A stretch of DNA of 64,000 bases, from contig NZ_JAAFKD010000012.1 of the NCBI RefSeq assembly GCF_013299165.1, forward strand, positions 1 to 64,000. Reading direction: 5' to 3'. The notes under the pieces were generated by a model, which had not been told where the DNA came from, ran no database searches, and worked only from the letters and a program-made list of their open reading frames with translations. This document shows positions 1 through 64,000 of this stretch, piece by piece. The stretch is from Microcoleus sp. bin38.metabat.b11b12b14.051. GTDB lineage: Bacteria; Cyanobacteriota; Cyanobacteriia; Cyanobacteriales; Microcoleaceae. The position numbers and the translations under genes are program-made. Every line of letters starts with the position of its first letter. The stretch's first letter is position 1.

Positions 1-606
1 TTCACCATATTCAGAGTGTAAAATTCTCGCTCCTTCCTTGATTGTGCGAATGTAAGCTTCTAATTCTTCTACTTTTTCTGAAGGAGCTAAATCGGTTTTG
101 TTCATCAGCACGATATCTGCAAATGCTACTTGTTTTAAAGCTGCTTCGCTGTCAAAATGATCGGTGGTGAATGTTTCGCTATCGATTACAGTGAGTACAG
201 AATCTAGACTGGTGAAATCACGCAATTCCGTGCCGAGAAAGGTCAATATAATCGGCAGCGGATCGGCAACTCCGGTGGTTTCAATTACCATGCAATCGAT
301 ACGGTCTTCCCGCTCTAAAACTCGGTATACTGCATCAACTAAGCCTTCGTTGATGGTACAACAAATACAGCCGTTGCTGAGTTCTACCATGTCATCTTCG
401 GTAGAAATTAAAAGCTGTGAATCGATGTTGATATCGCCAAATTCGTTAACTAAAACTGCTACTTTTAAATCTTGACGATTTTTGAGGATTTGATTGAGTA
501 AAGTGGTTTTGCCACTGCCTAGAAAGCCGGTAATTATAGTTACTGGCATCCCTCTCTTGGGAAAATCGGAAATTAAATCTGGGGTTTGTACAGTGAGATT
601 AGTCAT
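1..606 (-). CDS. CobW/COG0523-family GTPase (metallochaperone type), 3' part outside window
   Basis: The first 202 residues are visible; the C-terminal part lies beyond base 1. The G1 P-loop GFLGSGKT is at residues 27-34, the metal-binding CxCC signature (GCICC) at about 79-83, the Walker B-like ETTGVADP at 109-116 and the guanine-recognition NKTD at 169-172. COG0523 proteins are GTPases that deliver or allocate metals, often zinc under starvation. The ATG at 606 is chosen because the next residues lead directly into the family N-terminus. A Zur-box palindrome lies 131 bp upstream, which with the CxCC motif favours a zinc role over cobalamin synthesis. The subfamily cannot be fixed without the C-terminus. 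Confidence 0.93.
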   Translation of the reverse strand, partial: MTNLTVQTPDLISDFPKRGMPVTIITGFLGSGKTTLLNQILKNRQDLKVAVLVNEFGDINIDSQLLISTEDDMVELSNGCICCTINEGLVDAVYRVLEREDRIDCMVIETTGVADPLPIILTFLGTELRDFTSLDSVLTVIDSETFTTDHFDSEAALKQVAFADIVLMNKTDLAPSEKVEELEAYIRTIKEGARILHSEYGE

Positions 607-736
607 TTTCCCTCGTTGATTAATTGTAGAGGCCCTGCTGTTAGTTCAGAAAGCTGCTAAGTATCCCAAAGCTCTTGTGGATAGCACTTCCTAGCCAAAA
701 TTTAGGTGCGATCGCCTGTATTGCACTGATTGAACA

Positions 737-751
737 TGATAATCATTATCA
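737..751. promoter_or_regulatory. Zur box (7-1-7 palindrome)
   Basis: TGATAATCATTATCA is a perfect 7-1-7 inverted repeat matching the cyanobacterial Zur consensus TGATAATnATTATCA (Fur-family boxes are similar). It lies between the COG0523 GTPase start at 606 and the 3' end of the Crp-family gene, so it most likely controls the GTPase. Regulation is inferred; the palindrome is seen directly. Confidence 0.82.
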
Positions 752-855
752 TAGTACCTCAGATGTGCTTTAAGCGCAAGCCCTAAAATTATTGCTCAGG
801 TAGCTGATGACTCATAAACACTTGACTGTCATACCTTTTCCAGACAAATCCCATG

Positions 856-1425
856 TTACAAACGGGAAGTTAAGACAATGTATTGAGGGCGAGTGCGATC
901 GATAAATCCCTCTTCTTCCAGCCTCCCCATCAGCCGCGTTACCGTAATCCGCGTAATTCCAATAGCTTCGGAAAGCTCCTGGTGAGTCAATCTCAAATCA
1001 ATTAACACTCCTTGTGCGACTTCGCGACCAAATTTTTGTCCCAACCAAACCAATAGTTGCAGCAGTCGATCGCGCAGAGATTCGGTGCGAAGTATGTAGA
1101 ATAATGCTTGAGTTTGCTGGATGTGTTTGAAAATTTCATCTAACGATCGATCGCACAAATTGGCAGGAATGTAGCTAATTTCTACATGAGTCTTGCACTC
1201 AATTTGATAAGGTTCGACACCTGACAGCGGCTGACCGATCACGTCCCCAACTCCCCAATATCCCAGCGTGATTGCTGTCCCCTGGTCGCTCCAAGTCACG
1301 GTTCGGACAGCTCCCCGTTCTATTCGCAGCAAGCCTTTAGACGGCACGGGCACTAACTGACGGTGGGTATAAGTCTGGTGTTTGAAACTAGCGTACAAGC
1401 CTGGAGTGTAGGTGGAAAGAGTCAT
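856..1425 (-). CDS. Crp/Fnr-family transcriptional regulator
   Basis: The protein has 189 aa from the ATG at 1425; a GTG three codons upstream is possible. The N-terminal half is a degenerate cyclic-nucleotide-binding-type beta-roll (about 10-110), followed by a dimerisation helix rich in Leu (LRDRLLQLLVWLGQKFG). A C-terminal winged HTH, LTHQELSEAIGITRITVTRL, is placed like the DNA-recognition helices of Crp/NtcA. The domain is shorter than that of full-length Crp proteins (about 210-230 aa) and no cNMP-phosphate cassette is obvious, so the ligand is unknown. The gene is co-oriented with the zinc GTPase but separated from it by 249 bp containing the Zur box. Target genes are not known. Confidence 0.85.
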   Translation of the reverse strand: MTLSTYTPGLYASFKHQTYTHRQLVPVPSKGLLRIERGAVRTVTWSDQGTAITLGYWGVGDVIGQPLSGVEPYQIECKTHVEISYIPANLCDRSLDEIFKHIQQTQALFYILRTESLRDRLLQLLVWLGQKFGREVAQGVLIDLRLTHQELSEAIGITRITVTRLMGRLEEEGFIDRTRPQYIVLTSRL

Positions 1426-1434
1426 GGGATTCAC

Positions 1435-1834
1435 CGCTACTTTGAATACAATATGCAGTTTAAAGTAATTGATAATTTATGTCAACTAACTCCCGCGGAA
1501 ATCAGGTCGGAAAAATCAAAGAAACCCGGTTTCTCTGGCGATCGAGTGCGTAAGTTCTAGGAATTTTTGTCAGCATCGATCCAGGGGAATGCTAAGCCCC
1601 AAACCCTTTGCGCCTGCTGTAGGAGAGGTTTCTGAACTTCACAATATCCGTGTCGGGGTCGTAAAGAGTATAGGTTGCCCGATCGGGCAACCTACCAACA
1701 TTCCCCACTCCAACCACCCGCCGCGGGGTCGCAGAGACCGTTGAGGGCGGCTCTTGAGAGTCAAGAGTCTGGACAGAGTTATTGATAATAGTTTGCTGTA
1801 ATTGATACTCAAATGCTAAGCCCGTGAAGCGAAG
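1435..1834. other. Gene-free stretch with palindromes
   Basis: No gene is supported in these roughly 400 bp. It contains a perfect 24-bp palindrome at 1671-1694 (half-site TAGGTTGCCCGA) and a short AAACCCGGTTT palindrome near 1524. At its edge, 1825-1858, is a copy of the stem-loop repeat GGGCGATTCCCTACGGGATA (read on the minus strand), which ends the neighbouring phosphoesterase frame. Confidence 0.6.
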
Positions 1835-2344
1835 CTATCCCGTAGGGAATCGCCCGCAAAACAAAGTATTAACATCAGCGCGGATTACGCGATCGAGCAT
1901 CACAGGCGGCGGAGTCTCCGGGGTAAGCTCATCAGACGCGCTAACGGTACTCCCGTGAATCAACAAACAATCCAATTCATGAAAACCAAAGTTCAAAGAG
2001 CGCAACCACTCTACAGTTTTCCGGCTAACAGAATCCCAGAGCAACTTAATCGTGTCTGCACCGTATTTTTCTCGGAGTTCTGTCGCATCAGGGCTAGAAC
2101 CCACTCCGTGCAGGTTAAAACACTGTTCTTCCCACCACCCGATACAGATTTGAGGTTCGATTTCTCCTCGTTTGGGCGATCGAACTCGCTGCACTAATTT
2201 TTCGCACTCAGGATTCGGCCCGACTAAATCGCCCAAGATATATAATTCGTCAACGCGAATTTTCAGGCGTTTTATGTCAGCTAGTACAGCTTCATAAGCA
2301 GCTAAATTTCCTTCGATTCCTGTTAGTATTGCCCAATTTTTCAT
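1835..2344 (-). pseudogene. Calcineurin-like phosphoesterase paralogue truncated by a repeat insertion
   Basis: The 169-aa product resembles the intact phosphoesterase at 2559-3374 along its length (GDLVG.NPE, CIGWWEE, LLIHGS, LFCG) but stops where the family continues GHTHVPY. The last codons, after LFCG, read R-F-P-T-G-stop and come from the repeat GGGCGATTCCCTACGGGATA, so the repeat supplies both the final residues and the stop. No continuation of the family is visible beyond the repeat. The first metal motif is also degenerate (GIEGN instead of DxHGN). It is probably non-functional as an enzyme, although a short product could still be made. Confidence 0.78.
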
Positions 2345-2365
2345 TGTTTATATTTCCGAAGATTA

Positions 2366-2468
2366 GGTTCGTAGTAACGACTTCAGTCCTCTTCTAGGTT
2401 CGTAGTAAGGACTTCAGTCCTCTATCTGTGAATTTTAGTCAATTAGGACTAAAGTCCTTACTACAAAC
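2366..2468. repeat. Dispersed stem-loop repeat (GTAGTAAGGACTTCAGTCCT family), three copies
   Basis: There are two direct copies (around 2366-2392 and 2397-2422) and one inverted copy (2444-2468) of the AGGACTtcAGTCCT hairpin with a GTTCGTAGTA flank. The same family recurs at 4573, 31053-31367, 47321-47380 and 48838-49000. It sits between the two phosphoesterase paralogues. Confidence 0.85.
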
Positions 2469-2520
2469 AATTGCAAGGAGCGGTTTCAACCACCGATTTA
2501 TATCGTTTCCGGTTGCATTG

Positions 2521-2554
2521 AACTGTCAACTGTCAACTGTCAACTGTCAACTGT
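2521..2554. repeat. Heptamer tandem repeat (AACTGTC)
   Basis: About five head-to-tail copies of the heptamer AACTGTC lie just downstream of the intact phosphoesterase stop. It belongs to the 7-nt STRR-type repeats seen throughout the window. Confidence 0.85.
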
Positions 2555-2558
2555 TTAA

Positions 2559-3374
2559 CTACCTCTCACAAACATGAGTAGGATCATCAGCTCTTTCGGC
2601 ATATTCCAAACCTCTAGCCAAACGCCATGCAAAAATCGGTGGCAAACCTTTTTCAATAATTGCAGCGCAAGTAGCCTGATAGTCATATTCTACTTCTCGC
2701 AATGTTACCTGTTGCGCGTCAACATCGTAAATCACGTAGGTAGCATTGGGTCTTCCGTGGCGCGGTTCTCCTACAGAACCAACATTTACAATCCGCTTTA
2801 AAGGAGCATTGAAACTTAAATTTTTGTCTCCTTCAATGCTCGGCCCGCTGACTCGAACTTGCATATTTCCAGCATCTAAAGTGCGAACGTAGGGTACATG
2901 AGTGTGACCACAAAACAGCACGTCAGCACCCGCCGAGAATACCCGCTCTAAGGCAGAAAAAGCATCCATTGTCGGCAGTAAATATTCATGATTGCTGTGA
3001 GGGCTGCCGTGAACAAAACACATATTGTCTTCTCGCAAACTATGTGGCAAAGTGGCTAAATATTCCCGCGTTTCTGGGAAGATTTGATTGTTAGTCCATT
3101 CGTGGGCTAACTTCCCTCTTTTTTCAGCTAAAGCTGAGGGATAGCTGCATTCGCAGGAGTTCAATCCTTCGACTATATCTTCATCCCAACAGCCGATGCA
3201 AGTGGGAATGTCGAGGGATCGAATCATTTGTACTACTGCGTGGGGATTCGGCCCATAACCGACTAAATCTCCGAGACAAAAGATTTTGTCTGCTTGTTGT
3301 TCGTCAATATCTGATAAAACTGCATTTAAGGCTTCGTAGTTGCCGTGAATGCAAGATATAACTGCTATTTTCAT
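2559..3374 (-). CDS. Calcineurin-like metallophosphoesterase family protein with substituted metal ligands
   Basis: The protein has 271 aa from the ATG at 3374, which overlaps the upstream gene's stop in an ATGA arrangement, so the two genes are translationally coupled; a longer upstream frame is not needed. Family motifs in order are VISCIHGNYEAL (usual DxHGN), GDLVGYGPNP, IGCWDEDI (usual GNHD), FVHGSPHS and FCGHTHVPY. The first Asp ligand is Cys and the GNHD His is Trp, while GD, the later HGS and GHTH are intact. The family usually hydrolyses phosphomonoesters or diesters with two metals; here the metal set or the activity may differ. Co-transcription with a COG0523 ATPase behind a Zur box suggests a role in zinc limitation (inference). 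Confidence 0.88.
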   Translation of the reverse strand: MKIAVISCIHGNYEALNAVLSDIDEQQADKIFCLGDLVGYGPNPHAVVQMIRSLDIPTCIGCWDEDIVEGLNSCECSYPSALAEKRGKLAHEWTNNQIFPETREYLATLPHSLREDNMCFVHGSPHSNHEYLLPTMDAFSALERVFSAGADVLFCGHTHVPYVRTLDAGNMQVRVSGPSIEGDKNLSFNAPLKRIVNVGSVGEPRHGRPNATYVIYDVDAQQVTLREVEYDYQATCAAIIEKGLPPIFAWRLARGLEYAERADDPTHVCER

Positions 3375-4150
3375 GATGTTTCTTCTTCTCCTAATAATAG
3401 TGATTCTTTGACTTGTTGCTGGTAATTCAACATGACTGCTTCGGACAGACAGCAATCTTCTAGGGTTTGTCCTAATGCTGTTTTGTCGAGATTTTCGCCG
3501 ACTATTTCTATGCCGCTAAATCTTTGGGGACGGCCTTCGAGCCAGCGGGGAATTTGCAATTCTTCGTGGGCGGTTTCTTGAAATTTAGCGGCGAAGTCGA
3601 AGTAGAACGATCGCCCGTCGGCTATGTCAAAGATGCCTTTGGCTCTGTGAACTTTGCCGTAGGCTCCTTGGGTCATTTCTTCGTACCAAAACAGATCGAG
3701 GCTGGCTGGATCGAGGACTTGGCCGCTGGCGGGGCTACGCCAAATCGATAGTTTGTCCACTTCCCCGCTGACGGCTATTCCTTCTACAATTACATCGCCC
3801 CACTGATGCCATTCGGTGTCTTTGATTTCCGGGGGCACTACGCTGATCCGGCGACTGGGGAAGGCTTGGAGCAGGTTTTCTAGCGTTGTCAGTTGCAGGT
3901 GAAATCCCAGTTCGATGTAGGCTGAAACGCCGTTTTCTAGGTGTTTGGCGAGTAGGGACTCTTCGCCGTCTGTCAGGGTTTTGATTTGGCTAAATTCGGC
4001 GGCGATGCAGGTTTGGTCGATCGGCACATTGCCGCTTCCGGGGCAGAAATACAGCACGGGTGCTGTCTCCGCTGCTAGCTGCTGTCGAATCCAGGTAGTT
4101 TTGCCGCTTCCGGGCGGGCCCGCTACGGCGGTGATTGTAGATTGACTCAT
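3371..4150 (-). CDS. CobW-like P-loop protein with CobW C-terminal domain (COG0523 related)
   Basis: The protein has 259 aa from the ATG at 4150, where MSQSTITAVAGPPGSGKTT begins; an open frame upstream would run across the Zur box and is unlikely to be translated. The P-loop GPPGSGKT is at residues 11-18. The C-terminal half (about 165-245, including WYEEMTQGAYGKVHRAKG and RPQRFSGIEIVG) looks like the CobW C-terminal domain. The CxCC metal motif of canonical COG0523 proteins is absent; only scattered cysteines are present. It overlaps the downstream phosphoesterase by 4 bp and has a Zur box 9 bp before its start, so zinc-responsive expression is likely. The exact client protein is unknown. 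Confidence 0.87.
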   Translation of the reverse strand: MSQSTITAVAGPPGSGKTTWIRQQLAAETAPVLYFCPGSGNVPIDQTCIAAEFSQIKTLTDGEESLLAKHLENGVSAYIELGFHLQLTTLENLLQAFPSRRISVVPPEIKDTEWHQWGDVIVEGIAVSGEVDKLSIWRSPASGQVLDPASLDLFWYEEMTQGAYGKVHRAKGIFDIADGRSFYFDFAAKFQETAHEELQIPRWLEGRPQRFSGIEIVGENLDKTALGQTLEDCCLSEAVMLNYQQQVKESLLLGEEETS

Positions 4151-4158
4151 GAATACAA

Positions 4159-4173
4159 TGATAATCGTTATCA
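4159..4173. promoter_or_regulatory. Zur box upstream of COG0523-phosphoesterase operon
   Basis: TGATAATCGTTATCA is a 7-1-7 inverted repeat with one mismatched pair, almost identical to the site at 737-751. It lies 9 bp upstream of the ATG at 4150 and 124 bp upstream of the divergent Hli gene, so it could block initiation of the minus-strand operon. Confidence 0.82.
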
Positions 4174-4296
4174 TACTTTTAGGATCACTAATCCGATTTT
4201 TTGTGACAAGGATCACCGAATTTCCCGATTCCAGTCAATGTAATATAAGTTAATAATTTGTTACATTTATTTACATAAAGCAATCAGGAAAAACAA

Positions 4297-4557
4297 ATGA
4301 GCTCACCTAAACTTGTGATTGACGACCAAGGCCTGCTGAACAACTTCGCAGTCGAGCCTAAGATGTATGTAGACACGACAGTCAGCACTGGGTTTACCAA
4401 GTACGCCGAGAAAGTTAACGGACGTTTTGCGATGATCGGATTTGTTTCCTTGCTGGCGACAGAATTTTTGACCAGACAGAGCTTGATCAGCTTCCTCAAA
4501 GATGCTTTAGGCCAGGGCGATCGGTTACATAAATTTAAGATAATCTTCGTTGAATAG
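4297..4557 (+). CDS. High-light-inducible (Hli/CAB-like) protein
   Basis: The protein has 86 aa. The chlorophyll-binding helix motif EKVNGRFAMIGF (about 38-49) is followed by a hydrophobic stretch, FVSLLATEFL, forming one transmembrane helix in the thylakoid. Hli proteins bind chlorophyll and carotenoid and protect photosystem assembly intermediates. The N-terminal arm (DDQGLLNNFAVEPKMYV) resembles the arm of Psb34 (ssl1498-type) proteins and recurs in the protein at 26639. The C-terminal tail after LISFLKDAL is longer and more basic than in typical 50-70 aa Hli proteins. ATG at 4297 has a weak AGGAA 5' of it. Confidence 0.9.
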   Translation: MSSPKLVIDDQGLLNNFAVEPKMYVDTTVSTGFTKYAEKVNGRFAMIGFVSLLATEFLTRQSLISFLKDALGQGDRLHKFKIIFVE

Positions 4558-4572
4558 CTCATAATAAAAAAT

Positions 4573-4606
4573 GTTTGTAGTCAGGACTTCAGTCCTAATT
4601 GCAAAC
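4573..4606. repeat. Dispersed stem-loop repeat (AGGACTTCAGTCCT)
   Basis: A single copy of the TTTGTAGTcAGGACTTCAGT-type hairpin directly follows the Hli gene and may act as its terminator-like structure. Confidence 0.75.
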
Positions 4607-4668
4607 CATTTTTTTGTTTAAAATATGTTTGCTATCGCCGCTTGTAGCGAATCAAACTGCACATTTGC

Positions 4669-5541
4669 TCAAACAGCTTTGCTTGCCAAAAAATCTCTCA
4701 TGTACCGATTCACTAACTGCGGCTTTTCCTGTTGCACCCAGTGGCTGCAATTGGGAATATACTGAATCTGAAAATGCCGCACATAATCTGCGGTATCGTA
4801 GGTTAACTCTTTGCCGAGGGCGCGATCGTTTTCGCCCCAAATCATCAGCGTCGGAACTTCGAGGACATCCCAATGCGGGCGATCGACAAATCCGCGAGCA
4901 ATATTCCGGTAATAATTGATAGTAGCAGTCAGAGCGCCAGGTTTGGCAGCCGCATCTTTGTAAGCTTGGATATCGAATGGGGTAAAGGTGCTTTTGTCAA
5001 CTGCCATGCCTCGTAAAGCGCGATCGATCGCCCGATAGTCGCCCAACTTAATTAAAAATTCCGGCAAAAATGGCAACTGAAATAAAAAGATGTACCAACT
5101 TTTGAGCAATTGTTGGCGAGTACGCAACCCTTCAGCAAACTTTGCGGGATGCGGTATATTCATCACAATTAATTTATCCACCATCTCAGGATAAGCATAA
5201 GCAAAACTCCAGGCGATCGCCCCTCCCCAATCGTGGCTAACTAAGACGCAACTTTCGTATCCCAAACCCTGAATAACTCCCTTGACATCTTGCACAAACT
5301 CCGCCATCACGTAAGCTGATTTATCTTTGGGTTTGTCGCTGTCGTTGTAACCTCTGAGATCCACAGCCACAACTTGATAATCTGATGCAAATTCCGGGAT
5401 TTGATGGCGCCAAGAATACCAGAATTCAGGAAATCCGTGCAGCATCAGCATCAGCGGCCCAGAGCCTTGAGTCACATAGTGCAGTTTGATGTTATTTGTA
5501 GTAATAAATTCGTGTTTCCAAGCAGCTTCTACGACAGACAT
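4669..5541 (-). CDS. Alpha/beta hydrolase, epoxide hydrolase/haloalkane dehalogenase type
   Basis: The protein has 290 aa, the usual length of the family. The oxyanion-hole motif HGFPEFWYSW is near residues 35-44, and the nucleophile elbow SHDWGGA near 102-108 has Asp as nucleophile, as in soluble epoxide hydrolases and dehalogenases. The acid region lies around MIWGENDRALG and the catalytic His in NCSHWVQQE near the C-terminus. It has a cap-domain insertion between strands. It probably opens epoxides via a covalent ester intermediate in the cytoplasm; the substrate is unknown. It is monocistronic and convergent with the Hli gene. Confidence 0.88.
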   Translation of the reverse strand: MSVVEAAWKHEFITTNNIKLHYVTQGSGPLMLMLHGFPEFWYSWRHQIPEFASDYQVVAVDLRGYNDSDKPKDKSAYVMAEFVQDVKGVIQGLGYESCVLVSHDWGGAIAWSFAYAYPEMVDKLIVMNIPHPAKFAEGLRTRQQLLKSWYIFLFQLPFLPEFLIKLGDYRAIDRALRGMAVDKSTFTPFDIQAYKDAAAKPGALTATINYYRNIARGFVDRPHWDVLEVPTLMIWGENDRALGKELTYDTADYVRHFQIQYIPNCSHWVQQEKPQLVNRYMRDFLASKAV

Positions 5542-5650
5542 GATATTTCCTATAGCTATAAAGATATCCTAGCAGTTAGACGATTTTAGATTTTAGAATT
5601 GAAGAATTCAAGAATCAGTGAGGACTATCATGCTTTTGTTATTCCTTTGT

Positions 5651-5704
5651 GGAACAGGCGTCTCGCCTGTAGGTATGTGTGGAACAGGCATCTCACCTGT
5701 AGTT
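5651..5704. repeat. Tandem hairpin repeat in 366-bp gene-free stretch
   Basis: Two copies of GGAACAGGCGTCTCGCCTGT-like hairpins (the second with A-for-G changes) have a 31-bp period. The surrounding stretch 5542-5908 otherwise shows no gene; it separates the divergent hydrolase and GAF genes and must contain both promoters. Confidence 0.75.
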
Positions 5705-5908
5705 TTTCGGCAAAAATTGCTCTCGAAGTTAAAATATTAGTATAATGTAGTTTGCATACCGAAAACCGTTAAGCCAAAAAGCACTCATTTTCTAGCTATC
5801 GAGCAGCTACAACCACAACAGTTGGATAATTGATGAGAGTGCCAGTCAAATAATAGGTTAAAGAATAGATAACTGTTGAGTCCACGAGGCATAAAAGGAG
5901 TTAATACC

Positions 5909-6403
5909 ATGTCTGGCGATCGCCTGCAAAACATTGTAAACCGCTTGACAGAACGTCTCAACCGCGACGTATTAATCGAAAAGTCCCTCTACGAGATTCG
6001 AGAAGTTTTGCAGAGCGATCGCGCCGTGCTGTATTATTTTTACCGGAAGTGGCAAGGGCGAGTGACTTGTGAGATGCTAAGTGCGATCGAACTCTCAATC
6101 TTGGGATCAACCGGGCCAGACGAGTGTTTCAACGGCGAATACGCTGCTTTGTATGAAGCGGGCCGAGTCAGAGCAATTACAGATATTGAAACAGAGCCAA
6201 TTCACCAATGTCACCGAGAGTTTCTGCACAGCATGAAGGTGCGCGCGAATTTATCTGTGCCAATTTTAACGAAAAAAGGACTGTGGGGGCTGTTAATTGC
6301 TCATCAATGCAGTGGGCCGCGCACTTGGTTGCGATCGGACATTGAATTCATGCAAAAACAAGCACAAAATATGGCAATGTCTCCCACAATTCAAGATAGT
6401 TAA
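5909..6403 (+). CDS. Single-domain GAF photoreceptor, DXCF-type cyanobacteriochrome candidate
   Basis: The protein has 164 aa from the ATG at 5909, preceded by the ribosome site AAAGGAG eight bases upstream; a TTG 33 bases earlier is less likely. The whole protein is one GAF domain. It carries D71-E-C73-F74, the DXCF motif whose Cys forms a second, reversible link to bilin in blue/green cyanobacteriochromes. It also has the canonical C101-H102 followed by VRANLSVPI and WGLLIAHQC, the usual bilin-GAF sequence. No output domain follows; after the GAF there are only a few residues. It would need a partner to signal. Chromophore binding is inferred from motifs. Confidence 0.87.
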   Translation: MSGDRLQNIVNRLTERLNRDVLIEKSLYEIREVLQSDRAVLYYFYRKWQGRVTCEMLSAIELSILGSTGPDECFNGEYAALYEAGRVRAITDIETEPIHQCHREFLHSMKVRANLSVPILTKKGLWGLLIAHQCSGPRTWLRSDIEFMQKQAQNMAMSPTIQDS

Positions 6404-6435
6404 CTAATTAAAATTGACACTGGTTGCTGTAGATG

Positions 6436-6465
6436 ATAGCCTAGCATTAGAAATTTATAGGCTAT
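6436..6465. promoter_or_regulatory. Inverted repeat just upstream of start codon
   Basis: ATAGCCTA and TAGGCTAT form perfect 8-bp arms with a 14-bp spacer, ending 7 bp before the ATG of the next gene, which has no clear Shine-Dalgarno sequence. It could be an operator or an mRNA hairpin. Confidence 0.4.
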
Positions 6466-6472
6466 ATTTATC

Positions 6473-7012
6473 ATGTCACTCTTGAATAATGTTCAACTTT
6501 TAAATAAAGCATTGCCTACCGTTGTCTTAGGGTTATTCCTTAGCAGTTATACCACCAACATTGACTCGGAAAAAGTGCCTAACAGTAACTCGAAACTCAG
6601 CAACAATCAATTAACGGCACCTAGACTCACAACTTCAACAGAGATTCTAGCTGATAACAGCAGCGAGCAAGCAGCAATAAAATTATCAATTCAGCAACAG
6701 TTCAAAGCTTTGAACGAAAGAAATCCTGAAGCCTATATGGCGACAATAGATCCAACCTCTCCTGGTTTTCAACTAACAAAGAGTACAATTTCAGAAGTAT
6801 TCAAAAGACAGTTAAAGTACGAACCAACAAAAATTGAAATTTTGGCAATTTCAGGAAACGAAGCACAAGTAAGAATCGAACAAACAACCACAAAGATTGA
6901 GGGGCAATCTTTCAGAGATAATAGGATGGTAATATTACATACGTTACGCAAATCAAATGGAGAATGGAAATTTTTTAGTTCTGTACCGGAAAATGTTCAG
7001 TATTTAAATTAG
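6473..7012 (+). CDS. Exported or membrane-anchored NTF2-like (SnoaL-type) protein, function unknown
   Basis: The protein has 179 aa. Residues about 12-28 (KALPTVVLGLFLSSY) form a signal peptide or anchor. A Ser/Thr/Asn-rich linker (30-65) leads to a domain of about 110 aa beginning AAIKLSIQQQFKALNERNPEAYMATIDP and ending WKFFSSVPENVQYLN. This pattern of an early helix pair followed by strands is typical of NTF2-like/SnoaL folds that bind small ligands or serve as structural modules. It follows the GAF gene on the same strand by 69 bp but has its own inverted repeat upstream. Confidence 0.7.
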   Translation: MSLLNNVQLLNKALPTVVLGLFLSSYTTNIDSEKVPNSNSKLSNNQLTAPRLTTSTEILADNSSEQAAIKLSIQQQFKALNERNPEAYMATIDPTSPGFQLTKSTISEVFKRQLKYEPTKIEILAISGNEAQVRIEQTTTKIEGQSFRDNRMVILHTLRKSNGEWKFFSSVPENVQYLN

Positions 7013-7086
7013 CCTAACTTATACCATGAGAGCAAAAATCGTCCTACACAATAATTTGGGGGCTTGCTTGCTTCACTCATTTGTAA

Positions 7087-7143
7087 GGTGCGTCGCCATG
7101 ATACTTGCGATTGAATGCTAGAGATTAAACATGGCGACGCACC
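7087..7143. terminator. Bidirectional stem-loop (GGTGCGTCGCCATG repeat)
   Basis: Perfect 14-bp arms at 7087-7100 and 7130-7143 lie between the convergent ends of the NTF2-like gene and uvrA. It belongs to the dispersed GTAGGGTGCGTCGCC family also found at 13104, 13295, 18045, 33475 and 63311. Confidence 0.6.
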
Positions 7144-7171
7144 CTACGATCGGACTTTAACCGCCCGATAT

Positions 7172-10100
7172 TCAACCCGCGGAGGCGGGTTTTGTTTGTA
7201 TAGGAGCGATTTCAATCGCCGTCTTATCTACACCACTCCCTAATGGATGCTGCTGCAAAACAGCTTGCAAATACTTGCCAGTATAAGACCTCGGATTTGC
7301 CGCCACCTCCTCCGGCGTTCCCGCCACAATAATTTCTCCTCCCTTATCTCCTCCTTCCGGGCCTAAATCGATCGCCCAATCGCAGCACCGAATCACATCC
7401 AAATTGTGTTCGATGACCAAAATTGAATTCCCCTTATCCACCAATCTTTGCAGCACATTTAACAAATGGTGAACGTCATAAAACGACAAGCCAGTCGTCG
7501 GTTCATCAATCAAATACAACGTCTTCCCAGTAGCGCGGCGCGACAGTTCAGTTGCCAACTTCACGCGCTGCGCTTCGCCCCCAGAAAGCGTCGGTGCGGG
7601 CTGTCCTAACTGAATGTAACCCAAGCCAACATCAAGCAAAGTTTGTAGTCTCATGGCCGCCCTGGGAATATTTTTAAACATCTCCAAAGCTTCCTCAACA
7701 GTCATGTTCAAAACATCAGAAATTGACTTGCCTTTATACTTCACTTGCAGCGTTTCCCTGTTGTACCGCGCGCCCTTACAAACTTCGCACTGCACGTAAA
7801 CATCCGGCAGAAAATTCATCGAAATTACGTTCACTCCTTGACCGCCGCAAGCTTCGCACCTTCCACCTTTCACGTTAAAAGAAAACTGTCCGGCTTTGTA
7901 ACCTCTTGTCTTCGCTTCAATGGTTTCGCAAAACAAATCTCGAATCACATCAAAGACTCCGGTGTAAGTAGCAGGATTGGAACGTGGAGTGCGGCCGATG
8001 GGAGATTGATCTATTACAATTACCTTATCAACTACATCCTCTAGAGAACGTTCGCCCTTGGTTTTTAGGGCGTCCATATCGGGCGGCAAAGGAACTTTTT
8101 TAGTCAGATAGTGTTGCAGTGACGGATACAACAATTCGTTGATTAAAGTTGATTTTCCTGAACCGGAAACGCCTGTCACGCAGACGAGTTTTCCCAGTGG
8201 AATTTCCACATCGACGTTTTTTAAGTTGTTGCGGGTCGCATTTTTGATCGAGAGAGCTTTACCGTTGCCTTTTCTTCTTTCATTGGGAGTTTCAATTACT
8301 CGTTTTCCTGACAGATAAGCACCAGTCAAAGATTCTTCGGCCGCCAGCAAGTTTTCTAAGCTTCCTTGCGAGATGATTTTGCCGCCGTGAACGCCTGCGC
8401 CGGGGCCGATATCGACAATGTGGTCGGCGGCACGCATAGTTTCTTCATCGTGTTCTACCACAATCAAAGTATTGCCTAAATCGCGCAACTTTGTTAGGGT
8501 TTGCAGCAACCTAAAGTTGTCTCTTTGGTGCAGTCCGATGCTGGGTTCGTCTAAAACGTAGAGGACGCCGGTCAAACCAGAACCGATTTGAGTGGCGAGG
8601 CGAATTCGCTGGGCTTCTCCGCCGGAAAGTGTCATTGCTGCACGGTCTAATGTCAGGTAATCTAACCCGACATCGAGCAAAAATTGCAGCCTTGCTTTGA
8701 TTTCTCTCAGAGCTAAATCGGATATTTGGAATTGCCGATCGCTCAATCCCAAATTATTGACTCGTTCGCGACAGTCGCGAATCGAAATTCCCGTTAAATC
8801 GACAATGCCATACTGTCCCAACCGTACCGACAGCGCCTCTGGCTTCAACCGCTTACCCTGACACACGTCGCAAGAGCGATCGACCCGATACTGTTCCAGT
8901 TTCTGTTTGATCAAATCAGACCCAGTATCGTCGTACTGGCGCTGCAACATGGAAATTACACCTTTAAAATCTCTCCTCAAATCGCTGGTGTTGCTGTCTC
9001 GTTTCTTGCTGTCTGCGGTTTGTTTTGACTCGTTACCATACAAAATCACCCGCTGGTGTTCGGGCCTCAAGCGGAACCAAGGAGTATCGATATCAAACCC
9101 GCAAGCATCAGCAACACTGCACAGCAAAGAGAGATAATAGGAGTTGTCTTTGTCTGACCAAGGGGCGATCGCACAATAAAGAGGCGCTTTCTCGTCGGGA
9201 ATCACCAACTCGGGCGCAAAAGTTCGCAAACTCCCCAAACCGTGGCAGTTTGGGCACGCGCCGTAGGGCGAATTAAACGAAAACAACCGGGGCGAAAGTT
9301 CTTCCATTACCGCGCCGTGTTCGGGACAAGCAAAGTTTTCCGAAAAGACGATCGGCCCATTTGCTGGTTCGGAATTTTCGTCAGCAGGTAACTCTTCGAC
9401 GATCGCAATTCCCTCAGAATGGCGCAAACAAGTCGAGAGAGAATCCACTAAACGTTCTTCTAAACCAGGTTTTTTAACTAACCTGTCAACAACTATCTCG
9501 ATGTTATGCGTATGATTTTTATCTAATTCGATATTTTCCGAAAGTTCTAAAATTTCTCCGTTAACTTTCACCCGAATAAATCCTTCGGAAGCTAAACTCG
9601 ACAGCAATTTGCGGTGAGTGCCTTTTTTTCCGCGTACCACAGGCGCTAGCAAGTGAAAGCGAGTACCGTCGGGAAGAGCCATGACTCGATCGCACATTTC
9701 ATCAATTGTCTGCGGCGCAATGCAGCGATCGCAAATCGGACAGTGCGGTTCGCCAGCTCTGCCGTAGAGTAATCTGAGATAATCGTAAATTTCTGTAACA
9801 GTGCCGACAGTCGATCGCGGGTTGTGAGAAGTTGACTTTTGGTCGATCGAAATAGCAGGGCTCAACCCCTCGATCGCATCCACATCCGGCTTGTCCAACT
9901 GTCCCAAAAACTGGCGGGCGTAGGCGCTGAGAGACTCCACGTAGCGGCGCTGTCCCTCGGCAAAAATTGTATCGAAAGCCAGGGAAGACTTACCGGAACC
10001 GGAAACGCCAGTAAACACGATCAGTCGATCGCGCGGCAATTCCAAATCGATATTCTTAAGGTTGTGCTGTCTCGCACCGCGAATCCGAATCGTATTTTGG

Positions 10101-10183
10101 CTGTTGGAGTTAGAAGTCGTCACATTATGCCCGTTGTGGGATGCACTTGGCTGACTTTTTGAGGTTTTGGCGCGTTGGGACAT
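7172..10183 (-). CDS. uvrA: Excinuclease ABC subunit A
   Basis: The protein has 1003 aa, slightly longer than E. coli UvrA (940) because of an N-terminal Ser/Asn-rich extension of about 30 aa and a C-terminal tail. The first ABC Walker A is [12 protein letters not shown] (about 59-70), with a zinc module CPICDRC and the insertion domain after it. The signature [12 protein letters not shown] and Walker [11 protein letters not shown] follow. The second Walker [11 protein letters not shown], the zinc finger CEACGGQGV...[10 protein letters not shown], the signature [12 protein letters not shown] and Walker [10 protein letters not shown] are also present. UvrA dimers find bulky DNA lesions and load UvrB in nucleotide excision repair. 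It is monocistronic. Confidence 0.98.
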
Positions 10184-10270
10184 GAGAGTAGTGCAAAACA
10201 GTGCTTAACCATCTTAGCGCTGCCTTTGGAATAGCTGGCATCCAAACTCAAGAATATCAAAGAATCTTAA

Positions 10271-10306
10271 ACAGTTGACAGTTGACAGTTGACAGTTGAC
10301 AGTTGA
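10271..10306. repeat. Heptamer tandem repeat (CAGTTGA)
   Basis: About five copies of the 7-mer CAGTTGA lie between uvrA and the aspartic protease gene, as part of the STRR-type repeats. Confidence 0.85.
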
Positions 10307-10382
10307 GGGTTCAGTTTTAATGCCCGCTGCTGTTTGCACAGTAGATTGCATAATGTTTACTTCTCCTCAATTAAGATTAACC

Positions 10383-10826
10383 TTAAAGAATTGTCAAATA
10401 TGTTTCCGTCGGCCCGTCGGGCAAAACCTTCAAACTTTGATGCTTCAAATCCACTTCAATTCCCAGCGCTTCCATTGGAATTACACCTAACAGTGGAGTT
10501 TTCCCCTCTGGTAATTCTAAACACTCAAAAGTGCCTTCGCGCCCGCACAGAGAAATTTTAGCATCTTGAAAAATCCTCGCCTCGCTAATGCCAGTTGCAG
10601 TTTCAACAACCACTTGCTTAAGAATTTTCAAACCCAGTCTCGCAATGACATCTTTCGGCAAACACAAAGTTGTCGCGCCCGTATCCACCAAAACATTTTC
10701 TAGAGTAACATACCTGATTTGCTCTACTGGAATCATGCCTCGTTCGGCATCAGCCTGATCTATCAGATTTTGAATCGCTAGCGTTGTTATAACTTTTCCT
10801 ATGAGGTTTTTAGTAGTTGATTGCAT
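10383..10826 (-). CDS. Retropepsin-like aspartic protease domain protein
   Basis: The protein has 147 aa from the ATG at 10826 (MQSTTKNLIG); the longer frame upstream lacks support. The active-site motif LVDTGATTLCLP (about 47-58) matches the DTGA triad of retroviral-type aspartic proteases, and LLGVIPMEALGIEVD resembles the second conserved ILG segment. Such single-domain proteins act as homodimers in the cytoplasm. It is a common cyanobacterial gene family with unknown substrates. Confidence 0.82.
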   Translation of the reverse strand: MQSTTKNLIGKVITTLAIQNLIDQADAERGMIPVEQIRYVTLENVLVDTGATTLCLPKDVIARLGLKILKQVVVETATGISEARIFQDAKISLCGREGTFECLELPEGKTPLLGVIPMEALGIEVDLKHQSLKVLPDGPTETYLTIL

Positions 10827-10892
10827 AATTTTTGTCCGAAAAATTGCCACCTTGATTTTAGCACATACTTCTTGATTTGAAGTTAATCTCAA

Positions 10893-11270
10893 ATAGAATG
10901 GAAAATTGCTGTTTTACAAAAGTGTTTTTTGGATTGCGATCGTCTCACTCAGTCAACCAATTTTAGATTTTAGATTTTAGATTTTAGATTGACCCCACGG
11001 ATAAATGCGGGGGCTTGAGGATTTTAGATTTTAGATTTTGGATTGATTCCACGGATAAATGCGGGGGCTTGTACCACCTTTGAAATTCTTGGTCAAGCAT
11101 ATATTTTAATACGATTTATATCGGATAATACGGCAGTTTAAACCGCCCGTTCTGGCTTCCCAATTATTACAATTTATGGCAAAATCCTAGGTCTCAGCAA
11201 TCAAATCGTAGACAAAGTGCATTTCTCAAGTAAAATCGAGCATAATCCTTATGATTTGAGGCATCGTCTC
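10893..11270. repeat. Repeat-rich gene-free stretch (TTTTAGA heptamers, duplicated segment)
   Basis: TTTTAGA heptamers run at 10961-10990 and again at 11021-11040. Each run is followed by GATTgaccCCACGGATAAAT-like sequence with GCGGGGGCTTG, so a block of roughly 57 bp is present twice (10971-11018 and 11031-11071). The promoter of the SWIM gene must lie in the last 200 bp; nothing else is recognised. Confidence 0.7.
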
Positions 11271-13052
11271 ATGCCCATTCCCAAACTCAGCGAAACGATC
11301 ATCAAGAATAACAGTTCTGAGCGATCGCTCAACCGAGCCGAAGATTACTATCTCGGTGGCAATGTTACTAACGCCGTCCTCCGTGGCAATATGGTGCAAG
11401 CAACAGTATACGGTTCTCAATCTCAAGCCTACAGTGTTAGCCTGCCCTTTACTCATGCCGGATTAACATCTGGAGTATTCTGCACTTGTCCTTACGATAG
11501 CGATGGATGGTGCAAACATATTATCGCTACGCTGTTTTTGTGTCTGCGAGAACCAGAAAAAATTGAACAGGGCGAGAGGCTGGAAGACTTGCTTTCTAGC
11601 CTCAACGACGCCCAAATCTATGAGTTAGTAGAGCATTTAGTGGACAACGAACCGTTGCTCATAAATGCGATCGCACAATACGTTAACTCAAACGCTATCT
11701 CTGCGCCGACGAACCAACCGACTAAAATACCGCGCCGCAGTGCGATCGATCCTGCTCTCTTTCGGCGACAAGTACGAGAAATTTTCCGAAAGGCTGAGGA
11801 TTATTGCGAGTATGAATATGACTATGATGAAGAAGACCTGATTACAGAAGAAATTTTAGAGCTGATTGATCAAGCCCAGGAATTTAGCAAACACGGAGAT
11901 GGTAAAAATGCTTTAGTAATTTTAGAAGCAATTACGTCTGGTTGCGTTGATGATTGGCATGACGTAGAAGAATATGGTTTTGAAAGTTCTCAAATAACTA
12001 ATGCTTTAGATGAAGCTTGGACAGAAGCCATTTTGACTGCTGAGCTAACTGCTGAAGAAGAAATAGATTTCCAGGTGATGTTAGAAGGTTGGAACGATGA
12101 ATGGGATTGTGATTTTAGCATGAGCTTGGAAGCTTTACGCCAAGGTTGGGACTATCCGCCACTCCAGCAGATACTGGAAGGAAACATTAATGGGGAAGGG
12201 ATTTGGGATGTTGACGCACCAGATTATGCTCATGACTTAACCTTGATTCGATTGCAAATTTTCGATCGCCAAAATCGCGACGCAGAATACTTATACCTAG
12301 CCCAAGCAGAAGGCTGTACTCAGCAATATCTGACCATGTTAGCTCGTTTGGACAGAATAGAAGAAGCTGTGGAAGCTGCTACAACTGAGATGACATCCTC
12401 GGGAGAAGCTTTTGCTCTCGTTCAAATTTTAGAACAAGACGGATACTCAAAAGAAGCTCTCATAATTTGTCAACTTGGCTTAGATTTGCCTGGTAATGAC
12501 AATTACAAACTCGCAGTCTCTATGAATGACTTGGCTGTTGAATTGGGAGAAAATGAAATTGCTTTAAAGGCGAAAATCAGGATTTTTGAAATAGAACCTT
12601 CCCTGAAAGATTATCTGTTAATACAGAAGTTGTCAGGAGAGCGTTGGTCAACCTTGAAAGCAGATTTCCTGGCAGACTTCAAAACTAATAAAAATTACGG
12701 TGATACTGAAGCGCAGGTTGATATTTGGCTGCACGAGGGACTGATTGAAGATGCGATCGGCCTGGTTGACACATCCTACGGCTCAAAAGTGGTTCACCAA
12801 GTCATGGAGGCCGCAATCTTCCATAACCCCGATTGGGTAATCGCCAATGCTTGTCGGCGTGCAGAATCGATTGTAGATCAAATGAAATCAGCCCAGTACG
12901 ACATTGCAATTGAGTGGTTGGAAAAAGCCTACACTGCGTATTTGAAAAATGGGCGCAATGCAGAGTGGTCTGCCTATCGTGCTGAACTTATGGAAGTACA
13001 CGGTCGGAAGCGGAAATTCATCGGGCTGCTCAAAAGTGCAGGTTTAAGTTGA
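11271..13052 (+). CDS. SWIM zinc-finger protein
   Basis: The protein has 593 aa from the ATG at 11271 (MPIPKLSETII); a GTG 54 bp upstream extends the frame with poor start context. The SWIM motif CTCPYDSDGWCKH (CxC...CxH) lies at about residues 75-90. The remaining roughly 480 aa are helical, acidic and repeat-like, with TPR-like pairs (for example EEAVEAATTEM, KEALIICQLGLDLPG). SWIM domains bind DNA or protein; bacterial members often associate with SNF2 helicases, but none is adjacent here. The final 29 codons recur at 13371-13460 downstream. Confidence 0.85.
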   Translation: MPIPKLSETIIKNNSSERSLNRAEDYYLGGNVTNAVLRGNMVQATVYGSQSQAYSVSLPFTHAGLTSGVFCTCPYDSDGWCKHIIATLFLCLREPEKIEQGERLEDLLSSLNDAQIYELVEHLVDNEPLLINAIAQYVNSNAISAPTNQPTKIPRRSAIDPALFRRQVREIFRKAEDYCEYEYDYDEEDLITEEILELIDQAQEFSKHGDGKNALVILEAITSGCVDDWHDVEEYGFESSQITNALDEAWTEAILTAELTAEEEIDFQVMLEGWNDEWDCDFSMSLEALRQGWDYPPLQQILEGNINGEGIWDVDAPDYAHDLTLIRLQIFDRQNRDAEYLYLAQAEGCTQQYLTMLARLDRIEEAVEAATTEMTSSGEAFALVQILEQDGYSKEALIICQLGLDLPGNDNYKLAVSMNDLAVELGENEIALKAKIRIFEIEPSLKDYLLIQKLSGERWSTLKADFLADFKTNKNYGDTEAQVDIWLHEGLIEDAIGLVDTSYGSKVVHQVMEAAIFHNPDWVIANACRRAESIVDQMKSAQYDIAIEWLEKAYTAYLKNGRNAEWSAYRAELMEVHGRKRKFIGLLKSAGLS

Positions 13053-13546
13053 GTCTTAATTTTACCCTAAACTGGAACCAGTGAAAACGACAAAATAAAA
13101 AGTCGTAGGGTGCGTCGCCATCGACAATCCTTGCATAAAGAGCGACAATCTGACAGCGACGCACCTGACACGATTCCATACGGTTCAGTTAACGGTTGTC
13201 CGAAGAGAGCAACGAAGCAATCTCCGTATCTCTTTTTCATAGGTTTTCCCTGTTGGAATCTCTTATCCCAAGCGTATTGACACGATTCCCATGTGTTAGG
13301 TGCGTCGCCCTGAGATAGTCGATTAAATTTTGAGATTAAAGAATAGCGACGCACCCTACGATTACTATAACTGAACTTATGGAAGTACACGGTCGGAAGC
13401 GGAAATTCATCGGGCTGCTCAAAAGTTCAGGTTTAAGTTGAGCCTTAAGTTTACCATAAATTTTTGGCAAAAGTTGCAGACTATTTTGAAACAGTCTGCG
13501 TTTATCTGTGTTTATCTGCCTCACATCTGCGGTTGACATATCAATA
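13053..13546. repeat. Two stem-loop repeats and a duplicated gene end
   Basis: 13104-13157 and 13295-13362 are stem-loop repeats of the GTAGGGTGCGTCGCC family. 13371-13460 is a roughly 90-bp near-identical copy of 12982-13070, the last 24 codons, stop and trailer of the SWIM gene. At 13497-13521 is a CTGCGTTTATCTGTGTTTAT repeat also seen at 23167 and 35480. No gene is supported here. Confidence 0.85.
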
Positions 13547-15349
13547 TTATTTTACCACAGCACTCGGTGCAACCATATTCCAATTTACCCGAGAAGCACC
13601 GTACAAAATAAAATTATTCAAAAGTCCGTAAGCATCCCCGCAATTGTAACCTTTAGCATTAACACACTTCTTATCCGCCCTCTGATTCACCGCCACAAAA
13701 ATATCAACTCCATCCGGCAATATGCCCGCATACATTTGCAGATTAGCAAAATCATCAAGGATGCGACCTTTATCATCCACAGGCGGCAATTTCCACTCTT
13801 TCGGATTACTATTTCCTCCTAATTGAATTGCCCAAGCCTCAGTACCATCAAGCGCTCCGTTATGAGCAGTATATCGATTCCAAACATTATTGCGCTTTTC
13901 CCCGATGCGCGGATTATTCTCATAACCACCCACCCAATATTCTGACATAAATTTGAGAAAAACTCCAGCTTCCGCAGCCAGCGAACCAGTGCCGGGACTC
14001 AAATCTGTGCTTCTGCGGGCAAAAGGAACTTGGCTTAAATTCCAAGACCAGTTTATCGTCCCCGGCTGCGGATTTATCCATCTCGAAAAGTCGCAAAAGC
14101 TGCCATTCAAAATGCAATGCGGTCGCTTCAAATCCCATCCCTTACCATAGTAATTTTGCCCGTTCCAGTGGCGTTTTTCTGGCTCGCGGTCGCCAAAATC
14201 TTCTACTCCTTGGCTCATAAAAATTCCCTTGGTAGCCGTTGTAGGAATTCCCAACTCTGTTTTGAAGAACACTTCCAAAGCAGAGCCTTGATGAGTTTCT
14301 AGTTTACCCGTTTTAGCAGCATATCTGCCGGAAGCTACAACCTGCTGCAATATAATTGTAGGAAATGCCGGACTGGTATTAGAATAATGATATTGACCGA
14401 GAGGATACTGAAGGCAGCGCCCAGCCAAAACTATCAGAGTTTCTTCTAAAGAAGCACTAGGCAAAAAATAGCCTGCGTTAGCAGAGATGCCGAGTTGATT
14501 TTTAGCGGAACTGACAGATTTGTTGCCCCATTCATTGACAAGTATCTGCTCTTGTGATTTAAAGTCGGCTGGGGTTTTAAGATTTCGGAGGACTGGCAAA
14601 TTTGCGGTGATATCTTCGCCGTATCTGGGCGCGCTCCGCTGAAGTCCCGATCGATGCGATAGCAGGTGTCCGAGGGTGACGTTTTGCCACTGTTTGTCTG
14701 CAAACCCCGAGTTAAGATTGCCACAATTAGTGTCTTTAATTGCCACGGAAAATTTTACTTTTCCCGAAAATAAGGCGTGCAATTTTTCAGGGATAATTGC
14801 TACTGGATATTGCTTGTTCAAACCGGGAATTAGCGGCGGATAATGCTGCGGATCGAACAATTTCATTCCTTCGATTTGCTCGTCAGTCAGGTCTAAGCCT
14901 GCCCGATCGCGCGCCGTCTGTTTTAGCGCCCAGCGCACCATCGCAAAGGTAACAGGCTTGCTGATACTGCCCATCCGCATGGGGGTATCTGCGGGTACGA
15001 TCGCACTCAGAGGACTCTGCATATCGTCGCCGCAAGCCGGATTTGAGTTATTTGTCGATCGGCCTTTCATCCGCCCCAAACCCCAAACACCCACCGGCTT
15101 ACCTTTGACAGAAACACCGAGGACAGCCGCACCGACGCAGCGGTAGCGCATAAATTCAGTTAGGGATTGCAAAATCGGCTGAAGTTGCGCGTCACCGCTA
15201 CCGCTAACGGGGATGGTTTCTTCCGCTAAAGCTATGTTGTTGTTGGACTCGGAAACCTTTCCCAAACTTCCTAAGAGGCTAGCTGCAATTAAGGTCACAG
15301 TTGTGCAGAAAAGTCTGTTGATTTTTGGTCGATAGCCCGCAATCTTCAT
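13547..15349 (-). CDS. Exported serine hydrolase, class C beta-lactamase/penicillin-binding fold
   Basis: The protein has 600 aa. The N-terminal signal peptide is RLFCTTVTLIAASLLGSLG (about 12-30) with a likely cleavage near ALAEE. The nucleophile motif is S128-I-S-K131, the YxN motif Y322-S-N324, and HNG in YTAHNGALDG takes the place of the KTG box. A long insertion (about 190-300) and cysteines in pairs suggest an extracytoplasmic fold with disulphides. Members are esterases, D-aminopeptidases or peptidoglycan-acting enzymes; the substrate cannot be read from sequence. It is 70 bp downstream of the RTX gene on the same strand and may be co-transcribed. Confidence 0.85.
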   Translation of the reverse strand: MKIAGYRPKINRLFCTTVTLIAASLLGSLGKVSESNNNIALAEETIPVSGSGDAQLQPILQSLTEFMRYRCVGAAVLGVSVKGKPVGVWGLGRMKGRSTNNSNPACGDDMQSPLSAIVPADTPMRMGSISKPVTFAMVRWALKQTARDRAGLDLTDEQIEGMKLFDPQHYPPLIPGLNKQYPVAIIPEKLHALFSGKVKFSVAIKDTNCGNLNSGFADKQWQNVTLGHLLSHRSGLQRSAPRYGEDITANLPVLRNLKTPADFKSQEQILVNEWGNKSVSSAKNQLGISANAGYFLPSASLEETLIVLAGRCLQYPLGQYHYSNTSPAFPTIILQQVVASGRYAAKTGKLETHQGSALEVFFKTELGIPTTATKGIFMSQGVEDFGDREPEKRHWNGQNYYGKGWDLKRPHCILNGSFCDFSRWINPQPGTINWSWNLSQVPFARRSTDLSPGTGSLAAEAGVFLKFMSEYWVGGYENNPRIGEKRNNVWNRYTAHNGALDGTEAWAIQLGGNSNPKEWKLPPVDDKGRILDDFANLQMYAGILPDGVDIFVAVNQRADKKCVNAKGYNCGDAYGLLNNFILYGASRVNWNMVAPSAVVK

Positions 15350-15419
15350 GATAGAAAACTCCTGTTTTAAAATATAGGACGGAACTCATTTATCCGCCCT
15401 TTCGTCGCAAAAATTAAGA

Positions 15420-16154
15420 CTATTGAGGGATGGGAGGCGCGGACAAAAATACTTGATTATGGTTAACATTAGCTAAGTTTTTGTCGCGCACAACCCCAAT
15501 CAAATTGTCCTTGTAGAAGATACCAGTATCTTGAACATTGTTGCCGTTCCAATCGCCAGCCTTGAGAGAATAGCCGTCTGCTAAATTACCTTTAATCTGG
15601 ATTTTGTCTTCAGCTAAACTAAAATCGGTAATCGTAGCATAGCCAGTGCCGAGATAGTAAACATTATCAACATTGCCGAGTACAAATGTGTCCGCACCCG
15701 CGCCACCGGCGAGAGAATCGGATTCACTACCGCCGCCGATACCGTTACCAGCACCCGAAAAATTAGCACCGTCAAGATAATCGTTACCATCCCCGCCAAT
15801 CAGATAATCTTTGCCGCTTCCTCCGAATAGATAATCGTTGTGAAGGCCGCCAGACAGTGTATCTGCACCGCCTCCTCCATACAGGAAATCCTCGCCAGCT
15901 TCGCCGTATAATTTATCATTACCCGCGCCGCCATCTAGGTTATCGCTGCCGAAGCCACCGTAGAGGATGTCATCTCCGCCGCGACCTGACAAGATATCAT
16001 CGCCTTTATAGCCGTAGATTGTATCATTTGAAATCTGAATTTGACCTTGACCGTTGATTGTAAAATCATCTCCAACTAAGGATTTGTGGAGTTTTCCGTC
16101 GCCGTTGACAGTGTTGTTGTCGTTGAAGTCAGTGCCTTTGATAACTGATGACAT
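15420..16154 (-). CDS. RTX calcium-binding (hemolysin-type repeat) protein
   Basis: The protein has 244 aa and no N-terminal signal peptide. Nonapeptide GGxGxDxLx repeats (such as GGRGGDDILYGG, GGAGNDKLYG, GGDGNDYLDG) occupy about residues 50-150. They are followed by a C-terminal module (ADTFVLGN...ITDFSLAEDKIQIKG) typical of RTX proteins exported by type I secretion. Calcium binding folds the repeats outside the cell. It may be structural or S-layer-like; no catalytic domain is visible. It precedes the serine hydrolase gene. Confidence 0.92.
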   Translation of the reverse strand: MSSVIKGTDFNDNNTVNGDGKLHKSLVGDDFTINGQGQIQISNDTIYGYKGDDILSGRGGDDILYGGFGSDNLDGGAGNDKLYGEAGEDFLYGGGGADTLSGGLHNDYLFGGSGKDYLIGGDGNDYLDGANFSGAGNGIGGGSESDSLAGGAGADTFVLGNVDNVYYLGTGYATITDFSLAEDKIQIKGNLADGYSLKAGDWNGNNVQDTGIFYKDNLIGVVRDKNLANVNHNQVFLSAPPIPQ

Positions 16155-16360
16155 TTTTGTTGATCCTTGTAGTTTTCCAATTAGTGCAAGGGTGAGAAAG
16201 ACTCAACTAACTTGCTTGATGTATTTAGTTTCTCCTCTGAGCAAGCAACCGACAATGGGAATAAAATCCGGTGTTTAAATCAACAGTAAAATGACCCGCA
16301 GCAGTGATTTATAGTAAAAACTCAGGTGAAATCAGTTAAAATAGGGAAAAGTCAGGGTAA

Positions 16361-16402
16361 ACAGTTGACAGTTAACAGTTGACAGTTGACAGTTAACAGT
16401 TG
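16361..16402. repeat. Heptamer tandem repeat (CAGTTGA/CAGTTAA)
   Basis: About six 7-mers with G/A variation. The flanking stretch 16155-16619 (465 bp) has no gene; it carries the divergent promoters of the RTX and HTH-ATPase genes. Confidence 0.8.
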
Positions 16403-16591
16403 ATAGTGCGAGATATTAAGCTCGCGCACCTTTTCATTTGACAGTTAAGGGCGAGGCTTTTATTTTTAATACGAGGATTTCAACCATCGCCATAAAACAA
16501 CCCGCGCGATCGGGGGCGGGGGTAATAACTCTTAATATTTAGTAACTTTCCCGTGCAGGAACAAAAGCTATCTTGTCCAAGTCTGCATATT

Positions 16592-16605
16592 TACGTATAT
16601 ACGTA
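16592..16605. promoter_or_regulatory. Perfect 14-bp palindrome before HTH-ATPase
   Basis: TACGTATATACGTA lies 15 bp upstream of the ATG at 16620, where there is no clear Shine-Dalgarno sequence. Its position suits an operator, perhaps for the HTH-bearing product itself (inference). Confidence 0.4.
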
Positions 16606-16619
16606 CTTTCTGCAATCTA

Positions 16620-17975
16620 ATGAACTCTGAATCTGAATTTCCGTGGAGCAAAACCAAAGAATCAGCCGATCGCATTTTTGCTCAAAACACCGGCAAATAT
16701 CTCAGTGACATCGAAATGAAAGTCCTTCAAGGTTCTTGGGAAGGCAAAAGTTACGATGAAATCGCCAAAGCTTACGGCTACAGCGCTGAATACCTTAACA
16801 AAGATGTCGGTAACAAATTGTGGCACAAGCTTTCAGAAGCCTTGGGAGAAAGAATTACCAAGAAAAACTTTAAAGAAGCTTTGAGGAGAGCTTATGAAGC
16901 AGAACCAAGTCAATCTCTGCATACAAATCCGCCTTTACAAACATTGCCAACGGCAGCAAACTTGCAGTTTCCCGAAGGTTCAGTAGCCTTAGATTCACCT
17001 TTTTATATAAAGCGTGCCAGCATCGACTCTCTCTGTGGCGAAACGGTTCTCAAACCCGGTTCTCTGATTCGGATTAAAGCACCGGAGATGATGGGAAAAA
17101 CTTCACTGATGACCCGGATTTTAGATCGGGCTGTCCGGGAAAACTATCATGCAGTTTATTTAGATTTGAGCGCTGCCGATCGAGGAATATTAACAAATCT
17201 CGATAAATTTCTGCGCTGGCTGTGTTTGATGGTCAGCCGACAGTTAAAGTTAGAAAACAAGTTAAATGAGTATTGGGATACCGATATTTTAGGCAGCAAC
17301 GATAACTGTACTGTATATTTTGAAGAGTATTTGCTGGCCCAAACAGCAACTCCTCTAGTGTTGGGATTGGATGAAGTCGATCGCCTATTTCCCTACACAG
17401 AAGTAGTTGAAGATTTTCTGGGAATGCTGCGAAGCTGGCACGAAAAAGCCAAAATTTCTGATGTTTGGAAAAACCTACGGTTAGTAATGGCGCATTCTAC
17501 AGAGGTTTATATTCCTTTGGATATGAACCAATCTCCGTTTAATGCGGGAGTCCCCGTGGAACTGCTGGAGTTTGACAGCCAGCAAATCCACGATTTAGCT
17601 GGGGTTCACGGCTTGGATTGGGGTGATGTGCAGTTGGGAAAGTTGATTTGGGCGATCGGCGGACATCCTTATTTAGTAAGATTGGCAATGTATGAGATTA
17701 GTTGTGGCAAAATCTCACTAACTCAGCTATTAGAAAATGCCGCGTCAGAATCGGGAATTTACAGCAGTCACTTGCGGAGGCATTTAGAAATTCTCCAACA
17801 AAATCCCGAATTAGCTTCAGCTTTGAAAAAAGTTGTTAATTCCCCTGAAGCAGTTGAATTAGATTCAATGCAAATTTATAAGTTGCACAGCATGGGAATT
17901 GTAAGGCGGCAAAACAATTATGTGATGCCGCGTTGCAATTTGTACCGCGAGTATTTCTGTCGTGTTTTGGGATGA
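16620..17975 (+). CDS. vMAP-type HTH + AAA-like ATPase (AAA_35)
   Basis: The protein has 451 aa. An N-terminal helix-turn-helix module of about 70 aa (IFAQNTGKYLSDIEMKVLQG through LSEALGERITKKNF) matches in order the module of the NB-ARC protein at 51463. It resembles the N-terminal HTH of vWA-MoxR-associated (vMAP) conflict proteins. The AAA-like domain follows: SPFYIKRASID, P-loop variant EMMGKTSL (156-163) and Walker B-like LVLGLDEVDRL (about 246-256). GGHPYLVRLAMYE is a typical AAA_35 sensor region, and a winged helix ends the protein. AAA_35 proteins are STAND-like NTPases of unclear trigger. No effector domain is fused. Confidence 0.82.
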   Translation: MNSESEFPWSKTKESADRIFAQNTGKYLSDIEMKVLQGSWEGKSYDEIAKAYGYSAEYLNKDVGNKLWHKLSEALGERITKKNFKEALRRAYEAEPSQSLHTNPPLQTLPTAANLQFPEGSVALDSPFYIKRASIDSLCGETVLKPGSLIRIKAPEMMGKTSLMTRILDRAVRENYHAVYLDLSAADRGILTNLDKFLRWLCLMVSRQLKLENKLNEYWDTDILGSNDNCTVYFEEYLLAQTATPLVLGLDEVDRLFPYTEVVEDFLGMLRSWHEKAKISDVWKNLRLVMAHSTEVYIPLDMNQSPFNAGVPVELLEFDSQQIHDLAGVHGLDWGDVQLGKLIWAIGGHPYLVRLAMYEISCGKISLTQLLENAASESGIYSSHLRRHLEILQQNPELASALKKVVNSPEAVELDSMQIYKLHSMGIVRRQNNYVMPRCNLYREYFCRVLG

Positions 17976-18044
17976 AAAGCATAGTTTGCAGTTCATTGTA
18001 TCCGATCGATCGACCACGATTGCTGTAGCGCAGTTAAGTGAATA

Positions 18045-18071
18045 GTAGGGTGCGTTGTTAATGCACCCTAC
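18045..18071. terminator. Stem-loop between convergent genes
   Basis: Perfect arms GTAGGGTGC/GCACCCTAC (18045-18053, 18063-18071) lie between the HTH-ATPase and the convergent unknown gene. It belongs to the dispersed GTAGGGTGCG family and probably terminates both transcripts. Confidence 0.55.
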
Positions 18072-18080
18072 AAATAGGGT

Positions 18081-18656
18081 CTAACCATTTTTTTTGCAAA
18101 CCCGAGAAATTGTGATTATACCTACCCAAGTCGCGTTGATTTCAAAGCCCTTATTACCGCAGTAATCACTAGCCCAATCCATCCATTTTTTGTAAATCGC
18201 TAGATGAATTTTGATAGCCGTGGCAATAATACCACCTAATGGTTTGATAGCGGCAATAGCTGTTAAAAATGCGGTAACTGCTGGGTTGCTTACGCCTTCA
18301 ATAATCTTGCGGCCTAAACACTCATTAACGGTAATCTGCAAACCAAACCAGCGCCATTTGTGAGAGGATTGATTTTGGCACGCCGCAGAATTGGTACTCG
18401 TAGTAACCGACTCATCAGCGTAGTCAAAAGTTGCTTCATAGCGGTACTGTTCGTCGGTCAAGTTGTTGAATTGATCCACCATACGCTGTACTTGGGCAAC
18501 TTCTTCGCGGCTTAAAACCTGATAAATATCATGGTTTATGCGGGCGGTGCGACCCTCCTCGTACACATAATGGTCGGCTTTGGCAACCAATTCCCAGTTA
18601 GGGTCAGGTGTGGGCGGTATAAACTTATTACTGAAGTTAGTGCCTTCGATTTTCAT
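18081..18656 (-). CDS. Unknown protein with hydrophobic Ala/Gly-rich segment framed by cysteines
   Basis: The protein has 191 aa from the ATG at 18656 (MKIEGTNFSNKF); a longer frame exists but its extra 37 aa look non-coding. The N-terminal half (1-85) is soluble and charged. Residues about 121-156 (VSNPAVTAFLTAIAAIKPLG, then GIIATAIKIHLAIY) are hydrophobic and amphipathic. Cysteines are at 93, 113, 166 and 187, so the hydrophobic segment could be bracketed by disulphides. I do not recognise the family. The layout of a soluble leader-like half followed by a small amphipathic Cys-framed half is reminiscent of bacteriocin or pore-forming cargo, but no GG processing site or export gene is seen. 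Confidence 0.55.
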   Translation of the reverse strand: MKIEGTNFSNKFIPPTPDPNWELVAKADHYVYEEGRTARINHDIYQVLSREEVAQVQRMVDQFNNLTDEQYRYEATFDYADESVTTSTNSAACQNQSSHKWRWFGLQITVNECLGRKIIEGVSNPAVTAFLTAIAAIKPLGGIIATAIKIHLAIYKKWMDWASDYCGNKGFEINATWVGIITISRVCKKNG

Positions 18657-18888
18657 TTCAGTTATTCCTTCTTGTTCAAAGTGTTCAGAGTATTGAATGT
18701 TAGCGTTTTTTTTGCTGCATCTTTCGCTTCTTGTTATCAGTTTGTTGCTAAAATTGCTGAACTGCAATGGTGAAACTATCAGGTATTATAGGAACTGATA
18801 AATAGCTTCAGATTGTGGATTTATAGGAAAAAATCAGGTGCAGCCTAACAAAGCATCATAAAAATCAGGACTTAGGTATCAGACTCAA

Positions 18889-18956
18889 GAAACCGGGTTT
18901 TTACCTAAGCTGTCGGCTACAACGAAAGATTTTTGTAAAAAACCCGGTTTCTGACT
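18889..18956. repeat. Inverted repeat AGAAACCGGGTTTTTAC family
   Basis: AGAAACCGGGTTTTTAC and an almost perfect inverse copy (GTAAAAAACCCGGTTTCT) lie about 35 bp apart, upstream of the WD40 ATPase gene. A related pair sits at 24143-24206 and short versions at 1521 and 63531. Confidence 0.75.
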
Positions 18957-19061
18957 GCCGATTCGTAAGTCAGAAAAATTAGAAAAAGTCAGGTTTTTGG
19001 GTAAATCGTTAAATAGTCATGTTAGCTCTCTTATAATCAAGTCAAGATTTTGGTGCAAGCA

Positions 19062-22000
19062 ATGATGAAAGAATTGCCAGTTAGTTATGAATATCAGATT
19101 GGCGGGAGTCTTCCAGCAGATGCGTCTAGTTACGTGACGCGGCAAGCAGACTTGGACTTTTACGAAAGTTTGAAAGCGGGTGAGTTTTGTTACGTTTTGA
19201 ATTCGCGGCAAATGGGTAAGTCGAGTTTGCGGGTGCGGGCTATGCAAAGATTGCAAGCTGATGGTACTGTTTGCGCTTTTATCGATTTAACTGGGATTGG
19301 TAAGGAAGATGTCAATCCCGAAAAGTGGTATGCTGGTATTGTTAATTCTTTGGTCAGTAGCTGTCAGCTAGGAAATCAAGTTAATTGGCGGAGTTGGTGG
19401 CGCGATCGCCGGGATTTGTTCTCGCCTCTCCAGCGGTTTAGTTTGTTTATTGAAGAAGTTGTTTTAGTTGAAATAGAATCAAGTATTGTTATTTTTGTTG
19501 ACGAGATCGATCGCGTTTTGAGCATGAACTTTTCTACGGATGAGTTTTTTGCTCTAATTCGCTGGTTTTACAATCAAAGAGTTGACAAGCCTCTCTACCA
19601 ACGTTTGACTTTTGCACTGTTGGGGGTGGCGACGCCTGCGGATTTGATTGCGGATAAAACTCAAACTCCTTTTAATATTGGTAAGGCGATAAATTTAGGC
19701 GGTTTTACGATTGATGAAGTGCAGCCTTTGATTGATGGTTGGCACGGGCAGGTTGGTAATGCTGAAAGTGCGTTAGCGAAGCCCTCGCAGAGGATCGCCC
19801 AAATTCTAGATTGGACGGGCGGACAACCTTTTCTCACCCAAAAGCTGTGCAAACTGATGCTTGAGGAATCAGCATTGGGCAATTCGCGATCGGTTGAAGA
19901 GGTGGTGCAGTTGCGGATTGTGGAGAATTGGGAATCCCAGGATGAGCCTGAACATTTGAAAACTATTCGCGATCGCATTTTGAGAAATCAGCAAAAAGCA
20001 GGCCAGTTATTGGGGCTTTACCAGCAAATCTTGCAATCCGGAAAACCCCCCCAACCCCCCCTTGCTAAGGGGGGGCTAAATGCTGAGGAATCTTCCCTTA
20101 GCAAGGAGGAAATAACCGGAAACCCCCCCCAACCCCCCCTTGCTAAGGGGGGGCTAAATGCTGAGGAATCTTCCCTGACTCAGGAAGCAATCACCGGAAC
20201 CCCCCCCCAACCCCCCCTTGCTAAGGGGGGGCTAAATGCTGGTGAATCTTCCCTTAGCAAGGAGGAAATAACCGGAAACCCCCCCCAACCCCCCCTTGCT
20301 AAGGGGGGGCTAAATGCTGGTGCATCTCCCTTTAGCAAGGAAGCAATCACCATAAAACCCCCCCAACCCCCCCTTGCTAAGGGGGGGCTAAATACTAAGG
20401 AATCTTCTATTAGCAACGAAGAGCTAAATGCCACTCTTACTCCCCCCCTTAGCAAGGGGGGGCTGGGGGGGGTTCTTGCCGATGGTAGTCGGGAACAAAC
20501 TGAACTCCGGCTGTCGGGTTTGGTGGTTCATCATGCAGGTAAATTAAAAGTTTACAACCGAATTTATGCCGAAATTTTCAATATTGAATGGGTAGATAAA
20601 CAGTTGGGAAAGCTGCGCCCTTATGCGGAAAATTTTAATGCTTGGAATGCTGCCAATTTTGAGGACAATTCGCGGCTGCTGCGGGGAAATGCCCTGCAAG
20701 AAGCTCTGGAATGGGCAAACTATCAAAGTTTAAGTCCTTTAGATTACCGCTTTTTAGCGGCGGCTCAGGATTTGGAAAAGCGGGAAGTGGAATTGGCTTT
20801 TAGGCTGCAAGCTGAGGAAAGTCAAATATTAGCACAAGCTAATGAAACTTTAAATTTAGCTCAACATCAAGCTCGCACAGAGTTAACGTTAGCTAAAAAA
20901 CAAGCTAGAAAAATAATTGCGATCGGCTCAACTATTTTAACGCTATCTTTAGCGGCGGCGATCGCCATACAATTGCAAGTAGTCAAGGCAGATCGCTCCC
21001 TCGCTGAAACAAAAATTATCCTCGAAAGTGTGTCGTCAAAAACAACTTTAGTCTCAAACCCTTTTGCAGCAATGATTGAAGCACTGCAAGCAGCAGATAA
21101 ACTGAAAAAATTAGAGGCCTTCAGTCCGGCAAAATCCGATACTAAAACGCAAGTATCGATCGCCCTCCAACAAGCAATTTACAGCATCCGAGAGCGCGAT
21201 CGACTTGCAGGCCACCAAGCTTTCATCAGAAACGTCGTTTTCTCGCCCGATGGCAAAATCCTCGCATCCGCTAGCGCCGACGATACAATCAAACTCTGGA
21301 ATCCTGACGGCACATTGATCAGAACCCTCACCGGACACGGCGATAACATTTTGACTGTCAGTTTCTCACCCGACGGCAAGACGATCGCCTCTGCTAGCGA
21401 GGATGCTACGATCAAAATCTGGAACCTCGCCAACGGCACTGAAATCAGAACCCTTACAGGACATAAGGGCTGGGTGAGAGGAGTCAGTTTTGCTCCCGAT
21501 GGATTGACGATCGCATCTTCGGGCTCCGACGGCACTGTCAAACTCTGGAATCCGGCAGACGGCAGTGCAGGCACGGGGGCACTGCCCCTACGAACCTTTA
21601 CAGGACATAGGGGCTGGGCAACAAACGTCACTTTTTCGCCCGACGGATTGACGATCGCATCTTCCGGTAGCGATCGCACTGTCAAACTCTGGAATCCAGC
21701 AGATGGAACGGAAATCGCCACGCTGACAGGCCATACCAAAGCTGTGAGAAGTGTCAGTTTTTCTAACGACGGCAAAACCCTAGCATCGGCTGGCGAAGAC
21801 GGTTTAGTCAAGCTGTGGGATGTCCAAAACCTGACTCTCCTCACCACCTTGCAAGCCCACAACAAGGAAGTCTGGAGCGTCAAATTCAGCCCTTCTGGCA
21901 GCCACAGCCCAACTCTGGCTACCGCTAGCGAAGACGGAACCGCCAAATTGTGGAATTTATCGCGGTTGGGAGACATCGAGCCGCAAACGCTCAAAGGACA

Positions 22001-23108
22001 CATCGGCAGGGTTGCAGGGCTTAGTTTCAGTCCCGACGGCCGCACTTTGGCAACGGCAGGTACCGATCGCACTGTACGACTTTGGCACCTCGCAGGCATC
22101 GAGCCGAAAGTTCTGGAAAGCCACCGCAGCCAGGTTTTCAGCGCTAGTTTTTCGCCAGACGGCAAAACAGTTGCTTCCGGTAGTGGCGATCGTACTGTAA
22201 AATTGTGGAATGCACAAAACGGTACCGAAATCAAAACTTTTATAGGACATCAAGGTGCTGTCACCAGCGTCAGTTTTGCCCCAGATGGCAAAATTTTAGC
22301 ATCCGCGTCGGGCGATCGCACTATTAAATTGTGGAACCTAGAAAGCGGCAGCGAAATCAAAACTATTTCAGGACATCAGAGCGGAATAGACAGCGTTGTT
22401 TTCAGTCCAGACGGTAAAATTTTAGCATCATCCGCGATCGATAAAACTGTTAAATTGTGGAACCTAGAAAGCGGCACCGAAATCAAAACTCTCACAGGAC
22501 ATCGGGAAAGAGTTAGAAGTGTCAGATTCAGTCCCGACGGCAAAACCTTAGCATCCGCAGGAAACGATCGCACGATATTATTCTGGGATTTAAACAACTT
22601 AGAATCTCCCCCAAGAAGCATTCAGAAAGCGCATAACAGCCGAATTACCAGCCTCCGTTTCAGTCCTGACGGCAAAATTTTAGCATCTGCTTGCGATGAC
22701 AGCACGATTAAATTGTGGAATGCAAAAACAGGCACCGAATTGAGAACTATTCAAGGACACGGAACTTGGGTAAAAAGCATTAGTTTCAGTCCCGATGGCA
22801 AAACCTTAGCATCTGCAAGTTTCGATCGCACAATTAAACTGTGGAATGTCGCAGACGGCAAAACCGCCTCGGAAGCTGTGCCGCTACAAGTTTTTGAGGG
22901 ACATCGCGATCGAGTTAACGATGTTAACATCAGTCCCGACGGCAAAACTCTAGTTTCTGCCAGCGATGATGCTACTTTAAGGATCTGGAATTTGGAACTC
23001 GATTTAGATACCTTAATGAAGCTGAGTTGCGAATGGCTGAGCAATTATATTGCCAACCATCCTGAAGAAAAGGCGATCGCAGATTTGTGCGATCGTGCAA
23101 AAAATTGA
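19062..23108 (+). CDS. AAA-like (AAA_35) ATPase with 14 WD40 repeats
   Basis: The protein has 1348 aa from the ATG at 19062; TTG and GTG codons 9-12 bp upstream are alternatives. The AAA_35 domain (about 10-320) starts [20 protein letters not shown] with the P-loop variant RQMGKSSL and Walker [13 protein letters not shown] loop after [10 protein letters not shown] is filled by an in-frame array of about 145 aa of [12 protein letters not shown] repeats. The winged-helix part resumes at [22 protein letters not shown] coiled coil, one transmembrane helix ([19 protein letters not shown], about 620-640) and 14 WD40 repeats, likely two seven-bladed propellers, complete it. It is probably a membrane-anchored signalling NTPase with a cytosolic propeller sensor; trigger and partner are unknown. 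Confidence 0.88.
20045..20480. repeat. In-frame C-rich repeat array inside WD40 ATPase gene
   Basis: Five direct copies of CCCCCCCAACCCCCCCTTGC-like sequence with a 78-bp period (26 codons each) are followed by one inverted copy (CCCCCCTTAGCAAGGGGGGG). All remain in the +1 reading frame and encode [12 protein letters not shown]. The same repeat occurs inside the ATPase gene at 51463 and in non-coding DNA at 59165-59206. Confidence 0.92.
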
Positions 23109-23140
23109 ATAATATCGTGTCGAATCGATTGACTGCAATA

Positions 23141-23317
23141 GACAAGATTGCAAAAATTACAAATTATCTTGAAACTATCTGCGTTTATCTGTGTTTATCT
23201 GCTTTTTATCTGCGGTTCCTGTATTAATCAAAGATTTTTGCAATCTTGTCTAATCAGATTATTCGATCGCGCGTGCGTCCTGGCGTCCGCTTCAATGCTG
23301 CGGACGCCAGGACGCAC
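23141..23317. repeat. Two inverted repeats between convergent genes
   Basis: 23141-23157 and 23234-23250 are perfect 17-bp arms (GACAAGATTGCAAAAAT) around CTGCGTTTATCTGTGTTTAT-type sequence, MITE-like. 23273-23290 and 23300-23317 are perfect 18-bp GC-rich arms (GTGCGTCCTGGCGTCCGC) with a 9-base loop. They fill the 306-bp gap between the WD40 gene and queE, both of which end here. No gene is seen. Confidence 0.8.
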
Positions 23318-23414
23318 TACGAACCATTTTTTGTGATATTAGCAGATTTTGATAGATTGTCTGTGGGAATCAAAGATGGTTGGCTTTCCCCGCTCTTACA
23401 GAATTTTTGGATGT

Positions 23415-24047
23415 TTATTGCACACCAATAAACTTGTGAGTTTGCAAAGACAACCTATAACTCGGATGCTGTTTCAGTAACTCCAAAATAATCGGAATTG
23501 CCCGATCGCGTGTTCCCCATTCCGGCTGCAAGTATACAGGAATATTCACATTATCAACCAAATACTTACTGTAAAAATCAAGTTCTTCACCAGTGCTAAC
23601 CACCAACTTAACTTCATTAGCTCTCTTCCATAAAATCTCTTGCACTGGATATTTAGGATTGATGTGCTCTTTAGGAGAAAGAGTAATCCAAGCCAGGGGC
23701 GAAACATTCTGCCAATAAGCGCCCGAAGTTTCAATACTCACCTGCTTGTCAGCTTCTAACAAAGCTAGAACTAACTCCGGCAAATTCTGGTGGATGAAAG
23801 GTTCGCCGCCAGTAATCACAACCCTCGGAGACTGGAGTTGAGCTAGCAATTGGGCGATCGACTGCGGCACCGACGGTAAACCTTTACCACCATTAGAATA
23901 GCCAGTATCGCACCAAGGACATCCCACAGGACAACCTGCCAATCTGATAAAATCAACTAAAGCACCAGTCCAGTAGCCTTCGCCTTGAACCGTACACTGA
24001 AAAGTTTCGTGAATCGGTAATTTTACTTGTAAATTTGATACTAGCAT
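23415..24047 (-). CDS. queE: 7-carboxy-7-deazaguanine synthase (radical SAM)
   Basis: The protein has 210 aa, the usual QueE length. The substrate motif QGEGYWTG is at about 21-28, the 4Fe-4S cluster cysteines are C39-x3-C43-x2-C46 (CPVGCPWC), and GGEP is the SAM-binding motif. QueE converts carboxy-tetrahydropterin to carboxy-deazaguanine, the step before preQ0, in queuosine (or deazapurine DNA) synthesis. No other que gene is adjacent. Confidence 0.93.
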   Translation of the reverse strand: MLVSNLQVKLPIHETFQCTVQGEGYWTGALVDFIRLAGCPVGCPWCDTGYSNGGKGLPSVPQSIAQLLAQLQSPRVVITGGEPFIHQNLPELVLALLEADKQVSIETSGAYWQNVSPLAWITLSPKEHINPKYPVQEILWKRANEVKLVVSTGEELDFYSKYLVDNVNIPVYLQPEWGTRDRAIPIILELLKQHPSYRLSLQTHKFIGVQ

Positions 24048-24142
24048 CTTTGTCTCAGATTAATTTAATGATATTTGTTATTAGTTTTAGTAATTGTAAT
24101 TTTTTATCTGTAATTGATGTAGTCCTGGATGCACGGGTAGGT

Positions 24143-24206
24143 AGAAACCGGGTTTTTTACGACAATACTGTACCGCAGCGTTCAATACAGATAAAAACCC
24201 GGTTTC
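24143..24206. repeat. Inverted repeat AGAAACCGGGTTTTTTAC family
   Basis: Arms AGAAACCGGGTTTT and AAAACCCGGTTTCT lie about 35 bp apart between queE and the methyltransferase gene. Confidence 0.7.
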
Positions 24207-24242
24207 TTTGGTGTTAATCAAGTTCCCGCAGATTTGAAATCT

Positions 24243-24941
24243 TTAATTGTGTTCTTCAGGTTCCATCATAATAGCCCAGCGGCGTTTCAGCGCCAAAGTC
24301 AGTCCGTCACCAATGGGAACAACACTCAGAGTAATTCTCGGATCGTTACGCAACTTGTCGTTGAAACTGCGAAGGGCGAGGGTACTTGTGTCTTGTACTT
24401 GAGGATCGGCAACTCGTCCTGACCACAGAACGTTGTCAATTACAATTAAACCGCCATTCCGTACCAGTTGGAGCGATCGCTCAAAATAAAGCTCATAATT
24501 TTCTTTGTCGGCGTCGATGAACGCAAAATCAAAGGTTCCGGCTTGTCCGTCGGCTATAAGTTTGTCGAGAGTATTTAGTGCTGGGCCCAACTGCAAAGAA
24601 ATTTTGTTTGCGACACCCGCAGCTTCCCAATAGCGTCGCGCGATCGAAGTATATTCCTCGCTGACATCGCAAGCAACAATTTTACCGTTTGAAGGCAGTG
24701 CTAAAGCTACGCACAGCGAACTATAACCAGTAAAAACGCCAATTTCTAAAGTTTTTGTCGCTCCCATAAGCTGCACCAGCATCTCCATAAACTGGCCTTG
24801 TTCGGGAGCTATTTGCATCATACCCATAGGATGATTAGCAGTTTCTTTTCGCAGTGAAGCGAGAATATCTGGTTCCCGCAGAGAAATAGATAACAGATAA
24901 TCGTAAAGTTGATTTTCTAGGCCAAGAGTTGAGTTCGCCAT
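24243..24941 (-). CDS. Class I SAM-dependent O-methyltransferase (caffeoyl-CoA OMT type)
   Basis: The protein has 232 aa. The order is LLVQLMGATKTLEIGVFTGYSS-like motif I (E-I-G-V-F-T-G-Y-S-S about 77-86), acidic motif VACDVSEEY, and FDFAFIDADKENY, in which the Asp residues coordinate a divalent metal. GGLIVIDNVLWSGRV and DDRITLSVVPIGDGLTLA-like C-terminal sequence follow. These are hallmarks of metal-dependent catechol O-methyltransferases. In cyanobacteria such enzymes methylate soluble catechols; the substrate is unknown. It is 195 bp upstream of queE on the same strand, separated by an inverted repeat. Confidence 0.9.
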   Translation of the reverse strand: MANSTLGLENQLYDYLLSISLREPDILASLRKETANHPMGMMQIAPEQGQFMEMLVQLMGATKTLEIGVFTGYSSLCVALALPSNGKIVACDVSEEYTSIARRYWEAAGVANKISLQLGPALNTLDKLIADGQAGTFDFAFIDADKENYELYFERSLQLVRNGGLIVIDNVLWSGRVADPQVQDTSTLALRSFNDKLRNDPRITLSVVPIGDGLTLALKRRWAIMMEPEEHN

Positions 24942-25594
24942 CGGTTTGTCCTTGCTGCTAACTTTTAATTTTACGTGGTAGATGTGCAGTTATTGGAAAT
25001 TGCAGACGGTAGAGTTAATTTAGGCACCTATTTTGCTGTCGTTTCTCTCGGGGTAAGACTATCGCCGTCTCCGTTACAAGCTGGTAACTTGCTCTCGCGG
25101 GCGATCGACCTCCCGATCAGTTTATCTCAGCTATAGGTGATTGAGTAGCCCTGGAAAAGAAAACACCTTCAGTTGACAGTTGACAGCTAGCCCTCGGAGC
25201 GAAGCCGAAGGGTTGACTTCGGAGGGCGACCTCTCCCGGTCAGGAAGAGGGTTGGAGTAATGAATCGTGTTCTTTTAATTTCTCGCTTACAAGGGAGATG
25301 CTTTCAACCAATTCTTTTTGGTAAAACCCTGAGTGATACCAGCTTAACAAAATAATCCAACCGCCGGCAAGCTGCCAACCCATACACAATCATTCATTCC
25401 CATCTCAAATTTTAAATCTCAAATGGTGTTAGTTGGGAAAATACGACTTCATCCTGACCGCTAATCGCCAAGGACTAATAATTCACAACTAATGAATACG
25501 GTTCAAGATGACGATTTGTCAAGTGTCACATCTTATTCATCCACATCGAAAAAGTTGTCGAGAATCTAAATAACATTCCATTAAGGCAATCGCA
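24942..25594. other. Gene-poor stretch with repeat debris and one small unassigned frame
   Basis: A GTG-initiated frame of 53 codons (24975-25136) encodes a hydrophobic peptide (VNLGTYFAVVSLGVRLSPSP) that I cannot assign; it may be a remnant. 25179-25250 holds CAGTTGA heptamers and the CGGAGCGAAGCCGAAGGG repeat. No other gene is supported in the 653 bp. Confidence 0.4.
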
Positions 25595-26365
25595 ATGTAT
25601 TATAGTTTTGCAGGTTTCGGTGCCTTCACAGGCATATTTTTATTGTTGGTTTTTGCGATTCTGCAATTGCTGCACGTTTCCGCCGGCAGTTTTATTGATT
25701 GGGTAATTGCCCTAGCTATTTTTGAATGGCTGTTGCTAATAGTTACAGTTCCCTGGAATATCCATTTTGAAGCTAAGGAAGTTTTAGCGCAAGGTGCAGA
25801 ATCTACTAAAAAAAATATTGCTGTCGATTCCGAACAACTCAAATACGTTACTGTATTAGCTAGCCGATCGCTCTTTGTGGCGATCGCCCTTCACCTGTTT
25901 AGCGCGATCGCACTTTACGCCCTAGCCGCCACCGGCATTAGTTCTGTTGGCTATCTAAGTTCTGGTGCAGCACTCCTCTTAACCATACTGCGTCCAGCTA
26001 TCCGAGGCTATCAATATTTAGCCCAGCGCCTGACAAGCATCCGCAGCCAATTCTTGCACCCCCGCGAAGATATTGTCGAACTCCGCAGCCGCTTTGCAGA
26101 ATTAGAATCTACAGTCAAAAATTTGGCCGCTCAATTAAATTCAAATGATGAAACTTCTTGGGCTGCTCTCCAAGAGCGGCAGCAACGAGCTACCAAAGCA
26201 GGATTAACTACTTTAGCTGCATCAATAGAAGATTTGCGATCGACAAACCAGGCAGAACACACTAAACTTGCAAGAGATGCTGAAAGTGCGATCGCCCAAC
26301 TCACCTCGGACGGACAATTTCTCAACCACGTCCGCGAAATCATCCGCTTCTTCAAAGAATCGTGA
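25595..26365 (+). CDS. Membrane protein with four hydrophobic helices and C-terminal coiled coil
   Basis: The protein has 256 aa. Hydrophobic segments lie at about 4-25 (FGAFTGIFLLLVFAILQLL), 30-52 (FIDWVIALAIFEWLLLIVTV), 85-110 (SLFVAIALHLFSAIALYAL) and 115-135. Residues 140-250 are hydrophilic and heptad-like (ELRSRFAELESTVKNLAAQL and onward), so the tail is a coiled coil in the cytoplasm. I do not recognise a named family; scaffold or stress-membrane roles are possible. It is monocistronic. Confidence 0.75.
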   Translation: MYYSFAGFGAFTGIFLLLVFAILQLLHVSAGSFIDWVIALAIFEWLLLIVTVPWNIHFEAKEVLAQGAESTKKNIAVDSEQLKYVTVLASRSLFVAIALHLFSAIALYALAATGISSVGYLSSGAALLLTILRPAIRGYQYLAQRLTSIRSQFLHPREDIVELRSRFAELESTVKNLAAQLNSNDETSWAALQERQQRATKAGLTTLAASIEDLRSTNQAEHTKLARDAESAIAQLTSDGQFLNHVREIIRFFKES

Positions 26366-26374
26366 AGTCTGTTG

Positions 26375-26425
26375 ACTGTTGACTGTTGTCAATTACCAAT
26401 TAGCAATTACCAATTACCAATTCCC
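26375..26425. repeat. Heptamer-type repeats (GACTGTT, ACCAATT)
   Basis: Short runs of GACTGTT followed by ACCAATTagca-like units trail the membrane protein gene. Confidence 0.65.
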
Positions 26426-26638
26426 TACCTTTAGATAGATGTCAAATACTCGCAGATTGTGAATGTTTTAATAAAAAAATAAATTTATCAGTCTTGAGGA
26501 AGACTCAATAAATGTATTTTAGATAACAGCAATTTCTCGCAAACTCTAACCAAAGATAGTTTGTGAATGAGTTAGCTTCGGCTTAATATTTGAACATAAG
26601 CCAAAGACCTTTTGAAAAAATTGAAGAAGGAATAAATC

Positions 26639-27085
26639 ATGACTAATCGCCAACCAACACCGCCCGACGAACAAATTAGCAAATCAACACCGGCCGACGA
26701 ACAAATTGAAGCTAATATGGAAGCCCCCCACTACGATCGGGGTATTACTCCTGCTGAGACAGCAGCGCGCCAAGAACGCGAAGGCTCTAACTTCATGCAC
26801 ACAACCACTGAAGAGAAGCAGAAAAGCGCCAAAACAGACGACCAAACCGATGACGAAAGCATTCACACTACAGATGGTTATACAGTAGACAAAGAAGGTT
26901 TGGTTAACAATTACGCGATCGAACCGGAAATGTATATCAACGAACCTGGAGATTTGAGAGAAAAAGAAGAAGCAGAAGCAGCAGAACGTGCTCGCATTCT
27001 TGCAGAAATCAAAGATAAAAAAGGCGAAGAAGGAAAGCTGACCATGGATGCAGACACCCGCGGCAAAGGCCCGGGAATTATCTAG
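26639..27085 (+). CDS. Soluble acidic protein carrying a Psb34/Hli-like N-terminal arm motif
   Basis: The protein has 148 aa, very hydrophilic, Glu/Asp/Lys-rich and without a transmembrane helix. Two near-identical motifs TPPDEQISKS/TPADEQIEAN begin it. Residues about 79-100 (DGYTVDKEGLVNNYAIEPEM is the core) match the arm of Psb34 (ssl1498-type) and of the Hli protein at 4297 (DDQGLLNNFAVEPKMY). In Psb34 this arm precedes a membrane helix and contacts photosystem II assembly intermediates; here it is followed instead by a charged helix (EAEAAERARILAEIKDKK). It could be a soluble competitor or adaptor for the same site (inference). Confidence 0.7.
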   Translation: MTNRQPTPPDEQISKSTPADEQIEANMEAPHYDRGITPAETAARQEREGSNFMHTTTEEKQKSAKTDDQTDDESIHTTDGYTVDKEGLVNNYAIEPEMYINEPGDLREKEEAEAAERARILAEIKDKKGEEGKLTMDADTRGKGPGII

Positions 27086-27184
27086 GTTGTTTGCTCGGTA
27101 CTTGTCCTCTAGCGCTAGGGTTCCTAACTGTTGCCAAAATACCTAGATTTACCTATGATTTAGAGGACGAATTCTCGGCACGGC

Positions 27185-27343
27185 ATGGACAGACTGATCA
27201 GTATTGGGGAATTAGCCCAATTAAAAGCAGTCAGCGTTGACACTATCAGGCGTTGGGAAAAAAACGGAAAAATAGAATCAGTCCGTACCTGTAAGATGTA
27301 CAGATATGATTACATTGAGAGGTCGAATCAATGCCATCCCTAA
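27185..27343 (+). CDS. MerR-like HTH, N-terminal remnant of IS607 TnpA
   Basis: The product has 52 aa. ISIGELAQLKAVSVDTIRRW and EKNGKIESVRT form a compact MerR-type winged HTH like the first 50 residues of IS607-family TnpA serine recombinases. The frame ends in TAA, 10 bp inside tnpB, so the two genes overlap (27331-27343). The full recombinase (about 200 aa) is absent; the remainder is replaced by tnpB. It could still bind the element end as a repressor. Confidence 0.75.
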   Translation: MDRLISIGELAQLKAVSVDTIRRWEKNGKIESVRTCKMYRYDYIERSNQCHP

Positions 27344-28806
27344 CCTACGTCAAAGGATTGCCCACTCCAGAGTCAGAACTGAACGCTTTAGGATTCAGTC
27401 AGATGGAGATGTTTTTGACCGCCTTTGCCCCCATTTTTAGGCTGGCTGCAATTGAGACAGTTAATCAGTTGCTGACTTGTACCGATTTCAAGAAGTCGAA
27501 ATGGAATACCCACCTTCAAACAACTTACTCGCTCAACAAGCGTCACGCAAACGGGGTTATCGCGTACTCAAGGGGCAAAGTTGACGGTGCTGCATTGCAT
27601 CGCTCATTGCATATCAAAACATTAACGGGCAAGGCGAAGTCGATTGAAATTTGGTTGGGTAAGGCAGAGAAAAAGTTAAAAGCAGCAAGTAAGTTTTATG
27701 CCAAAAAGAATTGGCCGGGCAGTCAAACTTGTTGTAATTTCCCTGTGTCTTGTTCGCTCAAGTATAGGGAAACTAATTGGCAAAGTTTACGTTGTCAAAT
27801 TCATCACAAAAAGCGTAAACTTTTTCTCGTCCAGAACAAGCTAGCCACACTGAAGATATTACCAATCAAGGTGTTCGTGCCTCACGATCAAGTTTTCCTG
27901 GTGGGTTCTAAGGACGAAACACTGGGAAATGGTATTGCACAATGGAACGGTTCTACCTTAAAGATTAGAACCCCTGCTTGTCTTGAAGGGAGTTTCGGCA
28001 AAAATGTTTCAGCCGAGATTGGTAATTTTGACCGTAATATTAATCGCTTACCGACCTGCGGTGCAAAGACTTGGCATCTATTCAAGAAAGAAGGTAAATG
28101 GAAAGTCGCGGTATCTTTTACGCCAATCCCTGTAAAATCTCAATCTTTTGACCAAGTTTACGGCTGCATTGGGATTGACATGAACCCCGGTTCAATTGGT
28201 TGGGCTTATATTGATACCGATGGCAATTTAAAGGCTAAAGGTCAAATCCCCTTGCAGGTGGGCTTACCCAATGGTGTACAGCAGGCTCAAATCGTTGATG
28301 CTTGCTTGCAGTTGGCGACGTTAGCTCTGCTCTATCAATGCCCGATTGTTTGCGAGGAATTAGATTTTTCAGACAAAAAGCAGCGCCTAGGTGAAGCGAG
28401 TCGCAAATATGCGCGAATGCTCTCTTGCTGGGCCTACAACGAATTCTACAAGCAATTGAACTCAATCCTTGCCAATCGTGGAATTGAATTGATTACAGTC
28501 AATCCCGCTTTTACAAGCATTATTGGTTTATTTAAATACCTTAAAATGTACGGGCCGGCCTGCGATGAAGCGGCTGCTTTAGTGATTGCCCGTAGAGGCA
28601 TGAGACTAGGTGAAAAACTCCCAGACTCCATAACCGCCTATGTCGAGGTGAACTCGGACAAGCACGTATGGAGTCAATGGGCCCAATTAAATAACAAGAC
28701 CAAGCAATCCGGTAAAATAACTCGTAGACACGATTATTATACCGTTTCTAACTGGAGTTTTCTGGTCAACCCCAAAGAAGTCTGCGGGGAAGCGTTCGCG
28801 CACTAG
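27331..28806 (+). CDS. tnpB: TnpB-family RNA-guided nuclease (OrfB_IS605 type)
   Basis: The protein has 491 aa, longer than the compact roughly 400-aa TnpBs. RuvC motifs are all present: D283 in CIGIDMNPGSIGWAY, E343 in IVCEELDF and D412 in PACDEAAALVIARRG. The C4 zinc finger that normally sits between RuvC-II and RuvC-III is absent: NPAFTSIIGLFKYLKMYG replaces the usual TSxxCxxC stretch. This identifies a divergent clade often annotated as TnpB-related accessory protein. TnpB cuts DNA guided by an RNA made from the element's right end. Catalytic residues look intact, so nuclease activity is plausible. Confidence 0.88.
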   Translation: MPSLTYVKGLPTPESELNALGFSQMEMFLTAFAPIFRLAAIETVNQLLTCTDFKKSKWNTHLQTTYSLNKRHANGVIAYSRGKVDGAALHRSLHIKTLTGKAKSIEIWLGKAEKKLKAASKFYAKKNWPGSQTCCNFPVSCSLKYRETNWQSLRCQIHHKKRKLFLVQNKLATLKILPIKVFVPHDQVFLVGSKDETLGNGIAQWNGSTLKIRTPACLEGSFGKNVSAEIGNFDRNINRLPTCGAKTWHLFKKEGKWKVAVSFTPIPVKSQSFDQVYGCIGIDMNPGSIGWAYIDTDGNLKAKGQIPLQVGLPNGVQQAQIVDACLQLATLALLYQCPIVCEELDFSDKKQRLGEASRKYARMLSCWAYNEFYKQLNSILANRGIELITVNPAFTSIIGLFKYLKMYGPACDEAAALVIARRGMRLGEKLPDSITAYVEVNSDKHVWSQWAQLNNKTKQSGKITRRHDYYTVSNWSFLVNPKEVCGEAFAH

Positions 28807-29021
28807 AAAAGATTCGCTTAAACTTATACCGTAGAAGTTTATATCTAGATTTACCTAGGTTTTTAGAAGCGGTGCGCTAGGTAGCAATTGCCAAGCAAAG
28901 GGGCCGGTTTTTTTAGTTCCGGTAGTTGTCGCTCTTTCCGGTAAAACCCGCCCCTATTCTGGTGTCGAATTATGTAGTGAGATTTGAGACTTTACATACA
29001 TTCAGATTGAATTAAAATTAA

Positions 29022-29576
29022 TTAAGCCCTGACATTTTCGCTCAACCAATTAAATTTAGCTTGAGCAAGGGCTAAATTTTCCAGGACGTTAGGATTAATA
29101 TCCTCGCGATCGAGTTCCTGCGGCTCCAATTCTATATTACGACCGTATTCTATATGTCTGATGGTACCGCGCATCCGGTCTGCCAGACACAGCGAAATTC
29201 CATAATAGAAGCGGGAAGCAAAGCCCATATCGTGTTGCAGCTTGATTACTAACTGCCGCCTCGGAATCGCCAGCAAGTGAGTTTCTTCGAGTGCCTTTAC
29301 GGTGGCTAAAGGAGGGCGAGCATCAATGAAAGAAACTTCCCCCACAAGTTCTCCGCTGGATATTTTCGCCAGTTCTTTAGTTTCCTGCGCGTCGAGCAAA
29401 ACGCTCAAATTGCCCCTCAAAACAATGTATAGCGCATCGTGCTGTCTGCCTTCATGGATCAAAATCTCGCCCGGAGCGAGAATCTCTTTTTTGCCTTTTT
29501 GGACGATCCAGTCAATATCGTCATTATTTAACTGGCTCAAAATAAAAAGTGCTTTTTTTCTGCTACTGTCGGCCAT
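29022..29576 (-). CDS. Cyclic-nucleotide-binding domain protein
   Basis: The protein has 184 aa. A cNMP-binding beta-roll spans about 20-135: PGEILIHEGRQHDALYIVLR, then GELVGEVSFIDARPPLATVKA, the phosphate-binding cassette with Gly-Glu and Arg-Pro-Pro-Leu-Ala in the place of the RSA motif. No HTH or enzymatic domain follows; a C-terminal helical tail (NVLENLALAQAKFNWLSEN) may dimerise. It is likely a stand-alone cAMP/cGMP sensor or a signalling partner. It is monocistronic. Confidence 0.9.
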   Translation of the reverse strand: MADSSRKKALFILSQLNNDDIDWIVQKGKKEILAPGEILIHEGRQHDALYIVLRGNLSVLLDAQETKELAKISSGELVGEVSFIDARPPLATVKALEETHLLAIPRRQLVIKLQHDMGFASRFYYGISLCLADRMRGTIRHIEYGRNIELEPQELDREDINPNVLENLALAQAKFNWLSENVRA

Positions 29577-29905
29577 AATTTAAGCTCCAGATCGCTTCTT
29601 GATATTAAATTAAGATGGCAGGCGGTCGTAACTTCTTCCGAAGCAGTCACTCTTCGCTGAATATAGTTTTTTTATCCAGCCTAACTTGTTTGCAAAACGC
29701 TTTAAAGTCAGGCCTTGCCAATAGTAGATGAATCACACTCAATGATAATCTCTCAATACTAGCATTTGTTGAACAATCTTTTTTAAGTCGATCGCTATTT
29801 CCCCAAATCCTACTTCATTTCCGTCTTAAAACCAACAGAGCTCGCCCCCACAGCTAGGGCGCGGCAGGGGCGCAGCAGACAATACTCTGCGCCCCATCTC
29901 TTTCG
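29577..29905. other. Gene-free stretch
   Basis: No frame is supported. Only a GC-rich imperfect hairpin near 29856-29905 (GGGCGCGGCAGGGGCGCAGC opposite CTCTGCGCCCC), next to the DUF1517 gene's 3' end, could serve as a terminator. Confidence 0.4.
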
Positions 29906-30898
29906 CTAAATCGATCGCAAATCAGGATAGCCAGCCAACATATCATCAGCAGTTAGAGTGTCGCCGTTAGCTTGAGGAGTCCACAGCACCTCCACCGCCA
30001 GCAACTGCTCGCTCGACACTCCTCCAATCTGGCGCAAAGCTTGGCGCAAATCTTCAGAGTTTTTCACTGCTGGCAATTGCAACTTGCCTTGAGTACCGAC
30101 AATCACCGTCACCACAATAAATTCTCCGGGTTCTGAATTCAAATCAGAACCAACTAACGCGCCGTTTTCCTGCACAACAGGCAGGTTATTGTTGCTCCCT
30201 GCTTGCCGGAGCTGGTTGTTATAATTCGAGAGCGTTTCTTCAGTAAACTTGCTGCGTTCTGCCAAAGAAAACTGGTTAAATTTAGCTTCCGCTGCTTCCA
30301 AACGAGTTTGCACAGAGTCAGCACCCGCGTAAACCCAATATTCAGGATGCCGCAGCATCGCCAGAGTAGATTCTTGCAGCACTTGAGCGCGACCGGCCGC
30401 TGTGTCTGTATTCGCTTTGCGCGCTAGCGAGTCGAGTTCGGCTTGCAAACCGCGGGCTTCTGCTAGCAAACCAACTTGCAAGCGGGCCACAGATACCGTG
30501 GTAGTAGCGGTGCTGTTGCCGAGTTCGTCAGTTCCACCCCCGGCGCGGCGGAAGCTTTGCACTAGGAAATTCGCGATCGAAATAAAAATCAAAATTGAGA
30601 ACAGCCCGCCAAAACCGCCTCCAAATCCGAAAAACGGCAGCAAGAAGGGGAATCCGAAACCGCCACCAAATCCGCCACCATAGCCGCCCGGGTAGTAACC
30701 CCCTCCAGACGGTGCGTAGGTGCGGCTCGGCGACGAGTAACTGCGCGCAGGAGCTCTAAAAGATCCGCCCCCGATGCGTCCTCCGCTGCGGGCCGCCAGA
30801 GCTCCGTCAGCGTTACCGAGGGCTAGCGTCAGTACCAGACCGATCGCAAATAGTGATTTCAAAAGCGGTTTGATCTTTGAAATTAGTTGCTTGTACAT
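29906..30898 (-). CDS. DUF1517 family membrane protein
   Basis: The protein has 330 aa. It has an N-terminal signal/anchor (LLKSLFAIGLVLTLALGN, about 13-30) with a likely cut at ALAA|RSGG. A Gly/Pro/Tyr-rich stretch (40-90) and a second hydrophobic helix (LFSILIFISIANFLV, about 98-115) follow. The DUF1517 domain (about 130-330) runs from TTVSVARLQVGLLAEARGLQ to LWTPQANGDTLTADDMLAGY. The family is conserved in cyanobacteria and plastids (TLM-type proteins); its function is not established. It is monocistronic and transcribed away from hemB. Confidence 0.9.
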   Translation of the reverse strand: MYKQLISKIKPLLKSLFAIGLVLTLALGNADGALAARSGGRIGGGSFRAPARSYSSPSRTYAPSGGGYYPGGYGGGFGGGFGFPFLLPFFGFGGGFGGLFSILIFISIANFLVQSFRRAGGGTDELGNSTATTTVSVARLQVGLLAEARGLQAELDSLARKANTDTAAGRAQVLQESTLAMLRHPEYWVYAGADSVQTRLEAAEAKFNQFSLAERSKFTEETLSNYNNQLRQAGSNNNLPVVQENGALVGSDLNSEPGEFIVVTVIVGTQGKLQLPAVKNSEDLRQALRQIGGVSSEQLLAVEVLWTPQANGDTLTADDMLAGYPDLRSI

Positions 30899-31052
30899 AA
30901 GACCGTTACTATTCGATACATTTATAATTTACAGTCTATCCTCGCCGATGGGCAGCCCGGTTGCAGGTGTGCAGCCAGCGAGATATCCGTACCAACCCAT
31001 CCCAGCACCCTCACAGAGCTGAGTCTGGGAACCAGAAAGGGTAGAGAGTAGA

Positions 31053-31367
31053 GAGGACTAAAGTCCTTACTACGAACTTTTGAGGACTGAAGTCCTTACT
31101 ACGAACTTTTGAGGACTGAAGTCCTTACTACTAACTTTTGAGGACTGAAGTCCTTACTACTAACTTTTGAGGACTGAAGTCCTTACTACGAACTTTTGAG
31201 GACTGAAGTCCTTACTACTAACTTTTGAGGACTGAAGTCCTTACTACGAACTTTTGAGGACTGAAGTCCTTACTACGAACTTTTGAGGACTGAAGTCCTT
31301 ACTACGAACTTTTGAGGACTGAAGTCCTTACTACGAACTTTTGAGGACTGAAGTCCTTACTACGAAC
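31053..31367. repeat. Tandem array, 29-bp unit x 11, upstream of hemB
   Basis: Eleven direct copies start every 29 bp from 31053 to 31343. The unit is GAGGACTGAAGTCCTTACTA followed by C(G/T)AACTTTT; each contains the AGGACTgaAGTCCT hairpin of the dispersed repeat. Only a G/T position and the first copy (taa for tga) vary. It is not a CRISPR, because there are no unique spacers. The rest of the 597-bp gap (30899-31495) contains the hemB promoter and no gene. Confidence 0.95.
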
Positions 31368-31495
31368 CATGGATCTCGCGGGTTTTACAGAACTTTACTT
31401 AGGTTGACGGCGATCGGCCAACAATAAGCTTTAGACTTTTAAACAAAGGCCGCCAGTCCCAGAAAGCAGGACTTTATCTACCGTAAAAAAACATT

Positions 31496-32479
31496 ATGTT
31501 CCCCACTCACCGCCCCCGCCGCCTCCGCAACCATCCCCAACTCCGCCGGATGGTACGCGAAAATATCTTGACAACCAGCGATTTAATTTACCCTCTCTTT
31601 GCCGTACCGGGGGAAGGTTTTGCTAAAGAAGTTAAATCGATGCCCGGAGTTTACCAGCTATCGGTAGACAAAATCGTAGAAGAAGCAAAAGAAGTTTACG
31701 ATCTCGGCATTCCCGCAATTATTTTATTCGGCATTCCCGCTGACAAAGATACAGACGCGACAGGTGCTTGGCACGATTGCGGCATTGTTCAAAAAGCAAC
31801 GGCAGCAGTCAAAGCAGCCGTACCAGATTTAATCGTCATGGTCGATACTTGTCTGTGCGAATATACCAGTCACGGTCACTGCGGCTATTTGGAAGTCGGA
31901 GATTTAAGCGGCAGAGTTTTGAACGATCCGACGCTAGAATTGCTTAAAAAAACCGCCGTTGCTCAAGCTAAAGCTGGTGCAGATATTATTGCACCTTCGG
32001 GAATGATGGACGGTTTTGTGGGAGCAATTCGCGAAGGATTGGACAGTGCTGGATTTGAAGATATTCCCATCATGTCCTACGCGGCAAAATATGCCTCAGC
32101 TTATTATGGCCCGTTCCGGGATGCGGCGGATTCGGCTCCGCAATTTGGCGATCGGCGCACCTATCAAATGGACCCAGGAAACGGTCGCGAAGCTCTCAAA
32201 GAAATTGCTCTCGACATTGCTGAAGGTGCGGATATGCTAATGGTCAAACCCGCTTTAGCTTACATGGACATTATCTGGCGCGTCAAAGAAGCAACTAATT
32301 TGCCAGTTGCTGCTTACAACGTTTCTGGAGAATATGCGATGGTGAAAGCCGCCGCCCTCAACGGTTGGATTGACGAAGAAAGAGTTGTGATGGAAACCTT
32401 GACAGGATTCAAGCGTGCTGGTACCGATTTGATTTTGACTTATCACGCCAAAGACGCCGCCCGCTGGCTGCAAAACTGA
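31496..32479 (+). CDS. hemB: Porphobilinogen synthase (delta-aminolevulinate dehydratase)
   Basis: The protein has 327 aa, standard length. The metal site is [14 protein letters not shown] (about 123-136, zinc-type CxC...C), with active-site lysine regions [18 protein letters not shown] and [11 protein letters not shown]. It condenses two 5-aminolevulinate molecules to porphobilinogen, feeding haem, chlorophyll and bilin synthesis; it is cytoplasmic. It starts at ATG 31496, and an 11-copy repeat array lies 128 bp upstream. There is no operon partner in the window. Confidence 0.98.
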
Positions 32480-32514
32480 TTGACTCGTGATGTCCCAATT
32501 TGGGTTCGGAATAC

Positions 32515-32762
32515 CGGGCGGTTGAAACCGCATCTATACAAACACTCACGCGCAGGCGTGCTGGTTGAAGACAAGGAGGTAAAAATTACGAGATATTCTT
32601 CAGGAATACCGGGCGGTTGAAACCGCGTCTATAAAAACAAAACCCGCCTCCGCGGGTTGAAGACAAGGAGGTAAAAATTACGAGATATTCTTCAGTCCGC
32701 GGAGGTGTTCGGCGAGCGAAGTCGAGTCGCGGACTTCGCTTGTCTAGAAGCGGTTTCAACCG
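32515..32762. repeat. Two-and-a-half copies of a GGGCGGTTGAAACCGC element
   Basis: ATACCGGGCGGTTGAAACCG starts at about 32510 and 32606, each followed by a GTTGAAGACAAGGAGGTAAA unit. An inverted end GCGGTTTCAACCGCC lies at 32749-32763. It is related to the element at 54494-54767. The wider gap 32480-32951 has no gene. Confidence 0.85.
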
Positions 32763-32951
32763 CCGTCTAATCTGGCTTTATACAAAAAAGTATTAATAAT
32801 TACGGAAATTAGTTACAAAATATGTATCAATAAGTATAGTTTTGTAAATCGGGAATTCAATCATTGAAGGTTCCCAAGCAAAATTCACTTTCACTCCCTG
32901 CAAGACAGTAAAAGTAACACAGTTTAGATAAAACTTAAAGGCACATTGAGC

Positions 32952-33440
32952 ATGACATCAACGACTAGGGATTCCAGTCACATTCAATTTTGCACAAGTC
33001 GCGATCGCGCCGACATCGTACAAATCCAAGAACTATTTAAAGCCGCCGCGTTTTGGGCGAGGGCGCGCAAGATAGAAGATTGGGAAATCGCGATCGCCAA
33101 CAGCGAACCAGTTGTGACAGTTTGGGACGGCCCGCGGGCGATCGGCTTCGCCAGAGCCACCTCAGACGGCATCTATAGAGCCACCATCTGGGATGTCGCC
33201 ATTCACCCCGATTACCAAGGTGCAGGACTCGGCCGCAAATTAGTACAAACCGTCTTGAGTCACCCTCGAATGTGCCGAGTAGAACGAGTTTACCTAATGA
33301 CAACTTACAAACAAAGCTTCTACGAGCGCATCGGTTTTCAGCACAACGCCAGCACCACAATGGTACTAGAAAATCAGCTCCTAGAAGAGAATGTCGAATT
33401 AGAAATTAGCAACGGCGAATTGCTAACTGCTATTTGCTAA
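32952..33440 (+). CDS. GNAT family N-acetyltransferase
   Basis: The protein has 162 aa from the ATG at 32952 (a TTG 6 bp upstream is possible). Motif A, IWDVAIHPDYQGAGLGRKLV (about 81-100), holds the acetyl-CoA-binding Q/RxxGxG/A, and YERIGFQHNAST is the typical C-terminal motif. The protein resembles the window's other GNAT at 38555 in the [18 protein letters not shown] stretch. The substrate is unknown. It is monocistronic. Confidence 0.9.
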   Translation: MTSTTRDSSHIQFCTSRDRADIVQIQELFKAAAFWARARKIEDWEIAIANSEPVVTVWDGPRAIGFARATSDGIYRATIWDVAIHPDYQGAGLGRKLVQTVLSHPRMCRVERVYLMTTYKQSFYERIGFQHNASTTMVLENQLLEENVELEISNGELLTAIC

Positions 33441-33836
33441 GCAAGCACAAAACTCCCACCAAAATCTCTAATAAGTAGGGTGCCCATTGTGCACCTTACT
33501 ACCTATCAATAGACCAATACGGTTCACTTAAGGTTTATTTGTCATTGCGATCATAGAGAGAGCAATCGCAGCGTCTATTTGTCACATTATTTTCCCCGTG
33601 AACTGTCTTAAGTGAACCGTATTGATCAATAGACAAGATTGCCTCAGTCCTTTTAATCAAATTTTGGGACGGGCTAGAAGCCCATCCCACAAGAAAAAAA
33701 GATTTTTGTGGGACGTTGCTCCCAGCAGCGTCCTAACTATTTTTGCAAGAAGTCTAATAATTAAATCCGTTAAATTCGTTGCCCTCTTCTCGACCTCCGT
33801 TAAATCCGTTACAGAATCCGTTATCTTCTTCCTTCT
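33441..33836. repeat. Repeat-bearing intergenic stretch
   Basis: 33475-33507 is a GTAGGGTGCCCATTGTGCAC hairpin copy. Inverted copies of CAATACGGTTCACTTAAG-type sequence lie at 33520-33537 and 33608-33625. A CAATAGACAAGATTGC unit at 33629 matches 23137. No gene is seen; the 396 bp separate the convergent GNAT and histidine kinase genes. Confidence 0.65.
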
Positions 33837-34772
33837 TCACAAACTTGCCATAGGAATAGAACACTGAGTGCGGTTAAAATTAGACTCTTCCGACTCAGAA
33901 GGCACAGCCAGAACCTCCAACTTGCCATTCATCAAAGTTAAAAGAGTCTGATTCATCAATAACCTCATCCCAGAAGACACCTGAGAATTATCGCTAGTCT
34001 TAGTAGCATTACACTCCAAATCCTGCTTCAGGAGATCCCAAGACTCGCTCCAAGCACTAACTGAACGCTGATCGTCCACCCAAATCTGAACGCATCCAGA
34101 TTCCGGCGAACAATGGGCAGAAACAGAAATACTACCCTCCTCCATCTGAGCAATAGCAGTATCTACCAAATTGACTAAAACTTGCCTAAACCTCGGCAAA
34201 TCTGCCAATACATAAATCCCCGGATCCGGCGGCAAAATCTCCAAACGAATGCTGCGATTAGCAGCTTGCAAATAAGTTAAATCATCAAGTTCATCAAAAA
34301 CCTTAGCTAACTGAATCGGCTCAATATCCATCTTGTCACTGCCGTGTTCAGTTTTAGCAACAGAGATAATTTCATCTATCAATTTCACCAGCTTGAGTGC
34401 TGCAACGTGAGCTTGTTCGACAAATTCTCGTTCTTCAGCAGCATCGTCGCACAAATCCGAGAGAATTAATTGCAGCGTGCCAATCATAGTGCTCAGGGGC
34501 GATCGCAACTCATGAGAAGTTCGAGCCAAAAAACCAGCCTTAAATAGACTCATCTCCGATGCCATCTGATAAGCCAATTGAGTTTGCTTCAGTTGCTCGG
34601 AAAGGGCATCAAACTTCTCTAAATCATTTTCTTGAGGAGTTGGCGGCACATAGGGCGCAGGTTCTGGCTGTTGCAAGCTTTTTTGCCGCGGGCGCCAAAT
34701 CAAACTGCTGCCCAAACCCAGTCCCAGTCCCATACCTAAATATATCAAGTCGCTCCAGCCGATCGGCGCCAT
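33837..34772 (-). CDS. Sensor histidine kinase with degenerate ATPase lid
   Basis: The protein has 311 aa. One N-terminal hydrophobic segment (DLIYLGMGLGLGLGSSLIW) is followed by a Pro-rich linker. The H-box ARTSHELRSPLSTMIGTLQL (about 84-103) has the phosphorylatable His. The N-box RQVLVNLVDTAIAQM has Asn conserved, but the G1 box reads VQIWVDDQRSVSAW without the DxGxG glycines and no G2 box is evident. It probably dimerises and perhaps signals without normal autophosphorylation, or binds ATP weakly. No cognate receiver is adjacent; it ends 25 bp before the TsaC gene on the same strand. Confidence 0.85.
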   Translation of the reverse strand: MAPIGWSDLIYLGMGLGLGLGSSLIWRPRQKSLQQPEPAPYVPPTPQENDLEKFDALSEQLKQTQLAYQMASEMSLFKAGFLARTSHELRSPLSTMIGTLQLILSDLCDDAAEEREFVEQAHVAALKLVKLIDEIISVAKTEHGSDKMDIEPIQLAKVFDELDDLTYLQAANRSIRLEILPPDPGIYVLADLPRFRQVLVNLVDTAIAQMEEGSISVSAHCSPESGCVQIWVDDQRSVSAWSESWDLLKQDLECNATKTSDNSQVSSGMRLLMNQTLLTLMNGKLEVLAVPSESEESNFNRTQCSIPMASL

Positions 34773-34797
34773 ATTACTTTGCCTAGGAGTTTAGCTT

Positions 34798-35400
34798 TTA
34801 GCATTTTAGCTCGATCGCGCCTTGTCGCAATATTTCCCAACCGCCACCAGTCCATTTAGCTACAGTCGAAGGCAAACTCGAAGCTGTTGTAACTGTTGCT
34901 GCTGTTGCTAATTCAGCAGCAACTAATGTCAAAACTTCGGGAAACTGCGCCTCAATTTCTGCCACCGACTCCAAAGGCGCTTGGCCCGATAAATTAGCAC
35001 TGGTAGTAGCCAAAGGGCCTGTCTGCTCTAAAATCTTGAGAGCAAGGGGAAAATTAGGCACTCGTACTCCGATCGTACTTTGATCGATCGCATTCATCGC
35101 AGCCGGCACCAGTGGCGAAGCCGGCAGCACCAAAGTTAGCGCCCCGGGCCAATAAGATGCAGCCATTTGCTGCCACAATTTGAACTCTGCTGGACTCCCC
35201 TGCACATAAGGCCACAAAGCCTCCGCGGATGCTGCCATCAAAATCAGCGGTTTGTCTTGACTGCGCCGTTTAGCAGCAAAAATCAACTCCGCGCGATCGG
35301 GCAGCGTCGCCAAAGCAGGTACAGTATCAGTAGGAAAGCTGACAATATAATTACCAGAAATTGCCCCTTGAACTAAGGCATTTATCGAAACTTGAGTCAT
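34798..35400 (-). CDS. L-threonylcarbamoyladenylate synthase (Sua5/YciO/YrdC)
   Basis: The protein has 200 aa. The N-terminal motif SFPTDTVPALATLPD (about 20-34), the KRRSQDKPLILMAAS nucleotide pocket and LTLVLPASPLVPA are typical of YrdC domains. It makes threonylcarbamoyl-AMP from Thr, bicarbonate and ATP for the t6A modification of tRNAs reading ANN codons. TsaC and Sua5 both fit; there is no C-terminal Sua5 domain, so it is TsaC-like. prmC lies 168 bp away, transcribed the same way, forming a translation-factor neighbourhood. Confidence 0.92.
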   Translation of the reverse strand: MTQVSINALVQGAISGNYIVSFPTDTVPALATLPDRAELIFAAKRRSQDKPLILMAASAEALWPYVQGSPAEFKLWQQMAASYWPGALTLVLPASPLVPAAMNAIDQSTIGVRVPNFPLALKILEQTGPLATTSANLSGQAPLESVAEIEAQFPEVLTLVAAELATAATVTTASSLPSTVAKWTGGGWEILRQGAIELKC

Positions 35401-35401
35401 C

Positions 35402-35568
35402 CGATTTTAGATTTTAGATTTTAGATTTTAGATTTTGCATAAATCTTTGATGCGAGCCGGTTAACCGCAGATTTCAGGCAGATAAACACAGATAAACGCA
35501 GATGCTTTTTAAGAACCCAGCATGAATTCAATCTTATCTATTTTATAATTGCAGCATATATTGGGAAT
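35402..35568. repeat. TTTTAGA heptamers and a CAGATAAACACAGATAAACG repeat
   Basis: 35402-35436 holds five TTTTAGA heptamers. 35477-35502 contains CAGATAAACACAGATAAACG, the inverse of the CTGCGTTTATCTG repeat at 13497 and 23167. Confidence 0.8.
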
Positions 35569-36459
35569 CTAAAGACGATAAGCTAAAGCAAAGCGATCGA
35601 TTCGGGCTAAATCCGAAAATATCTGAACTTCACCGTAACTCCCGTGACTTTGCAGCATATCAGCCACCACCTCAGCTTGTCCCGCCATCATCTCCACCAA
35701 CCAAACTCCCCCAGATTCTAAATAATCGGGAGCCGTTTCTACCAAATGCCGGATGCAATCTAAGCCGTCTAAACCGCCATCTAAGGCTAGGTGAGGTTCG
35801 TGCTTCAAAACTTCCGGTTGCAAGGTCAGCACCGTGCTGCTGGGAATGTAAGGCGGGTTAGACACCATCCCGCTCACTTTACCTTTGAGAAATCCTAGCG
35901 GTTCCCACCACAAACCTTGATAAAAATTAACTCGCGATGCCAAGCCCAAATTCTGGGCATTCAGTCGAGCCACTGCCAAAGCTTCCGAACTGCAATCAAC
36001 TGCATGAACCGTAGCATTTGTCAACTCTGAAGCCAAGCCGATCGCGATCGCCCCGCTACCCGTTCCCAAATCCACCCAATCCGATGTTGGATTAAATGAA
36101 GAGCTTTTAACAGCATCCACAGCCAAATCAATCAGCAATTCCGTTTCAGGACGAGGAATTAGCACCGCCGGCGTTACTTTCAGCGAAAAATCCCGCCAAT
36201 GTGCAACTCCCGTTAAATACTGCACGGGCACCCGTTCCTGCAACCGCTGCTGCCACAGTCGATCGACTTCTGATAAAGGCAACTTTAATTCAATTTTTGG
36301 CAAATCTTTAAACCACTCCAAGCGCAGAGCCAACTTATCCAAACCCGCCAGCTCTTGCAGCAGCCAGTCGAGTTCTGATAAAGGAATGTCGGAGGCGATC
36401 GCCTCTATCTTAGCTTGATTCACCCATTGCCAAAGCTCTAAACCCGAAACAAACATCAT
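35569..36459 (-). CDS. prmC: Peptide chain release factor N5-glutamine methyltransferase
   Basis: The protein has 296 aa. The N-terminal helical domain (1-85) recognises release factors. SAM motif I is DLGTGSGAIAIGLA (about 129-142), with the acidic DCSSEALAVARLNA and the catalytic NPPYIP (about 205-210), which contacts the Gln of the GGQ motif. It methylates RF1/RF2 and promotes efficient termination. It starts at ATG 36459, one codon before a second in-frame ATG. Confidence 0.95.
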   Translation of the reverse strand: MMFVSGLELWQWVNQAKIEAIASDIPLSELDWLLQELAGLDKLALRLEWFKDLPKIELKLPLSEVDRLWQQRLQERVPVQYLTGVAHWRDFSLKVTPAVLIPRPETELLIDLAVDAVKSSSFNPTSDWVDLGTGSGAIAIGLASELTNATVHAVDCSSEALAVARLNAQNLGLASRVNFYQGLWWEPLGFLKGKVSGMVSNPPYIPSSTVLTLQPEVLKHEPHLALDGGLDGLDCIRHLVETAPDYLESGGVWLVEMMAGQAEVVADMLQSHGSYGEVQIFSDLARIDRFALAYRL

Positions 36460-36946
36460 ACTTTTTGGTCATTAGTCATTGGTCATTAGTCATCTCGCCC
36501 GCTCGCGAAGTCGAAGGGTGGTCATTGGTCATTGGTCATTGGTCATTGGTCATTGGTCATTGGTCATCTCGCCCGCTCGCGAAGCCGAAGGGTGGTCATT
36601 GGTCATTGGTCAGTTGTCAGAAGTGCGAGCGCCCCCTCCGAACGTTATTAGTTATTGGTTATTAGTTATTGGTCAGTAGTCATTGGTAGGTTGAGTTGAG
36701 AACCCAGCCTACTAACTGTCAACTAAGTAGATGAGTGGGAAAACAAATAAGCCCTAGAGGTAAAGAGTGAAACGCAGTGAAACTAACTTCTGAGCGATCT
36801 CGCCATGAAAGAAATCGCTCTTGTTATGACAGGAATACACATTTTGTAACGAGTGGCAAAGTTTATTTGCACCTACCTACTTAATCACCAATGACTAATG
36901 ACAAATGACCAATGACAACTGACAACTGACTAATGACTAATGACCA
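36460..36946. repeat. GGTCATT heptamer arrays and repeat debris
   Basis: 36470-36690 contains runs of GGTCATT heptamers (longest 36520-36562), interrupted twice by CTCGCCCGCTCGCGAAG(T/C)CGAAGGG units, then ATTAGTTATTGGTT variants. 36890-36945 contains inverse units (CAATGAC, TAATGAC). The 36795-36823 hairpin GAGCGAT...ATCGCTC is seen. No gene is supported in the 487 bp; Tic22 ends inside its right edge. Confidence 0.85.
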
Positions 36947-37840
36947 TTAGCGAGCTGGTCGAGCTGGAGCTGGAGCTGGAGCCGATCGAGCTGGAGCCGC
37001 CGGAGTTCCTGGAGCCGATCGAGCTGGAGCCGCCGGAGTTCCTGGAGCCGATCGAGCTGGGGCCGCCTGTGGATTTTGGCCAGCACCGGCTGGTTGGAGC
37101 GATCGTACAAAATCCACCGACTCCCGCGACGGAACCAAAATCATTTGGCTCAAGGACGGGTCGTTCTCAGTGCGAAAAGCTTCCAAAATCCTTTCTAAGT
37201 TCACCACTTCAATTTTAATGGTGGAAGTCACGTTGGGCTGCTGCTGTTTAAAACGCTCCACCATTTCCTGCAAATCTTCCTTGTTAAAAAACAGGGGAAG
37301 CTCCTCTTGCTGGCCCCGCTGAATCGTCAAATAACCATTGTCTGCGCCACCTCTGGCCAAAAACAGAGGTACACCGTTTAACTCGGTAACTTGTTGTCCA
37401 GTCTGCTGAAGTAAAGTTTTAGCTGACTGCACCTGCTGCGGAGCCGGAATAAAAGCAAACAGCAGTTGATCCGGCTTGCCTTTATTTGCTTGAGCGATTT
37501 GATAAATTTCCTCCAGCGAAACCAGCATCACCCGCGCCGACGCCCCCAACTGAGGATTTTTGGTTTTCACCTGATCGAGAAAAGCTTGAGCATCTTTCTG
37601 GCTGATGAAAATTCTAGCGACAGAAGCATTGCCTGTTTGACCCTGACCAGGCTTGGGAACAGTATCGATCAGGAAGGCACCTTGAGCGTTTGTAATCGTA
37701 AATACCGGCACCGATCGCAATTTTTCCAAAACTTGCGGCTCGGGGAGTGCCAGTGCAGACATTTTGCCGATGGGAGAGGGGCCCAGCAGAGTGCACCCTA
37801 CAATTCCTAATATTGCGCCGAGACGAACTAATGATTTCAT
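36947..37840 (-). CDS. Tic22-like family protein
   Basis: The protein has 297 aa from the ATG at 37840 (MKSLVRLGAILGIVGC). The signal sequence is LVRLGAILGIVGCTLLGPS, then a Tic22 domain (about 30-255) with VPVFTITNAQGAFLIDT and ARIFISQKDAQAFLDQV. Cyanobacterial Tic22 is periplasmic and helps outer-membrane protein biogenesis; plastid Tic22 acts in import. The last 40 aa are a Pro/Ala repeat (APARSAPGTPA units, 33-bp DNA repeat) unlike the family core, probably from slippage. It is monocistronic. Confidence 0.9.
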   Translation of the reverse strand: MKSLVRLGAILGIVGCTLLGPSPIGKMSALALPEPQVLEKLRSVPVFTITNAQGAFLIDTVPKPGQGQTGNASVARIFISQKDAQAFLDQVKTKNPQLGASARVMLVSLEEIYQIAQANKGKPDQLLFAFIPAPQQVQSAKTLLQQTGQQVTELNGVPLFLARGGADNGYLTIQRGQQEELPLFFNKEDLQEMVERFKQQQPNVTSTIKIEVVNLERILEAFRTENDPSLSQMILVPSRESVDFVRSLQPAGAGQNPQAAPARSAPGTPAAPARSAPGTPAAPARSAPAPAPARPAR

Positions 37841-37994
37841 GTTTTTTCCACCAGGAGCGATCCTGAAACACATTAACGCAAAGATTGCCCCATTGACACG
37901 ATCGACAAAAACTGCCTCAATCAATTTTCATTTTCAACAAATGCAAACAGATTGAGACAGTTTCTGCTGGAATCTATGATTTAACGTTGTGCGA

Positions 37995-38068
37995 TCGGGA
38001 TGACAGGATTTGAACCTGCGACATCCTGCTCCCAAAGCAGGCGCGCTACCAAGCTGCGCTACATCCCG
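37995..38068 (-). tRNA. tRNA-Pro (anticodon TGG)
   Basis: The minus-strand cloverleaf has acceptor stem CGGGATG/CATCCCG and discriminator A. The D-arm is GCGCAGCTTGGTAGCGC, the anticodon stem CCTGC/GCAGG has loop TTTGGGA (TGG at 34-36), and the T-arm has GGTTCAAATCC. It reads CCN proline codons. No CCA is encoded. Confidence 0.95.
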
Positions 38069-38554
38069 GTGTGATTTTTAGCTTTCCTTCGTCTATTAAC
38101 ACACAAAACCCCCGGCTTGTCAAGCTTTTTTTTATTTGAGTTTTCCTTGGTTTGTCGCACCTGCTTTGAGCTTGTGAAGTTTGACAATAGCTCCAGCTCG
38201 ATCGCCGCCAAAGCTGCCGGGATACATCCGGGCGTAATTAACCGCAGCGCAGAGGCTTCTGAGGTATTGGTCGCGTCAACATTGCATTTTTGGCGGTATA
38301 AAAAGACGCCCACTTAACTTTAGTTGCTTAAAGCCTGTTGAAGTTGATCAACTACGCTATTGAGGAGTATTCGGCTATCTCAAAATAAGTAAGCACGATC
38401 TGAAACTCAAGGTTGTGTAGTTAAATTTGGCACCTAAACTTCAATCAGTATATCTAGAAGAACCGATCTTTCTCGATCAAATTTAAGTAGGTTTCTCAAC
38501 TATTTGCCCCTTTAGTTACGCTCAACAAATCAACGCTGACGGACACCTCGCTGG
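38069..38554. other. Gene-free stretch
   Basis: GGCTTGTCAAGC followed by eight Ts (38113-38132) is a weak terminator-like hairpin. No gene is supported in the remaining 486 bp between the tRNA and the GNAT gene. Confidence 0.4.
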
Positions 38555-39109
38555 CTAATCTGGATACCAGAACATACCTTTAATCCCTTCAGGATCGGAC
38601 ATAAAGCCCAAATTTCGGTAAAAATCCACAACCTGAGGGTCAGCAAATAAGGTAATGTTGCTGATGTCTTCACTGCGGAGTTTTTTAATGATGTATTTCA
38701 TCAGCGCCTTGCCCATGCCCTTACCCTGGTAGTCAGGATGAACTACCACATCCCAAAGCGTGGCATTAAAAGCATGGTCTGAAGTCGCTCTGGCGAAACC
38801 GACCAGCCGTCGCTGGTTGCCCCGCATCTCCCACATAGAGACGACTAGGAAGCTGTGCTCAATAGCTTTTTTGACTTTACGCAGGGGACGGCGGGACCAA
38901 CCCACTGCATTACAGAGTTCTTCGAGTTCGTAGAGGTCAATGTCCCGATCGCAACTGAAAAAGATGCGAGCGTTGCTGGCTCCGGCGGGTTTGCGAAACG
39001 TTGGGGAAAGCGGATCGCCTGACCCTAGAGCAACATCTTCCTCAAATTGAGCTGTTTGGGGTACAGAGGCAGACTCAGAACTACTAAATAAGTTTTTCCA
39101 AAAACCCAT
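38555..39109 (-). CDS. GNAT N-acetyltransferase, Ycf52-like
   Basis: The protein has 184 aa from the ATG at 39109 ([12 protein letters not shown]); a longer upstream frame has no support. Motif [21 protein letters not shown] (about 128-147), is the acetyl-CoA site with [23 protein letters not shown] and [20 protein letters not shown] complete the GNAT fold. The sequence matches the plastid/cyanobacterial Ycf52/NSI group of acetyltransferases. A hydrophilic N-terminus of about 60 aa precedes the fold. The substrate is likely a protein or arylalkylamine (inference from the family). Confidence 0.92.
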
Positions 39110-39618
39110 GCAGGCGCGGTTAAGGTAGTAAAAGTTGGACGGAGTAAAAGAGAACCCGATCGATAAACCCACTCCGAGTGGGGTGGGATGAATTGCGGGT
39201 AGCCTCTTGAGGAACAGTTTACGGTACACTCATCTTACGCCGAAAACAGGTATTTGTCGTCCTACATTGAGCGTTCGCTTTTTTGATTGTCGTCAATTTT
39301 GGTACAAATGTTGTGCTAGCCTGTGTCCGGACAACCCGCTGTTAAGGTAAAATTTGTTCCCTGGTCAGGACAGAGGCATTTTTTAAATTGCTTCTTTTGA
39401 GTCGGGCCGATCGCGCCGGAACTTATACTCTTGGTGGGAAGTACAGATAGAATGGCGCAACCGTGACATTCTAGTCCTACGTTCCCAGACAGATTTGACT
39501 TCTGCTTTTAGCGAGGAGACGGGCACAATTCGAGTCTAATCGTCAAATCTAAAATCCCATTGCCATAAGGCATGGGAGAGTAAATACCTAGTATGTCTCC
39601 CGCACCTTCCCCTCAATT
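39110..39618. other. Gene-free stretch with one hairpin
   Basis: CCCATTGCC/GGCATGGG (39557-39577) forms a hairpin 42 bp upstream of the ACT-like gene and could be part of its leader. No gene is supported in the 509 bp, which hold two divergent promoters. Confidence 0.4.
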
Positions 39619-40344
39619 ATGGCTTCGGGTTTAAAACCATCTACGCTAGAACTTCTCAAACGCTTTAACCGAGCGTTTCCCCAGTTTTACGAGCAATTTG
39701 TCAGCAGCGAAATCCAACTGCAAAACCTCAAATTAGCTTATCAGCTTTACAAAACTCGACAAGCAGTCATCGAAATCAGAGCCGAAGGTAACAAAAGTGC
39801 CCTGCATTTTGCTTACCGGAACCAGTCTTTTCTACTGAGCGATATTTTTGGTGTCCTCGCTGCTTACGGACTGACGATTCACAGTCTCAGTCTCTACGGT
39901 CAAATTTACCCACCGATGCTGGTATTTATCAAATTAGTAGTATCTCGCGGCGGCAAGGTACTGGCAGATAAAACAGCAGAAAACGTCTGTAGGGCGGTTC
40001 GAGAAGCCTTGGCGGGGCATTTTGAGGTTGAAGAGATGTTGGCCGTGGAATTTAATCTAGACGCGGGTTTGGAGGATGTGGCTACTGAATTCTACGTCGA
40101 TCCGGTTTTCCACTTGCCGGCTCTGCTGATCGAAGCAGATAACCAGCCTGGACTTTTTTACAAAGTTATGTATGCCATCTGGCAAGAGGATTTGTTGGTG
40201 GTAAATGCTAATTTGCTGGTTTGGCGGGGGCGAACTCGCCTGATTCTCTACTTGTTGGGGCCTAATGAAAGTTTAATTCCTGAGTATCTGGGGCAGAAAA
40301 TTGCTGAGGGGGTACGACAAAGATTGCTGGGCGAGCGGTTTTAG
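39619..40344 (+). CDS. Conserved cyanobacterial protein with tandem ACT-like domains
   Basis: The protein has 241 aa. The N-terminal helix region (1-55) is followed by two ACT-like halves. The first, FLLSDIFGVLAAYGLTIHSLS, is about 74-95; the second, IEADNQPGLFYKVMYAIWQED, is about 174-195. Both have the small-molecule-binding Gly between strand and helix, as in the GlnD C-terminus. It could sense amino acids, but the ligand is unknown. ATG at 39619; monocistronic. Confidence 0.8.
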   Translation: MASGLKPSTLELLKRFNRAFPQFYEQFVSSEIQLQNLKLAYQLYKTRQAVIEIRAEGNKSALHFAYRNQSFLLSDIFGVLAAYGLTIHSLSLYGQIYPPMLVFIKLVVSRGGKVLADKTAENVCRAVREALAGHFEVEEMLAVEFNLDAGLEDVATEFYVDPVFHLPALLIEADNQPGLFYKVMYAIWQEDLLVVNANLLVWRGRTRLILYLLGPNESLIPEYLGQKIAEGVRQRLLGERF

Positions 40345-40593
40345 GGATAGCACTGATGCTGGTGAAACTCGGTTTTTGCTGGATGTTTGGACTCAATCCT
40401 GACAGAACTTAGGCAGATTTACCAAAAAAATCGCGTTTTTTAGTACATCTGCTGGTGGTAACGGGTCTTTTCCTAAAACAACCCGTTTGCTGAGTGCCCT
40501 TGCGTCTGGCACTCCCTCAGAAAGTTAAATCGAGTCGATCGCCCGACTGGAACTGGCGATCCCTGTGTGTTGATTTCAAGATAGGATAAAATT

Positions 40594-41463
40594 ATGGCAA
40601 CCATAGACATCCTAGGGGTTCGGCACGCTTGCGATTTGACGGCTCCCACTGCAACTTCCCCGGTTCTGGTATTTGTCCACGGCTGGCTGTTAAGCCGTCG
40701 CTACTGGCAACCTGTGACCGATCGCTTGGCACCTAACTATCAGTGCCTCACCTACGATTTGCGCGGGTTTGGCGATTCTCAATCCGACGGCGGCGAGAGT
40801 CGCGAGCCACCAGAATCGCTAAATTCCTACTACACTCCGGCAGCTTACGCTCGCGATTTGGCAATTTTACTCGAAAAACTCGATATTTCTAATGCTTGGC
40901 TAGTGGGACACTCTCTCGGCGGTACGATCGCTCTGTGGGCAGCCAGCCAATTGTCCGATCGTATTCAAGGTGTCGTGTGCATCAATGCAGGCGGCGGCAT
41001 CTATCTAAAGGAAGAATTCGAGCGGTTTCGAGCGGTGGGTACGCAGCTAGTAAAAATGCGTCCCCGCTGGCTGCCTCACTTGCCGTTAGCAGATTACGTG
41101 TTTGCCCGCGATTCTGTGGCAAGATCGATCGGGCGATCGTGGGGACGGCAGCGCTTAAAAGACTTCGTGGCGGCTAATCCAGAGGCAGCTTTGGGGGCTT
41201 TGTTGGACTCCACCACAGAAGCCGAGATTCACCTGTTGCCACAAATAGTATCCCAACTCAAGCAGCCTGTTTATTTTATTGCCGGCACTAAAGACAAAAT
41301 TATGGAACCAAAATACGTGCTGCATTTGGCTAGTTTTCACTGGATGTTCCAAGGTTGTGGCGAAAATGTCCTTCAGCTTCCCAATTGCGGTCATTTGGCA
41401 ATGGTGGAACAGCCGGATGCAGTAGCTAGTTACCTGCAAAATATTTTGAAAGAACATAATTAG
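40594..41463 (+). CDS. Alpha/beta hydrolase fold protein
   Basis: The protein has 289 aa. The oxyanion motif is VFVHGWLLSRRYWQ (about 26-39), the nucleophile elbow LVGHSLGGTIA (about 107-117, Ser), the acid in FIAGTKDKIM and the His in LPNCGHLAMVEQPD. It resembles cyanobacterial hydrolases that act on esters or acyl compounds; no specific substrate is seen. It is 249 bp downstream of the ACT-like gene on the same strand. Confidence 0.88.
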   Translation: MATIDILGVRHACDLTAPTATSPVLVFVHGWLLSRRYWQPVTDRLAPNYQCLTYDLRGFGDSQSDGGESREPPESLNSYYTPAAYARDLAILLEKLDISNAWLVGHSLGGTIALWAASQLSDRIQGVVCINAGGGIYLKEEFERFRAVGTQLVKMRPRWLPHLPLADYVFARDSVARSIGRSWGRQRLKDFVAANPEAALGALLDSTTEAEIHLLPQIVSQLKQPVYFIAGTKDKIMEPKYVLHLASFHWMFQGCGENVLQLPNCGHLAMVEQPDAVASYLQNILKEHN

Positions 41464-41476
41464 AGGGAATTGGGAA

Positions 41477-41635
41477 TGGGGCATGGGGCATGGGGCATGG
41501 GGCATGGGGCATGGGGCATGGGGCATGGGGCATTAGAACTTGCAAATAACCAATCACCAATAACAAATAACTAATAACCAATGACCAATCACCAATAACC
41601 AATCACCGATAATCAATAACCAGTAACAACTGACT
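41477..41635. repeat. GGGGCAT and ACCAAT(A/C) heptamer-type arrays
   Basis: 41477-41533 carries about eight GGGGCAT heptamers in perfect tandem. 41540-41635 carries degenerate AACCAAT(C/A) units. The array lies between the hydrolase and hrcA. Confidence 0.9.
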
Positions 41636-41755
41636 TCTTCCTTAACCTAAAATCTGTTATGTTAAATAAAGAACTCTGCCCGATCGCCCTTTTGGGACAG
41701 AGGTTTCATCAAATAGCGGCTTTCAATTCTCAATCATAATTCTGCTTAAATATCT

Positions 41756-42853
41756 GTGCGCGTTAACCTCACCGATCGGCAACAACACATCCTTTGGGCA
41801 ACGGTTCGCCACTACATAGCAACAGCGGAACCCGTTGGCTCAAAAGCTTTGGTTGACGAATACAACCTCAGCGTCAGCCCAGCTACGATTCGCAATGCGA
41901 TGGGGACTCTTGAAAAAGCTGGACTGCTCTATCAGCCTCATACTTCTGCCGGACGAGTCCCCTCTGACTCCGGCTACAGAATTTACGTAGACCAGTTGAT
42001 TCAGCCATCTGATACCCTCGCCCGCAAAGTGGAACAGGTACTAGATCAGCTCAACTGGTCGGACGGTCGCATGGATGCGGCACTTCGTGGCGCTGCTCAA
42101 ATCCTGGCAACAATCAGCGGTTACATTGCCATGATCACCATACCGCAAACCAATATGGCTTGCCTGCGCCACTTACAACTGGTGCAGCTAGAGGCGGGAA
42201 AGGTGATGCTGATCGTGGTGACGGATGCCTACGAAACTCATTCGGTTTTAGTACAGTTGCCCAAAGGCGCAGAAGGTAATTTGCCTGATGTCGAAATTGT
42301 CGATCGCGAATTGCAGATTTTGTCCAATTTTTTGAACAGCAAGTTACGCGGGCGATCGCTCTCGGAACTCTCGACTGTAGACTGGAGCGAGTTAGACCGG
42401 GACTTTGAACTGTACGCTGAGTGGATGGAAACCATGCTGGCTGCCTTGAGCAGCCGCCAAAGCAATCCCACCTACACCCGGATTCTGATCGGCGGTTTGG
42501 CAGAAGCCCTGCGCTTACCTGAGTTTTCGCAGTTGCAGCAAGTTCAAACTCTGGTGCAATTGCTCGAACAAGAGCAGGAACTACTTTGGCCTTTGATTTT
42601 TAAATCCCCTGATTTGGACTCGCCCGGGAAACGGGTAACGGTGCGTATTGGCTCGGAAAATTCGTTAGAACCAATTCGGGGCTGTACTCTGATTTCTTCG
42701 ACTTACCGCCGGGGATCAGTGCCGGTGGGTAGCGTTGGGGTTTTGGGGCCGACGCGGATGGTTTACGAAAATGCGATCGCGGTGGTGGAAGCTGCGGCGG
42801 ATTATTTGTCCGAAGCTATTGGCGGAAATCGAGTTAATTTTCCCGAAGGATAA
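41756..42853 (+). CDS. hrcA: Heat-inducible transcription repressor HrcA
   Basis: The protein has 365 aa with a GTG start at 41756 ([13 protein letters not shown] is the family N-terminus). The winged HTH is at about 1-75 ([34 protein letters not shown]), followed by the GAF-like and C-terminal dimerisation regions ([29 protein letters not shown]). HrcA represses groESL-type operons by binding the CIRCE inverted repeat. No CIRCE copy (TTAGCACTC-N9-GAGTGCTAA) is visible upstream, so autorepression through CIRCE is not supported here. A terminator follows. Confidence 0.95.
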
Positions 42854-42884
42854 TATATTGTTGTACTTACCACAATTTAGATCG

Positions 42885-42913
42885 CCCTAAGCTTAACAGG
42901 CTTGGGGTTTTAT
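42885..42913 (+). terminator. Rho-independent terminator after hrcA
   Basis: CCCTAAGC and GCTTGGGG arms (7 of 8 pairs) are followed by TTTTATTG, 32 bp downstream of the hrcA stop. Confidence 0.65.
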
Positions 42914-43501
42914 TGTTTTTGCCGGACGGACTGCCAACATCAAGAAACCGGCCTTGGTTGACAACAAAAGTCTGCTTTCACGCTCTTGTTGGGGCAAGAA
43001 TCTAAAGCATCGTGCTGCGCGGGATTTTTGTCAAAAACCAGGTGGCAGCAGGAAGGAGCGGAGCGGACACTGGCAGGAGTTGCGGGCGATCGGGGTTTTT
43101 GATGACAAGTGGGGCGATCGGGCATTAACAAAAAGTTGTCGCCAACTCCCTGTTAATCTAAGAGTTTATCTGCCGAACCGAGCATTTTTGGTGCATACCG
43201 GGTGGGCGAGCCCCGATTTTTGGGCGCGGCTGCAAGCAATGAATTGAAGACCCGGGATCGATGCTCCTAGGGGGGCGCGAAGGCAGCAAAATGTCAAATT
43301 ATTAAGACATTTTAGAGAGATCGTCAAAAAAATCTAAAAAAGATTAGTGTTGATCTGAAAGCTATATTTCTTTTGGAATAGCTCGGGTTAGACAATAGCC
43401 CAGAACTTGTAGCAATTTGGGCTTGATTGCCCGCTCCAGAAAAGATTTAAGCGCTGAGTTAAGATCGAAACTAAATTTAGGGAATTTTCTTTTACCATTC
43501 A
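42914..43501. other. Gene-free stretch before metG
   Basis: No recognisable gene is found. A 97-codon frame at 42954-43247 has no familiar motif, looks compositionally random and is probably not coding. The metG promoter must lie near the right edge. Confidence 0.45.
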
Positions 43502-45109
43502 ATGAAATCGACCGATAAAACAAAGAATACCTTTGCAGTAACAACGCCTCTGTATTATGTCAATGATTTACCTCACGTTGGCAGCGCTTACACAACTATG
43601 GCTGCCGATGCCCTAGCCCGATTTGAGGGGCTGCGGGGTAAATCAGTGTTGCTGGTTACGGGGACGGACGAACACGGGCAGAAAATTCAGCGCACGGCCG
43701 AGAGTTTGGGACGATCGCCCCAAGCTCACTGCGATTTAGTGGTTCCGGCCTTTGAGGCGCTGTGGGAGCTACTAGATATCCAGTACGATCGATTTATCCG
43801 CACAACTTCGCGGCGCCACGAGTACATTGTCAAAGAATTTTTCCAGCGCGTCTGGAACTCTGGCGACATCTACTTGAACCAGCAACAAGGTTGGTACTGC
43901 GTCTCCTGCGAAGAATTCAAAGACGAACGCGATTTATTGCCCGGAAATCGGTGCTCTGTCCACACCAGCAAGGAAGTGGAGTGGCGCGACGAAGAAAATT
44001 ACTTTTTCCGCCTGTCGCGCTATCAAGACCAACTGCTGGCATTGTACGCAGAACGTCCCGACTTCATCGCGCCGGAAAGTCGGCGCAACGAAGTGCTGAG
44101 CTTCGTCAACTCGGGACTGCAAGACTTTTCGATTTCTCGGGTGAATCTGGCATGGGGCCTGCCAATACCAGTTGACTCCAGTCACACCATTTACGTCTGG
44201 TTTGACGCTTTGCTCGGATATGTCACAGCCTTGTTAGATCCGGACAGCGACCCGCTGTTAGAGAATGCTTTATGTAAATGGTGGCCGATTGACCTGCACT
44301 TGATCGGCAAAGATATTCTCCGCTTCCACGCAGTTTACTGGCCGGCAATGCTGATGTCAGCCGATATGTCGGTGCCGGGCCGCGTCTTCGCTCACGGTTT
44401 TTTGACCAAAGACGGCAAGAAAATGGGCAAAACGGAGGGTAATACTTTAAACCCAGTCGAATTGGTGAATAAATACGGCGCTGATGCAGTTCGTTACTAT
44501 TTCCTCAAAGAAATTGAGTTCGGAGAGGATGGCGATTTTAACGAAACTCGGTTTATCAATATATTGAATGCTGAGCTAGCAAATGATTTGGGAAACTTGC
44601 TTAATCGCACGTTAAACATGGCTCGCAAATATTGCGGTGGCTGCGTGCCAAATGTGTCAGGGGAAAACATTTCTGGCGACAACCTTCTCAAGGGTATGAG
44701 CCTGGATTTGGGCGATCGAGTAGCGGGTTTTTATGAAGAGTTGGCTTTTAGCAAGGCTTGCGAAGCTGTGCTGGCATTAGTTAGAGCAGGTAACAAGTTT
44801 ATTGACGTACAAGCACCTTGGACTTTGTACAAGCAAGGACAACTAGAAAGTGTCCAACAAGTGCTATATTCTGTTCTGGAATCTGTTAGACTAGCATCTT
44901 ACCTTTTATCGCCGATTATCCCGAGTATCAGCAACGCTATCTATCAGCAGCTAGGTTTTTCAATAGACTTTAACGATCGGGTTGCAGTTAAGAGTTTAGC
45001 GACTTTTGCAGATCATGCTGTCTGGGGCGCTTTGCCTGCGAACCAAACTCTGGGGGAACCCCAACCAGTGTTTAAGCGGCTGGAACTACTGGAAACAGTA
45101 ACGTCATAG
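43502..45109 (+). CDS. metG: Methionyl-tRNA synthetase
   Basis: The protein has 535 aa. The class I signature HIGH is replaced by HVGS in YVNDLPHVGSAYTT (about 19-32). The KMSKS loop appears as KKMGKTEGN, a common MetRS variant. A connective peptide with CVSCEEF and an anticodon-binding helical domain follow (LLNRTLNMARKYCGGCVPN). There is no C-terminal tRNA-binding appendix. It charges tRNA-Met and initiator tRNA. The NYN gene follows 90 bp downstream and may be co-transcribed. Confidence 0.97.
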   Translation: MKSTDKTKNTFAVTTPLYYVNDLPHVGSAYTTMAADALARFEGLRGKSVLLVTGTDEHGQKIQRTAESLGRSPQAHCDLVVPAFEALWELLDIQYDRFIRTTSRRHEYIVKEFFQRVWNSGDIYLNQQQGWYCVSCEEFKDERDLLPGNRCSVHTSKEVEWRDEENYFFRLSRYQDQLLALYAERPDFIAPESRRNEVLSFVNSGLQDFSISRVNLAWGLPIPVDSSHTIYVWFDALLGYVTALLDPDSDPLLENALCKWWPIDLHLIGKDILRFHAVYWPAMLMSADMSVPGRVFAHGFLTKDGKKMGKTEGNTLNPVELVNKYGADAVRYYFLKEIEFGEDGDFNETRFINILNAELANDLGNLLNRTLNMARKYCGGCVPNVSGENISGDNLLKGMSLDLGDRVAGFYEELAFSKACEAVLALVRAGNKFIDVQAPWTLYKQGQLESVQQVLYSVLESVRLASYLLSPIIPSISNAIYQQLGFSIDFNDRVAVKSLATFADHAVWGALPANQTLGEPQPVFKRLELLETVTS

Positions 45110-45199
45110 TCAGCAGCTCGCGATCGGGGTGCTATGACAGATTATGAATTAGCACTTATTTCCTTACCAATCTTTCATAAAAATTGAGGCATAACAATC

Positions 45200-45805
45200 A
45201 TGTTGAATAGAATAGAAAGCAACGACCTTTTTACGCCGGAACAGGTTCTGGAAAATCGCGGTCGAGTGGCAATTTTTATTGATGGGTCTAACCTTTTTTA
45301 CGCGGCTTTGCAGTTGGGAATTGAAATTGATTACACTAAGCTGCTGTGTCGCTTAACTGCGGGTTCGCGGCTGTTGCGCTCTTTTTTCTACACTGGTGTC
45401 GATCGCACTAACGAGAAACAGCAGGGGTTTTTGCTGTGGATGCGCCGCAACGGCTATCGCGTGATTTCTAAGGATTTGGTGCAATTACCCGACGGTTCTA
45501 AGAAGGCGAACTTGGATGTAGAAATCGCTGTGGACATGATGGCGTTGGTGGGGTCTTACGACACGGCGGTTTTGGTCAGTGGCGACGGCGATTTGGCCTA
45601 TGCTGTGGATGCTGTGAGCTATCGCGGCGTGCGGGTTGAGGTGGTGAGTTTGCGATCGATGACAAGTGACAGTTTGATTAATGTAGCCGATCGCTATATC
45701 GATTTGGAAATGATCAAAGACGACATCCAAAAAACTTCGCGTCCTAATTATGCTTACCGGCCGTTGTCGGGTTTGAGCTTGATGGACGAACACGACGACA
45801 GATAG
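45200..45805 (+). CDS. NYN domain (LabA/DUF88-like) protein
   Basis: The protein has 201 aa. The NYN/PIN-like fold starts VAIFIDGSNLFYAAL (about 23-37, first acidic Asp). It continues SKKANLDVEIAVDMMALVGS and TAVLVSGDGDLAYAVDAVSY (acidic DGD), then VRVEVVSLRS. NYN proteins are usually metal-dependent RNases; cyanobacterial LabA of this family tunes circadian output. Whether this is LabA itself cannot be decided from sequence alone. It lies after metG on the same strand. Confidence 0.88.
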   Translation: MLNRIESNDLFTPEQVLENRGRVAIFIDGSNLFYAALQLGIEIDYTKLLCRLTAGSRLLRSFFYTGVDRTNEKQQGFLLWMRRNGYRVISKDLVQLPDGSKKANLDVEIAVDMMALVGSYDTAVLVSGDGDLAYAVDAVSYRGVRVEVVSLRSMTSDSLINVADRYIDLEMIKDDIQKTSRPNYAYRPLSGLSLMDEHDDR

Positions 45806-45826
45806 GGATTTGGTAATGGGTGAGGG

Positions 45827-46149
45827 TTCAGTTGACAGTTGACAGTTGACAGTTGACAGCACTTTACATAAAAGGAAGAGGATTGAAACAGTGAAGAATT
45901 TTCTTTTATTTCCCCCTAGAAGGAGGAGGCTTTAAACCCATTCTTCTTGGTAATGGTGATGGGTGATGGATTGAATAATTGAGAATTAGAAGTTAAAAAT
46001 TTAGACAAAGTATGACACATTTTAAATTTTTGATTGACTTTTTCAATACCAAATTATCAATTACCAATTACCGATTACCAGTTTCCAACTCCCAATTGCC
46101 AATGATTAATCTCAAATCCCAAATTCTCAATCTCAAATCCCCAAAATTA
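45827..46149. repeat. Heptamer-rich stretch before lptC
   Basis: 45827-45862 holds CAGTTGA heptamers. 46040-46149 holds degenerate AATTACC, CCAATTA and TCTCAAA-type units. A reading frame from 46012 crosses these repeats into lptC but encodes only low-complexity sequence, so the true start is placed at 46150. Confidence 0.7.
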
Positions 46150-47298
46150 ATGCAGCTACTCTTAGCAGCACTGATTTTGGGGATTAATGCTTGTGGGGCT
46201 GCGCCAGAGACTCAAAAAAACAAATTAGCCGAGGATCTCAAAACTGCCCAGCAGTCAAACAGCACTTTAACTTTGAACAAAGTAACCCTAGAACAAGCAA
46301 ATGAAAAGGGCGAAACGTTCTGGAAAGTCAACTCAAAAAATGCCGTTTACAGCAAAGATCAAAAGACAGTTAACGTTCAGAAACCTGTCGGCAAATTGTT
46401 TCAGGACGGCAAAGAAATTTACGACATTCAGGGAGAAACCGGGCAGGTATTTCAAGAAGGAAATCAAGTTTTTCTCAAGGGTAACATAGTCGCTACTGAC
46501 TTAAAAAATGGCGTGGTATTGCGGGGAAACGAGTTGGAGTGGCGGCCGAAGGAAGATATTTTAGTTGTCCGTAATAATTTGACGGGAGCGAACAACCAGG
46601 TAACTGCTTCAGCAAAGGAAGCGCGGGTTTTCAGCAGAGCGAAAAGAATGGAGTTATTCGGCTCTGTGGTGGCGAATGTTAAAGATCCAATTTTACAATT
46701 GCGTACCGAGCATTTAGTGTGGTTTGTGGAGCAGCAAAAGGTACACAGCGACCAACCAACTCAAATTGACAAATATAAAGATAAAACAGTAACAGACAGC
46801 GGTTTTGCTGACAAGGTAGATGTGGACTTAAAAACCAAGATTGCGACGCTAACCCAAAACGCTCAATTGATGCCATCAGATCCGCCGCTACAAATAGAAA
46901 GCAGTTTGATGAGTTGGAATTTTCCGGCGCAAAATGTGGTCTCGCCCGGGCCTGTGAAGATTTTTCACCGCGTGGAAAAGGTGACGATGACTGGGGATAC
47001 CGGGCGGGGAGATTTAGATAAAAAAATATTTTATTTGACGGGAAATGTGGTAGGAATTGGGGAAAAACGTCAATCTCAATTGAATACCGATCGCGTAACG
47101 TGGTATTTAACTAACCAGACGTTCGACGCCGAAGGAAATGTGGTTTACAAACAACTAAATCCGGTGTTTAATTTGACTGGGCCGAGGGCGGCCGGAGAGT
47201 TGAAAAATCAAACGGTGGTTGTCAAAGGTAACGGTGGTGGCGGCCAAGTTGTGACGGAATTTGTGCCGGATGAGAACAAGGAAATTTTCGGAAAGTAG
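46150..47298 (+). CDS. lptC: LPS export ABC transporter periplasmic protein LptC, lipoprotein
   Basis: The protein has 382 aa from the ATG at 46150 (MQLLLAALILGINACGAAPE). This gives a lipoprotein signal with a Cys at about position 15; the 46-codon upstream extension is repeat-derived. The LptC/OstA-like beta-jellyroll repeats run from about 60 to 370 (VNSKNAVYSKDQKTVNVQKP; GDTGRGDLDKKIFYLTGNVV). LptC bridges the LptBFG extractor to the LptA periplasmic bridge. It is longer than E. coli LptC (191 aa), as is usual in cyanobacteria, perhaps combining LptC- and LptA-type modules. Confidence 0.85.
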   Translation: MQLLLAALILGINACGAAPETQKNKLAEDLKTAQQSNSTLTLNKVTLEQANEKGETFWKVNSKNAVYSKDQKTVNVQKPVGKLFQDGKEIYDIQGETGQVFQEGNQVFLKGNIVATDLKNGVVLRGNELEWRPKEDILVVRNNLTGANNQVTASAKEARVFSRAKRMELFGSVVANVKDPILQLRTEHLVWFVEQQKVHSDQPTQIDKYKDKTVTDSGFADKVDVDLKTKIATLTQNAQLMPSDPPLQIESSLMSWNFPAQNVVSPGPVKIFHRVEKVTMTGDTGRGDLDKKIFYLTGNVVGIGEKRQSQLNTDRVTWYLTNQTFDAEGNVVYKQLNPVFNLTGPRAAGELKNQTVVVKGNGGGGQVVTEFVPDENKEIFGK

Positions 47299-47320
47299 AT
47301 AAGATTATTGCGATTTTTCG

Positions 47321-47380
47321 AGGTTCGTAGTGAGGACTTCAGTCCTTCTTAATGCGGACTGAAGTCCTCACTACGAACCT
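47321..47380. repeat. Perfect 25-bp inverted repeat after lptC
   Basis: Arms 47321-47345 and 47356-47380 (AGGTTCGTAGTGAGGACTTC plus CAGTCC-type end) are perfectly inverse with a 10-base loop. It is two opposed copies of the dispersed AGGACTTCAGTCC repeat, downstream of lptC. Confidence 0.9.
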
Positions 47381-47499
47381 TTGGAGGTTGAGGGTTTGAC
47401 CGATCGCGTTATGACGGGTTTCGATAGGGCTAAAAAAATATAAAATTGGAATGCAGTACAGTTTATAATTAAGATGGGATTGAGTAAGGAGGGCTGGGG

Positions 47500-48087
47500 A
47501 TGACGACAACTTTAGAAAAGTTAGAACGAGTCGATGAACCAATCTTAATTGACGGCATGAGCTGGAGAGAGTTTAAAGCTGTTGAACAGTTGCTCGATCG
47601 CCCGGGAGTGAGGCTGTCGTTTTTAGATGGGGTATTGGAGATTAGACGTATGCCTGGAAGAAAACATGAAACCGCCAAACAGCGGATTTCAACGCTCGTG
47701 GATCTGTATTTGGAATATGCAGGGATTGATTTTACTCCAACCGGCTCGGTGACGCTGGAAAGTGAATCTGGAAAGGTGAAGCGAGAAGCGGATCTGTCTT
47801 ACGAATTGGGTGCTAACCGAGAACGTCCTGATTTAGTGGTGGAAGTGGTGGTGACTAGCGGCGGGATTAATAAGTTGGAAGCTTACAAACGCCTGCAAAT
47901 TCCAGAGGTTTGGTTTTGGGAAAATGGTAGGCTGCGTTTGTACTCGCTTTCGGAAGATGGATATGCAGAGGTCGATCGCTCTTTGGTACTCCCAGATTTA
48001 GATGTGCTACTATTGGCACGGTGTATCAATATAGAAAATCACCTTCAGGCAATGCGCGAATTTAGAGCAGCGATTCAAAGCGTTTAG
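47500..48087 (+). CDS. Uma2 family endonuclease (DUF820)
   Basis: The protein has 195 aa. PD-(D/E)xK-type Uma2 fold: VRLSFLDGVLEIRRMPGRKH, then READLSYELG and ERPDLVVEVVVTSGGINKLE with the EVV acidic residue and the Lys of the active site. Uma2/DUF820 genes are numerous in filamentous cyanobacteria and the true activity is not established. Transcribed towards a second Uma2 gene on the other strand. Confidence 0.88.
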   Translation: MTTTLEKLERVDEPILIDGMSWREFKAVEQLLDRPGVRLSFLDGVLEIRRMPGRKHETAKQRISTLVDLYLEYAGIDFTPTGSVTLESESGKVKREADLSYELGANRERPDLVVEVVVTSGGINKLEAYKRLQIPEVWFWENGRLRLYSLSEDGYAEVDRSLVLPDLDVLLLARCINIENHLQAMREFRAAIQSV

Positions 48088-48129
48088 AGAGCTTGTTTGT
48101 GGAAATGAAAAATTTAAAGCAGCAGCTAT

Positions 48130-48738
48130 TTATCGCCACACTCGCCTCAAAGAGAGCACAAATCCGGGCAATATATCTTCACCGGACAACTCGGCTGGAC
48201 TAATTAATATTTCTACTTCTGCTTGTTGTCGATAAATTTCTACCCGTTGGTTTTGCGGGTCAATTAGCCAGCCCAATCTCGCCCCGTTTTCCATATATTC
48301 GCGCATCTTTGTTTGGAGGGGCGAGAGACTGTCAGAGGCCGATCGCAATTCTACTACAAAATCGGGACACAGAGGAACAAAGCCTTTGCGTCCTTTTGGT
48401 GTTAGCGCTTCCCAGCGATCTCTACTCACCCAGGAAGCATCGGGAGAAAAGCGAGCACCGTTAGGGAGGATGAATCCGGTAGAAGAATCAAAGCCTTCTC
48501 CTAAATCCTCGTTTGCTTCACACCAACGATCGAGTTGTCCGCTGATGCTAAGGTTGCGACTACCTGATTCTCCTCCGGTGGGTGGATTCACTATTAACTC
48601 TCCTTGTGACGTTCTTTCTAATCTCAAGTCGGGATTTGCCAATGCTAGGGCCTCGAATTGCTCGCCGGTGACTAATAGGGCGATCGAATTTGGCACTTCT
48701 AGAGATATGGTTTCTGGTTCAGTAAATGTTTGTACCAT
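48130..48738 (-). CDS. Uma2 family endonuclease (DUF820)
   Basis: The protein has 202 aa from the ATG at 48738 (MVQTFTEPETI). ARFSPDASWVSRDRWEAL, then CPDFVVELRSASDSLSPLQTKM has the PD...VELRS motif and a downstream Lys; the end GWLIDPQNQRVEIYRQQ is typical of the family. It converges on the Uma2 gene at 47500 with 42 bp between stops. The two belong to different branches of the family, so this is not a recent tandem duplication. Confidence 0.9.
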   Translation of the reverse strand: MVQTFTEPETISLEVPNSIALLVTGEQFEALALANPDLRLERTSQGELIVNPPTGGESGSRNLSISGQLDRWCEANEDLGEGFDSSTGFILPNGARFSPDASWVSRDRWEALTPKGRKGFVPLCPDFVVELRSASDSLSPLQTKMREYMENGARLGWLIDPQNQRVEIYRQQAEVEILISPAELSGEDILPGFVLSLRRVWR

Positions 48739-48837
48739 ATTCAATTACAAGCTTTGTTTTTGAGTGGAGTGGGGCCAGTTTTTGATTTTTTGGATATCTT
48801 TTCAAGCAATTGGTTAACCCACCCCTTCTATCTATAG

Positions 48838-49000
48838 GTTTGTAGTGAGGACTTCAGTCCTCTCTTTGATGCGGACTTCAGTCCTCACTACAAGCCGTTT
48901 TTGATAACTAACCAAAACCTTGCGGACTGAAGTCCTCACTACAAACCTTTTTTGATAACTAACCAAAACTTTGCGGACTGAAGTCCTCACTACAAGCCGT
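48838..49000. repeat. Stem-loop repeat with duplicated ffh end
   Basis: AGTGAGGACTTCAGTCC hairpins alternate with copies of AACTAACCAAAACCTT, a near copy of the last bases of ffh (AACTGACCAAAACCTT at 49008). The two full units (48901 and 48952) have a 51-bp period. A frame across them encodes a repeated peptide and is not a real gene. Confidence 0.85.
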
Positions 49001-49003
49001 TTT

Positions 49004-50425
49004 TTACAACTGACCAAAACCTTTTTTAGGCTTGTTTTTTTTCTTTTTCTTCTGGCCGGGCATTCCCTGCATTCCTTGCATTCCCGGCATTCCCGGCATT
49101 CCCGGCAATCCTCCCATTCCTGTAAAGTTTCCTTGACTCATTTGCTGCATCATGGTACGCATTTTTTGGAAGTCGCTGACGAGTTTTGTTACGTCATTTT
49201 CTGCGTAGCCTGCGCCTTTACCGATGCGACGGCGGCGGGATGGAGAACTTGCTAACAGTTCGGGATTGCGACGTTCTTCAACTGTCATCGAATTAATCAT
49301 CGCTTCGGTGCGTTTTAGCTGCACTTCGCCTTGCCGCATTTGTTCGTCAGAGAGTTTGTTCATCCCCGGAATCATTTTCATGATGCCGCCGAGGGAACCC
49401 ATGTTTTTTAATAGTCTGGTTTGCTTGAGAAAGTCGGTAAAGTCAAACTTTGCCGTGAGCATTTTCTCTTGCATTTTTTCGGCATCGGCGATGTCGAATT
49501 CTTCTTGAGCTCTTTCGACTAGCGTCAAGACATCGCCCATACCGAGGATTCTCGATGCCATGCGATCGGGATAAAATGGTTGCAATGCTTCCACTTTTTC
49601 GCCGACGCCGACAAATTTTATCGGCGCGCCGGATATTTGCCGCACGGACAAGGCTGCACCACCACGACTGTCGCCGTCTAATTTGGTTAAGATGGCGCCG
49701 GTAATGCCGATTTGTTCGTGGAAGGTGCGGGTTAAATTTGCTGCTTCTTGGCCAGTCATGGCATCAACAACTAACAGCGTTTCGTGGGGTTGTACTGTTT
49801 GTTTGATGCGGGACAATTCTGCCATCATGTCTTGGTCGATTTGCAGGCGGCCTGCTGTATCGACGATGATGGTATCTACGCCTAGTTGTTTACCGTATTC
49901 GAGGCCTTGGCGGGCAATTTCTACGGGGTCAGTATCAGTGCCTAATTCAAATACGGGTACGTCGATTTGTTTGCCGAGGGTGAGCAATTGGTCGATCGCA
50001 GCGGGTCGATAAATATCCGTCGCGACTAGCAGTGCGGTAAGATTTTGCTTGCGGAGGTGTAGGGCTAGTTTGGCGGTAGCTGTGGTTTTCCCGGTTCCTT
50101 GCAAACCTGCCATCAGGATGACGGTGGGCCCAGATTCGGCGGTGGCGAGGGGTACATTGGTTTCCCCCATGACGCGCACGAGTTCGTCGTGGACGATTTT
50201 GATAAATTGTTGGTCGGGACGGACGCCTGAAACGACTTCTGCCCCTTGTGCTTTGGCTGTTACCTCTGTGACGAAGTTTTTGACGACTTGGAGGTTGACA
50301 TCGGCTTCCAGGAGGGCGCGGCGGACTTCTTTGATGGCGTCTTGGATGTTGGATTCGGAGATTTTATTCTGTCCGCGCAGTTTTTTCCAGGTGGATTCGA
50401 GTCGATCGGCAAGGGCTTCAAACAT
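49004..50425 (-). CDS. ffh: Signal recognition particle protein Ffh (SRP54)
   Basis: The protein has 473 aa. The N-domain (1-85) is followed by the G-domain with P-loop GLQGTGKTTATAKLA (about 107-121), DTAGRLQID (G3) and TKLDGDSRGG (G4). The M-domain begins near 330 with MIPGMNKLSDEQM and ends in a Met/Gly/Pro-rich segment (GLPGMPGMPGMQGMQGMPGQ) and a Lys-rich tail. SRP54 binds signal peptides and the SRP RNA. The C-terminal few codons recur in the repeats just downstream. Monocistronic. Confidence 0.98.
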   Translation of the reverse strand: MFEALADRLESTWKKLRGQNKISESNIQDAIKEVRRALLEADVNLQVVKNFVTEVTAKAQGAEVVSGVRPDQQFIKIVHDELVRVMGETNVPLATAESGPTVILMAGLQGTGKTTATAKLALHLRKQNLTALLVATDIYRPAAIDQLLTLGKQIDVPVFELGTDTDPVEIARQGLEYGKQLGVDTIIVDTAGRLQIDQDMMAELSRIKQTVQPHETLLVVDAMTGQEAANLTRTFHEQIGITGAILTKLDGDSRGGAALSVRQISGAPIKFVGVGEKVEALQPFYPDRMASRILGMGDVLTLVERAQEEFDIADAEKMQEKMLTAKFDFTDFLKQTRLLKNMGSLGGIMKMIPGMNKLSDEQMRQGEVQLKRTEAMINSMTVEERRNPELLASSPSRRRRIGKGAGYAENDVTKLVSDFQKMRTMMQQMSQGNFTGMGGLPGMPGMPGMQGMQGMPGQKKKKKNKPKKGFGQL

Positions 50426-50590
50426 AGGGCTTTGTTGGCTAGTCAGTCTTTTTAATTTTAGGGCTAAATGGGGTTGTTTGGCCCAAAGTTCTGGAGAAAG
50501 TTAGATTTTTGGTTTTTTTAACCGCTGATGAACGCGGATTAACGCTGATTGGTTTGGATGTTTTGTTATCTTATTTAAACGCTTTTGCAG

Positions 50591-51010
50591 TTATACGGCC
50601 TGCGATTGCGCTTCGAGAAACAAGCTAATATCGACTCGGAAAAACTCGGCGAGTTTTCTAGCTTCATCTCTTTCGATAGCCCTTCGATCGAGCATAATTT
50701 CCTCAACCGCTTTTTCCGTTCCCAAAAGGGGAATCAAGTCAGATTTGTCTAAATTTCTCGCATCCATTAAATGTTGCAACATTGAAGCTGAATCTCCTGC
50801 GGGAATCGGATAATTTTCAGATTCAAATTTTTCGATGAGTGTGATCACAAGCTCCAGAAATAGCTCTTCCTCCAGCGATCGCCCGGGGCGGTGTTCCAGT
50901 TCGCGAGCGAGAGCGATCGCGACCTCGTTTTCTGCTTCATTTGCGATCGGTTTGGGTTGATATTTAACCAGCAAATCTGTATAATATTTTGCATCAAAAG
51001 TACGGATCAT
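50591..51010 (-). CDS. higA: HigA-type antitoxin (Xre HTH)
   Basis: The protein has 139 aa from the ATG at 51010 (MIRTFDAKYYTDLL); ATGs at 51022 and 51031 are alternatives. The HTH lies in the second half (ASMLQHLMDARNLDKSDLIP, then LGTEKAVEEIMLDRRAI), as in C-terminal HigA antitoxins, and the N-terminal helical part binds toxin. The start lies inside the 3' end of the toxin gene (17-bp overlap), a typical toxin-first higBA layout. Confidence 0.88.
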   Translation of the reverse strand: MIRTFDAKYYTDLLVKYQPKPIANEAENEVAIALARELEHRPGRSLEEELFLELVITLIEKFESENYPIPAGDSASMLQHLMDARNLDKSDLIPLLGTEKAVEEIMLDRRAIERDEARKLAEFFRVDISLFLEAQSQAV

Positions 51011-51293
51011 TTTTCCACTCATCCTTATCATACTCAGCGTGAGTTAAAATATATTTGATGTAGATTCTTTGAGAAGCGTAAATTAGATCGACAATCAGCC
51101 GATAGCGATTTCCCTTAATATTAAATACAGTAAAATTTCCAACTGCCTCAGCTTTTGGATAAGTTTGCTGAACATCAATTAAGTTCTGCCATTGGGCTTT
51201 ACTTGACACTCTATACCAGTCATAAAGTGCGTCGCAGGAATCCGCATGGCTTGCACAGAAATCTCGCAGAATTTTTCGGCTAATAACACGCAT
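50994..51293 (-). CDS. higB: HigB-type toxin (RelE-fold mRNA interferase)
   Basis: The protein has 99 aa from the ATG at 51293 (MRVISRKILRDFCA), which has a GGTGAG site 3-8 bases upstream; a longer frame is unneeded. The motif WYRVSSKAQWQNLIDV and the C-terminal NRYRLIVDLIYASQRIYIKY, then ILTHAEYDKDEWKND, match RelE/HigB toxins that cut mRNA on the ribosome. It overlaps and is transcribed ahead of the antitoxin. Confidence 0.92.
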   Translation of the reverse strand: MRVISRKILRDFCASHADSCDALYDWYRVSSKAQWQNLIDVQQTYPKAEAVGNFTVFNIKGNRYRLIVDLIYASQRIYIKYILTHAEYDKDEWKNDPYF

Positions 51294-51462
51294 CTCACCC
51301 TTTTTTTCCAAGCTACATCATATTTTTACGCACCGATCGCATTATAAACCTTTTTTAAGTGCGATCGCAACATTGTTAGATAGTATTCCAGTTTATTGAT
51401 ATTTTTATTTTTTAACGGCTGATGAATGCAGATTAATCCTGATGGGTTTGAATATTTTACTG

Positions 51463-53025
51463 TTATTTAATGTTGGTTTTTACATATTCTGCGATCGCCC
51501 GCCGGACAGTAAACAACGAACACTCGCCTGAAGGCACTTTTTCTATCAACAACCTCCGTCTCAACGATTCCAAGGCTTTGAGGAATTCTGACGGCGATAG
51601 TTCGAGATTCCTTGGCTTGTTTGAGATTTCCACTGCTGCGGTTTCATTGGCTAACCAGGACATCACCTGTTTTTCTGGTTGCGACAACCGCTGAAAATGT
51701 TGGTGTAATAAATATTCTAAATCTCCTAAAACTAGGCTATCATAGGATAAGAATGCTGAAATTTTTCCATCAAATAAGTCTTGAATTATTGTCGATACTA
51801 TATTTAACCACAATGGATTGCCGTTGTAAAGCTCAATCAATTCTGACCACTTTTCTGATTCAGCTAAACCTTTTTCTGTGAAGAGTTCTCGTGCTGATTC
51901 GCCTAAACCGTTGAGTTGCAATGTTTGACAATTTTTGTCACAGTTTTCTAATGCTGCAATTTCTCGGGGTTTTTCCCAACTGAGCAAAACTAAGCAACTG
52001 TTGTGACAGGATTCTGCTATTTGTTTGAAGAATGCGCCGTAATTTTCATAGCCTGGTTTGTAATTTCCGGCTAGTTGTTGGCTGCTGAAGATTGTTTGGA
52101 CATCATCGAGGATGATCAGACAGCGGTGCGATCGCAAATATTCGATTACCCCCCCCAACCCCCCCTTGCTAAGGGGGGGAGAAAGAGGTTGAATCTCTTC
52201 GCCCCAATAGTCTATTACCCCCCCCAACCCCCCCTTGCTAAGGGGGGGAGAAAGAAGTTGAATCTCTTCGCCCGCCCTGGGATAAGGAGGTTGAATCTCT
52301 TCGCCCCCCCTTGATAAGGGGGGGTTGGGGGGGTTAGTTTCTTGCTGCGGCGATAGGGATTGAATTAAGTCGGTTTGGAGTGCACTCAGTGGTGGAGAGT
52401 TGCGGAGACTTCGCCAGATGATGCAGTCGAATTGGTGGTGAAGTTGTGGGATGAGTTGGAGGGCGATCGCACTTTTGCCGCTTCCAGCCAATCCTAGGAT
52501 CGCTATCAGACGGGTGCGACTTGCTAAAATCCAGTTTTCGAGGGTGGTGAGTTGGGAAGTGCGATCGTAAAATGTCAGGATTTCCGGTGCGTCGCTTAAG
52601 TCGATGCGGGGCTGTTTGGCTGTTGGTGGCGGGTTTTGGGGTGTTTTGGGCGATTCCCTACGGGATAGCTGCGCTTCACGGGATTTTTTAGAACAAATAT
52701 TAAGCTTATTATTAACTGTTACAGTCTCACCTGTTATATTTTCAACAATAGCTGATTGATAATTATAAAATGTACCCTTTTCTAATATTGGTTTCAAACT
52801 AGCTTTAGTAATATTTTCGCCCAATCCTTCAGAAAGTATTTTCCAGAGTTCCGATCCGACATTTCTCACATGACTTGAACTTGAGTAAACTTCCTTAGCA
52901 ATTTGCGTGTAGGTGCGTTTTTTGAGAGTTCCCCGCAGGATAGCTTCTTGCACATAATCTAAGCGCTTTCCGGTTTGGACAAAAACTAGGTCATCAGCCA
53001 GTTTTAAAGCTGCGGCAATATCCAT
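51463..53025 (-). CDS. vMAP-type HTH + NB-ARC ATPase with in-frame repeats
   Basis: The protein has 520 aa. The N-terminal HTH (1-85; KRTYTQIAKEVYSSSSHVRN) matches, in order, the module of the protein at 16620. The linker 114-125 (SREAQLSRRESP) is encoded by the CGATTCCCTACGGGATAG repeat read in the opposite sense. The NB-ARC core has P-loop GLAGSGKS (178-185), an in-frame C-rich repeat insertion (about 231-296) in the loop between Walker A and B, and Walker B LIILDD (303-308). A winged-helix domain ends at about 520 with no C-terminal sensor repeats. STAND-type NTPases are conflict or signalling switches; the missing sensor means it may need a partner. An ACATTTCGT motif sits 41 bp upstream. 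Confidence 0.85.
   Translation of the reverse strand: MDIAAALKLADDLVFVQTGKRLDYVQEAILRGTLKKRTYTQIAKEVYSSSSHVRNVGSELWKILSEGLGENITKASLKPILEKGTFYNYQSAIVENITGETVTVNNKLNICSKKSREAQLSRRESPKTPQNPPPTAKQPRIDLSDAPEILTFYDRTSQLTTLENWILASRTRLIAILGLAGSGKSAIALQLIPQLHHQFDCIIWRSLRNSPPLSALQTDLIQSLSPQQETNPPNPPLSRGGEEIQPPYPRAGEEIQLLSPPLSKGGLGGVIDYWGEEIQPLSPPLSKGGLGGVIEYLRSHRCLIILDDVQTIFSSQQLAGNYKPGYENYGAFFKQIAESCHNSCLVLLSWEKPREIAALENCDKNCQTLQLNGLGESARELFTEKGLAESEKWSELIELYNGNPLWLNIVSTIIQDLFDGKISAFLSYDSLVLGDLEYLLHQHFQRLSQPEKQVMSWLANETAAVEISNKPRNLELSPSEFLKALESLRRRLLIEKVPSGECSLFTVRRAIAEYVKTNIK
52149..52332. repeat. C-rich repeat copies in frame inside NB-ARC gene
   Basis: Two CCCCCCCAACCCCCCCTTGC units at 52149-52187 and 52217-52255, plus two degenerate ones ending at 52332, are all read through on the minus strand ([21 protein letters not shown]). 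It is the same family as the array in the WD40 ATPase at 20045. Confidence 0.9.
52648..52682. repeat. Stem-loop repeat GGGCGATTCCCTACGGGATA in frame
   Basis: It is a copy of the repeat that truncates the phosphoesterase at 1835; here it is read on the opposite strand and gives SREAQLSRRESP without breaking the frame. Confidence 0.9.
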
Positions 53026-53065
53026 ACATAAAGGAGACGCTGGAGTTTACACGATTTATTGTACC

Positions 53066-53079
53066 TGACATTTCGTACA
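53066..53079. promoter_or_regulatory. Single ACATTTCGT operator-like motif
   Basis: TGACATTTCGTACA is the first 14 bases of the tandem motif at 56351 and 58823. It lies 41 bp upstream of the HTH-NB-ARC gene and 100 bp upstream of the divergent exported-protein gene. Confidence 0.6.
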
Positions 53080-53178
53080 AATGAGACAATTTAGATTTTG
53101 CGATCGATCTAAAGTCAGGACTTTTCCTACACAGCTCATCCTTTATAGTAGTTTATTAAAGTTTTGGCAATATATTTT

Positions 53179-53685
53179 ATGAAGCGAGTTCGGTGGCTCA
53201 GCGGTTTGTTTCTCGCTGGGATGTTATGTGTGATGTTAGGGACTGTTGGCGCACAAGTGGCACAAGCCCAGCGCCCCATTCCTTTGGAAGACCTCCAATG
53301 TGTTAAGCGATCGGGTGATTGGGGTGCTGAGAAACGAGATATTTCTGTAGGCAGACAAATTTACACCACTGTTTTATACATTAACCCTGATACCGCTTTA
53401 ACTTGTAGGCTTCCAGGTGGCCCCGCTTCTCTCCGATTCGAGTTTGCGATTCCTGACACTTCGCAAGCCCCACCAGCACGAATAGATGTCTATGTAGATG
53501 GAAATCAAGTAGCTTCTCGCACTGGCGATAGAGGTAAAGTACATACAATGCTAGTAAATATTAGTAATGGCAAAAGTCTAGCAGTAGAAGTATTTTGTGC
53601 TAGAGCCACAAATTGCGGTAGTGGTAGATACTGGTTTATGAAAGCTCAAATTGAGCCGGGGGCATCCTCTCCAGGAGGTCGATAA
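53179..53685 (+). CDS. Exported protein, unknown
   Basis: The protein has 168 aa from the ATG at 53179; a TTG 15 bp upstream is possible. The signal peptide is LSGLFLAGMLCVMLGTVGAQ with probable cleavage after VAQA. The mature part has four cysteines (QCVKR, LTCRL, VFCARATNCG) and strand-rich sequence (LRFEFAIPDT; ARIDVYVDGNQVASRTG), so a small disulphide-bonded beta domain is likely. No family is recognised. The next gene starts 3 bp after its stop, so the two form an operon. Confidence 0.8.
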   Translation: MKRVRWLSGLFLAGMLCVMLGTVGAQVAQAQRPIPLEDLQCVKRSGDWGAEKRDISVGRQIYTTVLYINPDTALTCRLPGGPASLRFEFAIPDTSQAPPARIDVYVDGNQVASRTGDRGKVHTMLVNISNGKSLAVEVFCARATNCGSGRYWFMKAQIEPGASSPGGR

Positions 53686-53688
53686 ATT

Positions 53689-54468
53689 ATGAGTATCAGC
53701 CGCCGTCAATTTAATCGTATCATCATCTGGGGTGGCTCTTCTTTTGCTGCTTCCGCAACATCGGGCATTTTCTTCCCTAAACCTGCCGAAGCTTATTCCC
53801 TAGAATTTCCGATTAGTGCCTTATCAGCCGATCGCGTTTTCAGCGGTATTCAAAAATATTGTGGAGCACAGCCCATTCCCGGCGTTCTCTCACCAATCTT
53901 ACAAGGAAATAGTAATGTTAGCAATAAAATAGAATCAGCCGCCGCTAACGCTATTCGCACGGCAGACAAACAATTTGTAAATCGCAATTTTACCAGCAAA
54001 AGAACCGAATTAGCCGTAACTGGCAGCGGTTCTAAGAATGCGGCCGATACCAGTCGGCTGTGGGGGCGGCAAAGACAGGATAAAGTTGGCCCGAATGTCG
54101 GTTTTGGCTTCGTACAAAAATATGAAGATCAATACAGTGATTCCAAAATTTCTGGACCGACAATGTGCGCCATTGATAACGCCCAAAGAGTCTTAGCTGA
54201 TCAAAGATTAACACCGCCAGAAATCGCGGCTTCCCTATTACCAACTCGCTCAAGGTTGGATGATTTGAGTTCTTGGGGAGGTGATAGCGATGCGTCTGCT
54301 GGGAGAAATCCTGGTGCTGTTTTTGCTCAATATGACACAGCGGCGGGGACGGTGACTTCTCGCTACGATTTAGTTGAACCGGGGCCGAAAGGTTTTGGAC
54401 GTGTTGAGTATACTATTGAAGCTGAAAATCAGCCTCGGCGGGTGATTTTGGTGACTGTGAGGTTTTAA
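53689..54468 (+). CDS. Tat-exported protein, unknown
   Basis: The protein has 259 aa. The twin-arginine signal SRRQFNRIIIWGG (about 4-16) is followed by a hydrophobic core (SSFAASATSGIFF) and a cut after AEA. The mature protein (about 36-259) is soluble, with YCGAQPIPGVLSPIL and MCAIDNAQRVL cysteine pairs. Tat export implies it folds, or binds a cofactor, in the cytoplasm first. Three bases after the previous gene. Not recognised. Confidence 0.82.
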   Translation: MSISRRQFNRIIIWGGSSFAASATSGIFFPKPAEAYSLEFPISALSADRVFSGIQKYCGAQPIPGVLSPILQGNSNVSNKIESAAANAIRTADKQFVNRNFTSKRTELAVTGSGSKNAADTSRLWGRQRQDKVGPNVGFGFVQKYEDQYSDSKISGPTMCAIDNAQRVLADQRLTPPEIAASLLPTRSRLDDLSSWGGDSDASAGRNPGAVFAQYDTAAGTVTSRYDLVEPGPKGFGRVEYTIEAENQPRRVILVTVRF

Positions 54469-54493
54469 GGGAATTATCTCATCTCGAATCAAA

Positions 54494-54767
54494 TTCGGCG
54501 GTTGAAACCGCTACTACACAAACGAAGTCCGCCTTCGCGGACTGAAGAATTAAAGAGATTTTTAGTCCGCGCAGGCGGACTTTGTTTGTGGAGCATCGGA
54601 ATTACATTCGGTGGGGCTATTTTTGCAGGATTCGGCGGTTGAAACCGCTACTACACACACGAAATCCGCCTTCGCGGACTGAAGAATTAAAGAGATTTTT
54701 AGTCCGCGCAGGCGGACTTTGTTTGTGGAGCATCGGAATTACATTCGGTGGGGCTATTTTTGCAATT
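54494..54767. repeat. 137-bp tandem duplication including the end of the protease gene
   Basis: Two copies start at 54494 and 54631 (period 137). Each holds GCGGTTGAAACCGCTACTAC, a long GTCCGCCTTCGCGGAC-type hairpin and GGAGCATCGGAATTACATTC, and ends in TTTTTGCA. The second copy runs into the 3' end of the trypsin-TPR gene, so the first carries a duplicate of its last codons and trailer. Confidence 0.93.
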
Positions 54768-56253
54768 GACCAATCAAATCTAATGCTTTTTGAGCATCTG
54801 CACTCATCCCTTGAGCCCGAAACAAACGGGCGGCTTGCTGCAAATCCGCGATCGCCCCTGGCCTATCTCCCATTCTCACCAAGGTAATTCCTCGATTAGC
54901 ATAAGCCTTAGCATAGCTGGGATTGAGTTGAATTGCTTGGGTGTAATCAGCTAGGGCAGAGCGATCGTTATTGATGCGAAAAAGCGCTAATCCTCGGTTA
55001 AAATAAGTGTTAGCGCGACCTGGATTGATTTGCAGTGCTTGATTGAAATCGTCGATCGCCCCTTTTTGATCGCCCAAGTCCGAAAGCGCTACACCTCGGT
55101 TGTTGTAAGCCGCTGCAAAGTTTCGATCCTGACGGATGACTTGAGTATAATCTGCGATCGCCCCCGGTTTATCGCCCATAGCCGACAAAACCAGCCCCCG
55201 ATTGTAGTACGCATCGACATAACCTGCATTTAGGGCGATCGCCTTGCTATAATCAGCAATACTTCTGGGAATTTCCCTCAAATCAAAATACGCCAGTCCC
55301 CGATAAAAATAAGCTTCTACATAATCGGATTGAGTTTGAATCGCCTTGCTAAAATCGGCAACAGCCCCTGACGCATCTCCATTATCAAACCGAGTTAAAC
55401 CCCGAACGTAATAAGTCTTAGCATCTGGGGGATTGTTGAGTTTCAGAGGCGCATTAGCGGTGGGAGAGGAATTGATTAAAAGTGCCGATCGATTTAAACC
55501 AGCTTCCGATAGTTTAGCGATAAAAGTATTAATAGGAACCGCAGAATTAAATCCAGTTTTAGTGAGAGGCCCCTCAAACGATTGATCGTTAGTGACAAAA
55601 TCTAGTTCCCCTTCCCCATGAACTCCAATTACCCGTCCTTCCCCATCAAATATCGGCCCTCCACTCATTCCTTTTATAGTTACAGCAATGTAACGCAACG
55701 TATAACCGCGTCGATGAGCTGAAAGGCGACTGGTAACATATCCCGGTACAAACTCATAATTGCGCTTAGTTCCAGACTTATTTCCTAAGCGATCTGGATA
55801 GCCAAACACAAACATTGGTGTGCCAGCGCCCGCTTGTTGGGAATCACCTAAAGTCACGACAGGATAAGAATCTGTACTATTAAAAGTTACTACTGCTAAA
55901 TCCGGATCGTTGTTAATTTTTTGCAAGCGAACAAAACTGGTTACTTGATAATCTTTTCCTGTAGAAGTGCGAATCGTATAGGTAGGCTCGGTATTCTCAA
56001 CAACGTGATTAGCTGTCAGTACAGTATAAGTTGTACCTTGTTTAGAAATAATAAAACCAGAGCCACTCTTCACTAAATTTCGATTGGGAGATTGACCGTT
56101 AATTTGAACGCTGACCGAATTAGCTAATTCGGCAATTTCTTGCGGAGTTTTTGCTAAAACTGGTGCTTGTACAAAGATGACTATTCCTGCTAGTGTTACC
56201 GTTCCTGCTAGGATACTGGTGAGGGAATCAAACCGCGAATAATCCCTATTCAT
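54754..56253 (-). CDS. Trypsin-like serine protease with TPR domain
   Basis: The protein has 499 aa from the ATG at 56253 (MNRDYSRFDSLTS); an upstream frame lacks support. The signal/anchor is at about 12-30 (TSILAGTVTLAGIVIFVQAP). The catalytic triad of the S1/trypsin-like domain is H83 in TANHVVEN, D118 in NDPDLAVV and S197 in KGMSGGPIF. About six TPR units run from 290 to 490 (AKTYYVRGLTRFDNGDASGA and onward) and would bind a partner protein. It acts outside the cytoplasmic membrane, perhaps cleaving or regulating an envelope protein. A tandem ACATTTCGT motif lies 98 bp upstream. Confidence 0.92.
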   Translation of the reverse strand: MNRDYSRFDSLTSILAGTVTLAGIVIFVQAPVLAKTPQEIAELANSVSVQINGQSPNRNLVKSGSGFIISKQGTTYTVLTANHVVENTEPTYTIRTSTGKDYQVTSFVRLQKINNDPDLAVVTFNSTDSYPVVTLGDSQQAGAGTPMFVFGYPDRLGNKSGTKRNYEFVPGYVTSRLSAHRRGYTLRYIAVTIKGMSGGPIFDGEGRVIGVHGEGELDFVTNDQSFEGPLTKTGFNSAVPINTFIAKLSEAGLNRSALLINSSPTANAPLKLNNPPDAKTYYVRGLTRFDNGDASGAVADFSKAIQTQSDYVEAYFYRGLAYFDLREIPRSIADYSKAIALNAGYVDAYYNRGLVLSAMGDKPGAIADYTQVIRQDRNFAAAYNNRGVALSDLGDQKGAIDDFNQALQINPGRANTYFNRGLALFRINNDRSALADYTQAIQLNPSYAKAYANRGITLVRMGDRPGAIADLQQAARLFRAQGMSADAQKALDLIGQLQK

Positions 56254-56350
56254 AGGTAATTGCTGAAGAGTGAGATTTTTTATACTCCGAATAGTATATG
56301 CGAAATAAAATGACCTCAAACCAAATATGCTATGCGTTGCCAGATAATTA

Positions 56351-56375
56351 TGACATTTCGTACATTTCGTACATC
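56351..56375. promoter_or_regulatory. Tandem ACATTTCGT operator-like motif
   Basis: Two head-to-tail copies of the 9-mer ACATTTCGT plus ACAT, between the divergent trypsin-TPR and COP23 genes. It is identical over 25 bases to the site at 58823. Confidence 0.75.
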
Positions 56376-56498
56376 ATGCCTAATTGGTTGCAAATATATA
56401 GAACTGTGTGAGATAATTTATAGTAATTTTCGACAATCTCTGTTAAAGTAAGGCGCGGTATATCAATATTTGATGTTGTGAGGAATGCGAGCATTACC

Positions 56499-57038
56499 AT
56501 GAAGTACAAAATTTTGATAGGCTTAGTTGTCTCGACAATCACAAATATTATTATTTGTCAACCAAGCAATGCAGAAAACAGTAATTTCTTCTGCGGCATA
56601 CTCAACAAACAGCCTGTTACTTTAATGCGTACTGTGCGGGGTAACGTCGCGATGATTCGCTGGGTTTCTCACAACTATTTTCCGCCACCGTGGACTGCAC
56701 AAAGACGCTGCCAAGAAGTGGCTAGGAGATTTCAGCGAAACTATGATAACGGCAATCTAAAATATATCATACCTGGAAGGCTTAATGGAGAACCAGTGGT
56801 ATGTGCAGCTCTTAAAAAAAGCGATCGTTGTACAAATATAAATTTGTTATTCACCCTCAAGCAGGGAGCTAATGCTGACCAGACTTTGCAAAGATTAATG
56901 GATCGTGGCGCATTGGCGGCTGGATATGTTCTATCTGAAGATGGATCTGCTGCTGTTGATGTGGAGATATATTTAGATGAAGCAACGGTTGAGCCAAATG
57001 TTTCTCCTATCGAGAATGAAACAGACACAAAACCTTAA
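56499..57038 (+). CDS. COP23-family protein
   Basis: The protein has 179 aa from the ATG at 56499 (MKYKILIGLVVSTI); a GTG 21 bp upstream is possible. The signal peptide is ILIGLVVSTITNIIICQP. The COP23 domain follows: FFCGILNKQPVTLMRTVRGN, RWVSHNYFPPPWTAQRRCQE, and conserved cysteines in PVVCAALKKSDRC. COP23 (circadian oscillating protein) proteins are cyanobacterial membrane-associated proteins of unknown role. Convergent with the kinase gene; both probably end at hairpins near 57064-57126. Confidence 0.85.
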   Translation: MKYKILIGLVVSTITNIIICQPSNAENSNFFCGILNKQPVTLMRTVRGNVAMIRWVSHNYFPPPWTAQRRCQEVARRFQRNYDNGNLKYIIPGRLNGEPVVCAALKKSDRCTNINLLFTLKQGANADQTLQRLMDRGALAAGYVLSEDGSAAVDVEIYLDEATVEPNVSPIENETDTKP

Positions 57039-57063
57039 TTAAAGATTGAATGTCATATCTGTA

Positions 57064-57126
57064 GGGACACGGCACTGCCGTGTCCCTGCAAATTCCGATA
57101 GTAGGGAAACGGCACTGCCGTGTCCC
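57064..57126. terminator. Tandem hairpins between convergent genes
   Basis: Two 23-bp palindromic stems (GGGACACGGC/GCCGTGTCCC at 57064-57086; a GGGAAACGGC variant at 57104-57126) have a 40-bp period, in the gap between COP23 and the kinase. They probably end transcription from both sides. Confidence 0.6.
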
Positions 57127-57163
57127 TGCAAATTCCTCTTGCAATGGATGTAACAACCTTAAA

Positions 57164-58633
57164 TTATTTGCCGCCTTGAACTTCAACGGACTTAATCATT
57201 TTTTCAACAACTGGCAAAAACTCCTCATACTTCCCTGCTTCAGCCTGATAAGTAATCAAATAAGCGCGATCGTGTTTCAGAGTCCAAACCTGCAACTTTT
57301 TCAAATCTAGATCGCCTTGTTTTGTTGTATAAACAACTCTATGCCCGCTTTGCTCTGCCAGAGTAGATTCACGATCTTCAACTATTTTGGCATTTTTATC
57401 TAACTTTAATATTTCTTGTTTAGATGATTTAGTATAGTCATCGAGGGTCTTATTGCTACTACGTTCAACCATGACAGTTACCTGTTCTTGAAAGCGATCG
57501 CCATCTTTTTGTATAGGTGAAATAAATTTAACAACCTCTTGAGAAACAGCATTAGACAGTGCTTGTTTATCCCAATTTCCGGGATATTTCATCTTGAGTG
57601 AATTTTCCAAATTTTCATAACTCGTAAAACGATCGGCATCCTCCAATCCCATAATTTTTCTAATTTCTGGTGTAAATACGGCTGACACGCCAAATATGAC
57701 AGCCAAAATAATACCAACTAAACCTATTTTATGTTCTCGCGTCCAGGTACTCATTAATGTAAATAAGTTAGAAGGTGATGATAATAAAGTAGAAGCTGCC
57801 GGAGGGGGATTTGATGAAATTCTTAACTTGTTAACATCTTGCAACACTTCGGAGGCTAACTGGTAGCGCTTGTGGCAATCCGATCGCACCATTTTATCCA
57901 AGATTTTAGCAAAATCGTTGCTAACTTCTGCTTGATTGCGCCAAATAACTTCACCATCAGCATTTTTGGGTAACTGATTGGGAAATGTACCAGTCAGACA
58001 TTCAATACCAATCATTCCCACAGCATATATATCGCTACAAAAGTTAGGATCTCCTAATTTTTGTTCCGGCGGCATATAGCCATGTGTACCAATTGAAACA
58101 GTTGCCGGTCTTTGCCCGATAGAGTTAGCTACTTGAGTGCTAATCTGTTTGACAGCTCCAAAGTCAATCAAAACTATTCTACCGTCAGAACTGCGCCTCA
58201 TTAAATTAGAAGGTTTAATATCCCGATGGATGACTTTATGCTGCTGAATAAATACTAATGTTTCGATGATATCTTGCAAAATGGCAATAACTTCAAACTC
58301 GCGCAACCTGTTACCAGGGATAAGTTCTTTACTTAAATCTTTCCCTTCAATCAACTCTTGAACTAAATAAAATTCTTGATTTTCTTCAAAGTTATCCAAG
58401 AGTTCAGGAATTTGAGAATGAGTCCCTAGCTTGTGGAGGGTTTCTGTTTCTGTTTTAAATAAACGTCTCGCTACTTGTAAAGTATGCGGATCGTTGTGCG
58501 GTTTTAGTTGCTTGACTACACACCGAAGATTGCCCGATCGCTTTCGATCTTGGGCCAGGTAAGTTTGACCAAAGCTACCTTCTCCCAAGAGTTCTAGGAT
58601 ATAGTAACGTCCTGCAAGTGTATGTCCGATCAT
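57164..58633 (-). CDS. Serine/threonine protein kinase with transmembrane helix and PsbP-like C-terminus
   Basis: The protein has 489 aa. The kinase domain is at 1-270: Gly-rich loop GEGSFGQTY (17-25), VAIK-type Lys K41, HRDIK (136-140), DFG (157-159) and GYMPPEQ. A Pro/Ser linker and a transmembrane helix (about 303-322, IGLVGIILAVIFGVSAVF) follow. The outer domain (340-489; FTSYENLENSLKMKYPGNWD, ending MIKSVEVQGGK) resembles the MOG1/PsbP fold. It would sense a signal outside and phosphorylate inside. An ACATTTCGT tandem motif lies 190 bp upstream. Confidence 0.92.
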   Translation of the reverse strand: MIGHTLAGRYYILELLGEGSFGQTYLAQDRKRSGNLRCVVKQLKPHNDPHTLQVARRLFKTETETLHKLGTHSQIPELLDNFEENQEFYLVQELIEGKDLSKELIPGNRLREFEVIAILQDIIETLVFIQQHKVIHRDIKPSNLMRRSSDGRIVLIDFGAVKQISTQVANSIGQRPATVSIGTHGYMPPEQKLGDPNFCSDIYAVGMIGIECLTGTFPNQLPKNADGEVIWRNQAEVSNDFAKILDKMVRSDCHKRYQLASEVLQDVNKLRISSNPPPAASTLLSSPSNLFTLMSTWTREHKIGLVGIILAVIFGVSAVFTPEIRKIMGLEDADRFTSYENLENSLKMKYPGNWDKQALSNAVSQEVVKFISPIQKDGDRFQEQVTVMVERSSNKTLDDYTKSSKQEILKLDKNAKIVEDRESTLAEQSGHRVVYTTKQGDLDLKKLQVWTLKHDRAYLITYQAEAGKYEEFLPVVEKMIKSVEVQGGK

Positions 58634-58822
58634 GAGATTGATGTTGGGTAGCGGTATTTGGCAAACTGAATTATCGATCGGGATTTACGCACTACGAAGC
58701 TAGAAACCGAATTTCTTCACAGGCAAGTCTTCGATCGAAATAAGCTTTTGCATAAGTATAGGTGAAAAATAAATATCCGCAGCGTAGAAATGTAGGAGTT
58801 TTTCAGAGAATGGCGATTGTTA

Positions 58823-58847
58823 TGACATTTCGTACATTTCGTACATC
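58823..58847. promoter_or_regulatory. Tandem ACATTTCGT operator-like motif
   Basis: Identical over 25 bases to 56351-56375, with TAT preceding both; it lies upstream of the Ser/Thr kinase gene. Confidence 0.75.
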
Positions 58848-59329
58848 TTCGGTATTAAACTGGCGCACGTCTAATGTTGACAATCCTGTTTCTTTAAACT
58901 CTTGTGGGGTGGGCTTTGAGCAGCGCCCCAAGTAACAGGCTGTCCGGCCTGTTGCACAATAATAACTATTTTTTGTAAACCTAAGTCACACAAAAGATGC
59001 CTGTTCCATAATACGGGTACATAACTGTAGGGACGCAGCACTCCCTCCGCTACGCTTCGCCCAAAGCCGTGTCAACAATCGCCTAAAAGTCATGAGAAAT
59101 CTCGCTTTGACCCAAGCCTATAACCCCCGCGTATCCCCCTTATTAAGGGGGACTAAAGAGAAGATTCTTATCCCCCCCCTTAGCAAGGGGGGGTTAGGGG
59201 GGGTTAAGAGCCAAACCGCCAAACAGCAGTCTCTGAGTACGTTTTACCTGATTGTTAACACGGCTTTGATCGCTGCCGTGTCCATACTAGAAACTAGCCC
59301 GATCGCCCGTAAAGTCCGCCTACAAATAA
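58848..59329. repeat. Gene-free stretch with C-rich and hairpin repeats
   Basis: AACAGGC...GCCTGTT forms a hairpin near 58936-58958. A GCACTCCCTCCGCTACGCTT unit lies at 59038. A C-rich repeat pair (CCCCCCCTTAGCAAGGGGGG then TTAGGGGGGG) lies at 59165-59206. No gene is supported. Confidence 0.7.
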
Positions 59330-60109
59330 CTAAGCCAAAAACTGGAACTGAGAACCGTTTACTGCCAAAGCAAACGGACTCGCTTGTTCAAATGCACCCA
59401 CAAGTTCAAAGTTATCCGTGTTTAAAACAACCCCCACAATCTGTCCGTTTCTGGCGTTAAGAATCACCATATCGTTGATAATTCCGTCGTTGTCGTAAGC
59501 GATCAAATTGTCGTCTGCGAAGAGGAGGTCTAATTCTGTTAAACCATCTGTCAAACCGATGCGATCGCCATCGTCAAACCTAAAATCCGTAATGACATCG
59601 GCTCCATTCACTCCAAATTGTTCGTTGCTTCTGAGGACAAATACGTCAGCACCAAGGCCTCCGGTGAGTACGTCAATTCCGCGATCGCCCACCAAGAAAT
59701 CGTTGCCCTCATTGCCGTCTAAATCGTCGTCTCCTTGCCCTCCCCGCAAAATATCGTTCCCGGGCCCTCCAAAAATCAGGTCGTTTCCTGCGTCGCCCCT
59801 AACTACGTCATTGCCATCATTTCCATCCAGAGCATCGTTATCTTTGCCGCCGTAAATGATATCATTTCCGCCCCCACCGCCGATAACATCGTTGCCGTTA
59901 TTTCCCAACAGCCGTTCGTTGGAATCCGAGGAACCTGCTATAGTATCGTTGCCGTCTAGGCCCCAAACTCCCCAGGAAAAAGACGACAAATTTCCATCCT
60001 CTACGTCAATCTCATCTGATGTAGGGAATCCCAAAAGCCGTGGCCCACCGCCAGCAAATACAGGAAATCCAGTCAAATCGCTGATGAGATTGTTAATCGT
60101 CAAAGCCAT
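59330..60109 (-). CDS. RTX calcium-binding protein
   Basis: The protein has 259 aa from the ATG at 60109 (MALTINNLISDL); no signal peptide. About eight RTX nonapeptides (GNNGNDVIGGGGGNDIIYGG; GGPGNDILRGGQGDDDLDG) span 75-165. A C-terminal cap follows (DVFVLRSNEQFGVNGADVIT; DFRFDDGDRIGL), as in type I-secreted RTX proteins. It differs from the RTX protein at 15420 in both flanks. A MITE-like element begins 24 bp upstream of the start. Confidence 0.92.
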   Translation of the reverse strand: MALTINNLISDLTGFPVFAGGGPRLLGFPTSDEIDVEDGNLSSFSWGVWGLDGNDTIAGSSDSNERLLGNNGNDVIGGGGGNDIIYGGKDNDALDGNDGNDVVRGDAGNDLIFGGPGNDILRGGQGDDDLDGNEGNDFLVGDRGIDVLTGGLGADVFVLRSNEQFGVNGADVITDFRFDDGDRIGLTDGLTELDLLFADDNLIAYDNDGIINDMVILNARNGQIVGVVLNTDNFELVGAFEQASPFALAVNGSQFQFLA

Positions 60110-60133
60110 AGGTATATCCTTTTTCAAGTGCTA

Positions 60134-60284
60134 CTATAGCAATCCTAAATCATTATCGAGTCCGTTCATCAGTGTAATTCTTGTAGGGGCAACCCCCCGT
60201 GGTTGCCCTCTTTAGTTGACGCTGGGGGTAGGCACGGGGGCACTACCCCTACAAATATGTACAAATCATTTAGGATTGCTATAG
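60134..60284. mobile_element. MITE-like element with 21-bp terminal inverted repeats
   Basis: TIRs CTATAGCAATCCTAAATC... (60134-60154) and the inverse (60264-60284) match at 20 of 21 bases. They are bordered by TA dinucleotides, as in IS630/Tc1-type MITEs. The 109-bp interior (with GGCACGGGGGCACTACCCCT) encodes nothing. Confidence 0.8.
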
Positions 60285-60899
60285 CTCTATTATAGATTTT
60301 AATTATTCTTTTGCCAAATACCGAGAAAATTGAGATGATCCCTCATCTTTATTTGCTAGATTACAGATTCACAACCTGCTTGCTAATTCGCAATTGGCAA
60401 TTCCCACGGCTTTACCTAATTCAAGCTAAAGCTGCTATGTATCTAGCCTCTGACTTAAATAGTATTAATCGCTCGTTCCGCCGCCAAAAATGGATACAAG
60501 CCCCAGAATTAAGTCGTCGATATCCCAAAATTTGAAACGCTAGTTCAATCTCCCAGATTCATCTGCACCAGTCAACCTAAAATCTCAAACCTAAAATCTA
60601 AAATCTAAAATCTAAAATCTAGAATCTAAAATCGACTGATACTATCCGCTACGGCTTACCGCTTATAATGGGTGTTACCCACCAGGTGGTAAAAACGTTA
60701 ATATCACCTATAACGTCGAGACTCAGAGGTTGTTTGTGAAGAAAAGTAAAACTCTCGCGCGCCGATCGCCCGAGAAAACACTCAGTTTCTGATACCCATA
60801 CACAAACTTTACAAACAGGCTCTAAGTTCTTGAAAAAGCAATAAATCGCCGATCGCTCGCATTATTTAACAAAATCCACTGCTTTCAGGTGTTTTACTC
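60285..60899. repeat. Gene-free stretch with AATCTAA heptamers
   Basis: 60586-60634 carries about six CTAAAAT heptamers. 60673-60693 (TTACCCACCAGGTGGTAA) is a bulged palindrome 207 bp before the GAF gene. A frame at 60311-60535 is not recognised. The gap must contain the GAF gene promoter. Confidence 0.7.
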
Positions 60900-63284
60900 A
60901 TGTCTACTCCTAAATCGTCGGCCCATCCAAACAACAACAACTCCGTAAAATCACTGCCAACAGCAGGTATCATTCCCACAGAGCCGCACACTGAAAATCT
61001 GCCGGAACCAAGCATGGAAGAGATACTGTCCGCTTTAGCGGCGCAAGTACCCAGTGAATCTACTGAAATTGAACGTTTGAAAACTTGGAAACAAGATTTA
61101 GAGCGATTGTTTCAATTTTTAGGCGATCGCCGCGTTTTAATTGCAGTCATGGAACCCGGAACTTTTGCCATGCGTTATGCTAACGTGGCATTTTGCCGCT
61201 TGGCCGGTTGGGAGGGAACGCCTTTGGTAGCTCAATCTACTAACGGTTGGTTTGCAGAAACTGGCATCAGCTTGGTGGAACTGTTCGAGGAGTGCGATGC
61301 TAAAATAGCAGAGCAATTGTACCGCCGCCACCTTTTACACTGGGTATTTAAGCTATTTTATCAAATTGACCTTGACGGTTTGCGCGTGCTCGACGAACCA
61401 GTCACGGCCAGTGTCAAAAATGCCACAGGTGGAGAACCTAAATTTATTGAATTTTGGCTGGGTTCGGAACAGTTAAAAATTACTCAGATTGATGCAAAAA
61501 TTGATGAGTTTTCTGATATTCCCTTAAATTTAATGTCGGTTCCCGAACGGGAAGCTTGGCTGATGCAGCCGAATCAACTGGCAAATTTAGCCGCTCGCCT
61601 AAATTTGGATAATTACCGCGTCGAAGGTTTGCTATTGCTAGAAGGTTTTGATGTCACCGTACAGGAGCAAATTCGGCGCCTGACTCAGTTATTGATCGAT
61701 CGAGATTCCATGCTGCGGCCAGACAAATTTGAGAGAATCGATCGCTGTTTGCGATCGCTCTTTAATGCTGACGGCACTTTGCTAATGCGCCCCGACGGCG
61801 AACACGTACAGATATTAGTTGCCAAAGACGGCCAACATTTGCAGCCGGTTCTTTATTCAATGCAGTCCCTAGAATCTTCTCACTTTATGAAGGCCACCGC
61901 AGCAAATCAAGTTTGGAACGTCCCAGACTTGCGCCGCGAGTGCCGCACCGACTGCGAGCGAACTTTGCGGAAAATGGGCGCTCAATCGATGCTGCTGGTG
62001 CCCCTGGTAGTCAAATCTGTTACCCGCGAGGGCACCGGGCTGCGGATTTTGGGCGTCGTGGGGTTGTTGTGCGATCGGGCCAACCACTTCAACAACATAG
62101 ACGCCCAACACGCCCAAGAACTCATTCCCGCCTTCATTGCAGCCCTGCGGCAAGCCATCCAACAGCGGTTTACCCACATTCACAACATCCACCCCGCAGT
62201 CGAGTGGCGGTTCGCCCAAGAAGCAGAAAGGCGGAGTTGGGGACTTCCTCAAGAGACGATCGTATTTGCAGACGTTCATCCGCTGTACGGAATTTCCGAC
62301 ATCCGCGGTTCCAGCGACGAGAGAAACCGAGCCATTCAAACAGATTTGCTCGAACAATTCCGCTTAGGTTTAGCCATAGCCGATGCCGTTTGTCAAACAC
62401 AAACTACCCACCTCGGCGAGCAACTGCGGCTCGACTTGCTCGACTACATCGAGCATTTAAAAGAAAAAGTAACAGTCGATATGGAAGTGCGAGCAGCCGA
62501 GTATTTAAACGAGCGTTTAGAAGTATATTTTGACTATTTTGTGCAGTGCGGGCCCCTGGTTCTGGCAGCAGTTGAAGCTTACCGAGCCGCCTGCGAAAAC
62601 GAACACAACTGCGTTTATGGCGATCGTACTCGCTACGATCAAATGCTCAACCTGATCGGCAACAAACTCCAAGAAACCTGGGCCCGCTGGCAAGAAAAAA
62701 TGCAGCAAATCCTCCCCCACTACTGCGACATCGAATGCACCGACGGCATGGATCACATGATATATGTCGGAAAGGCGATCGACCCCAAATTCAGCCAATT
62801 TCACCTGCACAGTTTGCGATACGAACAACTGCGAGCAATTTGTGACTGCGGCCGCACAGTTTTTCGCCTACAAGCCGAGTCCCAAATTAACATGGAACTA
62901 GCACATTTAGTATTAGTACAGAATACCACTATCGACATATTTCACAATGAAAACACCGAAAAAATGTTCGATGTCAAAGGCACTCGCGACATCCGCTACG
63001 AACTCGTCAAAAAGCGGATAGAAAAAGCCGTTGACAAAGACGCACAAGAACGAATTACCCAGTCAGGAATGCTAACCGTAGTTTATTCCACCGAAGACGA
63101 ATGGGAAGAGTATCAACAATATTTACGCTACTTGTCACGCGAAGGTTGGGTAGAAGCAAAAGTGCAAACTGGCATGGTAGAATCACTGCAAGGAGTCAGT
63201 GGTTTAAAATTCGCCCGCGTCCGTATTTTACCGGAACCCGAATCAATTGTTCATGTCAGTGAAGTTACGGTTGTTACCGATTGA
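60900..63284 (+). CDS. Large GAF domain-containing protein
   Basis: The protein has 794 aa. A low-complexity N-terminus (1-50) is followed by a PAS-like region (about 60-170; LIAVMEPGTFAMRYANVAFC, RLAGWEGTPLV). A GAF domain (about 265-430) contains MLLVPLVVKSVTREGTGLRI and LGVVGLLCDRANHFNNIDAQ. The C-terminal third is helical, with VEWRFAQEAERRSWGLPQET, IVFADVHPLYGISDIRGSSD and a final domain YVGKAIDPKFSQFHLHSLRY. It has no kinase, cyclase or HTH, so it may be a sensor for another protein. It lacks the CBCR cysteine motifs. Confidence 0.75.
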   Translation: MSTPKSSAHPNNNNSVKSLPTAGIIPTEPHTENLPEPSMEEILSALAAQVPSESTEIERLKTWKQDLERLFQFLGDRRVLIAVMEPGTFAMRYANVAFCRLAGWEGTPLVAQSTNGWFAETGISLVELFEECDAKIAEQLYRRHLLHWVFKLFYQIDLDGLRVLDEPVTASVKNATGGEPKFIEFWLGSEQLKITQIDAKIDEFSDIPLNLMSVPEREAWLMQPNQLANLAARLNLDNYRVEGLLLLEGFDVTVQEQIRRLTQLLIDRDSMLRPDKFERIDRCLRSLFNADGTLLMRPDGEHVQILVAKDGQHLQPVLYSMQSLESSHFMKATAANQVWNVPDLRRECRTDCERTLRKMGAQSMLLVPLVVKSVTREGTGLRILGVVGLLCDRANHFNNIDAQHAQELIPAFIAALRQAIQQRFTHIHNIHPAVEWRFAQEAERRSWGLPQETIVFADVHPLYGISDIRGSSDERNRAIQTDLLEQFRLGLAIADAVCQTQTTHLGEQLRLDLLDYIEHLKEKVTVDMEVRAAEYLNERLEVYFDYFVQCGPLVLAAVEAYRAACENEHNCVYGDRTRYDQMLNLIGNKLQETWARWQEKMQQILPHYCDIECTDGMDHMIYVGKAIDPKFSQFHLHSLRYEQLRAICDCGRTVFRLQAESQINMELAHLVLVQNTTIDIFHNENTEKMFDVKGTRDIRYELVKKRIEKAVDKDAQERITQSGMLTVVYSTEDEWEEYQQYLRYLSREGWVEAKVQTGMVESLQGVSGLKFARVRILPEPESIVHVSEVTVVTD

Positions 63285-63310
63285 AAACCGTTCTTAAATC
63301 CCGGTAATTG

Positions 63311-63373
63311 TAGGGTGCGTCAGGGTTCAATGTTTTGACTAAAGACTCATAATTTTCCCCCTGACCCACCCTA
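63311..63373. terminator. Stem-loop after GAF gene
   Basis: TAGGGTGCGTCAGGG and an inverse copy with one mismatch (14 of 15) lie about 35 bp apart, downstream of the GAF gene. It belongs to the dispersed GTAGGGTGCG family. The rest of the 313-bp gap has no gene. Confidence 0.5.
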
Positions 63374-63597
63374 CGGACTTACCACTGACAACAACGAACA
63401 GTACCGTGTTTTCACTTAGTGTCTGTGACCAGTAATTTCCAATAGCAAAAAAATACACGATTTGAATCACACCCAGTCAAGCTAAAATAGTGTTAATTTA
63501 CTGACAATTACAAAAATTACGCAACACCGAAGAAACCAGGTTTCTGAACTCTCGTGCGTAATTCCTAAATTAGAGCCTTTACTTATTAAGTTAAATT

Positions 63598-64000
63598 ATG
63601 TTGACATTATCAGAATACAAAATCAAATCTACTCTGCACGAAGGCGTCGAAACAATCATCTATCGCGCACAAACAGCCACAGACGGCGCGGCAAAAATTC
63701 TCAAAGTGCTCAAAGCCGAATATCCGACACTCGAAGCCATTACCAGACTTAAACACGAATATCAAATCCGCCAAAATTTAGACAGCGAACAAATCGTCAA
63801 AGCCATCAGCATCAAAACCTTTGACCACCGATTAGGACTGGTTTTAGAAGACTTTGGTGGCGAATCCCTTGCCCAACTCATGGAAAGAGAGAATTTGAGT
63901 CCGCAAGCAAATTTAAACATCGCCATCCCAATAGTCAAAGCCCTACAATACCTGCATTTACAAAACATTATTCACAAAGATATCAAACCCAGCAACATCA
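63598..64000 (+). CDS. Serine/threonine kinase N-terminus (HstK-type), truncated by window
   Basis: The first 134 aa are visible. The N-terminal kinase lobe (MLTLSEYKIKSTLHEGVETI; AAKILKVLKAEYPTLEAITR) is followed by a HKDIKPSN catalytic loop. The sequence style (LVLEDFGGESLAQLM) matches the kinase domain that starts large cyanobacterial HstK proteins, in which an AAA ATPase, GAF and histidine kinase follow. Those domains lie beyond base 64000. Start ATG 63598. Confidence 0.85.
   Translation, partial: MLTLSEYKIKSTLHEGVETIIYRAQTATDGAAKILKVLKAEYPTLEAITRLKHEYQIRQNLDSEQIVKAISIKTFDHRLGLVLEDFGGESLAQLMERENLSPQANLNIAIPIVKALQYLHLQNIIHKDIKPSNI

Follow-up and report, generated by a model that had tools for sequence, protein, structure and literature searches.

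We describe a 9-base motif of a filamentous cyanobacterium that appears to serve as the DNA address of a single protein from an extensive cyanobacterial family of NB-ARC switches. In the window, i.e. the whole stretch of 64,000 nucleotides of Microcoleus sp. DNA that was analysed, tandem copies of this motif precede the minus-strand genes of an HTH-NB-ARC protein, a trypsin-like protease and a Ser/Thr kinase. Judged from the sequence, the HTH-NB-ARC protein is likely a STAND regulator controlled by itself through private tandem operators, with an operator common to the two neighbours. In many paralogues, too, the gene is preceded by its own direct repeats in a fixed phase to the −10 box, and the repeat units covary with the recognition helix, also in held-out genes.

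RESULTS

Copies of the motif in the window and the genome

A preliminary description of the window had reported a 25-base identity between 56351–56375 and 58823–58847, and a recurrence of its first 14 bases, TGACATTTCGTACA, at 53066–53079. Both are exact in the sequence, and the identity widens to 28 bp (56348–56375 and 58820–58847). The copies had been placed 41–190 bp upstream of three minus-strand genes, with which the motif-to-ATG distances of 41, 107 and 190 bp agree. The unit ACATTTCGT occurs five times in the window (0.62 expected) and the tandem 18-mer, at up to three mismatches, twice (0.02 expected). In the 7.07 Mb genome, where a search for further copies had been proposed, TGACATTTCGTACA was found at ≤1 mismatch only three times, in one orientation and within a single 5.8 kb stretch, unlike the many dispersed copies of short tandem repeats. 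Because the copy number is this low, the suggestion that the motif marks a mobile repeat was rejected. Two more genome places match the tandem 18-mer with two mismatches (C1:496187 and C4:152486); neither lies within an ORF of at least 80 aa, one sits 49 bp before a 235-aa minus-strand ORF, and they may be chance matches or weak additional sites.

Two known kinds of site were rejected by their spacing. The cyanobacterial LexA consensus needs N4 and the site reads GTAC-N5-GTAC; the NtcA consensus is GTA-N8-TAC and the site reads GTA-N7-TAC.

The HTH-NB-ARC gene and its own array

The proposed regulator is a protein of 520 aa (51463–53025, minus strand) with an NB-ARC domain above the curated Pfam cut-off (PF00931, E = 5.6e-8). 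Its N-terminus (about residues 1–82) is HTH-like, with no domain model above threshold, and was assigned to the family by alignment; the recognition segment SHVRNVGS (residues 51–58) is invariant across six aligned sequences. At E ≤ 0.01, Pfam gave no match to a sensor domain (TPR or similar), though the protein may carry a sensor of another kind, and the PADLOC models of anti-phage defence systems gave 0 families for it; matches to PADLOC models were obtained for the domains of the kinase and the protease.

Upstream of the gene we found a degenerate three-unit 9-bp array, AATTGTCTC, ATTTGTACG and AAATGTCAGG (53064–53091, minus strand), which includes the 53066–53079 copy and abuts a putative −10 box, TACAAT (53058–53063, minus strand). 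By eye, a three-unit array runs into the −10 box in 17/17 readable promoters of HTH-NB-ARC orthologues (L126, without upstream DNA, was left out). This count is weak evidence since the flanks are conserved there too, and the self-similarity of the window's own array was not significant (p = 0.18). The NB-ARC gene does carry the motif as the preliminary description had it, but it is probably the regulator itself and not merely a target.

Protease and kinase promoters

The gene at 54754–56244 (minus strand) encodes a trypsin-like protease that carries TPR repeats (Trypsin_2, E = 1.4e-22, and TPR by Pfam) and is probably exported, as judged by eye; it is the proposed conserved target and has matches at E ≤ 1e-150 in 19 of the 29 genus genomes, the window's own included. 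Its candidate operator, TGATGTACG AAATGTACG AAATGTCAT (56348–56376, minus strand), has its last unit starting 60 bp before a putative −10 box, TATACT (56293–56298, minus strand; column conservation 0.99). When promoters of orthologues were aligned, tandem units were present in 18/18 trypsin-TPR loci with a readable start (17 genus loci and L043; L106 and L108, without a start, were left out), and the motif columns were 0.96 conserved against 0.33 for the 5′ flank. The target sites before the protease lie 58–73 bp upstream of the −10 box. Conservation that centres on the motif, together with the small number of copies, supports the small regulon proposed at the outset.

The Ser/Thr kinase (57164–58633, minus strand; Pkinase, E = 8.9e-39) has a C-terminal PsbP-like domain (PsbP_2, E = 9.6e-7, by Pfam). 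Its candidate operator (58820–58848, minus strand) shares 28 identical bp with that of the protease, and lies upstream of a putative −10 box, TATACT (58755–58760, minus strand), in a layout similar to that of one other genome (G021, locus L133). By blastn, the two promoters share this one 28-bp identity and pieces of ≤18 bp. The motif was found in 2/12 kinase loci; the other ten, the same genome's C13 copy among them, had no motif in the 260 bp upstream. Since so few kinase loci carry it, the motif here appears to have joined the locus at a later stage.

Divergent neighbours

Divergent from the NB-ARC gene lies a gene for a small protein, probably exported as judged by eye (53164–53685, plus strand), which stays next to the NB-ARC gene in four loci (L034, L043, L049 and L051) and is a possible co-target. 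It is followed by a 259-aa protein (53689–54468, plus strand) with an SRRQF start, twin-arginine-like by eye, and no Pfam match. The COP23-domain protein (56478–57038, plus strand; COP23, PF14218, E = 9e-36) is a bystander or co-target; among 56 loci (L004–L059) only the window's own locus and a single further genome have COP23 near the motif (L023 and L054 are the same contig), and it was rejected as a conserved target. A Uma2-family gene was found in 19 of these 56 loci. The divergent promoters had been taken to serve the plus-strand genes too; because COP23 is near the motif in two genomes only and the Uma2-family gene is present in 19 loci, the targets are more probably the genes on the minus strand.

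The motif in other genomes

In a species-level genome collection the exact 18-mer occurs in 26 stretches. All 14 cyanobacterial ones adjoin orthologues of the locus genes or precede an NB-ARC homologue; two of these come from Oscillatoria genomes, with NB-ARC proteins 49–50% identical and tandem AAATGTACG units. The 12 stretches that are non-cyanobacterial by title had no match to the queried proteins, save a distant SRP54 in two. Counting 26 of the 29 genus genomes as motif-conserved was rejected, as the 2-mismatch matches in G009, G016 and G028 fall in or overlap ORFs; the same holds for a second place in G003, and all four look like chance.

A family with phase-locked direct repeats

The HTH-like domain at the N-terminus is part of a family for which a single genome gave up to 28 strong matches among those listed. 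The family thins out in other orders, with a match at E ≤ 1e-22 in 10 of 37 class-level genomes from outside the order of the window. Many members carry direct repeats of their own, with a period of 9–10 bp and phase-locked to the −10. We compared 91 training promoters with 45 controls, taken from window ORFs of at least 150 aa that have 120 upstream bases; family and target genes stayed among them. Significant proximal repeats (p ≤ 0.05) were present in 44/91 training promoters and 6/45 controls, and at p ≤ 0.005 in 21/91 and 0/45; about half of the training genes have no significant repeats. The training set consisted of 80 listed matches, picked for their E-value and for beginning close to residue 1 without including every such match, minus four removed by the start filter (L236, L243, L244 and L247), plus 12 own-genome members and L038, L043 and L050.

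Significant repeats were also found in 61/80 proximal and 6/80 distal stretches of held-out genes. This set comprised 80 genes of 18 genomes outside training, one of which (G027) had earlier been used in the genus searches; among the matches listed, its selection omitted every match of G097 (a congener of G119), a duplicate, two ORFs of close to 105 aa and two matches that were partial. In the 87/171 promoters that passed a filter, the unit score has peaks at 10, 20 and 30 bp ahead of the −10 box. In the window's own genome, six of eight exact 10-bp tandem-unit matches precede four family genes, and the other two lie inside unrelated ORFs.

Activation or repression

We propose that the HTH-NB-ARC protein is a STAND-type switch whose N-terminal HTH would bind the 9-bp direct repeats, and whose NB-ARC ATPase probably governs oligomerisation, so that several protomers may stand side by side on the array; the switch would answer to an inducing signal. 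The protein's own array fills the −35 region and stops at the −10 box, which makes activation of its own gene most likely. Before the protease and kinase genes the same units are found about 60–70 bp upstream of the −10 box, a position that would also fit activation.

The strongest competitor, which we rate as unlikely, though by no means negligible, is that the protein binds the repeats and represses its own gene, the sites at the protease and kinase acting in repression or looping. An array that overlaps −35 to −10 takes the classic position of a repressor, and there is a weak −35 resemblance (at least three matches in 65/87 promoters, 42.2 expected from shuffles). However, strong −35 matches are rare (at least four of six in 17/87, 11.3 expected), which suggests that an activator is needed, and the sites of the protease at 58–73 bp argue against repression too.

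Covariation of helix and unit

Covariation of the unit bases is stronger with the recognition helix than with the remaining domain (partial Mantel test, helix given the rest: r = 0.31, p = 0.0005, n = 42), which supports a DNA-binding role for the HTH-like N-terminus. For this analysis 52/91 training genes had a unit score of at least 14, of which 42 remained after redundancy removal. The top three of 660 residue–base pairs in training were 54-4, 55-8 and 51-7; in held-out genes 54-4 ranked first and 55-8 second of 630 pairs, and 51-7 was absent among the ten strongest pairs listed. Residue–base rules were fixed before testing on held-out genes, and with 48 non-redundant ones they predicted unit base 4 from residue 54 in 33/43 (p = 2e-4), base 7 from residue 51 in 22/39 (p = 4e-4) and base 8 from residue 55 in 30/42 (p = 8e-4). 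One version of the held-out test dropped 18/80 genes by a filter, and a repeat took all 80. At a 70% redundancy cut (n = 20) the test weakened: 54-4 dropped to p = 0.02 and 55-8 to p = 0.01, and 51-7 was not significant (p = 0.18); at 60% just three genes remain. Residues outside the helix score too (30-6, z = 6.2, and 13-7, z = 5.3, in training; 63-2, z = 4.4, in held-out genes), and kinship was handled in the permutation nulls only through redundancy removal and the Mantel test.

This covariation bears on a further, rather improbable reading, in which the motif is read by some other DNA-binding protein that has the HTH-NB-ARC gene as just one of its targets. Two observations favour such a reader and count against self-control: G023 has retained the protease together with a diverged motif, with only a 54%-identical HTH paralogue found, and the motif is still present in G003, G015 and G022, which lack intact protease and NB-ARC genes. 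Yet the unit follows the family's own helix, and each of the many paralogues would require a separate unknown partner. That the repeats are mobile-repeat remnants, or tandem tracts common in filamentous cyanobacteria and devoid of regulatory meaning, is hardly credible: many 7-mer tracts in the window and the 28-bp identity would agree with it, but the three genome copies, the conserved places upstream of the protease, the phase-locking and the near absence from distal stretches would not.

DISCUSSION

Under self-control by the HTH-NB-ARC protein, the window would be one case of a family pattern, in which many paralogues have private repeats, each read by its own recognition helix. We see about an even chance for the wider proposal, that filamentous cyanobacteria hold a self-addressing NB-ARC family with private operators, a shared code and up to about 28 insulated self-activating circuits per genome, which can recruit neighbouring effectors, here the protease and kinase, by operator copying.

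Direct-repeat operators near the promoter, as in known STAND regulators, are present here by sequence. MalT of Escherichia coli is a STAND activator whose oligomer binds directly repeated boxes, with its LuxR-type HTH at the C-terminus and a sensor region that is long; in contrast, the HTH-like part here is N-terminal and the protein short. AfsR of Streptomyces (SARP-NOD-TPR) is likewise a STAND (NOD) protein, and its N-terminal DNA-binding part would have a counterpart in the HTH-like N-terminus here. Unlike AfsR, the NB-ARC protein has by Pfam neither a SARP DNA-binding domain (ODB and BTA) nor a TPR domain; its repeats have a 9–10 bp period and touch the −10 box, and many paralogues have private operators.

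A cyanobacterial part like sigma region 4 joined to NB-ARC (r4_2-NB-ARC-TPR_MalT, SigR group) is described in the accessible portion of PMC11119718, which does not mention operators. Sigma70_r4 matched one of three family HTHs scanned, below the cut-off (E = 0.039; 13.9 bits against 24.1). STAND AP-ATPases occur alongside trypsin-like peptidase and kinase domains in prokaryotes of multicellular habit, according to the sections available of Kaur et al. 2020 (PMC7159879). Their NTP-dependent conflict systems are defined by a vWA-MoxR-VMAP trio; here the protease is separately encoded, and the NB-ARC protein looks like a transcription regulator. Within the part of the open-licence PMC literature surveyed, no account of such operators came up.

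In multicellular prokaryotes, STAND/NB-ARC ATPases are often interpreted as proteins of immunity or cell death (PMC7159879, in the portion available). If many cyanobacterial NB-ARC proteins are instead self-addressed switches with a partly decodable code, regulons would be predictable from sequence, and the link of such ATPases to effectors such as proteases and kinases would become directly testable. Moreover, a family of paralogous regulators, each with private direct repeats that are phase-locked, would form a natural set of mutually insulated switches.

Motif copies in the window and the genome

The positions of the motif in the preliminary description were confirmed in the sequence; the two long copies, upstream of the protease gene (54754..56244, minus strand) and of the kinase gene (57164..58633, minus strand), share a stretch of 28 identical bp (56348-56375 and 58820-58847). 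The copy at 53066, upstream of the NB-ARC gene (51463..53025, minus strand), is a portion of a degenerate three-unit array. With up to three mismatches allowed, the tandem 18-mer occurs twice in the window against 0.02 expected. The motif had been seen nowhere else in the window, and a search of the 7.07-Mb genome for the 14-mer TGACATTTCGTACA (at most one mismatch) extended this, returning three occurrences, every one at this locus and in a single orientation. With two mismatches, the tandem 18-mer has two extra genome places (about 1488 of fetched locus L344 and about 1487 of L345), both intergenic as judged by ORFs of at least 80 aa, and one of them 49 bp upstream of a minus-strand 235-aa ORF.

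Just downstream of the NB-ARC gene, at 50591-51311 (minus strand), lie a HigB-type toxin gene (HigB_toxin, E 2e-30) and, next to it, a probable antitoxin gene with no Pfam match. The NB-ARC protein carries in-frame proline-rich repeats (52137-52319) that are absent from three aligned orthologues; similar repeats occur in a 1352-aa ORF (20038-20422) and at many more places in the genome. A 137-bp direct duplication (54493-54764, 98% matches) lies between a 259-aa gene and the protease gene. The kinase matches the PADLOC PD-T4-6 model at E 1.3e-99, a model that may just capture Ser/Thr kinases. Sigma-like parts fused to NB-ARC are known from cyanobacteria (PMC11119718), and conflict systems have been described in which STAND ATPases occur together with proteases and kinases (PMC7159879).

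Candidate reader of the motif

In a one-genome-per-species collection, from which the window's own genome is possibly absent, 26 stretches contain the 18-mer without mismatch. Of these, 14 come from cyanobacteria, and each of the 14 adjoins orthologues of the locus genes or precedes an NB-ARC homologue; no neighbour of that kind was found for the 12 non-cyanobacterial stretches. Two Oscillatoria genomes encode an NB-ARC protein that has diverged to 49-50% identity, yet tandem AAATGTACG units precede its gene and the recognition segment SHVRNVGS (residues 51-58) is unchanged, which points to the N-terminal HTH of the NB-ARC protein as the predicted reader of the motif. Neither Pfam nor NCBIfam gave an above-threshold match for this HTH, and the profile of its family had no significant match to solved structures.

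Conservation in the genus

A tandem match with at most two mismatches was found in 26 of 29 genus genomes; the two-mismatch matches of genomes G009, G016 and G028 are probably chance, because they lie inside or overlap ORFs. The protease is present in 19 of the 29 (E ≤ 1e-150), and conservation of the motif before its orthologues was borne out, since all 18 loci whose start could be read (17 of the 19 genus genomes plus locus L043) have tandem units upstream, with substitutions in some. Mean identity to the window is 0.96 in the motif columns and 0.33 in the 30 bases on their 5′ side; it is 0.60 between motif and -10, 0.99 in the TATACT box and 0.89 from TATACT to ATG. NB-ARC orthologue promoters have, by eye, a three-unit array that continues into a -10-like box (TATAAA in one of them) in 17/17 cases with upstream DNA, but this array is no footprint in itself, since its flanks are likewise conserved. 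For the kinase, the motif is present in G000 and G021, and none lies within 260 bp upstream in 10 of 12 kinase loci, a same-genome paralogue among them.

Both the NB-ARC and protease genes occur in 17 genomes, NB-ARC only in one, protease only in two and neither in nine (Fisher p 5e-5, with a weaker G023 match judged a paralogue and the broken NB-ARC copy of G024 scored as present), a result tempered by the fact that the genes adjoin and would hence often be lost jointly.

Private repeats across the family

Family members, i.e. cyanobacterial proteins with a similar N-terminal HTH, occur in 21 of 24 genomes of the order, with 19 matches in the own genome, where paralogues carry, at the equivalent position, direct repeats that have a 9-10 bp period but differ from one another. 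A more distant HTH-family member, fused to another ATPase-like region, lies at 16620-17975. Of 80 fetched and 15 other promoters, four failed the filter; self-similarity at p ≤ 0.05 was found in 44/91 usable family promoters versus 6/45 controls (the protease promoter being counted among the controls), and at p ≤ 0.005 in 21/91 versus 0/45. For the array in the window itself, self-similarity taken by itself falls short of significance, which counts against the proposed reading. The learned family unit is AAA[A/T]GT[C/A]GGA. In the 80 held-out genes described below, repeats at p ≤ 0.05 were found in 61/80 proximal versus 6/80 distal stretches. A 10-bp tandem-unit pattern that was built from the family and matched exactly, so strict that it misses most of the 19 own-genome matches, gave eight matches in that genome, six before four family genes and two inside unrelated ORFs, and its reversed control gave none. 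By eye, repeats are absent before nine members whose HTH is distinct (L240, L242, L245, L246, L248-L252). Loci L087 and L089 encode members of <200 aa in which NB-ARC is missing and the HTH is accompanied by a short C-terminal segment, LRQFGL[ST]DEQIAE; significant private repeats are also present there.

Proposed recognition code

In 42 non-redundant training genes with clear units, unit-core similarity follows recognition-helix similarity when the rest of the domain is controlled (partial r 0.31, p 0.0005). When the helix is controlled instead, the remainder of the domain shows no such relation (p 0.14; 0.05 in a larger set of 52). The A-tract columns do not track the helix (p 0.48), except weakly when the set is at its smallest (n = 17, p 0.03). 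Phylogeny is accounted for only in part by the nulls. Among 660 pairs of protein residue and unit base, the top three were 54-4 (z 9.6), 55-8 (7.3) and 51-7 (7.2), and the next, 30-6 (6.2) and 13-7 (5.3), lie outside the helix.

Before new genes were fetched, the rules were fixed as R54 to T4, K54 to A4, G51 to C7, S51 to A7, D51 to G7, A51 to A7, D55 or K55 to G8, and N55 to A or C8. The held-out set comprised 80 genes from 18 genomes outside the training set, drawn from the matches listed in a 70-genome search. A first pass, with 18 filtered out and 37 genes, gave p 6e-4 (54-4), 2e-4 (51-7) and 0.014 (55-8). All 80 were then parsed, and 48 were left after removal of genes with ≥80% identity to training genes or each other: 54-4 was correct in 33/43 versus 20.9 by permutation (p 2e-4), 51-7 in 22/39 versus 13.4 (p 4e-4) and 55-8 in 30/42 versus 21.9 (p 8e-4). 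When 630 held-out pairs were scored afresh, 54-4 ranked first and 55-8 second, and 51-7 was not among the best ten. A 70% identity cut (20 genes) gave p 0.02, 0.18 and 0.01 for 54-4, 51-7 and 55-8, and a 60% cut left three genes. Listings from an open-licence library, outside which most subscription papers lie, yielded no account of private operators or a recognition code.

Promoter geometry and proposed mechanism

A filter that required a unit score ≥16 and a -10-like hexamer was passed by 87 of 171 family promoters. In these, unit scores peak at starts 10, 20 and 30 bases upstream of the hexamer, which lies 33-35 bp upstream of the start codon in 58/87. Few have a -35 match of at least four of six bases (17/87 versus 11.3 expected from shuffles), and weak matches of at least three exceed expectation (65/87 versus 42.2). 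In protease promoters, the last unit located by regular expression starts 70-73 bp before TATACT in 14/18, 60-61 bp in two, and 58 and 67 bp in one each. The layout of family promoters resembles that of AfsR (PMC10936776). This STAND activator has direct repeats that overlap a poor -35 beside the -10, and its SARP dimer is described as redirecting region 4 of sigma.

Some observations run counter to the motif being read by the HTH-NB-ARC protein. It is kept in G023 without a close NB-ARC orthologue, and loci L006, L017 and L024 keep the tandem motif beside a Uma2-family gene, the protease and NB-ARC genes being lost or broken; in those three genomes it is apparently a relic. Alternatively, the protein may repress its own gene. 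On sequence comparison we nevertheless consider it probable that the motif is the operator of the HTH-NB-ARC protein, with confidence slightly lowered because weak -35 matches are in excess and because the flanks in the NB-ARC promoter are conserved too. By analogy with AfsR, an NB-ARC-controlled oligomer would then sit on the array and activate its own promoter, and it would act from farther upstream on the protease and kinase promoters.
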